Origin: an uncultured Pelagibacteraceae bacterium
Lineage (GTDB): Bacteria > Pseudomonadota > Alphaproteobacteria > Pelagibacterales > Pelagibacteraceae
DNA length: 64,000 nt
Assembly: GCA_902624195.1 (NCBI GenBank)
Contig: CACNWV010000001.1
Location: forward strand, 56,783-120,782
Direction: 5' to 3'
In this document: positions 1-64,000 of the stretch, piece by piece
Position numbering within the stretch: position 1 is the first letter of the stretch
How the letters are laid out: the number at the start of each line of letters is the position of its first letter
Notes under the pieces: generated by a model
Told to the model about the DNA's origin: nothing
Database searches by the model: none
What the model saw: the letters and a program-made list of their open reading frames with translations, nothing else
Position numbers and translations under genes: made by a program

Positions 1-4
1 AGTA

Positions 5-478
5 ATGGCTTATTTGTTTAACAAGCCAACTTTATGGAATTTTGATTTCAGTTTACAAATGTATGGAGCTATATTCATGATGGCTGGAGCTTATACCCTT
101 TCGACTCAGGCTCACGTACGAGGAGACGTTTTATACAGATTAATGAAAACTAAAACACAAGCAAAACTTGATTTGATACTTTATTTAATATTTTTTTTCC
201 CTGGCGTTTTAGCTTTAACGTTTTACGGTTTCGATTATGCTGCTTTAGCATGGAAGATTAAAGAAACTAGCTGGAATAGCCCGGCACAGATACAAATCTA
301 CATGGCAAAATCTTTAATACCTCTCTCTGGTTTGCTCTTAACTTTACAAGGAGTTGCAGAAGTTTTTAGATGTTTAAATTGTTTGAAAACAGGAGAGTGG
401 GAAATGCGAGAAGATGAAGATCAAGAGACAGAAAAGATATTAATTAAAGCTTCACAAAACGAAGCAAAGGAAAATTAA
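5..478 (+). CDS. TRAP transporter small permease (DctQ-like)
   Basis: 157-aa multi-TM protein directly upstream of a DctM-like large permease (2-bp gap). Start lies near the window edge, so the 5' end is uncertain. Confidence 0.85.
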   Translation: MAYLFNKPTLWNFDFSLQMYGAIFMMAGAYTLSTQAHVRGDVLYRLMKTKTQAKLDLILYLIFFFPGVLALTFYGFDYAALAWKIKETSWNSPAQIQIYMAKSLIPLSGLLLTLQGVAEVFRCLNCLKTGEWEMREDEDQETEKILIKASQNEAKEN

Positions 479-479
479 A

Positions 480-1841
480 ATGTATTTTTATATTCCAGAT
501 CCAGTAGTAGCAATGATCATGATGTTTGTCTTCCTTGGAGCTGTGCTCCTAGGTTTCCCAATTGCTTTTACTCTAATGGCTATGGGTATTGGATTCGGGT
601 ATTACGCATATTTTGACTGGCGTTTGATGGATCATATATTCGATAACAGGATATTTGGTCTTTTTGTTCAGAATACCTATACTGTAATGGATAACACCGT
701 GCTTACTGCGGTTCCATTATTTTTATTCATGGGTTATTTAGTAGAAAGGGCTGGAATAGTTTCAAGATTATTTTTTGCAATAAGGCTTGCTTCGCACAAA
801 TTACCGGCCTCGATGGCGGTAGCAGCTTTGATTACTTGCGCTTTGTTTTCAACAGCCACAGGAATTATTGGCGCGGTAGTAACACTGATGGGTTTATTAG
901 CTTGGCCAGCCATGATCAAAGCAGGCTATGATAAGAAGTTTTCTTCTGGCGTTATATGTGCTGGTGGTTGTTTGGGAATTTTAATTCCACCAAGTATAAT
1001 GTTAATAGTTTATTCTGTAATTGCGCAACTATCACCTTTAAGATTATTTGCTGCTGCGATTTTTCCTGGATTATTATTAGCTGGACTTTATATAACATAC
1101 TCAATCGTACTGGCTTATCTTAATCCAAAGATAGCCCCTAAACCACCTAAGGAAGAAATTCCAGCACCCTCAATAATTGTAAAAGAAATACTTGTTTCTT
1201 TTGTACCTTTGTTTTCATTAATACTGCTCGTATTAGGATCAATACTTGGAGGCCTAGCAACACCAGCAGAAGCTGCAGCTGTTGGCGCTTTCGGGGCATT
1301 AATTTTATCGTACGTTTATAAATCGCTAAAATGGAAAAATTTTAAAGAATCGGTTTTTTTAACAGCAAAAACTTCAGCAATGATTATGTGGTTATTTGTT
1401 GGTTCCTGGACATTTTCGTCAGTATTTTCATATTTAGGAGGACATGAGGTTTTTGAACATTTTTTTAAATCAATGAATCTAGCTCCTTGGCAATTTCTCG
1501 TTATAACCCAAATAATTATTTTTATCCTTGGATGGCCCCTTGAGTGGACTGAGATCTTAATTATATTTGTACCTATATTCTTGCCACTATTAGATTTATT
1601 TGGCGTCAATCCGTATTTATTTGCAATGCTAATAGCTTTAAATTTGCAGACTTCATTCTTAACACCTCCAATGGCCATGTCGGCTTATTATCTTAAAGGA
1701 GTTCAATCAAAAAATGTTGAGTTATTAGAAATTTTTAAAGGTATAATTCCATTTTTAGGAATTGTCATATTTGCAATGTTCTTAATGTATATTTTTCCTG
1801 GAATTGCTTTATGGTTACCTGAAACTTTATTTGCGAATTAA
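480..1841 (+). CDS. TRAP transporter large permease (DctM-like)
   Basis: 453-aa hydrophobic protein with DctM-type motifs (GFPIAFTLM, TATGIIGAVVTLMG, GILIPPSIMLIVY, LGWPLEWTEILIIFVPIFLPLL). Confidence 0.92.
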   Translation: MYFYIPDPVVAMIMMFVFLGAVLLGFPIAFTLMAMGIGFGYYAYFDWRLMDHIFDNRIFGLFVQNTYTVMDNTVLTAVPLFLFMGYLVERAGIVSRLFFAIRLASHKLPASMAVAALITCALFSTATGIIGAVVTLMGLLAWPAMIKAGYDKKFSSGVICAGGCLGILIPPSIMLIVYSVIAQLSPLRLFAAAIFPGLLLAGLYITYSIVLAYLNPKIAPKPPKEEIPAPSIIVKEILVSFVPLFSLILLVLGSILGGLATPAEAAAVGAFGALILSYVYKSLKWKNFKESVFLTAKTSAMIMWLFVGSWTFSSVFSYLGGHEVFEHFFKSMNLAPWQFLVITQIIIFILGWPLEWTEILIIFVPIFLPLLDLFGVNPYLFAMLIALNLQTSFLTPPMAMSAYYLKGVQSKNVELLEIFKGIIPFLGIVIFAMFLMYIFPGIALWLPETLFAN

Positions 1842-1847
1842 ATTTAA

Positions 1848-3179
1848 ATGATAGATGTTTCATCTTTAAGTGCTTACGAATTATCATTAAGACTTAAATC
1901 AGGAGAAATTTCATCTGTAGATCTTTGTAAATCGTATATTAATAGAATAAAAAAATTTGAAAAAGATGTACATGCGTGGCAATTTTTCGATGAGAAAATA
2001 TTGTTAGAAAAAGCTGAAGCAGCGGACGACTATAGAAAATCAGGAAAACCTTTAGGCCCTTTACACGGTATCCCGGTTGCAATCAAAGATATTATTGGAA
2101 CTTACGATATGCCTACAGAGTGTGGAACTATATTTAGAAAAAAACAGTCTAGCTCTCAAGACTCAGAAATCGTAAACTTACTCAAAAATGCTGGAGCGAT
2201 TGTTATGGGTAAAACCGTTACGTGTGAGCTGGCCTATATTCACCCATCTAAAACAACAAACCCTCATGACTACACTAGAACACCAGGCGGTTCCTCAAGT
2301 GGCTCTGCAGCAGTGGTAGCCTCATACATGGCTCATTTGTCAATAGGGTCTCAAACGGGAGGATCGGTCATCCGGCCAGCTTCTTACTGCGGAGTTGTTG
2401 GGTATAAACCTTCTTATGGTTTAATTTCAAGGAACGGTGTTTTGAAAGTATCAGATAAATTGGACACCATTGGTGTTTTTGGAAGAACAGTCAAAGATGT
2501 AGCTTTGTTAGCAAAATCTCTAATTAGGAAAGATTTATATGATGCAAGCACCATATATTTTTCCTCAGACAAAATGTTAGAAGTCTGCGAAGAAAAGTTA
2601 GAATTTGAACCAAAATTCATTTTCTACAAGACTAAAAATTGGAAAAATATTAATAAAAAATCTCAAGAGGCCTTCGAGTTTCTCATAAAGTCATTTAAAA
2701 AAAATATAGAGACACATGATGAACCATCGTATTTCAATGATATTCCAAAATATCATAAAATAATTCACGAAGTTGATATGTCTAATAATTTTCAAGTTTA
2801 TTATAAAAAAGATAAAACCAAACTATCAAAAGAGATGAGAGAGGCAATATCAAGAGGTCTTAAATACACTGCAAAGGAATATACAGATGCTATAGATTTT
2901 ATGAAACAAAGTTATGAATCATATAAAGAAGTATTTGATGATTATTATGGTATTTTAACTCCTTCAACAAGCGGAGTGGCTGATAAAGGACTACAGTCGA
3001 CAGGAAGCGCAGACTTCCAAAAAATTTGGACTTATTTAGGTTTACCCGCAATTTCTCTGCCTTTACTTACAGGAGAAAATGACTTACCTTTGGGGTTGCA
3101 ATTAGTTGGTAACAAATTCGACGATTTAAGATTATTAGGAACAGCTAAATGGCTGGAGGATAATTGTAAAGATGAATAA
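1848..3179 (+). CDS. Amidase (amidase signature family, GatA-like)
   Basis: Signature region GTYDMPTECGT...TPGGSSSGSAAVVASYMAHLSIGSQTGGSVIRPASYCGVVGYKPSYG. Confidence 0.9.
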   Translation: MIDVSSLSAYELSLRLKSGEISSVDLCKSYINRIKKFEKDVHAWQFFDEKILLEKAEAADDYRKSGKPLGPLHGIPVAIKDIIGTYDMPTECGTIFRKKQSSSQDSEIVNLLKNAGAIVMGKTVTCELAYIHPSKTTNPHDYTRTPGGSSSGSAAVVASYMAHLSIGSQTGGSVIRPASYCGVVGYKPSYGLISRNGVLKVSDKLDTIGVFGRTVKDVALLAKSLIRKDLYDASTIYFSSDKMLEVCEEKLEFEPKFIFYKTKNWKNINKKSQEAFEFLIKSFKKNIETHDEPSYFNDIPKYHKIIHEVDMSNNFQVYYKKDKTKLSKEMREAISRGLKYTAKEYTDAIDFMKQSYESYKEVFDDYYGILTPSTSGVADKGLQSTGSADFQKIWTYLGLPAISLPLLTGENDLPLGLQLVGNKFDDLRLLGTAKWLEDNCKDE

Positions 3180-3354
3180 AAATACTTCAAAGATAATAGG
3201 CTGTTCTTTAGCAGTAACTTTTTTAGTTGGTTTAGCAACTACTTTAACAAGATCTTCAATGATTGGTTTTTTTGATGTACTGCCGGTATTTATTGTAATG
3301 ACACTTGCAATAGGTATGATGCTATATGAAGCATTCTTTACCAACAAAAAATAA
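3172..3354 (+). CDS. Small membrane protein, hypothetical
   Basis: 60-aa ORF with two hydrophobic segments; overlaps the end of the amidase gene and the start of the EamA gene. Confidence 0.5.
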   Translation: MNKNTSKIIGCSLAVTFLVGLATTLTRSSMIGFFDVLPVFIVMTLAIGMMLYEAFFTNKK

Positions 3355-4228
3355 TTTAGCTCCTTATATTCTTTTATTTGTCCAGCCGATCTTCATGGCT
3401 ACTAATACTATAGTTGCAAGAGGCGGTGTAGAGTCAGTTCCGCCTATATCTTTGGCGTTCTGGAGATGGTTTACAGTATTTATCATATTATTCCCCTTTT
3501 TTTATAATGAAATTATAAAAAATAAAAAGGAGTTTACTAAAGAATTTTTCAAGCTATTTTTTTTAGGTTCTATGGGTTGTGGCATCTGTGGAGCCTTCCC
3601 AAATCTCGCAGGTATGACAACCACTATGGCAAATATTGGAATTATTTATACATCTTCACCAGTAATAATAATTTTTTTTTCAATTTTGTTCTTCAACGAA
3701 AAAATTAATCTTTTTAGAATATTAGGTCTATTAATTTGTATAGCAGGAGTTTTTACAATTATATCTAAGGGAAATTTGGATTTTTTAATCAACTTTAATT
3801 TCACAATAGGAGATTTATGGGTTTTGGGAGCAGCTTTAGGTTGGGCTCTTTATTCAATTTACCTGTTGAACTGGAAATCTAAATTTGGCTTAATGGCTCG
3901 ATTTACTTTAATCGCAATGTTCGGATTTGTATCACTTTTCCCTTTTTTCATTTTAGAAAATATTTATTTTGCTAAGACAAATTATAATCAGACATTTTTG
4001 TTGTGGATTTTATTTGCTGCAATTTCGCCAAGTATCATAGCCTTTTCTTTGTACACTAGATTACAAAAATATGTGGGGGCATCGTTAGCTGGATTTTCTT
4101 TATACTTATTTGCAGTTTACGGATCTATATTTGGAATTATAATTTTCGAAGAACCATTATTAAACTTTCATTATTTAGGCGGGCTGCTAGTTTTTGCTGG
4201 AGTTTATCTCGCTAGAAAAAAAATATGA
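3326..4228 (+). CDS. DMT/EamA-family transporter
   Basis: 300 aa, about 10 TM segments, duplicated EamA-like architecture (ATNTIVARGG..., ...GWALYSIYL...). Confidence 0.88.
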   Translation: MKHSLPTKNNLAPYILLFVQPIFMATNTIVARGGVESVPPISLAFWRWFTVFIILFPFFYNEIIKNKKEFTKEFFKLFFLGSMGCGICGAFPNLAGMTTTMANIGIIYTSSPVIIIFFSILFFNEKINLFRILGLLICIAGVFTIISKGNLDFLINFNFTIGDLWVLGAALGWALYSIYLLNWKSKFGLMARFTLIAMFGFVSLFPFFILENIYFAKTNYNQTFLLWILFAAISPSIIAFSLYTRLQKYVGASLAGFSLYLFAVYGSIFGIIIFEEPLLNFHYLGGLLVFAGVYLARKKI

Positions 4229-5028
4229 AATATCTTTATATAGTTTTGTCATCAATTTTATTAGCCTATCTTATAATAGTACTTTTCACCTATCTATATC
4301 AAAGAAAATTACTCTATCATCCTAGTGAAAATAATTACACCGGAGATGAAATTAAATTTGAATATAAAGAAGTTTTCATCGAAGTTGACAAAGATATAAA
4401 ACTTAAATCGTGGTTTTTAGAAAAAGACTTAAAAAAATATAAAACAATTTTATATTTTCATGGTAATGCAGGTGATTTAACAAATAGAGTTCATAAGTTG
4501 AATGAACTAAAAAAATTAAATGTAAATATTCTTATAATCTCATGGAGAGGATTCAGCGGTAATCCCGGCAAACCAACTGAAAAAAATTTGTATAGTGATG
4601 CTAGAAAATCAGTCGAGTGGCTTAATTATTCTGGAATTGAAAACAAAAATATAGTTTTGTATGGAGAGTCATTAGGTACTGGTGTTGCTACAGAATTGGG
4701 CCAGGATAATTCTTTTTCAAGTATCGTTTTAGAGTCACCTTTTACCTCAATTGCTGCTGCAGCAAAAATTTATTATCCATACTTACCAATCGATTTACTC
4801 ATAAAAGATAGATATGACTCTCTTAAAAAAATTAAAAATATAAATACACCTATCTTAATTATGCACGGCAAGAAAGATGACGTTGTTCCTTTCAAAATGG
4901 GGCTAGAATTATTTGAAAAAGCAAACGATCCTAAATTTAGTTACTTTTCTGAGGACGATGATCACATGATGAAATTCAACGATCAACTAATGAATTCCTT
5001 AAAAGAGTTTTTAGATTTCAATACCTAA
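4225..5028 (+). CDS. Alpha/beta hydrolase
   Basis: N-terminal TM, then FHGNAGDLTNR, YGESLGTGVA nucleophile elbow, HGKKDDVVP and a DDDHMM region. Confidence 0.88.
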   Translation: MKYLYIVLSSILLAYLIIVLFTYLYQRKLLYHPSENNYTGDEIKFEYKEVFIEVDKDIKLKSWFLEKDLKKYKTILYFHGNAGDLTNRVHKLNELKKLNVNILIISWRGFSGNPGKPTEKNLYSDARKSVEWLNYSGIENKNIVLYGESLGTGVATELGQDNSFSSIVLESPFTSIAAAAKIYYPYLPIDLLIKDRYDSLKKIKNINTPILIMHGKKDDVVPFKMGLELFEKANDPKFSYFSEDDDHMMKFNDQLMNSLKEFLDFNT

Positions 5029-5931
5029 TAAAGCTTTTGAAAAATATTCAGCATTGAAAGGTTGTAAGTCATCTTCTTTTTCTCCCATTCCAATAGCAAC
5101 AATAGGTAAATTATATTTTTTACAAATAGCAAGGACTACTCCACCTTTGGCCGTGCTATCAAGTTTTGTGATTATAAGACCTGTGAGATTATGAATTTTA
5201 CTAAATTCTTCAACTTGATTTAATGCATTTTGACCAGTAGTTGCATCAAGAACAAGAATTACCTCGTTTGGAAAAGAATTATCAATTTTTTTTAATACAT
5301 TAATTATTTTTTTGTATTCTTCCATTAAATTTTTTTTATTTTGCAGTCTTCCTGCTGTATCTATTAAAGCAACATCAATTTCATTTTTTTTTGCAAATTC
5401 AGCAGTTTTAAAAGCAACAGAGGCTGGATCACTATTAATTTCAGATTTGATGATATCTACTTTTACTTTTGCAGCCCAAACCTGCAATTGATCTATAGCA
5501 GCCGCCCTAAAAGTATCTGCAGCTCCAAAAACAACAGATCTATTATTATCTTTAAAATACTTTCCGAGTTTTCCTATACTAGTTGTTTTTCCAACACCGT
5601 TTACACCAGATACAACAATTACAGCAGATTTAGCATTTCCCATCAGACTTAAATCTTTTTCATACTTTTGAAGATTTATTGCTAACTTGTCAGCTAACAA
5701 TTTTAAAATTTCTTTGTGATCATCCAACTTTTTATCAATCTTTAAGCTTTCAAAATCTTTTCTAAGTTCTTTAGCCACATCAACACCAGCATCAGACGAA
5801 ATGATTAATTCCTCAAATTCTTCTAGAATATTTGAATCAATTTTTTTTTTCGAAAAAATATTTTTAAATCCCAAAGATAATTCATTAGAACTTTTACCTA
5901 ACCCTATCTTAAATTTATCAAATAAACCCAT
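5011..5931 (-). CDS. ftsY: Signal recognition particle receptor FtsY
   Basis: SRP GTPase NG domain: GVNGVGKTTSIGKLGKYF, DTFRAAAIDQL, DTAGRLQNKKNLMEEYKKI, TKLDSTAKGG. Confidence 0.96.
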   Translation of the reverse strand: MGLFDKFKIGLGKSSNELSLGFKNIFSKKKIDSNILEEFEELIISSDAGVDVAKELRKDFESLKIDKKLDDHKEILKLLADKLAINLQKYEKDLSLMGNAKSAVIVVSGVNGVGKTTSIGKLGKYFKDNNRSVVFGAADTFRAAAIDQLQVWAAKVKVDIIKSEINSDPASVAFKTAEFAKKNEIDVALIDTAGRLQNKKNLMEEYKKIINVLKKIDNSFPNEVILVLDATTGQNALNQVEEFSKIHNLTGLIITKLDSTAKGGVVLAICKKYNLPIVAIGMGEKEDDLQPFNAEYFSKALLGIEI

Positions 5932-6762
5932 TTAGATTTCAAGTTTAGTATGTTTTATTCCTGAAACTGGACCACTCATAAATATGTTAAGACTTGAATC
6001 TATTTTAATATTTAAACTTCCTTCTTCAAATTTAATATTGATATCATTTTTAGTTAATTTCTTTATTAATGCTGCCACAGCAGTTGCGCAAGCAGCTGTT
6101 CCACATGCTTTTGTTAATCCAGCACCACGTTCCCAAACATTTACTATAATTTTATTTTCATTATCTACTTGAGCAAAAGTAACATTAGTTCTTTCTGGAA
6201 ATAATTCATGATTTTCTATTTTAGGTCCTAATATTTTTAGATCATATTCAAAACAATTTTTGACAAAAAAAATTATATGTGGATTTCCTACATTAAGACT
6301 AAATCCATCAGTAAATTCTTTACCATCAACATTTATAGTTATATTTTTGTGATCTAATTTTTCTTTTAATGGAATTTTATGCCATTCAAATTCAGGCTTT
6401 CCCATTTCTAGCTGAACATCATAGTCCCCAACAATTTTTGCATTTAGTAATCTGTTATTAGTTCTTAATTTAATTTCTTTATTATTTAAATCTTTACTTA
6501 ATAAATAAGCTACACACCTGCTTCCATTTCCACACGCACTTACTTCACCACCATCTGAATTAAAAATAGTTATTGGAAATGTATTATTAATTTCTTTTTC
6601 AATAAATATCATTTGGTCAAATTCGATATTACGGTGAAAAGACTTGAGTTTTCCTAAATGAATTATTTTTTCTTTGGGTATATTTATTGAGTTTTTTCTT
6701 CTATCTATAATAATAAACCTATTACCTAGACCGTCCATTCTAAAAGCATTAATCAAAGGCAT
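5932..6762 (-). CDS. dapF: Diaminopimelate epimerase
   Basis: Motifs NSDGGEVSACGNGSRCVA and ERGAGLTKACGTAACA. Confidence 0.96.
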   Translation of the reverse strand: MPLINAFRMDGLGNRFIIIDRRKNSINIPKEKIIHLGKLKSFHRNIEFDQMIFIEKEINNTFPITIFNSDGGEVSACGNGSRCVAYLLSKDLNNKEIKLRTNNRLLNAKIVGDYDVQLEMGKPEFEWHKIPLKEKLDHKNITINVDGKEFTDGFSLNVGNPHIIFFVKNCFEYDLKILGPKIENHELFPERTNVTFAQVDNENKIIVNVWERGAGLTKACGTAACATAVAALIKKLTKNDINIKFEEGSLNIKIDSSLNIFMSGPVSGIKHTKLEI

Positions 6763-6787
6763 AATAATAGATTAGTATAATTATTCA

Positions 6788-6816
6788 TTGACTTTTAAAA
6801 CCCCAAATTGTAGTTT
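6788..6816 (+). promoter_or_regulatory. Candidate sigma70 promoter for ffh leader
   Basis: TTGACT (6788-6793), 17-nt spacer, weak -10 TAGTTT (6811-6816). The predicted start site falls at the first helix of the leader RNA. Confidence 0.45.
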
Positions 6817-6818
6817 TC

Positions 6819-6918
6819 ACTAACTTTCCGCAAATACACATGTTTTTGCGGTGCTCTTGAAACAAGAGTGTCGACACTAGTCAGCGAAGGTTCGCCCACT
6901 AGTGCAATAGGTGTTAGT
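6819..6918 (+). ncRNA. Structured cis-regulatory leader RNA upstream of ffh (candidate ffh motif)
   Basis: Three hairpins in series: CCGCAAA/TTTGCGG (6828-6834/6845-6851), CTCTTG-AAA-CAAGAG (6854-6868), CACTAGT..GCGA/TCGC..ACTAGTG (6875-6904). They are enclosed by ACTAAC/GTTAGT (6819-6824/6913-6918). Locally GC-rich for this genome. Confidence 0.8.
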
Positions 6919-6928
6919 TGATATAAAA

Positions 6929-8281
6929 ATGTTTGAAAATTTAACAAATAAATTAGAAAGTATTTTTTCTAAGCTTAAAAATGCTCCTTCATTGACTGAA
7001 GAACAGGTAGACTCTGGTTTAAAAGAGATACGACTAGCTTTATTAGAGGCTGATGTAGCTCTTCCTGTTACCAAAGAATTTTTAGCCAATGTAAAACCGA
7101 AAGCCATTGGTAAAGAAATTATCAAATCAACTTCTGCCGGCCAGATGATTGTTAAAATTGTCTACGATGAACTAGTAAACATTTTAGGCTCTAAAAACGA
7201 GGAACTTAACTTTAAAGCTGTTCCACCGGTTACGCTTTTATTAGTTGGTTTACAAGGTTCAGGTAAAACAACTTCTGCGGCAAAGCTAGCAAAAAATATT
7301 GAGGTAAATTATAAAAAAAAAGTAATGGTAGTCAGTTTAGACGTTTATAGACCAGCCGCACAAGAACAACTTAAATTACTTGCAGAAGCCAATGGTATTC
7401 AATGTTTGCCCATAGTAGAAAAGCAACAACCAATTGACATTACTAAAAGAGCATTAAATGCAGCTAACTTAAATGGCTCAGATGTTATTATATTTGATAC
7501 TGCTGGAAGAACTCAAATAGATTTACCAATGATGTCTGAGATCAAACAAATAAAAGATATTACAAAACCAGCTGAAACAATTTTAGTAGCTGACTCATTA
7601 ACAGGACAAATAGCTGTAAATGTTGCAAAAGAATTTGACACTGCTGTAAATCTTTCTGGAATTATCCTTACAAGAGTTGATGGTGATGCACGAGGTGGTG
7701 CAGCATTAAGTATGAAACATGTGACCGGAAAACCAATTAAATATATCGGAGTTGGAGAAAAAATTACTGATCTTGAGCTTTTCCATCCTGATCGATTAGC
7801 TAATAGAATTTTAGGAATGGGCGATGTAGTAACTTTAGTAGAAAAAGCTCAACAAGATTTAAGCGAAGAAAAAATTAAAGAGACAGAAGATGAATTAAAA
7901 AAGGGAATATTCACTATGGACTCGTATCTTGCTCAAATAAGACAAATGAAAAAGATGGGCGGCATGGAAGGGGTAATGTCTATGTTACCAGGTGTGAATA
8001 AAATGAAAGCAAAAATGGATCAAGCAAATATAGATGAACAAATGCTAGTGGAAAATGAGGCAATTATTTTATCAATGACCAAAAATGAAAGAGAAAATCC
8101 AAAAATTATCAGCGGATCAAGACGTAAAAGAATTTCAAAAGGTGCAGGCGTAGATGTTTCAAAAATTAATAAACTATTAAAACAATTTAAAATGATGTCA
8201 GACATGATGAAAAAAATGTCTCAGGGAAAAAAAATTCCATCTGGAATGATACCAGATGAAATGCTCAATCAACTAAAATGA
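6929..8281 (+). CDS. ffh: Signal recognition particle protein Ffh/SRP54
   Basis: MFENLTNKLESIFSKL, GLQGSGKTTSAAKLAKNI, DVYRPAAQEQLK, DTAGRTQIDLPMM, C-terminal M domain. ATG at 6929 preferred over the GTG at 6911 in the track, which lies in the leader helix. Confidence 0.96.
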   Translation: MFENLTNKLESIFSKLKNAPSLTEEQVDSGLKEIRLALLEADVALPVTKEFLANVKPKAIGKEIIKSTSAGQMIVKIVYDELVNILGSKNEELNFKAVPPVTLLLVGLQGSGKTTSAAKLAKNIEVNYKKKVMVVSLDVYRPAAQEQLKLLAEANGIQCLPIVEKQQPIDITKRALNAANLNGSDVIIFDTAGRTQIDLPMMSEIKQIKDITKPAETILVADSLTGQIAVNVAKEFDTAVNLSGIILTRVDGDARGGAALSMKHVTGKPIKYIGVGEKITDLELFHPDRLANRILGMGDVVTLVEKAQQDLSEEKIKETEDELKKGIFTMDSYLAQIRQMKKMGGMEGVMSMLPGVNKMKAKMDQANIDEQMLVENEAIILSMTKNERENPKIISGSRRKRISKGAGVDVSKINKLLKQFKMMSDMMKKMSQGKKIPSGMIPDEMLNQLK

Positions 8282-8291
8282 AAGGTATAAA

Positions 8292-8828
8292 ATGTTAAAA
8301 ATAAGACTATCAATGGGTGGAGTAAGAAAAAGACCTGTTTATAAAATTGTAATTGCTGATAGCAGATATCCAAGAGACGGAAAATTTATTGAAAAGATTG
8401 GTTCTTACAATCCATTACTTCCAAAAGAAAAAAAGGAAAGAATTAAAATAGAAGCAGAAAGAGTAAAGTATTGGATGAGCAAAGGAGCTCAACCTACAAT
8501 GAGAGTTTCTAGATTATTAGGCGAGGTACAGATAATGCCGATGCCAAAACCTGGAAACAACCCTCAAAAGGCTGTACCAAAAAAAGATAGAAAAAAAACT
8601 GAGGGAGAAAAAAAAGAAGATCCTAAGAAGGATACTCCAGCAGCTGATGGTAAAAAGCCAGACCAAAAAGCAGAAACTAAAAAGGAAGAAGCTAAAAAGG
8701 AGCAACCTAAAGCAGAAACTAAAAAGGAAGAACCTAAAAAGGAGCAACCTAAAGCAGAAACTAAAAAGGAAGAACCTAAAAAGGAGCAACCTAAAGCAGA
8801 AACTAAAAAGGAAGAGAAAAAGGTTTAA
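8292..8828 (+). CDS. rpsP: 30S ribosomal protein S16 with long charged C-terminal extension
   Basis: MLKIRLSMGGVRKRPVYKIVIADSRYPRDGKFIEKIGSYNPLLP is S16; residues after about 85 are low-complexity K/E/Q/P. Confidence 0.95.
   Translation: MLKIRLSMGGVRKRPVYKIVIADSRYPRDGKFIEKIGSYNPLLPKEKKERIKIEAERVKYWMSKGAQPTMRVSRLLGEVQIMPMPKPGNNPQKAVPKKDRKKTEGEKKEDPKKDTPAADGKKPDQKAETKKEEAKKEQPKAETKKEEPKKEQPKAETKKEEPKKEQPKAETKKEEKKV
8670..8820 (+). repeat. 42-bp in-frame tandem repeat (about 3.6 copies) in rpsP
   Basis: GCAGAAACTAAAAAGGAAGAACCTAAAAAGGAGCAACCTAAA begins at 8670, 8712, 8754 and 8796 (partial) with exact 42-bp period; encodes AETKKEEPKKEQPK. Confidence 0.95.
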
Positions 8829-8845
8829 CTACAAGGTAACTAGAG

Positions 8846-9547
8846 ATGTTAGAAGTAAAAATTTTTACTTTATATCCAGAAATGTTTCCAGGCCCTTTAG
8901 ATATTGGAATATTTAAAAAAGCGAGGGAAAATAATATTTGGAATTTAAAAGTTATAAATATTAGGGACTATTCTAAAGATAAATATGGTTCTGTAGATGA
9001 TACTCCTTTTGGCGGTGGAAGTGGAATGCTTTTACGGCCTGATATATTAGCATCTGCTCTTGATGAGAATATAAAGAAAGGTGAGAAAATTATCTACTTA
9101 TCTCCAAGAGGTAAAAAATTTGATCAAAACACAGCCAGATCTTTGAGTAAAAAAAAAAATTTAAATCTTATCTGTGGTCATTTTGAGGGTGTCGACCAAA
9201 GACTTCTGGAAACAAGAAATATAGAAGAATATAGTTTAGGTGATTTTGTTCTATCTGGTGGGGAGCCAGCATCTTTTGTACTCGTTGATGCTCTGATAAG
9301 ATTATTGCCCGGAGTGCTAGGTAATAAGAATTCTACCAAAGAAGAAAGTTTTGAAAATTACCTTTTAGAATATCCGCAATATACTAAACCAAGAGAATGG
9401 GAAGGTAAAAGCCCACCAGAAGTCCTATTTTCAGGTGATCATGCAAAAATAAAAGGGTGGCGTTTATCTCAATCTGAGGCTATAACTCGACGCCAGAGAC
9501 CTGATCTTTGGAAAAAATATTTAGAGAAAAAAAATGAAAAATATTGA
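8846..9547 (+). CDS. trmD: tRNA (guanine-N1)-methyltransferase TrmD
   Basis: [62 protein letters not shown]. Confidence 0.96.
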
Positions 9548-10043
9548 AGACATAAATAAAGCCGCAATAAAAAAAATAGTTGCAAACAAAAAAATTACCA
9601 ATTTTGCCCCTGGGGATACAGTAAAAATCGGTGTCAAAATTATTGAGGGCAAAAGAGAGAGAATTCAATATTTTGAAGGAGTATGTATTGCAAAAAAAAA
9701 TAGAGATATTAACTCATCTTTTACTGTAAGAAAAATTTCTTTTGGTGAGGGTGTTGAAAGAACTTTTGCTTTGTACAGTCCAAATGTCGAGTCTATTAAA
9801 GTTATAAGATCAGGAAAAGTAAGAAGAGCAAAACTTTATTATTTAAGAGATAGAAAAGGAAAATCAGCAAGAATAGCTGAAAAAATTAAGAAAAAAATCG
9901 GAGTTGATGTATCAGTTAAACAAAATGAGTCAGCAGCTAAAAATGTCGGATCTAAAGAAATGGCTCCAGATAAAAATGAAATTAACAAAAAAGATATAAA
10001 GTCCGAAGTGAAGTCTGAAAAGCAAAGTACCGAAATAAAATAA
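9534..10043 (+). CDS. rplS: 50S ribosomal protein L19 with charged C-terminal extension
   Basis: [33 protein letters not shown]...[16 protein letters not shown], then about 45 extra residues. Confidence 0.95.
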
Positions 10044-10049
10044 AATTTA

Positions 10050-11450
10050 ATGTCGAAAACTTTATATGAGAAGCTTTGGGAAAAAAATCTTGTTCATAAA
10101 CAGGAAGACGGCACCTCTTTAATCTATGTAGACAGACACTTAGTGCATGAGGTGACAAGTCCACAAGCTTTTGAAGGTCTAAGACTTCAGGGTAGAAAAG
10201 TTAGAAGACCAGATTTAACTCTTGCAGTTCCAGATCACAATATTCCTACAACTGATAGATCAAAAGGTATTGATGATAGAGAAGCAAAGATTCAAATTGA
10301 AACTTTAAGAAAAAATTGTAAAGACTTTGGTGTACAACTATTTGATATTAATGATAAGAGACAAGGTATAGTGCACATTATTGGACCCGAACAGGGTTTT
10401 ACACAGCCTGGCTCAGTAATAGTTTGTGGAGATAGTCACACAGCAACTCACGGGGCGTTCGGCGCTTTAGCTTTTGGAATCGGAACTTCTGAGGTTGAAC
10501 ATGTATTAGCCACACAAACATTGATGCAAAAAAAATCAAAAAATATGAGAATTAATGTCAATGGTAAATTACCCAAAGGAGTAACAGCCAAAGACGTTAT
10601 TCTAAAAATTATAGGCACTATCAGTACAGCTGGTGGAACTGGTTTTGTAATAGAATATGCGGGAGATGTGATTAAAAATTTTAGTATGGAAGAAAGAATG
10701 ACGGTTTGCAATATGACAATTGAAGCTGGAGCTAGAGCAGGTTTAATTGCTCCAGATCAAAAAACTTTTGATTATCTGAAAGGAAAAAAAATGTCACCAA
10801 AAGGTGAAAACTGGAATAAAGCTTTAAAATACTGGGAGAGCCTTTATTCAGATAAGGATAGTAAGTTTGATAAAGAAATAAATATTAGTGGTGAAGAAAT
10901 TGAGCCATTAGTCACCTGGGGAACTTCTCCTCATGATGTTTCTCCAGTCAATGGACTTGTACCAGATCCGGAAAAAGAGAAAAACGAGGATAGAAAAATG
11001 GCTATACAAAGATCTTTAGATTATATGGGGTTAAAACCAAACACAAAAATAGAAGATATCAAAATTGATAAAATATTTATAGGTAGCTGCACTAACGGAA
11101 GAATAGAAGATTTAAGAACTGCCGCTAGTTTACTGAAAGGAAAAAAAATTGCAGAACATGTAAGTGCAATGGTAGTTCCAGGCTCAGGATTAGTTAAAGA
11201 ACAAGCCGAAAAGGAAGGCTTAGATAAAATTTTTATTAATGCGGGTTTTGAGTGGAGAGAACCTGGATGTTCTATGTGCTTAGGCATGAATCCTGACCAG
11301 CTTAAACCACAAGAAAGATGTGCTTCTACATCAAATCGAAATTTCGAAGGCAGGCAAGGTAGAGGGGGTAGAACTCATTTGGTAAGTCCTGGAATGGCGA
11401 TAGCCGCAGCAATTAAAGGCCGTCTTGCCGATGTAAGAGAAATACAATAA
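10050..11450 (+). CDS. leuC: 3-isopropylmalate dehydratase large subunit
   Basis: [70 protein letters not shown]. Confidence 0.97.
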
Positions 11451-12058
11451 TGAAAAAATTTTTAAAGTTAAAATCGATTCCGGCATACATTTCACTTCAA
11501 AATATAGATACTGATATGATTGTGCCAAAACAATTTTTAAAAACTATTAAAAGAACTGGCCTTGGAAAAGGTTTATTTTATGAGATGAGATTTAATGAAA
11601 ATGGAGAAGAGATTAAAGATTTCGTTTTAAATACAGATCCATATAAAAAATCAAAAATTTTACTGGCAGGCAAAAATTTTGGGTGTGGATCGTCGAGAGA
11701 ACATGCACCATGGGCTCTATTAGATTTTGGAATAAGCTGCGTAATTAGTTCAAGTTTTGCCGATATATTTTATAATAATTGTTTCAAAAATGGGATTTTA
11801 CCGATTAAAATAAGTGAGGAAATATTACTTGAGCTAGTAGAATATTCAAAAAGAAAAGAGTCAATCGAGGTAAATTTACAAAACCAAGAAATAAAATTTG
11901 GTAACAAGTCTCAAAAATTTGAAGTAGATGCATTTAAAAAAAAATGTTTAATGGAAGGCCTTGATGATATTGCCTTATCAATGGAAAAAGTAAACTTAAT
12001 AGATAGCTTTGAAAAAAATGTAAAAGAAAGTAGGCCTTGGCTTTTAAAAAATGATTAA
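11450..12058 (+). CDS. leuD: 3-isopropylmalate dehydratase small subunit
   Basis: [33 protein letters not shown]; overlaps the leuC stop. Confidence 0.96.
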
Positions 12059-13157
12059 AGTAAAGGATAGAAAACTTTTACTTTTGGCGGGTGACGGAAT
12101 TGGCCCAGAGGTAGTAAGAGAAGTAAAAAAAATTATTGAGTGGCTCAATAAAAATAAGTCTTTAGATTTCAAAATAGACGAAGGTTTAGTTGGAGGCGCA
12201 TCTTATGAAAAACATAAGACACCAATCACTGATGAAGTTTTTTATAAAGCCTTAGAAAGTGAAGCTGTAATCTTAGGTGCTGTTGGTGGGCCAAAATACG
12301 ATACTCTAGAATTTTCAAAACGGCCAGAAAGAGCTCTATTAAAATTAAGGAAAGAGCTTAAACTGTTTGCAAATTTACGTCCCGCTATTTGTTTTAAGCA
12401 ATTGGTAGAGGCTTCCTCATTGAAGCCTGAGATTATATCTGGATTAGATATAATGATTGTTCGTGAATTAACTGGAGGTATTTATTTTGGAGAGCCAAGA
12501 GGAATTGAACCTATCGAAAACAATGAAAGAAAAGGAATAAACACACATACATATACCACAAGCGAAATCCAAAGAGTAGCAAGAGTAGCTTTCGATCTTG
12601 CTAAAAAAAGGAGAAATAAGGTCACCTCTTGTGAAAAATCAAATGTGATGGAAGCTGGTATTTTATGGAGAGAAGAAGTTCAATTATTAAAAGATAAAGA
12701 TTACAAAAAAGTAGAACTAGAACATATGCTTGCTGACAATTGTGCTATGCAATTACTTAGAAATCCAAAACAGTTTGACGTAATCGTTACGGATAATTTA
12801 TTTGGAGATATCCTATCAGACGAGGCTGCAATGCTTACCGGTTCTCTTGGATTGCTTCCTTCAGCATCTCTGGGTGCAAAAGATAAAAATGGTAAACTTC
12901 GCTCAATGTATGAGCCAGTCCACGGATCAGCACCTGATATTGCTGGAAAAAATATTGCCAATCCAATAGCCACAATTTTAAGCCTTTCAATGGCTCTAAG
13001 ATATTCTTTAGATCTTGATAAAGAAGCTAATCAACTTGATAAAGCTGTACAGAGTGTTCTAGATGACGGATTAAGAACAAAAGATATTATGTCAAAAAAC
13101 ATGAAAGAAATTTCAACTTCCGATATGGGTGATGCAATTATTTCAAAATTGAAATAA
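12051..13157 (+). CDS. leuB: 3-isopropylmalate dehydrogenase
   Basis: [67 protein letters not shown]. Confidence 0.97.
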
Positions 13158-13168
13158 TATAGAATATT

Positions 13169-14173
13169 ATGAATTTCGCAATAATAGGTGCATCTGGAAA
13201 TGTCGGTAGAAAAACTATAGAAATATTAGAGAAATCAAGTTTACCATTTAATAAATTATTTTTAGTTGCGTCATCAAAAAGTGCAGGTAAAAAAATAAAA
13301 TTTAGAAATGAAAATCTTGTAATCGAAAATTTAGAAAACTATGATTTTTCTAAAGCAGGTATTACTTTTTTTGCTGCAGGTAGTAAAATTGCAAAAGAGT
13401 GGGCAATTCGGGCAGCTAAAAAGACAATAGTCATAGATAACTCAAGCTACTTTAGAATGCAAAAAGATGTTCCTTTAGTAGTCCCTGAAGTTAATTCTGA
13501 AGATTTAAAAAAACATAATAATCTAATTTCAAATCCTAATTGTTCTACAATTCAAATGGTTTTAACTTTAAAACCTTTACACGATAAGTATAAAATTAAG
13601 AGAGTAATTGTCTCTACATATCAAGCAGTATCTGGGGCTGGAAAAGCATCAATGGATGAACTTTTTGATCAAACAAAAAATATTCTTGAGGGGAAAAAAA
13701 TTAAACCGATAAATTTTACAAAAAGAATAGCTTTTAATTTAATCCCTCATATTGATGACTTTGGTGAAGATGGATACACAAAAGAAGAATTAAAAATGAA
13801 AAATGAAACAAAAAAAATTCTTGATCCTAAAATCAATGTTTCTGCAACTTGTGTGAGGGTTCCAGTCAAAACTGGGCATTCCGAGTCTATAAATATAGAA
13901 TTCGAGAGGGATTATGATTTAGAAAACGTTATTAATATTCTAAAAAAATCCTCAGGTTGCAAAGTTGTTGATGAACACAACGATGGAGGATATATAACTC
14001 CGTTTGAGGCCGAAGGTGAACATACGACATATATTTCAAGAATTAGAAAAGATAATTCTAATCTTAAAGCTATAAATCTATGGGTTGTTTCAGATAATCT
14101 TTTAAAGGGAGCGGCATTAAATACTGTTCAAATAGCTGAGTGTTTGATAAAAAAACTTAAAGCAAATTTATAA
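13169..14173 (+). CDS. asd: Aspartate-semialdehyde dehydrogenase
   Basis: NFAIIGASGNVGRKTIEIL, NPNCSTIQMV, YQAVSGAGKA, RVPVKTGHSES. Confidence 0.95.
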   Translation: MNFAIIGASGNVGRKTIEILEKSSLPFNKLFLVASSKSAGKKIKFRNENLVIENLENYDFSKAGITFFAAGSKIAKEWAIRAAKKTIVIDNSSYFRMQKDVPLVVPEVNSEDLKKHNNLISNPNCSTIQMVLTLKPLHDKYKIKRVIVSTYQAVSGAGKASMDELFDQTKNILEGKKIKPINFTKRIAFNLIPHIDDFGEDGYTKEELKMKNETKKILDPKINVSATCVRVPVKTGHSESINIEFERDYDLENVINILKKSSGCKVVDEHNDGGYITPFEAEGEHTTYISRIRKDNSNLKAINLWVVSDNLLKGAALNTVQIAECLIKKLKANL

Positions 14174-14179
14174 TTTATA

Positions 14180-14563
14180 ATGCAAAATAATAATCCTCTA
14201 AGCCCACATTTACAAATTTATAAATGGCATATATCTTCACTTCTTTCTATTACTCATAGAATAGTTGGAGTCGTCAACTTTTTTGCTTTTATAACAATTT
14301 GCTTTTGGACAATAACGTTACTTTTTGGAGAAAATAGCTATCAACCAATTGAGATTTTTCTTCACAGCGCTTTTGGAAAGTTTTTTGCTATTACATTATG
14401 TTGGACATTTAGTTTTCATATAGTAAATGAAGTGAGACATTTATTTTGGGATGCAGGATTTGGTTTTGAGCTCAAAGCTGCAAATATCTCAGGTATACTA
14501 GCATTGACAGGATCCTTTATATTAACAATTTTATTATACATAATAGGAAAAAATTTTTTTTAA
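14180..14563 (+). CDS. sdhC: Succinate dehydrogenase cytochrome b556 subunit
   Basis: NPLSPHLQIYKWHISSLLSITHRIVGV; HIVNEVRHLFWD. Confidence 0.93.
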   Translation: MQNNNPLSPHLQIYKWHISSLLSITHRIVGVVNFFAFITICFWTITLLFGENSYQPIEIFLHSAFGKFFAITLCWTFSFHIVNEVRHLFWDAGFGFELKAANISGILALTGSFILTILLYIIGKNFF

Positions 14564-14564
14564 A

Positions 14565-14891
14565 ATGCACACTTCTACAAAAAAATGGATTTTTACTAAA
14601 ATCAGTTCTCTTATTTTAATTCCTTTCATGATCTGGTTTATACTCAGTTTTGTATCTGTCTATGATATGGACTATAATCAAGTAACTGCTTTTTTTTCTA
14701 ATCAGCCCTCTAAGATTATTTTTTCAATATTCATTGTAATTGCTTTCTTTTTTTCAGCTTTAACAATAAGTGAGATTTTTGAGGACTATTTGCACAACAA
14801 TAAAATCAAAAATGTCGCAAATAAAGCGCTCTTTTTATCTGCTATATTAGTTCCATTATTTACAATTATCGGTATATATAATCTTAATTAA
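14565..14891 (+). CDS. sdhD: Succinate dehydrogenase membrane anchor subunit
   Basis: 108-aa three-TM protein between sdhC and sdhA. Confidence 0.88.
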
Positions 14892-16666
14892 TGAGTACAT
14901 ACAAAATTATAGATCATGAATATGATGTAGTCGTTCTCGGAGCTGGAGGATCAGGTTTAAGGGCGGCAGTTGGATTATCCGAATCTGGATTAAAAACTGC
15001 CTGCATATCAAAAGTATTTCCTACTAGAAGCCACACATCGGCAGCGCAGGGAGGAATTTCTGCAGCCTTAGGAAATATGGGTGAAGATGATTGGCGTTGG
15101 CATATGTACGACACTGTAAAAGGCTCTGATTGGTTAGGTGACCAAGATGCAATTGAGTATCTTTGCAAAGAAGCACCCAGAGCTGTAGTTGAACTGGAAC
15201 GTTACGGTGTCCCTTTTAGTAGAACTGAGGATGGAAAAATATATCAACGACCTTTCGGAGGTATGACGAAAAATTATGGCAATGGAACGGCTCAGAGAAC
15301 CTGTGCTGCTGCCGATAGAACAGGTCACGCAATTCTGCATACACTTTATGGTCAAGCCTTAAAACAAAATACAGAATTTTTCATAGAGTATTTTGCTTTG
15401 GATTTAATTATGAAAAATGGGGAGTGCAAGGGTGTTATAGCTTGGAATTTAACAGACGGTACGATACACAGATTTAGGTCCCATATCACTATTATAGCAA
15501 CGGGCGGTTACGGAAAAGTTTATTACTCTGCAACATCTGCACACACTTGTACTGGAGATGGTAATGCAATGGTTTTAAGAGCCGGGCTTCCACTACAGGA
15601 TATGGAATTTGTTCAATTCCACCCTACAGGAATATATGGCGTAGGTTGTTTGATTACAGAGGGTGTAAGAGGTGAAGGTGGATTTCTTGTGAATGGAAAA
15701 GGTGAACGGTTTATGGAAAGATATGCTCCAAATGCAAAAGACTTAGCTTCAAGAGATGTTGTGAGTAGATCTATGGAGATGGAAATTAATGAGGGCAGAG
15801 GAGCAGGTAAGGATAAAGATCATATTAATCTTCATTTAGATCATTTAGATAAAAAAGTGATTGATGAAAGACTTCCAGGAATTTCAGAGGCTGCAAAAAC
15901 TTTTGCTAATGTTGACGTAAATAAAGAGCCAATACCAGTGGTACCAACTGTACATTATAATATGGGGGGTATTCCTACAAATTATAAAGCTGAAGTTTTA
16001 ACATTAAACGGTTCAGAAAAAACTGTTCCAGGCTTAATGGCCATAGGTGAAGCAGCATGTGTTTCGGTACACGGTGCAAACAGATTAGGATCTAATTCAT
16101 TAATTGATCTTGTTGTTTTTGGAAGAGCCGCAGCAAAAAGAGCCGCTGAATTAGTCAAACCAGGTTCAGCTCATGAGGAAGTTTCGAGCACTGAGACAGA
16201 TAAATGCTTGGATAGATTTGATAAAATAAGAAATTCTAATGGTTCAACAAAAACTTCAGAACTAAGGCTCAAAATGCAAAAGACAATGCAATCAAAGTGT
16301 GCAGTTTTTAGAACAGAAAAGACCCTCAAAGAGGGAGTAGATCAAATTCGAAAGCCATACGAAGGAATGAGTGATGTTTCTGTAAAAGATAAGTCTTTAT
16401 TATTTAACACTGATTTAGTTGAAACTTTAGAATTTGATAATTTAATAAGTCAAGCACTTACCACTATGGACTCAGCTTACAACAGAAGAGAAAGTAGAGG
16501 CGCACATGCTAGAGAAGATTTTACTAAGAGAGACGACAAAAATTTTATGAAACATACTTTAGCTTGGCAAGAAGGAAAAAAAGTGGAGATTAAGTACAGG
16601 GACGTACACTCTAGAACTCTAACTAATGATGTACAATATTTTCCACCTAAGGAGAGAGTTTATTAA
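14891..16666 (+). CDS. sdhA: Succinate dehydrogenase flavoprotein subunit
   Basis: [64 protein letters not shown]. Confidence 0.97.
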
Positions 16667-16667
16667 A

Positions 16668-17444
16668 ATGGCTCAATTCAGCCTACCACAGAATTCTAAA
16701 ATAGAGGTAGGAAATTATTACAAAGATAAGACAAACTCAAAAAATTTAAAAAAAGTAAACGTTTATAGATGGGATCCATCAAATGGAAAAAATCCTAGAA
16801 TAGATACCTTCGAGGTAGACATGGATAATTGTGGACCAAAGGTTTTGGATGTTTTATTCAAGATTAAGAATGAAATTGATCCATCTATTACTTTTAGAAG
16901 ATCATGTGCACATGGTGTTTGCGGATCGTGCGCGATGAATATTGATGGTGTTAACGGTTTAGCATGTATTAAATCTCATGAGGATATCAAAGGTGATTTA
17001 AATGTATATCCTTTACCACATTTAAAAGTTGTTAAAGATTTAATTGGAGATCTCACAACTCTATATAAACAGTACGAGTCAATTCAACCTTGGTTAAAAG
17101 TAGATCAAACTGGTCAAGAAAAAATAGAGCTGAAACAATCTCAAAAAGATAGAGAAAAACTTGATGGGTATTATGAATGTATTTTATGTGCTTGTTGTTC
17201 GACATCTTGCCCTAGTTATTGGTGGAATGGTGATAAATATTTAGGACCAGCTGTTCTATTACAAGCTTACCGATGGATAAATGACAGTAGAGACGGAGAT
17301 AAAAAAGAGAGGTTAAAGAAAGTAGCGGATGAGTTAAAATTATATAGGTGCCATACTATTATGAATTGCACTAATTCTTGCCCGAAGGGCCTTAATCCTG
17401 CTAAAGCAATTGGTTCAATCAAAAAAATGCTTGCAACAAGTTAA
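16668..17444 (+). CDS. sdhB: Succinate dehydrogenase iron-sulfur subunit
   Basis: [62 protein letters not shown] at 16668 preferred over 16626, which lies inside sdhA. Confidence 0.96.
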
Positions 17445-17467
17445 AAGCTTATTTATTCAATTACATC

Positions 17468-18961
17468 ATGAAAACAATTCAACATTTTGTTGATGGAAAA
17501 ACCTTTTCAGGCAACTCAAATAGAACTGGAAAAGTTTATAATCCTGCGACAGGAGATCAAAGTGCAGAAGTAAAACTAGCATCTACAAAAGATGTAAATG
17601 ATGCAGTCGCTAATGCAAAGAAATCATTTGAAGAATGGTCAAATAAACCTCCACTTCAAAGAGCTAGAATAATGTTTAAATTTAAAGAATTAATTGAAAA
17701 ATACTCTGATGAACTTACTAAAATAATTGTTGCTGAACATGGAAAAGTCTATGAAGATGCAAAAGGTTCATTAAAGAGAGGCTTAGAAGTTGTTGAGTAT
17801 GCATGTGGAATACCTCAATTATTGAAAGGTGAATTTACAGAAAATGTTGGTGCAAATGTAGATAGTTGGTCTATGAGGCAACCGTTAGGTGTTTGTGCTG
17901 GAATAACTCCTTTTAACTTTCCTGCTATGGTACCAATGTGGATGTTCCCGATGGCAATTGCTTGCGGTAATAGTTTTATTTTAAAACCCTCTGAAAAAGA
18001 CCCCTCATGCTCAATAAGATTAGCTGAACTTCTTAAAGATGCCGGTCTACCGGACGGTGTATTTAATGTAGTAAATGGAGATAAGGAGTCTGTAGATGCA
18101 ATAATAAATAATAAAGATATTCAAGCAGTAAGCTTTGTTGGATCAACCCCTATAGCAAAATATATCTATGAAAACTGTGCAAAAAATGAAAAAAGAGTTC
18201 AAGCATTAGGCGGCGCAAAAAATCATTGTGTTGTTATGCCAGACTGTGATTTGGATCAAGCAGTTAACGGACTAATGGGAGCAGCTTATGGCTCAGCTGG
18301 CGAAAGATGTATGGCGCAATCAGTAGCAGTTGCTGTTGGTGGTGTAGGCGATAAACTTGTCGAGTTATTATCAAAAAAAGTTGAGGCATTAAAAGTTGGT
18401 CCTGGCATGGATAAAGAATCAGAAATGGGTCCTCTTGTAACAAAAGAGCATTTAGAAAAAGTAAAAGGTTATGTTGATATAGGCGTGAAAGAGGGAGCCA
18501 AGTTAATTGTTGATGGACGAAATTTTAAAATCCAAGGATATGAAAAAGGATTTTATATTGGTGGCTGTTTATTTGATTATGTAACAAAAGATATGAGAAT
18601 TTATAAAGAAGAAATATTTGGTCCAGTTTTATCAGTTGTTAGAGCAAAAAACTTCGATGAAGCTCTAGAACTTGTAAATAATCATGAGTTTGGAAACGGG
18701 GTAAGTATTTTCACAAGAGACGGAGATACTGGAAGAACATTTTACAATAAAGCTAAAATTGGAATGGTTGGGATAAATATTCCTATACCTGTGCCAATGG
18801 CATTCCATAGTTTTGGTGGATGGAAAAGATCTTTATTTGGCGACCAACACATGCATGGACCGGAGGGTGTAAGATTTTATACAAAACTAAAAACAATAAC
18901 TTCAAGATGGCCTTCCGGACTTAGATCAGATCCTGAATTTGTAATGCCAACAATGAAATAA
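17468..18961 (+). CDS. mmsA: CoA-acylating methylmalonate-semialdehyde dehydrogenase
   Basis: [75 protein letters not shown]. Confidence 0.93.
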
Positions 18962-18963
18962 AA

Positions 18964-19920
18964 ATGAGAAAAAAGATTACTTTAATAGGTGCGGGTCAAA
19001 TCGGAGGCACACTTGCACACCTAATTGCACTAAAGGAACTCGGAGATGTAGTTTTATTTGATGTCGCTGCTGGTATAGCAAAAGGTAAAGCATTAGATAT
19101 TGCGCAATCGTCTCCTGTTAATGGATTTAATGTAAATTTAATTGGTACAGATAATTATGATGATACGAAAAGTTCAGACGTGATCATTATTACTGCAGGT
19201 GTTCCAAGAAAACCAGGAATGACTAGAGATGACTTACTGGAAATTAATTTAAAGATAATAAAACAAGTAGCAGAGAATATTAAAAGTAGATCCCCGTCAG
19301 CTTTTGTCATTTGTATTACGAACCCTTTGGATGTAATAGTGATGGCATTACAAAAATATTCTGGATTACCAAAAAATAAAGTAGTAGGAATGGCTGGAAT
19401 TTTAGATTCATCAAGGTTTATCTATTTTCTATCTAAAGAATTAAAAGTTCCTACACAAAATATAAAATCATTCGTTTTAGGTGGTCATGGAGATAGCATG
19501 GTAGCAATGCTTGGATCTACAGAAGTTAATGGAAAAAAAATCTCAGATTTAGTCAAGGAAGGAAAAATTAAACAGGAAACATTAGAAGAAATAGTTGAAC
19601 GAACTAAAAAAGGTGGAGCAGAAATAGTAAAACTTTTAGAAAAAGGTTCTGCATATTATGCTCCTGCAGCATCAGGAATAGAAATGGCTGAAAGTTATTT
19701 GAAAGATTTAAAAAAACAAGTCCCATGTGCTGCATATTTGAATGGAGAATATGGTTTCAAAAATATTTATGCAGGAGTTCCAATTATTATTGGAAAAAAT
19801 GGAGTTGAAAAAATTATTGAACTAAATTTAAATCAAGAAGAGAAAAAAGCTTTCACCTATTCAGTAAATTCGGTAATGGAACTTTACAAAAATGCTCAAA
19901 AAATTGATCCTGATTTATAA
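18964..19920 (+). CDS. mdh: Malate dehydrogenase
   Basis: [55 protein letters not shown]. Confidence 0.96.
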
Positions 19921-19926
19921 TTTGCC

Positions 19927-21342
19927 ATGAGCTTAAAAAAATCAAAGGTTTTAGATGTAGTAGTAGTAGGTACTGGTATGGCTGGTCTAAATTTTATTGA
20001 TAAATATTTGGAAAAAAAATCAAAGGTTCATGTCATTTCTCCAACATTTGTTAAAAATTTAAATTTACACACTAATCAAACTAAAATTCTACCCTCACAA
20101 ATGAGAGGAGAACATAATAAAATATATAATTATTTTAATGCGAATAATCTTAAAATAATTTCAAATTGCAAAGCTATCGGATCACTAAATTTTGGTGGAC
20201 TAACAAATTATTGGGGTTTGCAAATGGATAACTATTTTGAAAATAATCAACCAGATTTGAGCAAGAAAACATTTAAAGATATTAAAAGTAACTTATTTTC
20301 ATTCTTAAAAAGATACAATCTTCTTGGAACATTTAAAAATACAAATAGACAGATTTATCAAAATGATTTTAATATCCCGAGTCAATTTACAAATTTAGAA
20401 AAAAAACCCCAAGAATTTATATGTAATAAGCCTATTTTAGGATTTATGACCTCTAAAAAATTTTCAGGTAATTTAAATGCAATCAAAGAAGAGAGCCAAA
20501 AACTAAATGCTAAAAATTTATTTAAAAAGTTAGACAAAAAAAGAAAAATAGCTTTTCATGATTTTTTTTTAAAAGATATAAAAAAGAAAAATAATTTAAT
20601 TGAATTGACATGTAAAAAAGATGACCAAGAAAAGAAGTTTTTAGTAAAAAAACTTGTTCTTGCAACTGGAACTATAGCTACGACTAAAATCATAATGGAT
20701 TTTCTTAAAATTAAAAAAGAGGTAAAAATTAAACACCATCCCAGATTATTAAGTGTTTTTTTATCAAGAAAAAAATTAGATTATAATTTAAATTTTACCC
20801 CATCACTTTTTCAATTCCGGAGTAAGTTAAATAAAGATAAGTTTACTGCTGATATAAGACCCGGGAATAAGTTAATTACAGAGTCAATTATTGATGCTTT
20901 TCCATTTATGAGACCTTTTAAAATGGTGATAAATTTTTTTAGAAAAAGACTTATATTTTCAAATTTTTTATATGACTCTAGTCTGAGTAATCTCTATTTG
21001 AAGAAAACAAATGATAAATTTCATTTATATAGTAAGGATAAAAAAATTGATCGAACTTTAAGAAAAAAAAATAAAGCAGTATTTAATTTTTTAAAAAAAA
21101 AGGGGATAATTTTTCCGATTTACAAGACTTTTTTCCCTGGTAATGGAGCTGATTATCACTATTTTGGCTCAATTCCCTTCCAAAAAAGAGGAAAGTTAGG
21201 TTTAAATAATAAATGTCAGCTTTTGGCCGAAAAAAAAATATATATTATTGATGGTTCAGCATTTAATTTCAGAACCAACAAGTATCCACTCGGAATAGTA
21301 GCTGCAAATGCTAGACGTGTGGCAAGATATTTATCTAGATGA
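19927..21342 (+). CDS. GMC-type FAD-dependent oxidoreductase, divergent
   Basis: Rossmann motif VVVGTGMAGLNFID, LATGTIATTKIIMDF, C-terminal DGSAFNFRTNKYPLGIVAANARRVAR. Confidence 0.65.
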   Translation: MSLKKSKVLDVVVVGTGMAGLNFIDKYLEKKSKVHVISPTFVKNLNLHTNQTKILPSQMRGEHNKIYNYFNANNLKIISNCKAIGSLNFGGLTNYWGLQMDNYFENNQPDLSKKTFKDIKSNLFSFLKRYNLLGTFKNTNRQIYQNDFNIPSQFTNLEKKPQEFICNKPILGFMTSKKFSGNLNAIKEESQKLNAKNLFKKLDKKRKIAFHDFFLKDIKKKNNLIELTCKKDDQEKKFLVKKLVLATGTIATTKIIMDFLKIKKEVKIKHHPRLLSVFLSRKKLDYNLNFTPSLFQFRSKLNKDKFTADIRPGNKLITESIIDAFPFMRPFKMVINFFRKRLIFSNFLYDSSLSNLYLKKTNDKFHLYSKDKKIDRTLRKKNKAVFNFLKKKGIIFPIYKTFFPGNGADYHYFGSIPFQKRGKLGLNNKCQLLAEKKIYIIDGSAFNFRTNKYPLGIVAANARRVARYLSR

Positions 21343-22589
21343 GTTTTTTTAGAATTAATATTTATTTAACCTTAAAACAATTCTTTTTATCTTTTTTTAT
21401 TTCAGAAAAAAAAATTGATAACAAGATAAATAAATTTTTAAAATCAATTGCTCGAAAAAACCAAATAATATTAACAAGTCAGTTAAGGGTGGCTTTCATG
21501 CTTACTTTGAAATATTTAAAAAAAAAAAATCCCAAAAAGAATGAAATAATTTTAAATTCTTACAATCTTGCTGAGATGGGCAACGTTTGTAAAAACTTAG
21601 GTTTAAAAATTGTTTTTACTAGGTTGAATAACAATCTTTTTATAGAGTCAAAAGACCTAAAAAAAAAAATAAATAAAAATACTTTAGCAGTGGTGACTAC
21701 AAATATTTTTAATACATATCATGAACTAAAAGATGTAAAAAATATATGTAAGACGTATAAAGTACCAATGATAGAAGATAACGCAATTTACTTTGGCAAC
21801 TATAAACTAATAGGTAATAAGAAAATATATTCGGGAAGCATGGGGGATTATGTATTAAATAGTTTTAATATAATGAAAAATGTTAGTGCAATGTATGGCG
21901 GTTCGGTTGCTAGTAATGATACTAATTTTGCATCTTTCGCAAAAAAAGAGTTATTATATTATAAAAATTTCCCCTTCTTTAAATATCTAAGCCAAAGTTT
22001 GATTTTTTTAATGCTAAAAATTTTAAAAATTACTTTAATTTATAGATTATTTTTCATCGGGTTGATTAGCAATGCAACCAAAAAAAACAACCGTTTTATA
22101 TTAAGTTTTGTATACCCAAGCATTAAATTTAAACTTCAAAAATTTCCAAATTCCTACTTTACAAAAATAAGTGCTCTATCAAAAAAGATGATATACTTAC
22201 AATTAATTGATAAAGATAATTTTAAAAATAATCATTTTCAAAAAAGAATTAATAACTCATATTACTACAAAATTTTGAGGAAAAAGAATATCAAAGGTAT
22301 TAAATTGATAAATTTTAAAGAACCTTCATTTCAAAACTTTAATGATTTTCCAATTCTCGTGAAAAAAAAAAAAGAACTTGTGAATTATCTTTTTTCTAAA
22401 GGTATTGAGACAAAAATTATTCAATATGTAGATTGTCAAAATATCTTTTTAAAAAAGAAAACTCAAAATCTTGATTATTACGAAAATCGTGTTCTGTGTC
22501 TACCTAATCATATAGGGATTAAAAAAGAGTATATTGATTATATTATAAAACATTTAACTAAATTCTATGACACTAAATTCAAAAATTAA
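21339..22589 (+). CDS. DegT/DnrJ/EryC1-type PLP-dependent aminotransferase-like protein
   Basis: VPMIEDNAIYFGN and SFNIMKNVSAMYGGSVASND resemble the PLP-Asp and Schiff-base Lys regions of DegT enzymes. Confidence 0.65.
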   Translation: MSFFRINIYLTLKQFFLSFFISEKKIDNKINKFLKSIARKNQIILTSQLRVAFMLTLKYLKKKNPKKNEIILNSYNLAEMGNVCKNLGLKIVFTRLNNNLFIESKDLKKKINKNTLAVVTTNIFNTYHELKDVKNICKTYKVPMIEDNAIYFGNYKLIGNKKIYSGSMGDYVLNSFNIMKNVSAMYGGSVASNDTNFASFAKKELLYYKNFPFFKYLSQSLIFLMLKILKITLIYRLFFIGLISNATKKNNRFILSFVYPSIKFKLQKFPNSYFTKISALSKKMIYLQLIDKDNFKNNHFQKRINNSYYYKILRKKNIKGIKLINFKEPSFQNFNDFPILVKKKKELVNYLFSKGIETKIIQYVDCQNIFLKKKTQNLDYYENRVLCLPNHIGIKKEYIDYIIKHLTKFYDTKFKN

Positions 22590-24138
22590 ATCTCAAAAAA
22601 TAAATCCCTTTTTAATCTATATAATATTTGGAACAATCGCTTTTAGTTTTAATTTTTGGGTTAGCACCAGAGGTGTTTTCCCAATAGATACTTTTTTACA
22701 TTACGACTCTGCATTTAAAATTTTAAATGGTGAAAAACCTGTTAGAGATTTTTGGATTATTCACGGAATTTCATTAGATTATATACAAAGTATTTTCTTT
22801 CGATTATTCGGTGTGAATTGGGTAAGCTATATTTCACATAGTTCAATATTTAATTCAATAATTGTTGTGGTTTTATTTAAACTATTAAAAAATTTAGATT
22901 TAAGTTTATTAAATTCATCAATCATTTGCTTGTGCTTTCTAACACTGGCCTATCCAGTAAGTGGAGTACCTTTTATCGACCATCATTCAACTTTTTTATC
23001 TTTTTTTTGTTTTATAATTTTTTTTTATTCTATTAATAATAAAAAATACAATTCTATATTATTTATTCCTCTTTTATTTGGACTAGCGTTTTTTTCTAAG
23101 CCAGTACCTTCTTCGTATTTGATAATAATTTTTAGTATAATTTTTACAATTTACTTTTGGACAGAAAATAAAATTAAACCCTTTTTAATTTTAGTGTTAG
23201 GAACTGTGCTATTTTTTTTTCTTCTAATACTATTTTTAAAATTTGAAAAAATACCGTTAACTAGTTTTATTGATCAATTAATTTTATATCCACTATCAAT
23301 AGGAGGACAAAGAACAGAATTTATATCAGATGCAATATCAAATAGATTTTTTAATTATAAATTCATTTATTTACTAATAATATATTTAGTTTTTTTTCTT
23401 ATAAAAAATCAAAATTATTTGAAATTTTCAAAAGAAAATCTTTACCTATTTTTTATGATAATATCATTTACTATCATAATGATAATCCATCAAATTTTTA
23501 CTAAAAACCAAAATTTTATCTTTTTCCTTATACCGTTGAATGTAGGTTTAGTTTTATATTTTAATAATCAAATTAAATTTAAAAATTTTAAGATTTTTAA
23601 CTTATTTTTTATTGTTTTTTGTATTCTACTAACTTTTAAATATAATGAGAGGTTTAATGATAAAAGAAAATTTCATGATCTTCAAAACGTAAAATTAGAA
23701 AATGCAATTGATGCATCTATTATTGATGAGACCCTTTCACCACTAAAGTGGATAACTTCATCTTATGAAAACCCATATGATGAGGTTAGACTTATAAAAA
23801 AGATACTGAAATTTATTGAAAGTTCAGATCAAAATATTTTACTAATTACAAATCATAATTTTATTGACTCTATAAGTAATAAAAAAGTTTTTTCTTTTGT
23901 AAAAAATTTTGACCCTGTAACAGTTCCAATTATTACTAACGATTATGACGAAAAATTCAAAGAATTTTTTAATGCTCAATTTATAAAAAAAGAAATAAAT
24001 GAAATATTAATTTTCCTTCCTTCAAGAGAAAGCCTTAATAAAATTGAAGAGTCTTTAATAAGATATGCTGACCCTATTTGCTTTAAACGAAAGGCAATGG
24101 ATAAATCTATAAGTTTAATAAAAATTAAGTCTTGTTAA
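22567..24138 (+). CDS. Polytopic membrane protein, probable glycosyltransferase-like
   Basis: 523 aa, about 10 TM helices, N-terminal DTFLHYDSAFKILNGEKPVRDFWIIHG loop typical of polyprenyl-phosphate-sugar glycosyltransferases, soluble C-terminus. Confidence 0.55.
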   Translation: MTLNSKIKSQKINPFLIYIIFGTIAFSFNFWVSTRGVFPIDTFLHYDSAFKILNGEKPVRDFWIIHGISLDYIQSIFFRLFGVNWVSYISHSSIFNSIIVVVLFKLLKNLDLSLLNSSIICLCFLTLAYPVSGVPFIDHHSTFLSFFCFIIFFYSINNKKYNSILFIPLLFGLAFFSKPVPSSYLIIIFSIIFTIYFWTENKIKPFLILVLGTVLFFFLLILFLKFEKIPLTSFIDQLILYPLSIGGQRTEFISDAISNRFFNYKFIYLLIIYLVFFLIKNQNYLKFSKENLYLFFMIISFTIIMIIHQIFTKNQNFIFFLIPLNVGLVLYFNNQIKFKNFKIFNLFFIVFCILLTFKYNERFNDKRKFHDLQNVKLENAIDASIIDETLSPLKWITSSYENPYDEVRLIKKILKFIESSDQNILLITNHNFIDSISNKKVFSFVKNFDPVTVPIITNDYDEKFKEFFNAQFIKKEINEILIFLPSRESLNKIEESLIRYADPICFKRKAMDKSISLIKIKSC

Positions 24139-24829
24139 TTTTGAGTTTTCTAAAATAATAAGAGAAAGTCTTTAAAATCAACTTATAAAAACTAGGGACA
24201 AGGTTTAATTTTGTAAAATTTTTATATTCTTTCAATTTATGATTAGTAATTTTTCTTAAACTATCTATTAAAAAATCTTGATTATCTAGGTAAACGAAAA
24301 AAATATCAGTTGCAGAACAATCATCTCTTAATTCTATCACTCTTTCATTTATGATTTGTCCGACATCAAATCTGTTACTAATTTGGTGAAAAGTTAATGA
24401 AATTTTGTCCCAATTTTTGATAAATTTATAAAAAAAAATGAAAGAACCTCTTTGATTATAGAGACTTCCTAAATGAAAATTGTAAATTTTAAACTTTTCT
24501 ACTTTTATTTTACTCGAACAATAAACGCTTAAACCAAATTCGTAATTTTTGTCATTAAGATTTTCAATCAATCTGCAATTTTTATTTACTTTTATAATGT
24601 CATTTATTGAAATTTTATTTCTCATTCTTAGAAAAAAATCTTTTAGTGAACCAAAAAATATCACTACAAATAAAATTTTTAATTTTCTAATAAAACTAGG
24701 ATTAGTAAGAATTATGTCAATCTTATAATTTTTAAGATAATCATGACTTACTATTTTGTTAACTAATTGAAGAGATATAATTTCATCTTTTGTTGAATAA
24801 ATGATTATACTTTTCATTTTAATCGTCAA
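24125..24829 (-). CDS. Formyltransferase-family protein
   Basis: YNFHLGSLYNQRGSFIFFYKFIKNWDKISLTFHQISNRFDVGQIINER matches the N-(10-formyl-THF) formyltransferase core pattern. Confidence 0.65.
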   Translation of the reverse strand: MTIKMKSIIIYSTKDEIISLQLVNKIVSHDYLKNYKIDIILTNPSFIRKLKILFVVIFFGSLKDFFLRMRNKISINDIIKVNKNCRLIENLNDKNYEFGLSVYCSSKIKVEKFKIYNFHLGSLYNQRGSFIFFYKFIKNWDKISLTFHQISNRFDVGQIINERVIELRDDCSATDIFFVYLDNQDFLIDSLRKITNHKLKEYKNFTKLNLVPSFYKLILKTFSYYFRKLKINKT

Positions 24830-25673
24830 TTATCGTATCTATTAAATTATTGTAATTAAAAAATTTATTTTGATAGTTCTTCATAAATATAACTATCACT
24901 AAAAAATTAAATACTATAACTAAAATCAAAAAATAAATAGCAATAAAGCTATTCAAATTGATTATTAACACCGTATAAAAAATAGATAAGACAATTACTC
25001 TTTTTAAAAAAACTGCGTTTACTCTCAGAGAGTGAGAAGCAAGACCTATTATGGAAAGTTTTGAAATACCAATAAGTCTTTTTTTTCTTTCAGCGTTAAT
25101 TTTGATTATTTCACAATTTTTGGCGATGCAGGAAGAAATTGCTAACCAGGAGGAATCATTTTTTAATATATTTTTTAATTGTTTGGAGCTAAATGATGAA
25201 AAATTTCCGTATGAGATCCATTTTAATGTAAAAAGCAAAGTTAGTATTTTGTGACTAAAATACGCAAGTTTAAAAAGGAAATTTTCTTGTCTTTTGGTTC
25301 TAGATGATACGACAACTTTACCTTCATTTTTTTTTGCACATTCTATCATATTTGGAATTTTACTTACATCGTCCTCACCATCAGAGTCTAGAATTGTAAT
25401 AATTGAATTTTCATCTTTATTTTGGTTCAAATAATTTAATCCAATAGATATAGCTTTTTGACTTCCTAAGTTTTCTTTTAAATTTAAAATTTTAATTTTG
25501 TTAATGTTATCATATTTTTTAAATTGAGGTGTTTTTACAGTAGATAAATCATTTACTACAAGAATCTCAGCATTTTTTTTTAAATAAGACATTTCCATTG
25601 AAATTTTTTCAATTAGCAATAAAAATGATTCCCAATCGTTATAAAGCGGTAACAAAAAAATATATTTATACAC
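24819..25673 (-). CDS. Glycosyltransferase family 2 (dolichyl-phosphate-mannose-synthase-like)
   Basis: FLLPLYNDWESFLLLIEKI, ILVVNDLST, NLGSQKAISIGLNYL, ITILDSDGEDDVSKIP, two C-terminal TM segments. Confidence 0.82.
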   Translation of the reverse strand: MYKYIFLLPLYNDWESFLLLIEKISMEMSYLKKNAEILVVNDLSTVKTPQFKKYDNINKIKILNLKENLGSQKAISIGLNYLNQNKDENSIITILDSDGEDDVSKIPNMIECAKKNEGKVVVSSRTKRQENFLFKLAYFSHKILTLLFTLKWISYGNFSSFSSKQLKNILKNDSSWLAISSCIAKNCEIIKINAERKKRLIGISKLSIIGLASHSLRVNAVFLKRVIVLSIFYTVLIINLNSFIAIYFLILVIVFNFLVIVIFMKNYQNKFFNYNNLIDTIIDD

Positions 25674-25686
25674 TGTTTCGATAAAT

Positions 25687-25950
25687 TTAATTCTTTTTAT
25701 TTAGATCTTTTTTAATTTTATTAATAAAAGCATTTATTAACTCCGAGTCTTCCTTATTTATAAATCTATCTTTTTCATTAGCTGTTTTAATTTGTTTTCT
25801 GAGATCATCTTTTAATCGCTCTATATTTTCTTTGGAAATAATATTATGAAATTTATTCTCTAACTCATTAACCAAAGAACCAACAGTTAACTTAAAAGTG
25901 ATAAAAAAAACAAAAGCTACAAATATTGTTTTATAAAAAAAAATCTTCAT
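25687..25950 (-). CDS. Small membrane-anchored protein, hypothetical
   Basis: 87 aa; N-terminal TM segment and charged helical remainder; abuts the next gene upstream. Confidence 0.55.
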   Translation of the reverse strand: MKIFFYKTIFVAFVFFITFKLTVGSLVNELENKFHNIISKENIERLKDDLRKQIKTANEKDRFINKEDSELINAFINKIKKDLNKKN

Positions 25951-27600
25951 TTATTTAACCTTTTTGTAAACTTCATAAATTATAGTATTGTCTATTTTGA
26001 AGTCTTCGAGTTTTTTGAATTCTTTTGGAATATCATACTTTTTGTAAAATCTTTTATCAACATCATATATTCTATTGGAGTAAATAAAGTCTGCGCTTTC
26101 TTTGTTATCATTACCTAACACCTTAATTTTTATTTTTTTATTTTCATCCAATAGTTCAACCATTCTCCAAAGTGGATACCATGAGCCGACAGCAATATTA
26201 ATTGGATATTCATTTTTATTCATCTCAGATATATTATTTAGGAAATGGTATCCGGACAAACCAGTGTAATCCACATCTAAATTATTTTTAACTGAACTAG
26301 GAATTAAAAAATTAAAATAAAGCGATTGATAAGGATGATAAAGAATGTTTCTATAAATTAAAAAAACTGTTGATATCAAAAAAATTGAAATAAAAATTTT
26401 TACCTTTTTTTTAAATTTTAAAAAAAATAAGTAAATAAAGTACGTCGAAAAATAAATAATAAAAATATTTAAAAAGTAAGCTAATCTCCAACTATTGTAT
26501 AAGTTTATATTCATTAGTGACAATAAACAAACAAAGAAAATTAAATTTATCCATATTAAAAAATCCTTTTTTTCACTTTTAGATCTCCATAAATCGTTAT
26601 AAATTACATTATTACTTACATTGAAATAACGAAAAATTAATCTTTTGAAATAATAAAAAAATCCAATACCAAACAACACTAAATGCGCGATAGGTGTAGA
26701 TACGACTATCCAAAATAATAAATAATAGTAAGGTAATTTATCACTAGGATAATAATTACCCAAAAAAAGAACTTTACCAGACCATGTCATTTCTAAATTT
26801 AAAGAAGATAAAAAACCAGAGATAAAGTTGCTCCATAAAAAAGGTGAACAAATAAACAAAATCAAAAAATATAAAAATAAGTGAAAAATTAAAGAGTTTA
26901 CTTTTATGTCATTTCTTTTTGATAGTTTATCGACTAAAAAAAAGAAAATGTATGTGACTGGTAAAAAAATACCAGCAATCCTTATAGATGTAGTTAAAGC
27001 AGCAAACATACTAAAGAATAAAATGTTAAGAAACGAACTTTTATCAATTAATTTAAAATAAAAAAAAATAGAAAATACATAAAAACTTAAAAAAATAATA
27101 TCTTTGTTATTCCAAAAACTATCACCGAATAATCTTGGAGTTAATATGAATAATATTAGCCCAAAAATACAGACAATATAATTTTTAAATCTATTAATTA
27201 GTATTTTATAAAAACAAATTGAGCCAATAAAAAAAATTAAAAATACAAGAAAATGTCTCATTTCATAAAATTCTCTCGGCGTCTTTAGATCTAGAGCAAG
27301 TTCAAAATAGGCAGCTGGCAAATCAAATATTATGCTATATAAATTCCACTCTTGGATACTAGGAAGGGTAAAACCTTGAATTTCATCAAACTTTAATTTT
27401 GATATTTCAATTAATTTTTCATGTCCGAAAAAAGTGGAGATATAATTGAGCCAATAAAATCCATTAGCTCTGTGAAATTTCTCGTCGATATAAAAACCAT
27501 AATCAGTATAAATTTGACTACCAATGAAAAAAAAGATCGAAAAAAATGAAATTGTAAATAAATTTTTAGTTATTTTAGAATATAAAAATTTATTTTGCAT
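25951..27600 (-). CDS. Polytopic membrane glycosyltransferase (GT39/ArnT-like)
   Basis: 549 aa, many TM segments, EFYEMRHFLVFLIFF...TPRLFGDSFWNNKDIIF, a pattern of bacterial PMT-like transferases. Confidence 0.65.
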   Translation of the reverse strand: MQNKFLYSKITKNLFTISFFSIFFFIGSQIYTDYGFYIDEKFHRANGFYWLNYISTFFGHEKLIEISKLKFDEIQGFTLPSIQEWNLYSIIFDLPAAYFELALDLKTPREFYEMRHFLVFLIFFIGSICFYKILINRFKNYIVCIFGLILFILTPRLFGDSFWNNKDIIFLSFYVFSIFFYFKLIDKSSFLNILFFSMFAALTTSIRIAGIFLPVTYIFFFLVDKLSKRNDIKVNSLIFHLFLYFLILFICSPFLWSNFISGFLSSLNLEMTWSGKVLFLGNYYPSDKLPYYYLLFWIVVSTPIAHLVLFGIGFFYYFKRLIFRYFNVSNNVIYNDLWRSKSEKKDFLIWINLIFFVCLLSLMNINLYNSWRLAYFLNIFIIYFSTYFIYLFFLKFKKKVKIFISIFLISTVFLIYRNILYHPYQSLYFNFLIPSSVKNNLDVDYTGLSGYHFLNNISEMNKNEYPINIAVGSWYPLWRMVELLDENKKIKIKVLGNDNKESADFIYSNRIYDVDKRFYKKYDIPKEFKKLEDFKIDNTIIYEVYKKVK

Positions 27601-27613
27601 TGTTTATGGTTTA

Positions 27614-27619
27614 TATAAT
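27614..27619 (+). promoter_or_regulatory. Candidate -10 element for sucC
   Basis: Perfect TATAAT 37 nt upstream of the sucC ATG in the 55-bp divergent gap; no convincing -35. Confidence 0.35.
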
Positions 27620-27655
27620 GCATTAATATCTAAATAAATATATATTTTACCACAA

Positions 27656-28819
27656 ATGAATATACACGAACATCAAGCTAAAGAAATTTTAAAAGAATTT
27701 GGAGTTTCAGTTTCAAATGGTATCGTTATTTACTCCTTAGATGAAATTCAAGATAAAATCTCTAGATTGAGTAGTAATTCGTACGTTATAAAAGCTCAAA
27801 TTCATGCTGGTGGAAGAGGCAAAGCCGGAGGTGTAAAGTTAGTCAACAATCTTAAAGATCTTGAGATAGAGGTAAAAAAAATGTTTGGAAAAACTCTGAT
27901 TACCAATCAAACTGGTCCTCAGGGAAGAGAAGTAAAAAGAGTCTATATCGAGGAAGCATCAGAAATTTTAAAGGAGTTATATTTATCATGTTTAGTAGAC
28001 AGGGAGTCCGCAAAAATTGCGTTTATAAGTAGCACAGAGGGAGGTATGGATATTGAAAAAGTCGCAAAGGAGACACCTCAAAAAATATTGACGAATCTTA
28101 TAGATTTTAAAAGTGAAGGTCCAAGTGATGAAGAAATAGACAATATTATTTCAATATTTAAATTAAATTCTCAACAAAAAACTTTTGGAGCCAAACTAGT
28201 TAATTCACTATACAAAATTCTCACACAAAAAGATGCAAGTTTGATTGAAATCAACCCGTTAATAATTAATAAAGAAAATAAAATTATCTGCTTAGATGCA
28301 AAAATGAATTTTGATGATAATGCAATTTTTAGAAGACCAGAAATTTTAAAATTACGAGACTTAAACGAGGAAGAGCCTGCTGAAATCGAGGCAAGTAAAC
28401 ATGATCTTGCTTATATTAAACTTAACGGATCTATTGGATGTATGGTAAACGGGGCGGGCTTAGCTATGGCTACAATGGATATAATTAAATTATATGGCAA
28501 AGAACCAGCGAATTTTTTAGATGTTGGGGGAGGAGCATCAAAAGAAAAAGTGACAGCTGCATTTAAATTAATTTTAGCTGATCAAAATGTGAAAGGAATA
28601 CTAATAAATATTTTTGGAGGAATCATGAGATGTGATGTATTAGCTCAAGGAGTCGTAGACGCTGCAAAACAAGTAAATTTATCGGTACCCCTTGTAGTAA
28701 GGTTAGCTGGTACAAATTTTAAAGAAGGAAAAAAAATTTTAGACGGATCAGGTCTAAAAATCCTATCAGCCTCCGATTTGAATGATGCAGCAAAAAAAAT
28801 TACAGAGGCAATTAAATAA
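27656..28819 (+). CDS. sucC: Succinate-CoA ligase beta subunit
   Basis: MNIHEHQAKEILKEFGV, KAQIHAGGRGKAGGVK, NGAGLAMATMDIIKLYG, NIFGGIMRCDVLAQG. Confidence 0.97.
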   Translation: MNIHEHQAKEILKEFGVSVSNGIVIYSLDEIQDKISRLSSNSYVIKAQIHAGGRGKAGGVKLVNNLKDLEIEVKKMFGKTLITNQTGPQGREVKRVYIEEASEILKELYLSCLVDRESAKIAFISSTEGGMDIEKVAKETPQKILTNLIDFKSEGPSDEEIDNIISIFKLNSQQKTFGAKLVNSLYKILTQKDASLIEINPLIINKENKIICLDAKMNFDDNAIFRRPEILKLRDLNEEEPAEIEASKHDLAYIKLNGSIGCMVNGAGLAMATMDIIKLYGKEPANFLDVGGGASKEKVTAAFKLILADQNVKGILINIFGGIMRCDVLAQGVVDAAKQVNLSVPLVVRLAGTNFKEGKKILDGSGLKILSASDLNDAAKKITEAIK

Positions 28820-29695
28820 ATGCCAGTTTTAGTAAATAAAAATACCAAAGTAATTTGCCAAGGTTTTACCGGAACTCACGGAACTTTCCATTCAGAACAA
28901 GCCTTAAAATATGGAACAAAATTAGTTGGTGGAGTAACTCCAAAAAAAGGTGGACAAACTCATTTAAATTTACCTGTATTTAATACTGTACAAGAGGCAA
29001 AAGATAAAACCTCAGCAAATGCAACAATGATTTATGTACCACCAAAATTTGCTGCTGCAGCTATAATAGAAGCTATTGAAGCTCAAATAGAATTAATAGT
29101 TTGCATTACTGAAGGAATACCAATTTTAGATATGCTGCAGGTAAAGAAAATTTTAGATAAAAGTAAATCAAGATTAGTAGGACCGAATTGCCCTGGAGTG
29201 ATCACTCCAGAGGAGTGTAAAATTGGAATTATGCCAGGAAATATTCATAAAAAAGGATCAGTTGGTATCGTTTCAAGATCCGGTACATTGACGTACGAGG
29301 CTGTGGCTCAAACATCTGAAAATAATATGGGGCAATCAACTTGTATAGGTATTGGCGGTGATCCTATTAATGGAACAAATTTTATCGATTGCTTAGAGCT
29401 TTTTCTAAAAGATGAAGAAACAAAATCTATCGTGATGATTGGAGAAATAGGGGGCACGGCCGAGGAGGAAGCAGCAGAATTTTTAAAAAGAGAAAAGATT
29501 AAGAAACCAACAGTTGGTTTTATTGCCGGTTTGACCGCTCCACCAGGCAGGAGAATGGGTCATGCAGGAGCAATAATTTCTGGTGGCAAAGGTGGAGCTG
29601 AAGAAAAAATAGAGGTTATGAAATCCGCAGATATAATTATCTCAAAATCACCTGCAGATATTGGAAAAACACTATTTAATAAACTAAATGGTTGA
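28820..29695 (+). CDS. sucD: Succinate-CoA ligase alpha subunit
   Basis: [65 protein letters not shown]. Confidence 0.97.
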
Positions 29696-29700
29696 TTTTT

Positions 29701-29726
29701 ATTAATTTATGTTAAAATAAATTAAT
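29701..29726 (+). other. Inverted repeat overlapping the sucA start codon
   Basis: ATTAATTTAT-gttaaa-ATAAATTAAT: perfect 10-bp arms; the 3' arm ends inside the sucA ATG at 29725. Confidence 0.6.
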
Positions 29727-32622
29727 GTCATCGTCAGATAACAATACAACTTTTAAAAAAACTTCTTTCTTAACAGGAATTAATTCTGAATTTATTAATC
29801 AATTTTACTCTGATTACTTGTCTGACCCTAGCTCTTTACCATCAAGTTGGAAAAATTTCTTTGAAGGCCTTAGTGAAGATGAAAAACTTATTCTTAACGA
29901 TTTAAATGGCCCTAGTTGGTCGCCTGGAAAAAAAATTAAAAAAATTGACATCTCATTTAATCAGCTGGACTCTGAAAAAGAAAAAAAAGGCTCAAATGAT
30001 TTAGATTTAGGTTCAATTAAACAGGCTTCACAAGACTCAGTTCGAGCTATCATGTTAATTAGAGCTTTTAGAATTAGAGGTCATCTAATTGCTAATTTAG
30101 ATCCATTATCGCTTCAAAAAAAAGATGAACATCCTGAGTTAAAACCAGAGTCTTATGGCTTTACCGAAAAAGATTATCAAAGAAAAATTTTTTTAGACGG
30201 AGTTCTTGGTCTTCAATATGCAAATTTAAGACAAATAATTGAAATTCTTAAAAAGACTTACTGTTCAACAATAGGATATGAATTTATGCACATGGGAGAT
30301 CCAGATGAAAAAGCTTGGATAAGAAATAGAATTGAAGGCCCAGAAAAAAATATTTTTTTTACCAATAACGGAAAAAATGCAATCTTAAATAAAATTATTC
30401 AAGCAGAAGGTTTTGAAAAGTATCTACATGTTAAATTTGTTGGTACAAAAAGATTTGGTTTAGACGGAGGAGAGTCGCTAATTCCAGCTCTTGAGCAAAT
30501 TATAAAAAGAGGCGGGAATCTTGGCGCTAAAGAGATTAAAATCGGAATGCCACATAGAGGTAGGTTAAATGTTTTGGCAAACGTAATGGGAAAACCTTTT
30601 AAAGCAATATTTAGTGAATTTTTTGGAAAGTCAGTAAATGCTAGTAAAGATTTTGAGGGAGATGTAAAATATCATTTAGGCGCTTCCTCTAACAGAGAGT
30701 TTGACGGTAATCTTGTTCATATTAGCTTGACAGATAATCCCTCACATTTAGAAGCTGTAAACCCTGTTGTATTAGGGCAAGTAAGAGCAAAACAATTTTT
30801 TCACAAAGATAAGGAAAGAAAAAAAGTTATACCAGTACTCATGCATGGTGATGCTGCATTTGCTGGTCAAGGGATTGTTGCAGAATGTTTTGCAATGTCA
30901 GGTTTACCTGGTCATAATATTGGTGGCACAATACATATTATTGTTAATAATCAAATTGGATTTACGACAGCACCAAGGTTTGCTAGATCGTCTCCATATC
31001 CTTCTGATGTAGCGAAAATTGCACAAGCTCCAATATTTCATGTAAATGGCGATGACCCTGAAGCAGTAGTTCATTGCGCAAAGATAGCTACAGAATATAG
31101 ACAAAAGTTTAATCGCGACGTAGTGATAGATATGGTTTGTTATAGACGTTATGGTCATAACGAAGGCGACGAGCCGTCTTTTACACAACCACTCATGTAT
31201 AAAAAGATCAAATCACACCCATCAACTCTTTCTATATATGGAAAAAAATTAACAAATGATGGTCTTACTTCAAGTGAAATTTTACAAAACAAAAAAATAC
31301 AATTTAAAAAATATTTAGAGAGAGAATTTGAATCTTCAAAAAATTATAAATCTGAATTGAAATGGTTTGATGGTGTTTGGTCAAGATTTAAACCAGGTTT
31401 AGGAAAAGATAAAAGAGGTGAAAGTGGAGTTGAGCTAAAAAAGTTAATTAATATAGGTAAAAAAATATCAACTATTCCTGAAAATTTTAATGTTCATCGA
31501 ACATTGAAGAGAATTTTTGAGGAAAGATACAATATTTTTGATAAAACTAAAAAGATTGACTGGTCTACCGCCGAGAATTTGGCTTTTGGAACGCTTCTTA
31601 CAGATGGCTTTTCTGTAAGGTTATCAGGTCAAGACTCTGGTAGGGGAACATTCAGCCAAAGGCATGCAGTCTTAAGAAATCAAGATAATCATGAAAGATT
31701 TATTCCACTCAATAATATCCAAGCTAATCAAAAAAATTTTGAAATCATTGATAGTTTGCTATCTGAACTTGCAGTTTTGGGTTTTGAATTTGGTTATTCC
31801 CTGTCAGAACCAGAAACACTTGTTCTGTGGGAAGCGCAATTTGGCGATTTTGCTAATGGCGCACAAGTGATAATTGATCAATTCATAACCTCGGGAGAGT
31901 CTAAATGGGGTAGAGCTAGTGGTTTGGTAATGTTACTGCCGCATGGTTATGAAGGTCAAGGACCAGAACACTCTTCAGCAAGACTAGAAAGATTTTTACA
32001 GCTTTGCGCTGGCGAGAATATCCAAGTAGTTAATTGCACCACTCCATCAAATTACTTTCATGTACTTAGAAGACAAATGCACAGAGAATTTAGAAAACCA
32101 TTAGTAGTAATGACACCTAAATCTTTATTAAGACATAAAAGATGTATTTCTGATATTTCTGAGTTTTCAACTAAAAGTACTTTTCATAGAGTTCTAGAAG
32201 ATGATGCTTACATTATAAAAAATAATTTGATTTCATTAAAAAAAGACAACAAAATAAAAAAAGTCGTTATGTGTTCGGGAAAGATATATTATGATCTTAT
32301 TGAAGCTCGACAAAAAGAGAAAAATGGAAATATCGTATTTGTGCGTTTAGAACAGTTATATCCCTTTCCAGCTAAAACACTAGCAAATGTCCTTAAAAGG
32401 TACAAACACGCAAAATTTGTTTGGTGCCAGGAAGAACCAAAGAATATGGGTGCATGGAATACAGTGAGAAACTACATAGACAGAACTCTAGATATGATAA
32501 ATTTAGGAGATATTCACGTAAAATATGTGGGTAGACAGGCTTCTTCGTCAACTGCGACTGGAAATGCAAACAAACACCTTGCACAACAAAAAGAAATATT
32601 AGAAAAGATAGTTAAAAGTTAA
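29725..32622 (+). CDS. sucA: 2-oxoglutarate dehydrogenase E1
   Basis: EFINQFYSDYLSDPSSLPSSWKNFFEGL, GMPHRGRLNVLANVMGKPF, HGDAAFAGQGIVAE, YGHNEGDEPSFTQPLMY. Confidence 0.97.
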   Translation: MSSSDNNTTFKKTSFLTGINSEFINQFYSDYLSDPSSLPSSWKNFFEGLSEDEKLILNDLNGPSWSPGKKIKKIDISFNQLDSEKEKKGSNDLDLGSIKQASQDSVRAIMLIRAFRIRGHLIANLDPLSLQKKDEHPELKPESYGFTEKDYQRKIFLDGVLGLQYANLRQIIEILKKTYCSTIGYEFMHMGDPDEKAWIRNRIEGPEKNIFFTNNGKNAILNKIIQAEGFEKYLHVKFVGTKRFGLDGGESLIPALEQIIKRGGNLGAKEIKIGMPHRGRLNVLANVMGKPFKAIFSEFFGKSVNASKDFEGDVKYHLGASSNREFDGNLVHISLTDNPSHLEAVNPVVLGQVRAKQFFHKDKERKKVIPVLMHGDAAFAGQGIVAECFAMSGLPGHNIGGTIHIIVNNQIGFTTAPRFARSSPYPSDVAKIAQAPIFHVNGDDPEAVVHCAKIATEYRQKFNRDVVIDMVCYRRYGHNEGDEPSFTQPLMYKKIKSHPSTLSIYGKKLTNDGLTSSEILQNKKIQFKKYLEREFESSKNYKSELKWFDGVWSRFKPGLGKDKRGESGVELKKLINIGKKISTIPENFNVHRTLKRIFEERYNIFDKTKKIDWSTAENLAFGTLLTDGFSVRLSGQDSGRGTFSQRHAVLRNQDNHERFIPLNNIQANQKNFEIIDSLLSELAVLGFEFGYSLSEPETLVLWEAQFGDFANGAQVIIDQFITSGESKWGRASGLVMLLPHGYEGQGPEHSSARLERFLQLCAGENIQVVNCTTPSNYFHVLRRQMHREFRKPLVVMTPKSLLRHKRCISDISEFSTKSTFHRVLEDDAYIIKNNLISLKKDNKIKKVVMCSGKIYYDLIEARQKEKNGNIVFVRLEQLYPFPAKTLANVLKRYKHAKFVWCQEEPKNMGAWNTVRNYIDRTLDMINLGDIHVKYVGRQASSSTATGNANKHLAQQKEILEKIVKS

Positions 32623-33939
32623 ATGTCAGAAAAAATCACAGTGCCAACATTAGGCGAGTCAGTTACCGAGGCTACAGTTTCAAAATGGCTTAAGTCTCAA
32701 GGAGACAAAGTTACCGCAGACGAACCTATAGTGGAGTTAGAGACAGATAAAGTGAACGTTGAAGTTCCAGCTCCTTCAAACGGAGTTCTTGGCAGTATAG
32801 CTGTTAAGGAAGGTGAAACTGTTAATGTTGGATCATTATTAGGGACCATAAGTCAGAATATAAGTCAAGATTTTAAATCTAAAGAGTTAAAAAACTACCA
32901 ACCTCCAAAAAAAATTTTGAAAAAAGAACCAAAACTTTTTGAGGAAGATAAATCAAAATTGCAACAAAAGAAAATAGGTAAAGCTAAATTAGAGGAGCCA
33001 GTCTTAAAATTGGAGGATGAAAGTTTAGATAAAGAAGAAGAGCCATTAATTTTAAAAGATGTTCATAAAGAAAAAGTCAAAGAAACTAAAATTTCACCAG
33101 CAGCACGTAAAATGGCATCAGAAGCAAATGTGAATATTGATAAAGTCCAAGGGACTGGAAAAAATGGTGTTATTTTAAAAGAGGATGTCATGAGCTTAAT
33201 GGGTTCTAGGCCATCCCCATCGGAAAGGAAAATCAAACATGGTCCTGAGGAAAGAGTTAAGATGACAAGGTTAAGATTAACAATAGCTAAGAGACTAAAA
33301 GAGGCCCAAGAAAACGCTGCTATGTTAACAACTTTCAACGAGGTGGACATGAGTGAAGTAATTTCAATGAGAAATCAGTATAAAAATGAATTTCAAAACA
33401 ACTATGGTGTTAAACTCGGCTTCATGTCATTTTTTGTTAAAGCTTGTGTAATTGGATTAAAAAACTATCCTGCGATTAACGCAGAAATTCAAGGAGAAGA
33501 AATAGTTTACAAAAATTATTATAATATCAGTATTGCAGTTGGAACTGACAGGGGTTTAGTTGTTCCAGTTTTAAGAGAAACTGATGAAATGTCTTTTGCT
33601 GATATTGAAAAAAATATCGGGGATTTAGGACAAAAAGCTAAAGATGGAAAGATAACAATTGAAGATTTACAGGGAGGCACTTTTACAATTACAAATGGAG
33701 GTATTTATGGATCAATGCTTTCAACACCAATACTTAACCCACCACAATCTGCGGTGTTAGGCATGCATAACATTATAGAAAGACCAATTTCAATAAATGG
33801 AAATGTGGAGATAAGACCAATAATGTACTTAGCTTTATCTTATGATCATAGAATAATTGACGGTAAGGAGGCTGTATCTTTTTTAAAAATTGTTAAAGAG
33901 TGTTTAGAACAACCTAAAAGACTCTTTTTAAATATTTAG
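32623..33939 (+). CDS. sucB: 2-oxoglutarate dehydrogenase E2 (dihydrolipoyl succinyltransferase)
   Basis: Lipoyl site ETDKVNVEV, peripheral-subunit-binding domain, catalytic [16 protein letters not shown]. Confidence 0.97.
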
Positions 33940-33940
33940 G

Positions 33941-35341
33941 ATGCAAAATTTTGATTTATTAGTAATTGGTGGAGGACCCGGTGGTTATGTGTGCGCGATC
34001 AGAGCTGCACAACTCGGCTTAAAAGCTGCATGTGTCGAATCTAGGGGTGCGTTAGGTGGAACTTGTTTAAATGTAGGCTGTATACCTTCAAAAAGTTTAT
34101 TAAATCTTTCTGAAAATTTTATAAAAGCAAAAAAAGATTTTAATCATCAAGGAATAGAAATTGACGGTATTAAACTAAATATTGAAAAAATGATGTCAAA
34201 TAAAAATAAGTCAATCCAAGTACTTACTAAGGGTGTAGAATTTTTGTTTAAAAAAAATAAAGTGACATACATAAGGGGCAAGGGTGTTTTATTTTCACCA
34301 AATGATGTTGTGGTCTATGATAATAATAAGAAAACTAGTTATAGCGCAAAATACATTGTAATAGCTACAGGATCAGCAGTAGCATCTTTACCAGGGGTTG
34401 AAATAGATGAGAAAAATATTGTTTCATCTACTGGAGCATTATCACTTAATAAAGTTCCTAAAAAGTTAGCTGTGATTGGAGGAGGTTATATTGGCTTAGA
34501 AATGGGATCAGTATGGTCTAGGTTAGGCTCTGAGGTAACAGTAATAGAATATCTTGATCATATTACACCAGGAATGGATAGAGAGATATCAAATGAGTTT
34601 AAAAAAATTTTAATAAAGCAGGGTATAAAATTCAAATTAGGCTCAAGAGTAAATACGGTGAAAAGCATTAGCTCGGGAGTTTCAATAAACTATACAGACA
34701 TCAAAACTTCAAAAAATGAAATAGAAGATTTTGATAAAGTTTTAGTTTCAGTTGGTAGAAAGCCATATACCGAGGGTCTGAATTTGTCAAAAGTAGGTGT
34801 CAAAAAAGATAAAAAAGGCAGAATCGAAGTTGATAAAAAACTACAAACTTCAATCAAAAATATTTATGCTATCGGCGATGTTGTAAAAGGGCCTATGCTG
34901 GCTCATAAAGCTGAGGAAGAAGGAATTGCGGTTGCCGAAATTTTAGCTGGTCAGGCAGGTCATGTAAATTACGATGTAATACCAGGTGTAATCTACACAT
35001 CTCCAGAGGTCGCTACAGTTGGAAAAACAGAGGAACAATTAAAAGATGAAAAAAAAGCCTATAAAGTTGGTAAATTCCCTTTCATGGCTAATTCCAGAGC
35101 GAAGGTAAATAATGAAACTGAGGGATTTGTAAAAATATTAGCAGACAGCGAGACTGATAAGGTATTAGGAGTACACATTATTGGCCCACATTGTGGAGAC
35201 ATGATTGCAGAAATGGCTTTAGCTATGGAATTTGGTGCGAGTGCTGAAGATATCGCAAGAACTTGTCACGCACACCCTACTCATACAGAGGCTATAAAGG
35301 AAGCAGCATTAGCTGTTGATAAAAGACCAATTCATTTTTAA
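33941..35341 (+). CDS. lpdA: Dihydrolipoyl dehydrogenase
   Basis: VIGGGPGGYVCAIRAAQLG, GGTCLNVGCIPSKSLL, C-terminal HAHPTHTEAIKEAAL. Confidence 0.97.
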   Translation: MQNFDLLVIGGGPGGYVCAIRAAQLGLKAACVESRGALGGTCLNVGCIPSKSLLNLSENFIKAKKDFNHQGIEIDGIKLNIEKMMSNKNKSIQVLTKGVEFLFKKNKVTYIRGKGVLFSPNDVVVYDNNKKTSYSAKYIVIATGSAVASLPGVEIDEKNIVSSTGALSLNKVPKKLAVIGGGYIGLEMGSVWSRLGSEVTVIEYLDHITPGMDREISNEFKKILIKQGIKFKLGSRVNTVKSISSGVSINYTDIKTSKNEIEDFDKVLVSVGRKPYTEGLNLSKVGVKKDKKGRIEVDKKLQTSIKNIYAIGDVVKGPMLAHKAEEEGIAVAEILAGQAGHVNYDVIPGVIYTSPEVATVGKTEEQLKDEKKAYKVGKFPFMANSRAKVNNETEGFVKILADSETDKVLGVHIIGPHCGDMIAEMALAMEFGASAEDIARTCHAHPTHTEAIKEAALAVDKRPIHF

Positions 35342-35369
35342 TTAAAAAAAATTCTAATACTATCGATGC

Positions 35370-37313
35370 ATGAAAGCACAAGTATTGTTACCCAAAATCT
35401 TTAATTTCCCTTTTACATATAATTCTAGATTTAAAAATAAGATTGGGGACTTAGTAGAAGTCCCATTTGGAAAAAAAATGGAAGTCGGTGTCATTTGGAA
35501 AAACAATTACACAGAACCAAAAAAAATTAAAATTAGGAATATTAATAATATTACCGACTATGCAATTAATAAAAAATTAGTAGATTTTATTGAATGGTTC
35601 TCATCCTACAATATGGTACCGATTGGTCTTGTTTTAAAAATGGTTATTGGGGGATCAGACAAATTCATAAAAAAATATGACGATTTAATTAAAATTAAAA
35701 AGATAAAAAAAAAATTTTTTAAATTAAATTCTGAACAAAAACATGCTCTAGATATTTTAGAAAAAGAAAATAATAAATTTAATGTTGCAGTGCTACAAGG
35801 CACTACAGGCTCGGGTAAAACTTTAGTATATTTTGAAAGGATAAAAAAGATCATTAAAAAGGATAAACAGGCACTGGTTTTGTTACCAGAAATTTTTTTA
35901 ACAAACGAGTTCAAATCTAGATTTGGAGAATTTTTTGGCTTTGAACCGGCAATTTGGCATTCTAAAATATCTCCAAAACAAAAAAGGTTGATTTGGAAAG
36001 GGGTAATAAATAATAAAATTAAAGTTTTATTAGGCGCAAGATCTTCATTGCTTTTGCCTTTCAAAAAACTCGGGATTATTATAGTTGATGAAGAACATGA
36101 CATTTCTTACAAGCAAGATGATGGAGTAATTTATAATGCTCGTGATATGGCAATTTCTAGAGCACATTTTGAAAAAATTCCTATTCACTTGGTAACTTCA
36201 ATTCCGTCAATTGAAACATATAATAATATTTGTAAAAATAAATATAAGCATGTAAAAATTTTAAAAAGATTTAACAATAATCCACTCCCGGAAACTAAAA
36301 TTATAAATTTAAATATAAGTAAGCTGAAAAAAAAATTTATAGCTGAGGAAACAATCAATCTGGTAAATTTGCATTTAAGTAAAGGTGATCAAGTTTTATT
36401 TTTTATAAATAGACGTGGTTTCGCACCATATCTAATTTGTAAAAAATGTGGTTACAAACATGTTTGCCCGAATTGTTCATTATATTTGACTTATCATAAG
36501 ATTAGAAACAAAGTGATTTGTCATCACTGCTCTCTTGAAAAAAATATTAAAAAAAAATGTGATAAAAATAATGATTGTGAATTTATAATGTATGGCCCGG
36601 GAGTAGAGAAAATATTTGATGAAGCTAAACAAATTTTTCCAGACAAGGTTATAAAAATATTCTCAAGTGATTATTTTAAAACTAAGGAAAAAACAAAGAA
36701 AATATTTGATGAAATAAAAGAGAATAAAATTAACATTTTAATAGGCACTCAAATGATATCAAAGGGTTTTAATTTTCCAAAGTTAAATTGCATTGTGGTA
36801 ATAGATGCAGACTTTTCTGGAAGAGGGTATGATTTAAGGACAACAGAAAAAAATATTCAATTGTATCATCAGCTAAGTGGTAGAGCAGGTAGATTTAGCT
36901 CAAAATCATTAATAATTTATCAAACATCTAATCCTGAAGATTTAATACTCAATGAATTAATAAAAAACAAATCAGAAAATTTTCTCAAAAATGAACTTAT
37001 TTTAAGAGAGAAAAATCAATTACCACCTTTCGTAAGATTAATTGCAATAATTATTTCCTCAAAGGAGCAGAGCGCAAGTTTGCAAGCCGCAAGAGAAATT
37101 AAAATTAAATTAAAACAAATAAACAATCTTGAAATATTAGGCCCGGTTGATTCACCACTTTTGAAAATCAAAAAATATTTTAGGTCAAGGTTGCTAATTA
37201 AGTTAAATAGTCAGATTTTAATGCAAAAAAAAATAGCAAATGTCTTAAATAGGCTAAAAATTTCACCTAAAATTAAACTTAGGGTTGATGTTGATCCTAT
37301 GAATTTTGCTTAA
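35370..37313 (+). CDS. priA: Primosomal protein N' (PriA helicase)
   Basis: LQGTTGSGKTLVYFE, VDEEHDISYKQDD, paired Cys zinc motifs CKKCGYKHVCPNCSLYLTYH, IGTQMISKGFNFP. Confidence 0.95.
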   Translation: MKAQVLLPKIFNFPFTYNSRFKNKIGDLVEVPFGKKMEVGVIWKNNYTEPKKIKIRNINNITDYAINKKLVDFIEWFSSYNMVPIGLVLKMVIGGSDKFIKKYDDLIKIKKIKKKFFKLNSEQKHALDILEKENNKFNVAVLQGTTGSGKTLVYFERIKKIIKKDKQALVLLPEIFLTNEFKSRFGEFFGFEPAIWHSKISPKQKRLIWKGVINNKIKVLLGARSSLLLPFKKLGIIIVDEEHDISYKQDDGVIYNARDMAISRAHFEKIPIHLVTSIPSIETYNNICKNKYKHVKILKRFNNNPLPETKIINLNISKLKKKFIAEETINLVNLHLSKGDQVLFFINRRGFAPYLICKKCGYKHVCPNCSLYLTYHKIRNKVICHHCSLEKNIKKKCDKNNDCEFIMYGPGVEKIFDEAKQIFPDKVIKIFSSDYFKTKEKTKKIFDEIKENKINILIGTQMISKGFNFPKLNCIVVIDADFSGRGYDLRTTEKNIQLYHQLSGRAGRFSSKSLIIYQTSNPEDLILNELIKNKSENFLKNELILREKNQLPPFVRLIAIIISSKEQSASLQAAREIKIKLKQINNLEILGPVDSPLLKIKKYFRSRLLIKLNSQILMQKKIANVLNRLKISPKIKLRVDVDPMNFA

Positions 37314-37394
37314 ACTCAAAATTGGCAACTTGATCAAGTTATTTTCTTGTGATACGACCTCAACATAATTTCACAAAAATTCAAACAATAAAAA

Positions 37395-37952
37395 ATGAGC
37401 ACTAATAAATCTTTCTCAATAGAAACTTCAGAAAGGTACTCACGTGCTTTATTTGACGTATGTAAAGAAGTGAACGAACTTGATAAAACTGAGAAAGATA
37501 TTAAAAACTTTCTATCTTTAATGAATTCAAGTTTAGAAATTAAGAATTTTTTAAGAGACCCTTCACAAAAAGTTCACAGTCAAAATAAAGTAATAAATTT
37601 AATATCAGATAAAATGAATTTTACAAAAAATTTAAAAAATTTTTTCTTTTTGCTGGTTGAAAAAAGAAGAATTTTTTTTGTAAAAAAAATATTAGATAGT
37701 TTTTTGACTTTATGTTCTAAAAAAAGGGGTGAAATAAAAGCTTCGTTAATTTCTTCCAAAGAATTATCTCAAAGTGAGCTTATTGAATTTAGTAAAGAGC
37801 TATCAACCTCAATAGGAGCAAACTTAAAATTTGATTACAAAATTGACGAAAAACTAATTGGAGGCTTCAAATTACAACTTGGAAGTTTCATGATTGATAC
37901 CTCAATTAAAAATAAACTAAAAAAATTTGAACAAGCAATGCTAGAAAGTTGA
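37395..37952 (+). CDS. atpH: ATP synthase F1 delta subunit
   Basis: [22 protein letters not shown]..., ...[25 protein letters not shown]; first gene of the atpHAGDC operon. Confidence 0.95.
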
Positions 37953-37953
37953 A

Positions 37954-39482
37954 ATGACAATTAATCCATCAGAAGTAACCAAATTATTGAAAGATCAAAT
38001 CAAAAACTTTGGAGAGAAAGCTGAAATTTCAGAGATCGGTAAAGTTTTATCAGTTGGTGACGGAATTGCTCGTGTTTTTGGTCTAGACAATGTTCAGGCC
38101 GGAGAAATGGTAGAATTTGAAGATGGATCCAAAGGAATGGCGCTGAATCTTGAGAATGACAATGTTGGTGTTGTGATATTTGGTGATGATAGAAACATAA
38201 AAGAGGGAGATACTATTAAAAGAACTAATGCGATCGTAGACGTACCGGTAGGCAAAGAACTTTTAGGGAGAGTAGTTGATGGGTTAGGAAATCCGATCGA
38301 TGGAAAAGGATCTTTATCAGTGAAAAATAGAAAACGTGTTGAAGTTAAAGCTCCTGGAATTATCCCAAGACAATCTGTAAATGAACCAATGCAAACAGGT
38401 TTGAAATCGATTGACTCTCTAATTCCTATTGGGAGAGGTCAAAGAGAATTGATAATTGGTGACAGACAAACAGGAAAAACAGCTGTAGCGATAGACGCGA
38501 TTATTAATCAAAAAAAAATAAATGAGTCAAATGATGAAAAAAAGAGGTTATATTGTGTTTATGTAGCTATAGGACAAAAACGTTCAACAGTAGCACAAAT
38601 CACCAAAACCTTAGAAGAAGCTGGTGCACTTAAGTATACGACAATTGTTGCAGCTACCGCTTCAGACTCTGCCCCTCTCCAATTTTTAGCACCATATACC
38701 GGTTGTACCATCGGTGAGTATTTTAGAGATAATGGAATGCATGCTTTAATCGTATATGATGATTTATCGAAACAAGCTGTTGCTTACAGACAAATGTCTT
38801 TATTATTGAGAAGACCGCCAGGTAGAGAAGCGTACCCTGGAGATGTATTTTACTTACATAGCAGATTATTAGAGCGTGCCGCAAAATTAAACGATAAAAG
38901 CGGCGGAGGATCCTTAACAGCTTTGCCAATAATTGAGACCCAAGCAGGTGACGTCTCTGCATACATACCGACTAATGTAATTTCTATTACAGACGGACAA
39001 ATATTTTTAGAGACAGAATTATTTAACCAAGGGATAAGGCCAGCAGTTAACGTTGGATTGTCAGTTTCTAGAGTAGGCTCTGCAGCTCAAACAAAAGCTA
39101 TGAAAAAAGTTGCAGGCTCAATAAAATTAGAATTAGCTCAGTATAGAGAGATGGCTGCTTTTGCACAATTTGGCTCAGATTTAGACGCATCTACACAACA
39201 ATTATTAAACCGTGGTGCAAAATTGACTGAACTTTTAAAACAAGACCAGTACTCACCAATGACAGTGGCTGAACAAGTAATTTCAGTCTTTACAGGAGTA
39301 AAAGGTTACCTTGATGACGTGGATCTTAATAAAATTAAAAAATTTGAAATGGATGTGATCGACAAGGTCAAGTCAGAAAAACCTGAAATAATCGATAAGA
39401 TTCAATCATCTGGGAAACTTGAGGAAGACTTAGAAAAAACACTTATTCAAATAATTGAAGATTATAAAAAGGGAAGAAAATA

Positions 39483-39483
<1 letters not shown>
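37954..39483 (+). CDS. atpA: ATP synthase F1 alpha subunit
   Basis: [48 protein letters not shown]. Confidence 0.98.
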
Positions 39484-41778
<2,295 letters not shown>

Positions 41779-41779
<1 letters not shown>

Positions 41780-42165
41780 TGTCTGAAAAATTTACAATTG
41801 AAATAATAGCTCCTGATAAAACTATTCTAAAGACAGATGCACATGAGGTTACAATCCCATCATTTGAGGGTGAAATGGGTATTTTGAAAGATCATATTCC
41901 CCTAATTACATTTCTAAGACCCGGGTTAATTAAAATATTCAATGAAGTAGAAACAACTTATTTTATTGAGGAGGGAACAGTTGAATTTTCTGATAACAAA
42001 CTACTGATACTAACTTCAACAGCAATCGACTTATCAAAAATAGATAAAAAATTTATGGAGGCGCTTATTAATAAATCTGAAACAAAAATTTCTAAGAGCT
42101 CTATTTCGGATAAAGAAAGATATTTGCTAAACCATAAGATTGAAACTTTAAAAAGTATTAGTTGA
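41779..42165 (+). CDS. atpC: ATP synthase F1 epsilon subunit
   Basis: HEVTIPSFEGEMGILKDHIPLITFLRPGLIKI; last gene of the atp operon. Confidence 0.95.
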
Positions 42166-42628
42166 TAAATTTTTTTATTTCTTTTACTAATTTTTTGTAT
42201 AATTCTTTTTTAAAGCTCACAATGACTTCTGGCAATTTGTCGTAATCAATCCATTTCCATTCTATAAATTCTGGCTGACTAGTATTCAAATTTATTTCAT
42301 CATCGTTTCCTAAAAACTTTACAATAAACCATTTTTGTTTTTGACCTCTAAATTTACCTTTCCATATTATCCCAACTAAATTTGTTGGAAGTTCGTATTC
42401 AAATAGTCCCTCTATTTCACCAAGTATTCTAATGTTTTTAATGCTTGTTTCTTCCTTTAACTCCCTTTTGGCAGCCGAAAGATAATCTTCTTTAACATCA
42501 ACTCCACCTTGAGGCATTTGCCAATTATTTACAGGGTTGTCCTTTCTCTTTCCTACAAAAACTTTATTTTCGTTATTTAAAACAATTATACCAACGCCCT
42601 GACGCATAGGCAGTTTTTTTGCATTCAT
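42158..42628 (-). CDS. rppH: RNA pyrophosphohydrolase (Nudix)
   Basis: RQGVGIIVLNNENKVFVGKR..., WQMPQGGVDVKEDYLSAAKRELKEETSI Nudix box. Confidence 0.93.
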   Translation of the reverse strand: MNAKKLPMRQGVGIIVLNNENKVFVGKRKDNPVNNWQMPQGGVDVKEDYLSAAKRELKEETSIKNIRILGEIEGLFEYELPTNLVGIIWKGKFRGQKQKWFIVKFLGNDDEINLNTSQPEFIEWKWIDYDKLPEVIVSFKKELYKKLVKEIKKFIN

Positions 42629-42631
42629 ACC

Positions 42632-43765
42632 CTAAGAGTTAAATAGTTTAATGGCATAATTCAATTGATTATCTTTTTCAGAGTTAATTTGAAAATCCTC
42701 TCCCTCTTCATCAACAATTATGTCAGGTGTAACGCCTACTTCAGAAATTGATTTACCTGATGGCAGATAATATTTTGAAATAGTCAGTCTCATACCACCA
42801 CCATTATTTAAAGGTATAATTGACTGGACTGACCCTTTACCATAAGAATTAGCACCCAAGATAACTGCTCTTTTGTGATCTTTTAAAGCACCAGCAAATA
42901 TTTCAGACGCAGAGGCAGAGCCATTATTAATTAGAACTACGATAGGTTTTCCTTTTATTTCATCACCTTGTCTCGCAAAAAATTTTCTTGTCTCGGAAAT
43001 TTTTCTACCTTTAGTCGATACTATTTCACCATCGTCTAAAAAAAAATCAGTTATATTTATTGCTTGAGTTAATAATCCTCCGGGATTATTTCTTAAGTCT
43101 AAAACATACCCTTTGATTTTTTCTATTTTCTCAAATTTTCTTATGGATTTTAAAAATTGTTCATCACTATTTTCATTAAACGATTTTAATCTTATGTAAC
43201 CAAGATTTTCTTCTCCAATAATTCTTGAGCTTACCGACTGAACTTGAATAATTTCTCTAATAATTTCGAATTCTAAAGGTTTTTTTATATTTTTTCTTCT
43301 TATAGTTAAGTTAACAGGAGATCCAACTGGGCCTCTCATTAATTTGACAGCTTCTAAAAGAGATTTTCCTTGAACTTGCTCTTTACCAATTTTTACTATG
43401 TAATCTCCTGACTTAATACCAGCTTTTGCAGCAGGTGTATCATCAATTGGCGAGATAACTTTTACTACACCGGCTTCCATTCCAATTTCAATTCCCAAAC
43501 CTCCAAACTCACCCCGCGTATCTGTTTGCATTTCTTTAAAAAGTTCTGGGCTCATATAAGCTGAATAGGGGTCTAGAGATTGTAGAACACCATTTATTGC
43601 AGCCTCTATCATTTCGGCTTGATCTACATCGTCGACATATTCTTTTTTAACATTCTCAAGCACATCACCAAATAAATCAATTTTTTCGTAAAGATCATTT
43701 TTTGAGTAAGCAGTTGATGAAAAAAAATTCAGTGCAAAAAAAAGTATTAACAAAAAATTCTTCAT
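42632..43765 (-). CDS. ctpA: C-terminal processing peptidase, S41 family
   Basis: Signal peptide, PDZ domain (GLGIEIGMEAGVVKVISPIDDTPAAKAGIKSGD), GSASASEIFAGALKDHKRAVILGANSYGKGSVQ. Confidence 0.93.
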   Translation of the reverse strand: MKNFLLILFFALNFFSSTAYSKNDLYEKIDLFGDVLENVKKEYVDDVDQAEMIEAAINGVLQSLDPYSAYMSPELFKEMQTDTRGEFGGLGIEIGMEAGVVKVISPIDDTPAAKAGIKSGDYIVKIGKEQVQGKSLLEAVKLMRGPVGSPVNLTIRRKNIKKPLEFEIIREIIQVQSVSSRIIGEENLGYIRLKSFNENSDEQFLKSIRKFEKIEKIKGYVLDLRNNPGGLLTQAINITDFFLDDGEIVSTKGRKISETRKFFARQGDEIKGKPIVVLINNGSASASEIFAGALKDHKRAVILGANSYGKGSVQSIIPLNNGGGMRLTISKYYLPSGKSISEVGVTPDIIVDEEGEDFQINSEKDNQLNYAIKLFNS

Positions 43766-44109
43766 ATCATAGCTTTTTCTTTAGGTATTTCCTCTGACCA
43801 CATTTTTTCAAGATCATAAAACTCTCTTTTCTCGGGATGGAATATATGCACTATAATATCATGAGTATCAACTAACTTCCATTCCTTACTATCTTTTCCT
43901 TCAATTCGACAATTTTGTAATCCAATTTTTTTTAATTCACTTACAAGTATTTCAGATAAAGACTGTAAGTGTCTTGAGGACGTTCCAGAGGCTATTATCA
44001 TATAGTCGGCAATGTAAGATTTATTTTTAAGATTAATTGCTATTATATTTTGAGCTTTATTATTGTCTAAAATCCTCTCGATATTTTTTTTAATTTCCAA
44101 AATTTGCAT
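43762..44109 (-). CDS. rsfS: Ribosome silencing factor RsfS
   Basis: ADYMIIASGTSSRHLQSL, EGKDSKEWKLVDTHDIIVHIFHPEKREFYDLEKMW. Confidence 0.95.
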   Translation of the reverse strand: MQILEIKKNIERILDNNKAQNIIAINLKNKSYIADYMIIASGTSSRHLQSLSEILVSELKKIGLQNCRIEGKDSKEWKLVDTHDIIVHIFHPEKREFYDLEKMWSEEIPKEKAMI

Positions 44110-44648
44110 TAACTAGATTTGCCCATTTTTTTTCTTATGATTGTGGAGGAAATTTCTATAGGTTTATTTTTTATAAAAGTAAGATTATTTTTTTTTAAAT
44201 ATTTTAACACAATAAATTCTTTATTCTTTTTATCATATCCTTTACGAGAAAAAACAATTAATTTTGTTAATTTTACTATTTTTTTCCAACTTTTCCATCT
44301 ATGAAATTCATTAAGAATATCTGAACCAATTATGAAATAAAGATTTGATGATTTTTTTCTGTAAATGTATTTAACCGCATCTATAGATCGAGATGATTTA
44401 ATTATATCGTCTAAATACAAAACTTGAATTTTATTATTTTTTTTTACAATTTTTTTTGCTACCTGTAATCTTCTCTTTAATGAAAAAAAAGGTTTTTTTT
44501 TAAAAGGATTCTTTTTTGTTATTACCCAATATATCTTTCGAAGCTTTTCTTTTTTGATGGCTATTTTAGAGATTGCCAAATGACCAGCATGGGCTGGATC
44601 AAAGCTACCACCTAAAATACCAATTTTATTATTTTGATATTCTCCCAT
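44109..44648 (-). CDS. nadD: Nicotinate-nucleotide adenylyltransferase
   Basis: KIGILGGSFDPAHAGHLAIS, IIGSDILNEFHRWKSWKKI, EISSTIIRKKM. Confidence 0.93.
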   Translation of the reverse strand: MGEYQNNKIGILGGSFDPAHAGHLAISKIAIKKEKLRKIYWVITKKNPFKKKPFFSLKRRLQVAKKIVKKNNKIQVLYLDDIIKSSRSIDAVKYIYRKKSSNLYFIIGSDILNEFHRWKSWKKIVKLTKLIVFSRKGYDKKNKEFIVLKYLKKNNLTFIKNKPIEISSTIIRKKMGKSS

Positions 44649-44651
44649 TTA

Positions 44652-45893
44652 CTAAGGTCTAATTATCCCTTTTCCTGAAACAACATATTTATAAGATGTT
44701 AACTGATTAATCCCTACAGGGCCTCTTGGTGGAAGTTTATTTGTTGATATACCAATTTCACCACCAAATCCAAACTCACCTCCATCAGCAAATTGGGTTG
44801 AAACATTATGCATTGCAATTGAGCTGTTAACGCCATTTAGAAAAATCTTAACATTTTTTTTGCTATTAGCAACAATACTATCGGTATGCATTGTTCCATA
44901 TTTCAAAATATGTTCGACCGCGCTATATACATTTTTAACTGCCTTGATGGAAATAATTGCATCCAGATATTCCGTTTTCCAATCTTTTTCTGAGGCAGAT
45001 TTTAATTTTCCTTTGAAAAGTTTGTTAACTTTTTTATCAGCTCTAACTTCACAGCCTGAATTTAAAAGAGCATTTATTATTTCTTTAGCATGTGAATTTA
45101 AAGCTTTTTCTTCAATCAGGAGAGTTTCAACTGCCCCACAAATACTTGTCCTTCTCATTTTTGCATTAATAATTAAATCTTTTGCCATTTTAATATTTGC
45201 AGTTTTATCAACATAAATGTGGCACAATCCCTCAAGATGGCCAATTACGTGCACATTAGAAAATTTTTGTACTTTCTCTACAAGTCCTTTCCCTCCTCTT
45301 GGCACAATTACATCGATATAAGCACTCATTTTCGATAAAAGTTGATCTACTATTTTTCTATTTTTACTTTTAATGAATTGCACACAGTTTTGATTTAAAT
45401 TGTTGTGTCTTAAATTATCTCTGAATAAATTAGCAAGTAATCTGTTTGAATTAAAAGCTTCTGACCCACCTCTTAAAATACAACAATTGCCTGATTTTAA
45501 ACATAACGCTGCAACATCAGCGGTTACATTAGGTCTGCTCTCATATATTACACCAATAACACCAATTGGAGTTGATACTTTTTTAATTGCCAAATTATTT
45601 GGTCTACGCCATGTGTCTAAAACTCTTCCTATCGGATCTTTAAATTTTGCTATTTCATTTATCGAATATCTAATACCCTCAATTCTATTTTTATTTAAAA
45701 TAAGTCTGTCAACTAAATGTTTTCTTTTAACATTTTTAACATCTTTTAAATTTTCCCTGATAATTTTATTAGTATTTTTTAAAAGCGATTGATTATAATT
45801 TTCTAAAACTTTTTTTATTTTTTTATGTTTCACCTCTTTTAAATCTTCAAAGGCTTTTCTTGCTTTCTTTCCTATAGATTCTAAATAATTCAT
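44652..45893 (-). CDS. proA: Gamma-glutamyl phosphate reductase
   Basis: KKVSTPIGVIGVIYESRPNVTADVAALCLKSGNCCILRGGSEA, VPRGGKGLVEKV, GGEFGFGGEIGISTNKLPPRGPVG. Confidence 0.96.
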   Translation of the reverse strand: MNYLESIGKKARKAFEDLKEVKHKKIKKVLENYNQSLLKNTNKIIRENLKDVKNVKRKHLVDRLILNKNRIEGIRYSINEIAKFKDPIGRVLDTWRRPNNLAIKKVSTPIGVIGVIYESRPNVTADVAALCLKSGNCCILRGGSEAFNSNRLLANLFRDNLRHNNLNQNCVQFIKSKNRKIVDQLLSKMSAYIDVIVPRGGKGLVEKVQKFSNVHVIGHLEGLCHIYVDKTANIKMAKDLIINAKMRRTSICGAVETLLIEEKALNSHAKEIINALLNSGCEVRADKKVNKLFKGKLKSASEKDWKTEYLDAIISIKAVKNVYSAVEHILKYGTMHTDSIVANSKKNVKIFLNGVNSSIAMHNVSTQFADGGEFGFGGEIGISTNKLPPRGPVGINQLTSYKYVVSGKGIIRP

Positions 45894-47988
<2,095 letters not shown>

Positions 47989-47998
47989 TTATATAGAT

Positions 47999-48253
47999 TT
48001 AATTGGGAATTACAGAAACAAAAGTTCTGTTTAGCTTTGATTTTTTGAACTTTACTTTTCCTTTGATTAAAGAAAAAATTGAGTGGTCTTTGCCCATACC
48101 AACGTTATCACCAGGGTGTATTTTGGTTCCCCTTTGTCTTACAATTATATTTCCAGGAATGACTAATTGATCACCATATCTTTTAACACCAAGACGCCTG
48201 CCTTTACTATCTCGGCCGTTTTTTGATGAGCCACCTGCTTTTTTTGTTGCCAT
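47999..48253 (-). CDS. rpmA: 50S ribosomal protein L27
   Basis: [52 protein letters not shown]. Confidence 0.97.
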
Positions 48254-48261
48254 TTAATTAT

Positions 48262-48669
48262 CTATTTTTTTACTTCTTTTTTTACAACTTTTTTATCTTC
48301 TTTAACAGCTTTCTTTTTCTCAGTAATTTTTGCTTCGTCTATAACTTTACCACCCTTAGCTAAAATTTTTGTAATTTGTATCTTTGAGTGACGTTGTCTA
48401 TGACCATTTTTTTTTCTTGAATGTTTTCTTCTTCTTTTATGAAAAACTAAAATAGTTCTATCTTTCACATTATCTAATAATTTTGCTTCTACGGTTGCAC
48501 CTTCTACACTAGGGCTTCCAATCTCAGTACTTTTACTATCGTTTAAAAGCAATACATTTTTAAATTTTATAGTTTCACCTACTTTAGCGTTTAGTTTTTC
48601 AATTTCTAAAATTTTACTTGCGGACACTTTGTATTGTTTTCCGCCTGTTTCTATTATTGCAAATGACAT
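48262..48669 (-). CDS. rplU: 50S ribosomal protein L21 with Lys-rich C-terminal extension
   Basis: FAIIETGGKQYKVSASKILEIEKL, KRRRKHSRKKNGHRQRHSKIQI; extra tail KKKAVKEDKKVVKKEVKK. Confidence 0.95.
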   Translation of the reverse strand: MSFAIIETGGKQYKVSASKILEIEKLNAKVGETIKFKNVLLLNDSKSTEIGSPSVEGATVEAKLLDNVKDRTILVFHKRRRKHSRKKNGHRQRHSKIQITKILAKGGKVIDEAKITEKKKAVKEDKKVVKKEVKK

Positions 48670-48695
48670 AAATTTTTTTTTTTAAGTTTTCAGGC

Positions 48696-48723
48696 AATAT
48701 AGCCTTAAGCGCTAGCAAGTCAA
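48696..48723 (-). promoter_or_regulatory. Candidate sigma70 promoter for rplU-rpmA-obgE
   Basis: Minus strand TTGACT (48723-48718), 16-nt spacer, TATATT (48701-48696), upstream of rplU. Confidence 0.6.
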
Positions 48724-48734
48724 GATTATTGAGG

Positions 48735-49493
48735 TTAAAAAGAGTCCTTTAAATCTCGTAATTTTGAAAATATCTCTTCCTCGTGTGATACTTCAAGGTT
48801 TAGCGCTTTTTTAATACCTGGATCGTCACATCTTAGAAAAATATTTGTTTTAATTTCCTCACCTAAAGTAGTTGGTATAGTAGGTAAACCTTTTTTTAAT
48901 TTTTGCTCGATATCACTGGCCTTTTTCTTAAGTGCAATGTTATTTTTGTCATAACTTAAGCAAAAATTTAAATTAGATTTTGTATATTCATGTCCACAAT
49001 ATATCTGTGTATTTAGAGGAAGTGATTTGATCTTATTTAAAGATTTAAACATATCTCTGTGGGTACCTTCAAAAACTCTGCCACATCCTAATGAAAACAA
49101 AGTATCGCCAGTAAAAACTATTTTTTCATTATGAAAGTAAAAAACGATGTGACCCCTTGTATGGCCAGGTACAAAAATTGTTTCAAATTCTAAATTTCCA
49201 ATTTTATGCTTTTGATTATCTTTAAGAAAGACATCAATTCCTGGAATTCGGTCTTTATCTAATTCAAATCCAAAAATTTTAGAGTTATACTTTTTTTTTA
49301 ATTCTAAATTTCCATCAACATGATCTGCGTGATGATGAGTATTAAGAATAAAATCTAATTTTTTAAACTTTTTTATCGCTTCATCACATGCCTTAAACTC
49401 AGCAGGATCAACTATTGAAACAGTATTAGAATTTTTTTCATAAATTAAATAGCTATAGTTATCGCTCAAACATGGAATAATTTCTACTTTCAT
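48735..49493 (-). CDS. gloB: Hydroxyacylglutathione hydrolase
   Basis: LNTHHHADHVDGN, VPGHTRGHIVFY, FTGDTLFSLGCGRVFEGT. Confidence 0.95.
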   Translation of the reverse strand: MKVEIIPCLSDNYSYLIYEKNSNTVSIVDPAEFKACDEAIKKFKKLDFILNTHHHADHVDGNLELKKKYNSKIFGFELDKDRIPGIDVFLKDNQKHKIGNLEFETIFVPGHTRGHIVFYFHNEKIVFTGDTLFSLGCGRVFEGTHRDMFKSLNKIKSLPLNTQIYCGHEYTKSNLNFCLSYDKNNIALKKKASDIEQKLKKGLPTIPTTLGEEIKTNIFLRCDDPGIKKALNLEVSHEEEIFSKLRDLKDSF

Positions 49494-49494
49494 T

Positions 49495-50115
49495 TTAACC
49501 TATCAAAAAAATTCCAACCTTTGAAAAAAGATTTTTGATTTCTAAATTACTTTTTTTTATTAACGAAGTTTTATTTTCATTAACTCCAACAACTTTTTTA
49601 ATGATAATATTTTTTTCATCGCAAAAATTAAATAGATCTTTAATTGTGCACATGTGTAAATTAGGTGTATTATACCAAGTGTTTGGCAGTGTTTTAGTAA
49701 CCGGCATCTCACCAAAAAATAAAAGTTTGGTTCTTACTTTCCAATAACCAAAATTCGGAATTGAAATAATGACTGATTTTCCAATTCTTAAAAGATCTTT
49801 TAAAACTTTCTCTGGCTCATAAAATGCTTGAAGCGTCTGACTAAGTACAACGTAATCAAAAGATTGATTGGGAAATTGGTGTAATTCAGTTTCTGCATTA
49901 CCTTGTATAACGGGTAAGCCCTTGTAAATACATTCCTGAACATTATCCTGGTTGAGTTCTAGTCCACGTACTTCGATATTTTTTTCTTTTTTGAGAAGAT
50001 GCATTAAAGAACCGTCTCCGCAACCTATATCAAGAACTCTTGTATCATTAGGTAATAGATCTGCTATTACTTTAAATTCTTTTTTCATTTTTAAATTTTT
50101 CATACATTGAGTCAA
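49495..50115 (-). CDS. metW: Methionine biosynthesis protein MetW
   Basis: IADLLPNDTRVLDIGCGDGSLMHLL, GLELNQDNVQECI, SIPNFGYWKVR; overlaps metX. Confidence 0.93.
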   Translation of the reverse strand: MTQCMKNLKMKKEFKVIADLLPNDTRVLDIGCGDGSLMHLLKKEKNIEVRGLELNQDNVQECIYKGLPVIQGNAETELHQFPNQSFDYVVLSQTLQAFYEPEKVLKDLLRIGKSVIISIPNFGYWKVRTKLLFFGEMPVTKTLPNTWYNTPNLHMCTIKDLFNFCDEKNIIIKKVVGVNENKTSLIKKSNLEIKNLFSKVGIFLIG

Positions 50116-51211
50116 TAAAACCTTTAAGTGTTTTTAAAAAATCAGGCTCATTAAGTAAAAAGGAGTCATGTCCTTTGTCTGTAATTATTTCAGAGTAAGA
50201 TACATCTGCACCTGAAGCATTTAATGCTATTACTATGTCTTTATTATCTTTCGTTGTGTAGAGCCAATCTGAAGAAAAAGATATAACTAAAAATTTTGTT
50301 TTTTGATCTTTAAATGCTTCAACTAAACCTCCCTTAAATTGTTTTGAAAGATCAAAATAATCCATTGCTCTAGTTATATATAGCACTGAGTTAGCATCGA
50401 ATCTTTCAACAAATGCATAACCCTGATGTCTCAAATAACTTTCAACTTGGAAATCAGCATTAAAACTAAACTCATAATCTGCTTTCTCTTGCAATTTCCT
50501 TCCAAATTTTTCCTGCATACCTTTTTCGGATAAATAGCTAATATGCCCTACCATTCTAGCAACCGCTAAGCCATTTTTAGGTTGCACATTTTTTAAAACA
50601 TATTTTCCATTATCCCATACAGGATCAGCCATAATGGCTTGACGAGCCAATTCGTTTAGAGCAATATTTTGAGCGCTATGGCTCGAGCTGCACGCTATCG
50701 GGACTGCTGAGAAAGCTTTATTCGGAAATGTTGCACAAAACTGTAAAAGTTGCATTCCCCCCATTGAACCTCCGGTCGCACATAAAAGTTTTTTAATTCC
50801 AAGATGTTCGAGTAAGGACTCCTGAGCTCTAACCATATCTTTAATTGTTATAACTGGAAAATCCAATCCGTAAGGTTTTTTTGTCTCTGGATTAATATCT
50901 TTAGGACCTAAAGAACCCATACATCCTCCGATCACATTTGCACAAATAATAAAATATTTATTTGTATCTATCGCTTTTCCGGGTCCTACTGCAGTTACCC
51001 ACCAACCTTCTTTATCAGTAATAGGATTAGTACCAGTCACGAACTGATCTCCAGTTAAAGCATGAAACACAAGTATCGCATTGTCTTTATTATCACTCAA
51101 TTTCCCGTAAGTCTCGTAAGCAAGTGGAAAATCTTTTATAGTTTTACCGCACTCTAGTTTAAGCGGTTTGATAACGTTTAATTTCTTAATATTCTCAAGT
51201 TTTATATTCAT
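50072..51211 (-). CDS. metX: Homoserine O-acetyltransferase
   Basis: LECGKTIKDFPLAYETYGKLSDNKDNAILVFHALTGDQF, GGSMGGMQLLQF. ATG at 51211 preferred over the track start 51241, which lies in the terminator hairpin region. Confidence 0.95.
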   Translation of the reverse strand: MNIKLENIKKLNVIKPLKLECGKTIKDFPLAYETYGKLSDNKDNAILVFHALTGDQFVTGTNPITDKEGWWVTAVGPGKAIDTNKYFIICANVIGGCMGSLGPKDINPETKKPYGLDFPVITIKDMVRAQESLLEHLGIKKLLCATGGSMGGMQLLQFCATFPNKAFSAVPIACSSSHSAQNIALNELARQAIMADPVWDNGKYVLKNVQPKNGLAVARMVGHISYLSEKGMQEKFGRKLQEKADYEFSFNADFQVESYLRHQGYAFVERFDANSVLYITRAMDYFDLSKQFKGGLVEAFKDQKTKFLVISFSSDWLYTTKDNKDIVIALNASGADVSYSEIITDKGHDSFLLNEPDFLKTLKGFIDSMYEKFKNEKRI

Positions 51212-51213
51212 CC

Positions 51214-51239
51214 AAAAAAAAAGCCCAGCTAAACTGGGC
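51214..51239 (-). terminator. Intrinsic terminator of the metX riboswitch expression platform
   Basis: Minus strand GCCCAG-TTTAG-CTGGGC (51239-51223) followed by T9 (51222-51214); the metX ATG follows 2 nt later. Confidence 0.88.
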
Positions 51240-51241
51240 AT

Positions 51242-51294
51242 CCCCTTTTTAGCTACATTTATTATGCGCTTGCAATATGGTTAAATCAGCGCGA
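51242..51294 (-). ncRNA. SAM-II riboswitch aptamer
   Basis: Minus strand TCGCGCTGATTTAACCATATTGCAAGCGCATAATAAATGTAGCTAAAAAGGGG, nearly identical to the SAM-II metX aptamer sequence I recall; directly upstream of metX. Confidence 0.95.
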
Positions 51295-51298
51295 TTAA

Positions 51299-51327
51299 TG
51301 TTTACTAAATCATCACAAACTTGTCAA
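51299..51327 (-). promoter_or_regulatory. Candidate sigma70 promoter for metX riboswitch
   Basis: Minus strand TTGACA (51327-51322), 17-nt spacer, TAAACA (51304-51299). Predicted start coincides with the first nucleotides of the aptamer. Confidence 0.55.
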
Positions 51328-51387
51328 TTTTATATACGATAAAGAGCTATAGAAAAACTTAAACAATTTAGATAATACATTGAATAA

Positions 51388-52473
51388 ATGAGATTTCCGA
51401 AACCAAATAACATTGTTGCTGAAAAATATGTAGCTGGGATGAGTCTATTCAAGACCAAATTAGCAAAGATTAAATTATCAGCTAATGAGTCTGCCCTGGG
51501 CCCTAGCCCTAGAGCAAAAAAACAATACTTAGAGGTTTCAAAAAACTTTGCAAGATATCCTGACTCTGATGGAACTTTTTTAAGAAAGACTTTGGCTAAT
51601 AAATTTAATATTGATAAAAGAAGAATAATCTTAGGATCAGGTTCTGATCAAATATTCGAACTCATATGTAAATCGTTCTTAAAAAAAGGAGACGAAGTTA
51701 TAGTTCCTAAGTTCAGTTTTATAATTTACAGAATTTACAGTAGGATGAGCGGAGCAAAGGTTATTTATTCAAAGGAAGATAATTTCACAGCTTCAGTCAA
51801 AGATATACTAAAAAAAGTTACAAGGAGAACTAAAATAGTTTTCTTAGCTAACCCAAATAACCCAACCGGCACATATATTTCAAAAAAAGAACTACTCTTT
51901 TTAAGAAAAAAATTGAGAAGCAATATTCTATTAGTATTAGATGACGCTTATTTCGAGTACGTAAAGCAAAAAGATTATTTGTCTGGTTTAAAAACTTTTA
52001 TAAATTTTAAAAATGTAGTTATTACAAGAACATTTTCAAAAATATATGGTTTAGCAGGACTTAGAGTTGGTTGGGGATATGGGTCAAAAGAAATTATCCA
52101 TGCATTAAATAAGGTTAAGCCACCTTTCAATGTGAGTAGACCAGCGTTATTCGCAGCTTCTGCTGCAGTAAAAGATAGCTCATGGCTTAATAAAGAAATT
52201 AAACACGTAAATAAATGGGGTGAAAAAATGTTTTCTGAATTTAAAAAATTGGGAATAGAAACAAATAAAACTTTTACTAATTTCTTGTTGGTAAAATTTG
52301 ATAAAGCAAAAATAAGTTCTGATAAAGTTTTTAGATTACTAGCAAAATCTGGAATACTGGTTCGTAAAATGGATGTTTATGGAATTAAAAATTCTTTACG
52401 TATAACTATAGGGACAACATCAGAGAATATTGCATTAATAAAAAAAATGAGAAAAATTTTAAATGTTCAATAA
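51388..52473 (+). CDS. hisC: Histidinol-phosphate aminotransferase
   Basis: KLSANESALGPSPRA, LANPNNPTGTYISKKEL, TRTFSKIYGLAGLRVGWG. Confidence 0.93.
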   Translation: MRFPKPNNIVAEKYVAGMSLFKTKLAKIKLSANESALGPSPRAKKQYLEVSKNFARYPDSDGTFLRKTLANKFNIDKRRIILGSGSDQIFELICKSFLKKGDEVIVPKFSFIIYRIYSRMSGAKVIYSKEDNFTASVKDILKKVTRRTKIVFLANPNNPTGTYISKKELLFLRKKLRSNILLVLDDAYFEYVKQKDYLSGLKTFINFKNVVITRTFSKIYGLAGLRVGWGYGSKEIIHALNKVKPPFNVSRPALFAASAAVKDSSWLNKEIKHVNKWGEKMFSEFKKLGIETNKTFTNFLLVKFDKAKISSDKVFRLLAKSGILVRKMDVYGIKNSLRITIGTTSENIALIKKMRKILNVQ

Positions 52474-53359
52474 AGTAAGCATAATAGGTTGTGGATTAAT
52501 TGGCTCATCAATTCTGAGAGCAGTAGAGAAAAAAAAATTGGCTTCAAAAATAAGTGTTTACGACAAGTCAAATCAAGTTATGGAATATTTAAAAAAAAAT
52601 TTTTCTGTAAATATTTGTTCTAATTTAACAGAGGTCGCAAAAGATGCAGACCTGATAATAATTTCTGCGCCATTAAGTAGTTACAAAGAAATTTTACTTT
52701 CGATAAAGTCAAATTTAAAATTAAATTCTATTCTCACTGATACTGGTTCAGCTAAAAAAGAGGTCAATAAAATTGTAAATAATTTAGGACTTAAAAATAT
52801 TAGTTGGATAGCCTCTCACCCAATAGCTGGAACAGAGTACAGCGGTCCTGATGCGGGATTTTCAAGTTTATTTGAAAATAGGTGGTGTATTCTTTCGGCT
52901 GATGATCAAGTTGCTGATGATAAAATAGAAAATCTCAAAAAATTTTGGTCTAAACTAGGAAGTAAGGTTAAAATTATGTCATTTGAAGACCATGACTATG
53001 TATTATCTTTAACAAGTCATCTTCCACACGCAGTAGCTTACAGTATTGTAAGAACGGCAATAAACAATGAAGATAAATTTAAAAATGATGTGATTCAATA
53101 TAGTGCTGGTGGATTAAGAGATTTTACCAGGATTGCTGCTTCAGACCCTTTGATGTGGAAAGATATTTTCTTTGATAACAGTGAGAATATTTTAAAAGTT
53201 TTAGATAACTATTCCAAAAATCTTGATGAAATTAAAAGCGCCATCGAAAATAAGGATAGTAAAAAACTTTTGGAAATATTTTCATCGACTAAAAAAGTGA
53301 GAAAAGAAATTATTGATGCAGGGCAAGATACAGAGAAACCAGACTTTGGACGAAAATAA
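52463..53359 (+). CDS. tyrA: Prephenate/arogenate dehydrogenase
   Basis: VSIIGCGLIGSSILRAV, DTGSAKKEV, ASHPIAGTEYSGPDAGFSSLFENRWCIL, SHLPHAVAYSIV; adjacent to hisC. Confidence 0.9.
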   Translation: MFNKVSIIGCGLIGSSILRAVEKKKLASKISVYDKSNQVMEYLKKNFSVNICSNLTEVAKDADLIIISAPLSSYKEILLSIKSNLKLNSILTDTGSAKKEVNKIVNNLGLKNISWIASHPIAGTEYSGPDAGFSSLFENRWCILSADDQVADDKIENLKKFWSKLGSKVKIMSFEDHDYVLSLTSHLPHAVAYSIVRTAINNEDKFKNDVIQYSAGGLRDFTRIAASDPLMWKDIFFDNSENILKVLDNYSKNLDEIKSAIENKDSKKLLEIFSSTKKVRKEIIDAGQDTEKPDFGRK

Positions 53360-54068
53360 TTAATAATATTTCTTTATTTCAGTATAAATCTTATTTTCAA
53401 TTTCTTTCGTAAACTCATCATGGTCTTTACCAGGCATAATGGGATCTAGAAATGAAATATGAATATCTCCACAGAATTTCATAAAACTATTTTTTGGCCA
53501 GACTTTTCCTGTATTTAATGCAACTGGAATACAAGGTAAGTTTAATGTTTTGTATATTCGACCAACTCCTTTTTTTAAAGGGAGGCTGTTCATCTAAATT
53601 TACTCGTGTCCCTTGAGGAAATATTAAAAGTGGTCTTTTATTTTTTTCTAATCTTTTCTTTACTTGACTAAAAAAATTTAAGTTTTCTTTAGTAGTAGTC
53701 TCTCTTATGATCGCTATAGAACCAATTTTCCTTAAATACCAACCAAACAAAGGAATATTTAAAAGCTCTTTCTTTAAAATAAAAATTGGACCATTTAGTG
53801 GAATTTGTAAAGCAAAAGTTTCAAACATTGATTGGTGAGCAGAAGCAATAAAAAATCGATCTACTTTTTTCAAGTTTTCCTTACCATGAAAAATTACTTT
53901 AGTATTCATTACAAGTTTTAAAATTAAAACAATGTATTTTGCTGATAACCTTCCAAAAAAAATTGTAAATTTATCAGGTAGAATTAACGTTGGTATTGCT
54001 AATATAAAAATTAAAATAAGGCCAAAATAAAGGAAAACATTAAAAATTAAAGATTTAATAAATTGCAT
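53360..54068 (-). pseudogene. plsC: 1-acyl-sn-glycerol-3-phosphate acyltransferase (PlsC-like), split by an apparent frameshift
   Basis: ORF 53487-54068 has the N-terminal half (ASAHQSMFET, FPQGTRVNLDEQPPFKK); ORF 53360-53593 continues the fold (GVGRIYKTLNLPCIPVALNTGKVW). Frames join at the T7/A7 tract 53570-53576. Confidence 0.85.
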
Positions 54069-55297
54069 TAAGAATTTATCAATTTTAGTAAATTTTGTTT
54101 TTTTCTTATGTATTTAAATTTATTTTTATTGATTAAAATTTCAGCGATCAAAGGTCTTGTATTATAATTTGATGACAATGAGGAGCCGTATGCACCAGCA
54201 TTTGTGATTGCCACAAAGTCATTTTCAATTAATTTTTGATATTTTCTGTAAACTCCAAATTTACAAGTGCTTTCACAAATTGGACCTACAAATTCTATAA
54301 CACTTTTCATTTTAGATGAATTTTTAGTTACAGGAATAATTTTATGGAATGCATTATATAAAGCCGGTCGCATAAAATCGTTCATACCTGCATCTAAAAT
54401 TATAAAGTTTTTATTGAGCCCTTTTTTTATAAATTGGACCTTGCTGACAAGCAAGCCCGTATTTCCAATTATGGATCTACCCGGCTCAAAAATAATTTTA
54501 CATTTAAGTTTTGTTGCAAAATTATTTACTAATTTTGCGTACTTATTAAGATTTATTGGTTTTTCACTATCACTATAATTAATTCCAAAACCTCCACCCA
54601 AATCAACATATTTTAAATTTATCTTTAATTCTTTAATCAACTTATTCATTACGTTAAGCGTCTTTTTGAAGGGCCCATCATTTAAAATCTGACTTCCAAT
54701 ATGAACACTTAACGCTTCAAGTTTAATATTTTTGAATTTATTTATCCCCTTGAGAAAAAATTTAAAATTTTTTATTGGTAAACCAAACTTGTTATCTGCT
54801 TTACCGGTAGAAATATTTTTATGTGTTTTTGCATCAACATTTGGATTTAACCTGAAGCCAATAGAAACTTTTCTTCTTAATTTTTTTGCTAATGTGTTAA
54901 CTAACTTTGCTTCACCCTCAGACTCACAATTGATCAATAAAATTTTTTTATTAATTGCAATTTTTAACTCATCCTCAGACTTGCCAACCCCCGAAAAAAC
55001 AATTTTGCTTGGTTTAATACCTGCTTTAAGGGCTTTTAATAATTCTCCACCTGACACAACGTCAGCTCCAGCACCAAGTTTACCTAAAATCCTTAAAATA
55101 TTTGTATTGCTATTAGATTTTGCAGCAAAACATATTAAAGGATTAGTTTCTTTGAATATTTTAACAAAATTTGAATAGTTAGAAATTATTTGATTTTCAG
55201 AATAAATATAAAAAGGAGTTTTATTTTTCTTTAAAAAATTCTGGATAGATACCCGCTCCAGAAATAAATTTTTACCTACATATCTTAAATTTTGCAT
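54068..55297 (-). CDS. lysA: Diaminopimelate decarboxylase
   Basis: TPFYIYSENQI, CFAAKSNSNTNILRILGKLGAGADVVSGGEL, VDLGGGFGINY, FEPGRSIIGNTGLL. Confidence 0.96.
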   Translation of the reverse strand: MQNLRYVGKNLFLERVSIQNFLKKNKTPFYIYSENQIISNYSNFVKIFKETNPLICFAAKSNSNTNILRILGKLGAGADVVSGGELLKALKAGIKPSKIVFSGVGKSEDELKIAINKKILLINCESEGEAKLVNTLAKKLRRKVSIGFRLNPNVDAKTHKNISTGKADNKFGLPIKNFKFFLKGINKFKNIKLEALSVHIGSQILNDGPFKKTLNVMNKLIKELKINLKYVDLGGGFGINYSDSEKPINLNKYAKLVNNFATKLKCKIIFEPGRSIIGNTGLLVSKVQFIKKGLNKNFIILDAGMNDFMRPALYNAFHKIIPVTKNSSKMKSVIEFVGPICESTCKFGVYRKYQKLIENDFVAITNAGAYGSSLSSNYNTRPLIAEILINKNKFKYIRKKQNLLKLINS

Positions 55298-55301
55298 AAG
55301 A

Positions 55302-55412
55302 TTATAAAATTATTTGTATATGATTGAATTTTCCTTGATATTGAGGCTCTGATTTCTTTCCACATCCAGATAGAGTTAAAATAATTATACAAGTTAACAA
55401 CAATATTTTCAT
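55302..55412 (-). CDS. Small lipoprotein (LptM/YifL-like), 36 aa
   Basis: Manual translation: MKILLLTCIIILTLSGCGKKSEPQYQGKFNHIQIIL*. Lipobox LSGC; AGGAGG at the end of argH; ATGA overlap with the argH stop; sits between argH and lysA. Too short for the ORF track. Confidence 0.82.
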   Translation of the reverse strand: MKILLLTCIIILTLSGCGKKSEPQYQGKFNHIQIIL

Positions 55413-56791
55413 TTTACCTCCTTTTTATATTTTTTAATCATTGATTTAACATTTATAGCAGAAGTGCCTCCATGTGATCTTTTTGAGTTCATTGACTTAT
55501 TTACATCAAATATTTTAAGTACATTCTCATCTAAATTTTTGTAAATTTTCATTATTTCTTGTAAAGATAACTCAAATAACAATTTATTTTTCTTTTCAGC
55601 GTAATTCACTAATTTTGCTGCAATTGTATAAGACTCTCTAAATGTGAGCTTCTTTTCCTTAACTAAATAATCTGCAAAATCAGTAGCTGTTGTAAAACCT
55701 TCGTTAGCCATTTTTATCATATTTTTTTTATTCGGTTTTATTGAATTCACTAACTCAATACTTAAAACCAATGTGTCTTTTAACGTATCAAATCCATCAA
55801 AGACAAGTTTTTTATCATCTTGTAAATCTTTAAAATAAGACATTGGAAGACCCTTCATTATAGTGAGCATCGAATTTAAATTACCATAGTTCAAACTAAC
55901 TCTACCTCTGATTAATTCAGCAGGGTCAGGATTTTTCTTTTGTGGCATAATTGACGAACCCGTTAACATGCTGTTATCGAATGAAATTAAATCAAATGCA
56001 TTTGAGTTATAAATAATAAAATCTTCAGCTAATCTTGATAGATGCATTGCGCATAAAGCAGAAGCATATAGAAAATCTACTGCAAAATCTCTATCAGCAA
56101 CCGAGTCAATTGAATTATCTGTTGGTTTTTTAAAACCGAGTTGTCTTGAGGTATAATTTCTATCTATTTTATAAGAAGTTCCCGCAAGTGCAGCTGAACC
56201 TAATGGGCACTCATCTAAAAGTTTTATATTATTTTCAAATCTTTTTATGTCTCTTTTAAACATTTCAAAATAAGATAGAAGATAATGTGCAAATGAAATA
56301 GGTTGAGCATTTTTAAGATGCGTTAAGCCAGGCATTACAGTATCAACATTTTTCTCTGCTCTTTTGATTAAAATCTTCATTAAAGAATTAATGTTATCAA
56401 TAATTTCTTTTGATGATTTTTTAACCCATAATTTGAAATCTGTAACAACTTGATCATTTCTTGATCTGGCTGTATGCAGAAAGCCCGCAGAAGAACCAAT
56501 TAATTCAAATAGTTTTTTTTCTATATTCAAATGTATATCTTCAAATTTCTCCTTAAATTTGAAATTTCCTTTCTCAATCTGCGACTTAATTTTTTTAAGA
56601 CCATTTATAATTTTAGATCCATCTTTGCCACTAATAATCTTTTGTTTAACCAGCATTTTAGCATGTACAATAGACGCAGCTATGTCTTGCTCATATAGTC
56701 TTTTATCCACACTAATAGATGAGCCTATTTTTTGAAAAGAGAGCGACGTCTTTCCCTTTAGTCTATTTGCCCAAACAGTTTTATTTTTCAT
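55409..56791 (-). CDS. argH: Argininosuccinate lyase
   Basis: FEDIHLNIEKKLFELIGSSAGFLHTARSRNDQVVTDF, GSSIMPQKKNPDPAELIRGR. Confidence 0.97.
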   Translation of the reverse strand: MKNKTVWANRLKGKTSLSFQKIGSSISVDKRLYEQDIAASIVHAKMLVKQKIISGKDGSKIINGLKKIKSQIEKGNFKFKEKFEDIHLNIEKKLFELIGSSAGFLHTARSRNDQVVTDFKLWVKKSSKEIIDNINSLMKILIKRAEKNVDTVMPGLTHLKNAQPISFAHYLLSYFEMFKRDIKRFENNIKLLDECPLGSAALAGTSYKIDRNYTSRQLGFKKPTDNSIDSVADRDFAVDFLYASALCAMHLSRLAEDFIIYNSNAFDLISFDNSMLTGSSIMPQKKNPDPAELIRGRVSLNYGNLNSMLTIMKGLPMSYFKDLQDDKKLVFDGFDTLKDTLVLSIELVNSIKPNKKNMIKMANEGFTTATDFADYLVKEKKLTFRESYTIAAKLVNYAEKKNKLLFELSLQEIMKIYKNLDENVLKIFDVNKSMNSKRSHGGTSAINVKSMIKKYKKEVK

Positions 56792-56821
56792 TTTACTATG
56801 TTATTTACAATTTAAATTAAT

Positions 56822-57349
56822 ATGAAAATTAGTAAATCTTTTAAAATCTATATTCACATAATAGTTTTATCTCTTCTAAGCCAAAATCTAATCGGAGCAG
56901 AGGATTTTTCAAAAAACGTTATTATTCATGAAAAACCACTAATTATTAGTGAACTCAAATTTAAAGACTCAAATCTTCTAGACGTTGATTTAAGCAATAA
57001 AAGAGGCAAGATCATGATAATTAATTTTTGGGCTACTTGGTGTGCACCATGTAGAAAAGAAATGTTCTCTTTAGAAAAACTCAACACTAAATTACCCGAA
57101 GTTGATATTTTTGCTGTGAATGTTGAAAAACCGAATAATCTAAAAGTTGATAAATTTTTTAAAGATATTGGAGTAAAAAATCTTAAAACTTATTATGATC
57201 CAGAATTACGATTAGTTAAAAGTTTTAGATTAAGAGGTTTGCCAACAAGTATACTAATCAATAAAGAGGGAAAAGAATTCGGAAAAGTAATAGGTGAAAT
57301 AGATTTTGCTAGTGATGAATTTATTATTTTATTAAAAAAATATATCTAA
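56822..57349 (+). CDS. TlpA-like thioredoxin-fold protein
   Basis: Signal/anchor sequence, MIINFWATWCAPCRKEMFSLEKL, RGLPTSILINKEG. Confidence 0.9.
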   Translation: MKISKSFKIYIHIIVLSLLSQNLIGAEDFSKNVIIHEKPLIISELKFKDSNLLDVDLSNKRGKIMIINFWATWCAPCRKEMFSLEKLNTKLPEVDIFAVNVEKPNNLKVDKFFKDIGVKNLKTYYDPELRLVKSFRLRGLPTSILINKEGKEFGKVIGEIDFASDEFIILLKKYI

Positions 57350-57546
57350 TCTTTAAAAAAATAGGCAAGTAAAACTAAAACTATAATTGCAATGAATTGT
57401 AAAAGAACCCTTAATTGCATAAGTTTATTAGAATATTTTTTACTAGTACTTCCACCTTTAAATAAAGTATAAATACCTAATATTAAAACTATGGCAACTG
57501 CACCCAACAGAGTAAAACCTATAAAGTTAAATAAAAATTCTGTCAT
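57346..57546 (-). CDS. HIG1-domain-like small twin-TM protein
   Basis: 66 aa with two TM segments flanking GGSTSKKYSNKLMQLRVLLQFIAI, a HIG1-like pattern. Confidence 0.65.
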   Translation of the reverse strand: MTEFLFNFIGFTLLGAVAIVLILGIYTLFKGGSTSKKYSNKLMQLRVLLQFIAIIVLVLLAYFFKD

Positions 57547-57561
57547 TAATTGTTTATCTAT

Positions 57562-58218
57562 ATGACCTTTTCGCTAAATACAATTATTTTAGAGCCGCTC
57601 TCTAAAGAAAAACCAAAGAATGCAGTAATTCTTTGCCACGGCTATGGCGGAGATGGTAAAGATATTTCAATTCTAGCCAGCTATTGGAGAGCACATTTGC
57701 CGGATACGGTAATAATTTGCCCGGACGCACCAGAACAATGCGCAGCAAGCCCGACAGGATTTCAATGGTTTGATTTAATGGATCAAACTCCAGAACAAAT
57801 ATTATCAAAATCTTTAGTTGCTGAGATAAAACTTAATAAATTAATAGATGAGGTTAAAAAAAAGTATAAATTGAAAGCTCGTGAAATTATCATCGGAGGT
57901 TTTAGCCAGGGTTGTATGATTACACTACAAACTGGCTTAAAAAGAAAAGATACTATTAATTCTATTATTGGATATTCTGGAAGAATAATAAGCACAGAGC
58001 ATCTTTCTAAAAATATAATTTCTAGACCTAATATTATTTTAATGCATGGAGATTTAGATCAGGTTGTTCCAATAGAGTCATTATTAGAAGCTAAAGAATT
58101 TTTTGGAAAAAATAATTACGAAATTGAAACTAAAATATTTAAACATTGTGAACATCGTATACCAACAGAAGGGTCAAGTTTAGGGCTACAATTCATTAAA
58201 AAACATTTTAATTTATAA
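57562..58218 (+). CDS. Carboxylesterase/phospholipase family alpha/beta hydrolase
   Basis: VILCHGYGGDGKDISILASYW, CPDAPEQCAASPTGFQWFDL, IGGFSQGCMITLQTGL. ATG at 57562 preferred over the TTG at 57550. Confidence 0.88.
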   Translation: MTFSLNTIILEPLSKEKPKNAVILCHGYGGDGKDISILASYWRAHLPDTVIICPDAPEQCAASPTGFQWFDLMDQTPEQILSKSLVAEIKLNKLIDEVKKKYKLKAREIIIGGFSQGCMITLQTGLKRKDTINSIIGYSGRIISTEHLSKNIISRPNIILMHGDLDQVVPIESLLEAKEFFGKNNYEIETKIFKHCEHRIPTEGSSLGLQFIKKHFNL

Positions 58219-58279
58219 CTATTTTATGTGATACATAATTATAACTTGATATAATTTTTTGTATCAGTTAGCTTTAGGT

Positions 58280-58849
58280 ATGATTATATCTTCTGTTGAG
58301 AAAGTTCCTTTAGAAAAATGCCCAGCGTTAGTTCTTAATGCTGACTTTAGACCACTGAGCTATTATCCTCTTTCTATTTGGTGTTGGCAAGATGCAGTTA
58401 AGTCAGTTTTTTTAGATCGTGTAAGTATCGTTTCTAATTATAAAAGAAAAATTAGAAGTCCGTCATTTGAGATGAACTTACCAAGCGTGATCGCACTAAA
58501 AAATTTTATACAACCGTCTAAGAATCCAAATTTTACAAGATTTAACGTATTCCTAAGAGATAAGTTTACTTGTCAATATTGTGGAGATAAAAAAGATTTA
58601 ACGTTTGATCATCTCCTACCAAAGTCAAAAGGTGGATTAACAGATTGGAATAATGTAGTCACAGCTTGCTCAAGCTGTAATGTTAAAAAAGGTGGAAAAC
58701 TTTATAAGGATTGTGATTTGAGATTGAATAATAAACCTTATGCACCAACTGTTGAGGATCTCCATAGAAATGGTAGAAATTTTCCTCCGAATTTTTTACA
58801 CGAGAGTTGGATGGATTATCTTTATTGGGATATTGAATTAGAACCGTAA
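58280..58849 (+). CDS. HNH endonuclease family protein
   Basis: LRDKFTCQYCGDKKDLTFDHLLPKSKGGLTDWNNVVTACSSCNVKKG. ATG at 58280 preferred over the TTG at 58259. Confidence 0.88.
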   Translation: MIISSVEKVPLEKCPALVLNADFRPLSYYPLSIWCWQDAVKSVFLDRVSIVSNYKRKIRSPSFEMNLPSVIALKNFIQPSKNPNFTRFNVFLRDKFTCQYCGDKKDLTFDHLLPKSKGGLTDWNNVVTACSSCNVKKGGKLYKDCDLRLNNKPYAPTVEDLHRNGRNFPPNFLHESWMDYLYWDIELEP

Positions 58850-59383
58850 CTATATCTTTTCAGAAATTGTAATAGCTATTCTAGAAGAAGTTTTTATTAC
58901 TTTATCTAATAATCCAAATAAACCTTTCTTAGTAGCTCCATTGTCATAAGCGATATCTTTGTGATCAAGCTCATCTTGTCTAAATTTCATAATTTTTTTT
59001 TTTAATTCTTCCTCATCTTTACCAAGTTTAAAAGTTTGATCTTTATAATGACCGTCAATAACTTCTTCCACTGATGCAGTGCACAACATTGCTGCTCTTT
59101 CTCCAAGCATAGCTGTTCCAAAACCTAGGGTCACTCCCATCAAATCCCAGAGTGGCAAAAGTTTAGTAGGTTGAATATTCCTTTTTTTTATTTGATTATC
59201 AAAATATTCGTAATGTTCTTTTTCATGTTCTTTCATTTCCTCAATTTTTCTTTTTAAAGAGGTATTTTGTTTAAAAGTTTTCAAAGCTAGTAATTGACCC
59301 TCGTAGATTTTAATAGCCCCGCGCTCCCCAGCATGATCTACTCTAATGATTTCTTCTAAAGTTTTTTTGTCAGTTTTTTCCAT
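58850..59383 (-). CDS. coq7: Demethoxyubiquinone hydroxylase (Coq7 family)
   Basis: RVDHAGERGAIKIYEGQLLAL, EHEKEHYEYFDNQI, RQDELDHKDIAYDNGA diiron motifs. Confidence 0.92.
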   Translation of the reverse strand: MEKTDKKTLEEIIRVDHAGERGAIKIYEGQLLALKTFKQNTSLKRKIEEMKEHEKEHYEYFDNQIKKRNIQPTKLLPLWDLMGVTLGFGTAMLGERAAMLCTASVEEVIDGHYKDQTFKLGKDEEELKKKIMKFRQDELDHKDIAYDNGATKKGLFGLLDKVIKTSSRIAITISEKI

Positions 59384-59918
59384 AATTTTTAATTACTCGA
59401 AACATAATAGCACTTAAAAAAATAGATATAAGTGTATTTAATGTAGCAAGAGATAGCCCTAAAAACCTAAAAGTGACGTCTTTACAGCTCACAGCAGAGT
59501 TTTTTTCTAATTGTTTGAGTAGATCTTCTTTATTAAAATTTTTATTAAATTCTCCTAAGTCGCAAACTAAAGACTCACTAAAGTAATCTTGCTCAATACC
59601 CATATGGTAAAAAGAAACTACGGCACCAAAAATAAAAAAAATTAACACAATTCCAGAAATGACTCTTTCAAACTTATTAATAATAAATATTAATGAAATA
59701 AGTATTATAGATGCTAAATATGGTATCCTTTCAATTAAGCATAGATTACAAGGTTTGTGTCCAAGTATATATTGTACGAAATAAGCTAAAGTTAAAGATA
59801 AAATACTAAAAGCTAAAATACTGTTTAAAATCAATTTATTATTATTTAACATTAAGTAAAAAATAAATATAAAACTACTGCTAAGACCACAATAAAAATT
59901 CCAGTTAAAGTAAACCAA
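59370..59918 (-). CDS. dsbB: Disulfide bond formation protein B (DsbB-like)
   Basis: GHKPCNLCLIERIPYLASI, four TM, second Cys pair region (CDLGEF...SAVSCKDV). Confidence 0.85.
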   Translation of the reverse strand: MVYFNWNFYCGLSSSFIFIFYLMLNNNKLILNSILAFSILSLTLAYFVQYILGHKPCNLCLIERIPYLASIILISLIFIINKFERVISGIVLIFFIFGAVVSFYHMGIEQDYFSESLVCDLGEFNKNFNKEDLLKQLEKNSAVSCKDVTFRFLGLSLATLNTLISIFLSAIMFRVIKNYGKN

Positions 59919-60466
59919 AGAGCTCCTCTTTTCTCTATAAAATCACCAAATTTTTTTCCAAAAAGATATGTAAAATAAGAAACCAATAAAAATCGAAGCC
60001 CTCTGGTAAATAAACATATTAAAAAGAATACTGGAAGATTATATGCAATCACACCGCTAGTTATTGTAAAAACTTTAAAAGGAAGAGGGGTAAATCCGGC
60101 TAAAAACATAATTCCAAGCCAGGTTAAAAAACCGCCTTTTGTTGACATCTTATCTTGTATTTCAAAAACTTTTTCTTCATAACCATAGAATTCAATAATG
60201 ACCATCGATGCATCTAAAAAGAAAACTCCTAACATATATCCAAAAAGACCACCCAATACCGAGCCCGTTGTAGCAATCAAGAATATCTTTATATAATCTT
60301 CTCTCTTTGCAACTACCATTGGCACAATCATTAAGTCAGGAGGTACAGGAAAAAAGAAGCTCTCGATAAATGCAACAAAACCCAATAAAGGCTTTGCTAA
60401 TTTATGTCTAGCAAGCTCAACACAACTATCGTATAATTTTTTTAATATCATGAATTTAAAATGCAC
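59852..60466 (-). CDS. YqaA/DedA-like membrane protein
   Basis: KPLLGFVAFIESFFFPVPPDLMIVPMVVA, GSVLGGLFGYMLG, FTPLPFKVFTITSGV. Start could be 60451. Confidence 0.85.
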   Translation of the reverse strand: MHFKFMILKKLYDSCVELARHKLAKPLLGFVAFIESFFFPVPPDLMIVPMVVAKREDYIKIFLIATTGSVLGGLFGYMLGVFFLDASMVIIEFYGYEEKVFEIQDKMSTKGGFLTWLGIMFLAGFTPLPFKVFTITSGVIAYNLPVFFLICLFTRGLRFLLVSYFTYLFGKKFGDFIEKRGALWFTLTGIFIVVLAVVLYLFFT

Positions 60467-60635
60467 AATCCTCAGGTACCTGGCAAGTTTAATATTGTCT
60501 ACAGTTGCAATTTATTCAATCGTTATAGTTGCAGGAAGATTTGGCGCAGATTATGGATTTTCGCCAGAGGGCACTTTTATTATTTGGATATTGATGGCTA
60601 TTTTAATCAACCAAAGTGTAACTTGGAAAAAATAA
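60450..60635 (+). CDS. Small membrane protein, hypothetical
   Basis: 61 aa, two TM; abuts the downstream HTH gene; start overlaps the divergent YqaA start. Confidence 0.5.
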   Translation: MNLKCTILRYLASLILSTVAIYSIVIVAGRFGADYGFSPEGTFIIWILMAILINQSVTWKK

Positions 60636-61688
60636 ATGTCCAAACCGTTAGATATTAAAACTGTAAAAATTTTCGAACCTTTAAAGAAAAAACCAGAAAT
60701 TCATGGTCATAAAGAATTTCATACTTTAAATGCAGAACAAGTTTACGATATTTTAGCCCAACGTTCTAATGACACCGTCACATTGTGGTTCAAATTACAA
60801 CAAGCATGGTGCAACAACGCATATTTTACCTTTAAGGATTATGACAGTTATTTAATTATGATTTATTTAGTCAATCAAGTTTTTCAAAAATATTCAGATC
60901 GTTTTCAATTTTTATCATATGATGAATTTTATACAAAAAATGAACTCGTGATCGATAAGATTAATTTAATCGAAATTTCCAAAGAATTAAATATTCCTAA
61001 AGAGACGATTCGAAGAAAAGTAAATTTTCTGCAAAATCAAAGTATTATATTTAGAAAAGGAAAATCAATTTATTTTAACAACCAAATCAATCGTGTACAA
61101 AGACCTGCTAATTCTAAAAAAATGATGTCGATATTCCTTGAAAAAACCGGACAAATTTTAGAAAAAGAAACTTGGTTTGGCAAATCATTTACTAAAGAAG
61201 AAATCGAGGCATTTATTGATAAATATTTCACGATTTGTTGGCAGCATTGGTTTAGATTACAAATTCCTTTTCTTGTAAGGCACAGAACTTTTTTTGGCGA
61301 CTTGGAAACATGGAATGTTTGGGGTGCAATCGGTATTTCTCAATTCACAGACTACTCTAAACAAGTTAAAAATAGGGTTATTGAAGATCCTCGAACATAC
61401 GCTGATTTATATTTACACCTTTTAAGGCATACTCCAAAAAATGGAATTAATGCATCATCTATTGCCGAAATTTCACACATTCCAAGAGCAACAGTAATTA
61501 GAAAGTTAAAATTTTTGTTAAAACAAAAGCTTGTAGCTAAAAATAAAAAACTTGAGTATATGCTTTTACCGTCTCCAAAAAATATCAAATCTTTTGAGCA
61601 AAACTATATGCATAATCAGAAACATAAAGCCGGTTTTGTAACAACAATTTTCGATTTAATGAAAAACTCGTCGTTTAAAGTAGAATAA
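60636..61688 (+). CDS. Putative DNA-binding protein with two winged-HTH-like segments
   Basis: 350 aa; ISKELNIPKETIRRKVNFLQNQSIIFRKGKSIYF and IAEISHIPRATVIRKLKFLLKQKLVAKNKK are repeated wHTH-type segments. Confidence 0.6.
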   Translation: MSKPLDIKTVKIFEPLKKKPEIHGHKEFHTLNAEQVYDILAQRSNDTVTLWFKLQQAWCNNAYFTFKDYDSYLIMIYLVNQVFQKYSDRFQFLSYDEFYTKNELVIDKINLIEISKELNIPKETIRRKVNFLQNQSIIFRKGKSIYFNNQINRVQRPANSKKMMSIFLEKTGQILEKETWFGKSFTKEEIEAFIDKYFTICWQHWFRLQIPFLVRHRTFFGDLETWNVWGAIGISQFTDYSKQVKNRVIEDPRTYADLYLHLLRHTPKNGINASSIAEISHIPRATVIRKLKFLLKQKLVAKNKKLEYMLLPSPKNIKSFEQNYMHNQKHKAGFVTTIFDLMKNSSFKVE

Positions 61689-61705
61689 TCAATTAATAAA
61701 AAGAA

Positions 61706-62551
61706 ATGGAAATCGTAACTAAAATAGCACCCGTTTGTCTTGCCATAATAATGTTCGGTTTAGGTCTTGGCTTGACGCTTGGAGATTTTACACGGGTCTT
61801 AAAAAATCCAAAAGATTTTTTCGTAGGTTTTTTATGTCAGGTTATTTTGCTTCCAATAATTGCTTTTATTTTAATTAATATTATTTCACTTCCACCAGAA
61901 ATAGCTTTAGGAGTTATGATAATAGCTGCAGCTCCAGGTGGTGTAACCTCAAATATTCTTACAAAGTTCGCAGATGGAGATGTTGCTCTTTCAGTCAGTT
62001 TGACAGCGATTGTCAGTTTATTAAGTATTTTTATTGTTCCATTAATAGTCTTTAATTCGGCTGAATTTTTAGGGATTGAGACAGCAAAAAATATATCAAT
62101 GCTTAACGTAGCAATGAAAATGTTCTTTGTAGTAACCGTTCCTGTTATTTTTGGAATGATTGTTAGAAGTCTAATGACTAATTTTATTATTTCAAAAACA
62201 CTTATTATTCAGAGATTGTCAGTAATATTATTTTTAGTTGTATTTATCGCAATTTGGGTAGAGGAATGGGATAAAATTGTTTCTTATATAACTAGAGCAG
62301 GGTTAATAGCTTTCATTTTAAATATGACAATGATTATCCTAGGTTATTATGCTGCAAAATTCTTTACGTCAGGCGTTGCGCAAAGAAAATGTATTTCACT
62401 AGAATGCGGCCTACAAAATGGAACTTTAGCAGTGTTTGTAACAACACAATTATTTGATGATATTGTATTTATGGTACCAACAGCAGCCTACGCATTAATA
62501 ATGTTTTGCACCTCTATTATTTTTGTTCTCATAGTAAGAAAAATCAATTAG
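61706..62551 (+). CDS. Bile acid:sodium symporter family protein
   Basis: GLGLTLGDFTRVLKNPK, AAAPGGVTSNILTKFADGDVALSVSLTA, LECGLQNGTLAVFV. Confidence 0.92.
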   Translation: MEIVTKIAPVCLAIIMFGLGLGLTLGDFTRVLKNPKDFFVGFLCQVILLPIIAFILINIISLPPEIALGVMIIAAAPGGVTSNILTKFADGDVALSVSLTAIVSLLSIFIVPLIVFNSAEFLGIETAKNISMLNVAMKMFFVVTVPVIFGMIVRSLMTNFIISKTLIIQRLSVILFLVVFIAIWVEEWDKIVSYITRAGLIAFILNMTMIILGYYAAKFFTSGVAQRKCISLECGLQNGTLAVFVTTQLFDDIVFMVPTAAYALIMFCTSIIFVLIVRKIN

Positions 62552-62564
62552 ATTATCTAAATAA

Positions 62565-62651
62565 GGGCGAATGGTGGAACTGGTAGACGCGCCGGACTCA
62601 AAATCCGGTGGTAGCAATACCTTGAGAGTTCGAGTCTCTCTTCGCCCACCA
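62565..62651 (+). tRNA. tRNA-Leu (anticodon CAA)
   Basis: GGGCGAA/TTCGCCC acceptor stem, CCGGA-CTCAAAA-TCCGG anticodon arm, long variable arm, GTTCGAG T-loop, encoded CCA. Confidence 0.96.
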
Positions 62652-62655
62652 AGTT

Positions 62656-64000
62656 ATGGATATAAGTAAATTAAATAGCTTAGTTGAACTTTATTTTAAA
62701 AAAATAGAAGAAGTTGATGGTAAAAGACCATTCTTAAAATGGCTTAAACCAGATAAACGAACTTATAATTGGGAAGATATAACTGAAAGAATTTATAAAC
62801 TTACTGCAAAAATCAAATCGTTAATTAAACAGGGAGATAGATGTTTAATACTTTCTGAGAATAGACCGTATTGGTTAATAACCGATATCGCAATTATGAA
62901 TGCAGGTGGAATTTCAGTTCCTATTTTTACAACCTATTCCGCAAATGATTACAAATATATTTTAAATGATTGTAAACCTTCAATAATATTTGTTTCAAAT
63001 CAGGATCAATTTAATAAAATTAAAAAATTTATAAATAATGACGTTAAGAAAATAATATCTTTTGAAAAAATAAATACTAATATTTTAATGATTCAAGAAA
63101 TATTAGATACAGATTTAGATAAAAAAATTATAAACAAAGAATTAAAAAGAAATATGCCTGCCTGTATAATTTACACCTCGGGTACGTCGGGAAATCCTAA
63201 AGGAGTTGTTTTAAGTCATGGTGGTATTTTGTCTAATTGTGAAGGAGCTGTTGAATTACTTAGAAGTTTAACAAATAAAAAAGATCCAGTATTTTTGACT
63301 TGGTTACCTTTATCTCATTCTTACGAACATACAGTTCAATTTATACAAATTATAGTCGGGGCTAAAGTTTTTTATGCAGAGAGTTTAGAAAAATTGATTT
63401 CTAATATGGGAGATGCTCAACCCACAATTATGACAGCTGTACCAAGATTTTACCAAAATCTTTATACAAAAATAAATATGAATTTTGAAAAACAATCTGG
63501 ATTGAAAAAAAAACTTATTAATCAAACTTTAAATTTGGGAAAAAAAATACTTCAAAAAGAAAAATTAAACTTAGTCGAAAAAATTATAAATTTTTTATGT
63601 GAAAAAACTGTGAGAAAAAAAATCAGAAATCAATTTGGAGGGAATCTGCAAGCCTTTGTATCTGGGGGTGGGGCTTTAGACCAAAATATTGGAGAGTTTT
63701 TAAATGCAGTGGGTTTACCTACTCTTCAAGGATATGGGTTAACAGAAGCTTCTCCTGTAGTTAGCTGTAATTTACCAGATCTAGTAAAAGTCGAATCAGT
63801 CGGCCCACCATTTAGGACTAATAAAGTCAAAATCGCTGAGGATGGAGAAATCCTTATCAAGGGTGAAAACGTCATGTTGGGATACTGGAATCTAAAAGAG
63901 GAGACCGAAAATGTAATTAAAGATGGATGGCTTCATACTGGAGATATAGGAGAATTAGACGATAATAATTATTTAAAAATTACTGATAGAAAAAAAGATA
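62656..64000 (+). CDS. Long-chain acyl-CoA synthetase / AMP-binding enzyme (truncated by window end)
   Basis: Manual translation: MDISKLNSLVELYFKKIEEVDGKRPFLKW..., IIYTSGTSGNPKGVVLSHGGI, GYGLTEASPVVSCN, HTGDIGELDDNNYLKITDRKKD. No stop before the window end. Confidence 0.92.
   Translation, partial: MDISKLNSLVELYFKKIEEVDGKRPFLKWLKPDKRTYNWEDITERIYKLTAKIKSLIKQGDRCLILSENRPYWLITDIAIMNAGGISVPIFTTYSANDYKYILNDCKPSIIFVSNQDQFNKIKKFINNDVKKIISFEKINTNILMIQEILDTDLDKKIINKELKRNMPACIIYTSGTSGNPKGVVLSHGGILSNCEGAVELLRSLTNKKDPVFLTWLPLSHSYEHTVQFIQIIVGAKVFYAESLEKLISNMGDAQPTIMTAVPRFYQNLYTKINMNFEKQSGLKKKLINQTLNLGKKILQKEKLNLVEKIINFLCEKTVRKKIRNQFGGNLQAFVSGGGALDQNIGEFLNAVGLPTLQGYGLTEASPVVSCNLPDLVKVESVGPPFRTNKVKIAEDGEILIKGENVMLGYWNLKEETENVIKDGWLHTGDIGELDDNNYLKITDRKKD

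Follow-up and report, generated by a model that had tools for sequence, protein, structure and literature searches.

The hairpin motif named after ffh in Alphaproteobacteria belongs, on the evidence gathered here, to the rpsP operon independently of the signal recognition particle (SRP); that assignment is new, as are the larger RNA architecture around the hairpin and the exact invariant within it. The window, which is the whole stretch of DNA analysed, comprises 64,000 nucleotides from an uncultured Pelagibacteraceae bacterium and carries the element in the intergenic stretch 6763-6928, flanked by the divergent dapF and by ffh. The gene order is leader, ffh, rpsP, trmD, rplS, leuC, leuD, with short gaps (Table 1). 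We propose that the element is a structured 5' leader of an ffh-rpsP-(rimM)-trmD-rplS operon controlled by a ribosomal component, most probably free S16, a reading that we regard as a strong possibility short of probable.

Table 1. Leader elements and operon genes in the window, numbered from its first nucleotide.
Feature	Position	Strand	Evidence
Putative -35 element, TTGACT	6788-6793	+	Positional conservation of TTGAC
Putative -10 element, TAGTTT, 17-nt spacer from the -35 element	6811-6816	+	Positional conservation; transcription start putative
Hairpin P2 (CCGCAAA / TTTGCGG), beyond the Rfam model	6828-6851	+	Pairing in SAR11; recovered in other Alphaproteobacteria by model R1
Hairpin P3 (CTCTTG / CAAGAG); Rfam model takes in the 3' strand only, as unpaired flank	6854-6868	+	Covariation in SAR11
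Conserved single-stranded linker TGTCGA before P4	6869-6874	+	TCGA near-invariant in SAR11; linker counts across the class
Hairpin P4, the RF01793 hairpin, internal loop CA/CC	6875-6904	+	RF01793 match 6860-6912; covariation
Conserved 3' tail (here CAATAGGTGTTAGT; SAR11 consensus CGATANNTGYTGG)	6905-6918	+	Position-wise conservation
ffh (SRP protein), first operon gene in the window	6929-8281	+	ORF MFENLTNKLESIF...
rpsP (ribosomal protein S16), constant partner of the leader and proposed main target	8292-8828	+	ORF; PF00886
trmD and rplS (L19), remaining operon core	8846-10043	+	ORFs

The initial annotation took the element for a member of the motif that Meyer et al. (2009) described upstream of the SRP protein gene in Pelagibacter, and this identification holds: RF01793 (the 'ffh' motif) matches the third hairpin and its flanks with 42.5 bits (E 1.1e-4) against a gathering score of 35 bits, and the paper agrees. 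The window element is therefore a member of a known family, and it has the bulged hairpin, the near-invariant bulge cytosines, the covarying stem and the position upstream of ffh; the distance from the end of P4 to the ffh ATG is 24 nt, and a position before ffh is not universal across the family. Meyer et al. reported that a single bulged hairpin precedes ffh in SAR11, Rhodobacterales, Sphingomonadales and Rhizobiales, described its function as unknown, and detected it as a transcript in metatranscriptomes (PMC2704228); transcript detection is also found in PMC7717549. RF01793 is present in 267 of the 297 genomes of the order, covering all 11 genera, and in none of 14 control genomes. The other 30 genomes of the order gave no match (for example G094, G191, G210 and G008), and some of these are more than 90% complete. 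Elsewhere in the window, RF02800 (Rp_sR47, 'Rickettsia sRNA47') matched 42784-43096 on the + strand with a score barely over its cut-off; this match lies antisense inside a ctpA-like protease gene (42632-43765, minus strand) and probably reflects coding-gene conservation, not an sRNA.

Three successive hairpins, as initially annotated, are present at 6828-6904 (pairs 6828-6834/6845-6851, 6854-6859/6863-6868, and 6875-6881/6898-6904 with 6884-6887/6892-6895). For the segment 6811-6928 the folding energy is -36.8 kcal/mol (z = -4.2), a value that none of 200 shuffles equalled, and the leader is indeed richer in G+C than its surroundings, with 49% in 6824-6905 against 30.5% window-wide. The complement strand of 6811-6928 folds equally well or better, so that folding energy alone cannot assign the strand; the substitution pattern of P4 does, since in the class alignment its non-Watson-Crick cells, read on the ffh strand, are G.U or U.G only and none is unpaired. 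The leader thus lies on the ffh strand. In 59 SAR11 leaders, 93.7% of the P2 cells, 91.7% of the P3 cells and 100% of the P4 cells are paired. In 51 distinct SAR11 leaders aligned by plain MAFFT, with no structural fitting, P2 had 93% paired cells and two-sided changes at three of its seven pairs, and P3 had 91% paired cells and two-sided changes at all six; the covariation score of this alignment was 0.273, against 0.142 in shuffles and at most 0.123 on sliding. The three hairpins are real and under selection.

The comparison was extended with R1, a 95-position model trained on SAR11 only. R1 finds the window, which is part of its own training data, at 102 bits; of 90 loci picked from other Alphaproteobacteria for carrying RF01793, most align with R1 over positions 1-95. 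Compensatory changes were seen at 22 of 24 pairs in this class alignment, which is fitted to R1 and hence biased toward it; within P4, two-sided changes occur at 9 of 11 pairs, and 100% of the cells are paired. In a comparison free of model fitting, 85 non-SAR11 leaders gave a mean folding z of -1.07 against shuffles for the 58 nt preceding P4, compared with -0.27 for a control segment further upstream (Mann-Whitney p = 6e-5), a modest effect. P2 and P3 are firm in SAR11, and because this folding effect is modest we describe them as likely present, in looser form, across the class.

The initial annotation also closed the three hairpins with an outer helix, ACTAAC (6819-6824) with GTTAGT (6913-6918), and the GTTAGT strand does end 10 nt from the ATG. 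The helix can be drawn in the window, yet only 58.7% of its cells are paired across the 59 SAR11 leaders. Native strands gave no gain in stability over swapped partners across SAR11 (p = 0.43), with a weak signal within the window's own genus (p = 0.013). The third argument comes from promoter geometry. In the 59 SAR11 leaders TTGAC precedes P2 by 38-41 nt (one clipped row retains GAC only), and it is the best -35 element in 79 of the 85 other alphaproteobacterial leaders; a spacer of 16-17 nt to a TA[G/A]TTT-like -10 element places the putative start of the RNA only a few nt from P2. For the window this would mean a start at about 6822-6824, which would leave most of ACTAAC untranscribed. A generic promoter scan of this region of the window did not call the TTGACT/TAGTTT site. 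On these three grounds the outer helix (P1) was rejected; of the covariation that had been proposed as a check on the helices, SAR11 homologs supply it for P2, P3 and P4 but not for the closing pair, whose 5' strand sits at the putative transcription start.

One mismatch in P4 is invariant. In its two-by-two internal loop, CA/CC, the outer C.C mismatch occurs in 51 of 51 SAR11 leaders and in 88 of 89 sense-strand matches across the class; six cases of G.G at this position are antisense matches. The inner position is mostly A.C and elsewhere C-G, U-A, G-C, G.U or A.A. Both in SAR11 and across the class the tail is conserved at a constant distance from P4, and both tail and linker are kept as single strands. 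By eye, the linker AUCG could pair with the tail CGAU in some sequences, but a G to A change in the tail goes uncompensated, and we rejected this pairing. Non-SAR11 tails are U-rich at positions 3-7, which would suit a transcription attenuator with P4 as a conditional intrinsic terminator. We consider this very improbable, given that no terminator-like site, with a G+C-rich hairpin followed by a U run, was found at 6700-7000 in the window, and that about 75% of SAR11 tails have A at positions 3 and 5.

The spacing from P4 to the start codon ranges from about 16 to more than 100 nt among lineages, and this bears on a role without any ligand, in which the hairpins would guard the 5' end of the mRNA from decay, keep ribosome entry open or yield a stable processed small RNA. 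Hairpins at the 5' terminus can stabilise mRNAs, and both the variable spacing and the position of P2 close to the putative transcript start are consistent with such a role. A simple stabiliser, however, needs neither an invariant C.C mismatch nor near-invariant upper-stem pairs nor conserved single-stranded flanks, and we judge a ligand-free role unlikely.

We next considered which genes accompany the motif, using 80 genomes of other Alphaproteobacteria chosen only for its presence. S16 (PF00886) is encoded downstream of the motif in 79 of the 80 and Ffh (TIGR00959) occurs in 74; ffh directly follows the motif in nearly all lineages. The one motif genome that lacks both S16 and a full Ffh has an intact motif followed by an ffh that breaks off after 137 residues (L287, G487:C222:19000-25700), probably a mis-assembly, and the other five genomes without Ffh all belong to one family, the PS1/OCS116 group described below. 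Only rpsP occurs in all interpretable cases. Of 54 named motif loci whose flanks are complete, 2 lack ffh, 2 lack rimM, 4 lack trmD and 9 lack rplS; because rpsP served as the bait for retrieving these loci, its presence there is by construction and 79 of 80 is the unbiased figure.

These counts also bear on the idea that the ligand is a different operon product (L19, RimM or TrmD), acting through this leader to repress the operon as a whole. The genes form a unit, and rplS, rimM and trmD follow in most genomes. Against this, rplS falls outside the 6-kb flank in 9 of the 54 loci, trmD in 4 and rimM in 2, and the window holds no rimM ORF between rpsP and trmD, though control could still be exerted in trans. 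We think it not very likely that one of these three is the ligand. The S16 protein encoded in the window carries a long, repetitive, Lys/Glu-rich C-terminal extension with KKEEPKKEQPKAET repeats; at one PS1-clade locus (L174) the extension differs, being rich in Ala, Pro and Glu.

The family in which the motif occurs apart from Ffh is the PS1 clade, or OCS116 cluster (for example AG-390-A19, AG-349-L06, AH-321-D15 and AG-343-O05). We sampled 18 of its genomes at 55 to 97% completeness (G335, G440, G520, G587, G648 and G678-G690; loci L174-L178, L191-L204 and L205-L209). None of the 18 has a GTPase with an SRP54 domain (Ffh or FtsY) above cut-off, against 14 of 14 controls, and none has an SRP RNA, while YidC is found in 15 of the 18, including all 6 that are at least 90% complete. 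At these levels of completeness, chance absence of the SRP from all 18 is not credible, and the whole marine family appears to live without a signal recognition particle. The motif is kept in 14 of the 18; at the loci examined it lies between the divergent dapF and rpsP, directly before rpsP, with 28-33 nt from the end of the RF01793 match to rpsP. At L174, the gene after dapF and a MiaB/MtaB-like ORF is not ftsY. Across the 14 genomes, A-U/G-C and C-G/U-A exchanges, with intermediates of G.U type, leave the P4 stem paired, and the C.C mismatch is kept, which argues that the element is still selected where Ffh, FtsY and SRP RNA are all absent. The relatives Parvibaculum and Rhodobiaceae carry the motif before ffh, so that loss of ffh in the PS1/OCS116 family would be the simpler history. 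The SRP is usually described as universal; a non-exhaustive search of the literature returned suppressor work in E. coli but no report of a naturally SRP-less bacterial clade. The absence of the SRP from a marine family is notable in itself.

These genomes contradict the initial suggestion that translation of ffh is controlled by binding of Ffh or SRP RNA to the leader, an arrangement that might otherwise be ancestral, with the PS1-clade element re-purposed or left behind. The suggestion draws on ffh being the first gene after the motif in nearly all lineages and on a GUCAG in the 5' strand of P4 in SAR11 that, by eye, is common to the symmetric-loop region of SRP RNA. The U of that GUCAG is not conserved outside SAR11, however, and the helix-8 symmetric loop recognised by Ffh is not shared, the P4 loop being different. 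R1 gave no match to the genome's own SRP RNA (L086, 1501-1595) and only chance-level matches elsewhere, and mimicry of SRP RNA was rejected; Meyer et al. likewise saw no likeness to the Ffh-binding part of 4.5S RNA (PMC2704228). The motif is not restricted to Ffh-bearing genomes, and its retention before rpsP without an SRP makes autoregulation by Ffh or SRP RNA unlikely as its conserved function. Even as an ancestral role we find it decidedly improbable.

We return to S16. In the mechanism that we propose, the RNA would start at or just before P2, and P2, P3 and P4 would form ahead of the first start codon, with conserved single strands flanking P4. The operon would respond to the level of a ribosomal component, the putative ligand being free bS16 (S16): S16 unengaged with 16S rRNA would bind P4 at the invariant C.C mismatch and its flanks and so lower operon expression. 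Where P4 lies close to the start codon, as in the window, the complex could block ribosome binding; at longer spacings it would need to act through RNA stability or transcription instead. Given the range of spacings, blocking of the ribosome site cannot by itself explain control in every lineage, and an occluded Shine-Dalgarno sequence common to all lineages was not found.

The operon includes ribosomal-protein genes, and its 5' leader contains a conserved RNA structure; ribosomal-protein operons are commonly under autogenous leader control. S16 is favoured as ligand because of this precedent, because the product of the gene always found downstream is an RNA-binding protein of the ribosome, and because the leader is conserved in the manner of a protein-binding site, with its invariant mismatch, near-invariant upper-stem pairs and flanks. 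Several points weaken the S16 model. S16 is not a primary rRNA-binding protein, unlike most known autoregulators, and no rRNA mimicry was seen: the SAR11-trained R1 found nothing convincing in the 16S and 23S rRNA of E. coli rrnB, the one rRNA set searched (best E 0.6). A further point against it is that retention next to rpsP within a single family counts as one evolutionary event. The fuller statement, that the 'ffh motif' is the autogenous S16 leader of Alphaproteobacteria, sensing free S16 and controlling an rpsP operon that holds ffh in most lineages, is one that we put forward tentatively, as possible.

A motif named in 2009 after ffh does not, on present evidence, need that gene. Its reassignment to the rpsP operon yields a testable list of ligands, with S16 first, for rpsP-rimM-trmD-rplS, an operon for which, according to a 2024 review, no regulatory information exists (PMC10931766). 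If the S16 reading is true, no control system has been described earlier for that operon, and this one would be the first. Under the reassignment, one leader would also tie the supply of the SRP protein to that of ribosomes in most motif-bearing Alphaproteobacteria.

Among known RNAs, the bacterial small SRP RNA (RF00169) has a functional link to Ffh, whereas the leader's link is one of gene context in most lineages; the leader model does not match the SRP RNA of this genome, which is encoded by a gene of its own. The leaders of the S15, L1, L10 and L20 operons are likewise conserved, structured 5' leaders of ribosomal-protein operons, and the proposed model would have the present leader work in the same way; it differs in that no rRNA mimicry was found in the E. 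coli rRNA searched and its ligand is putative. The closest relative is RF01793 itself, to which the third hairpin with its CA/CC loop and flanks scores as a member at the same place upstream of ffh. The Rfam family and Meyer et al. model a single bulged hairpin, whereas the leader described here has two more conserved hairpins upstream, and the invariant part of the bulge is now narrowed to one C.C mismatch. RF01793 was named for ffh, but in the PS1/OCS116 family it stands before rpsP in genomes without ffh.
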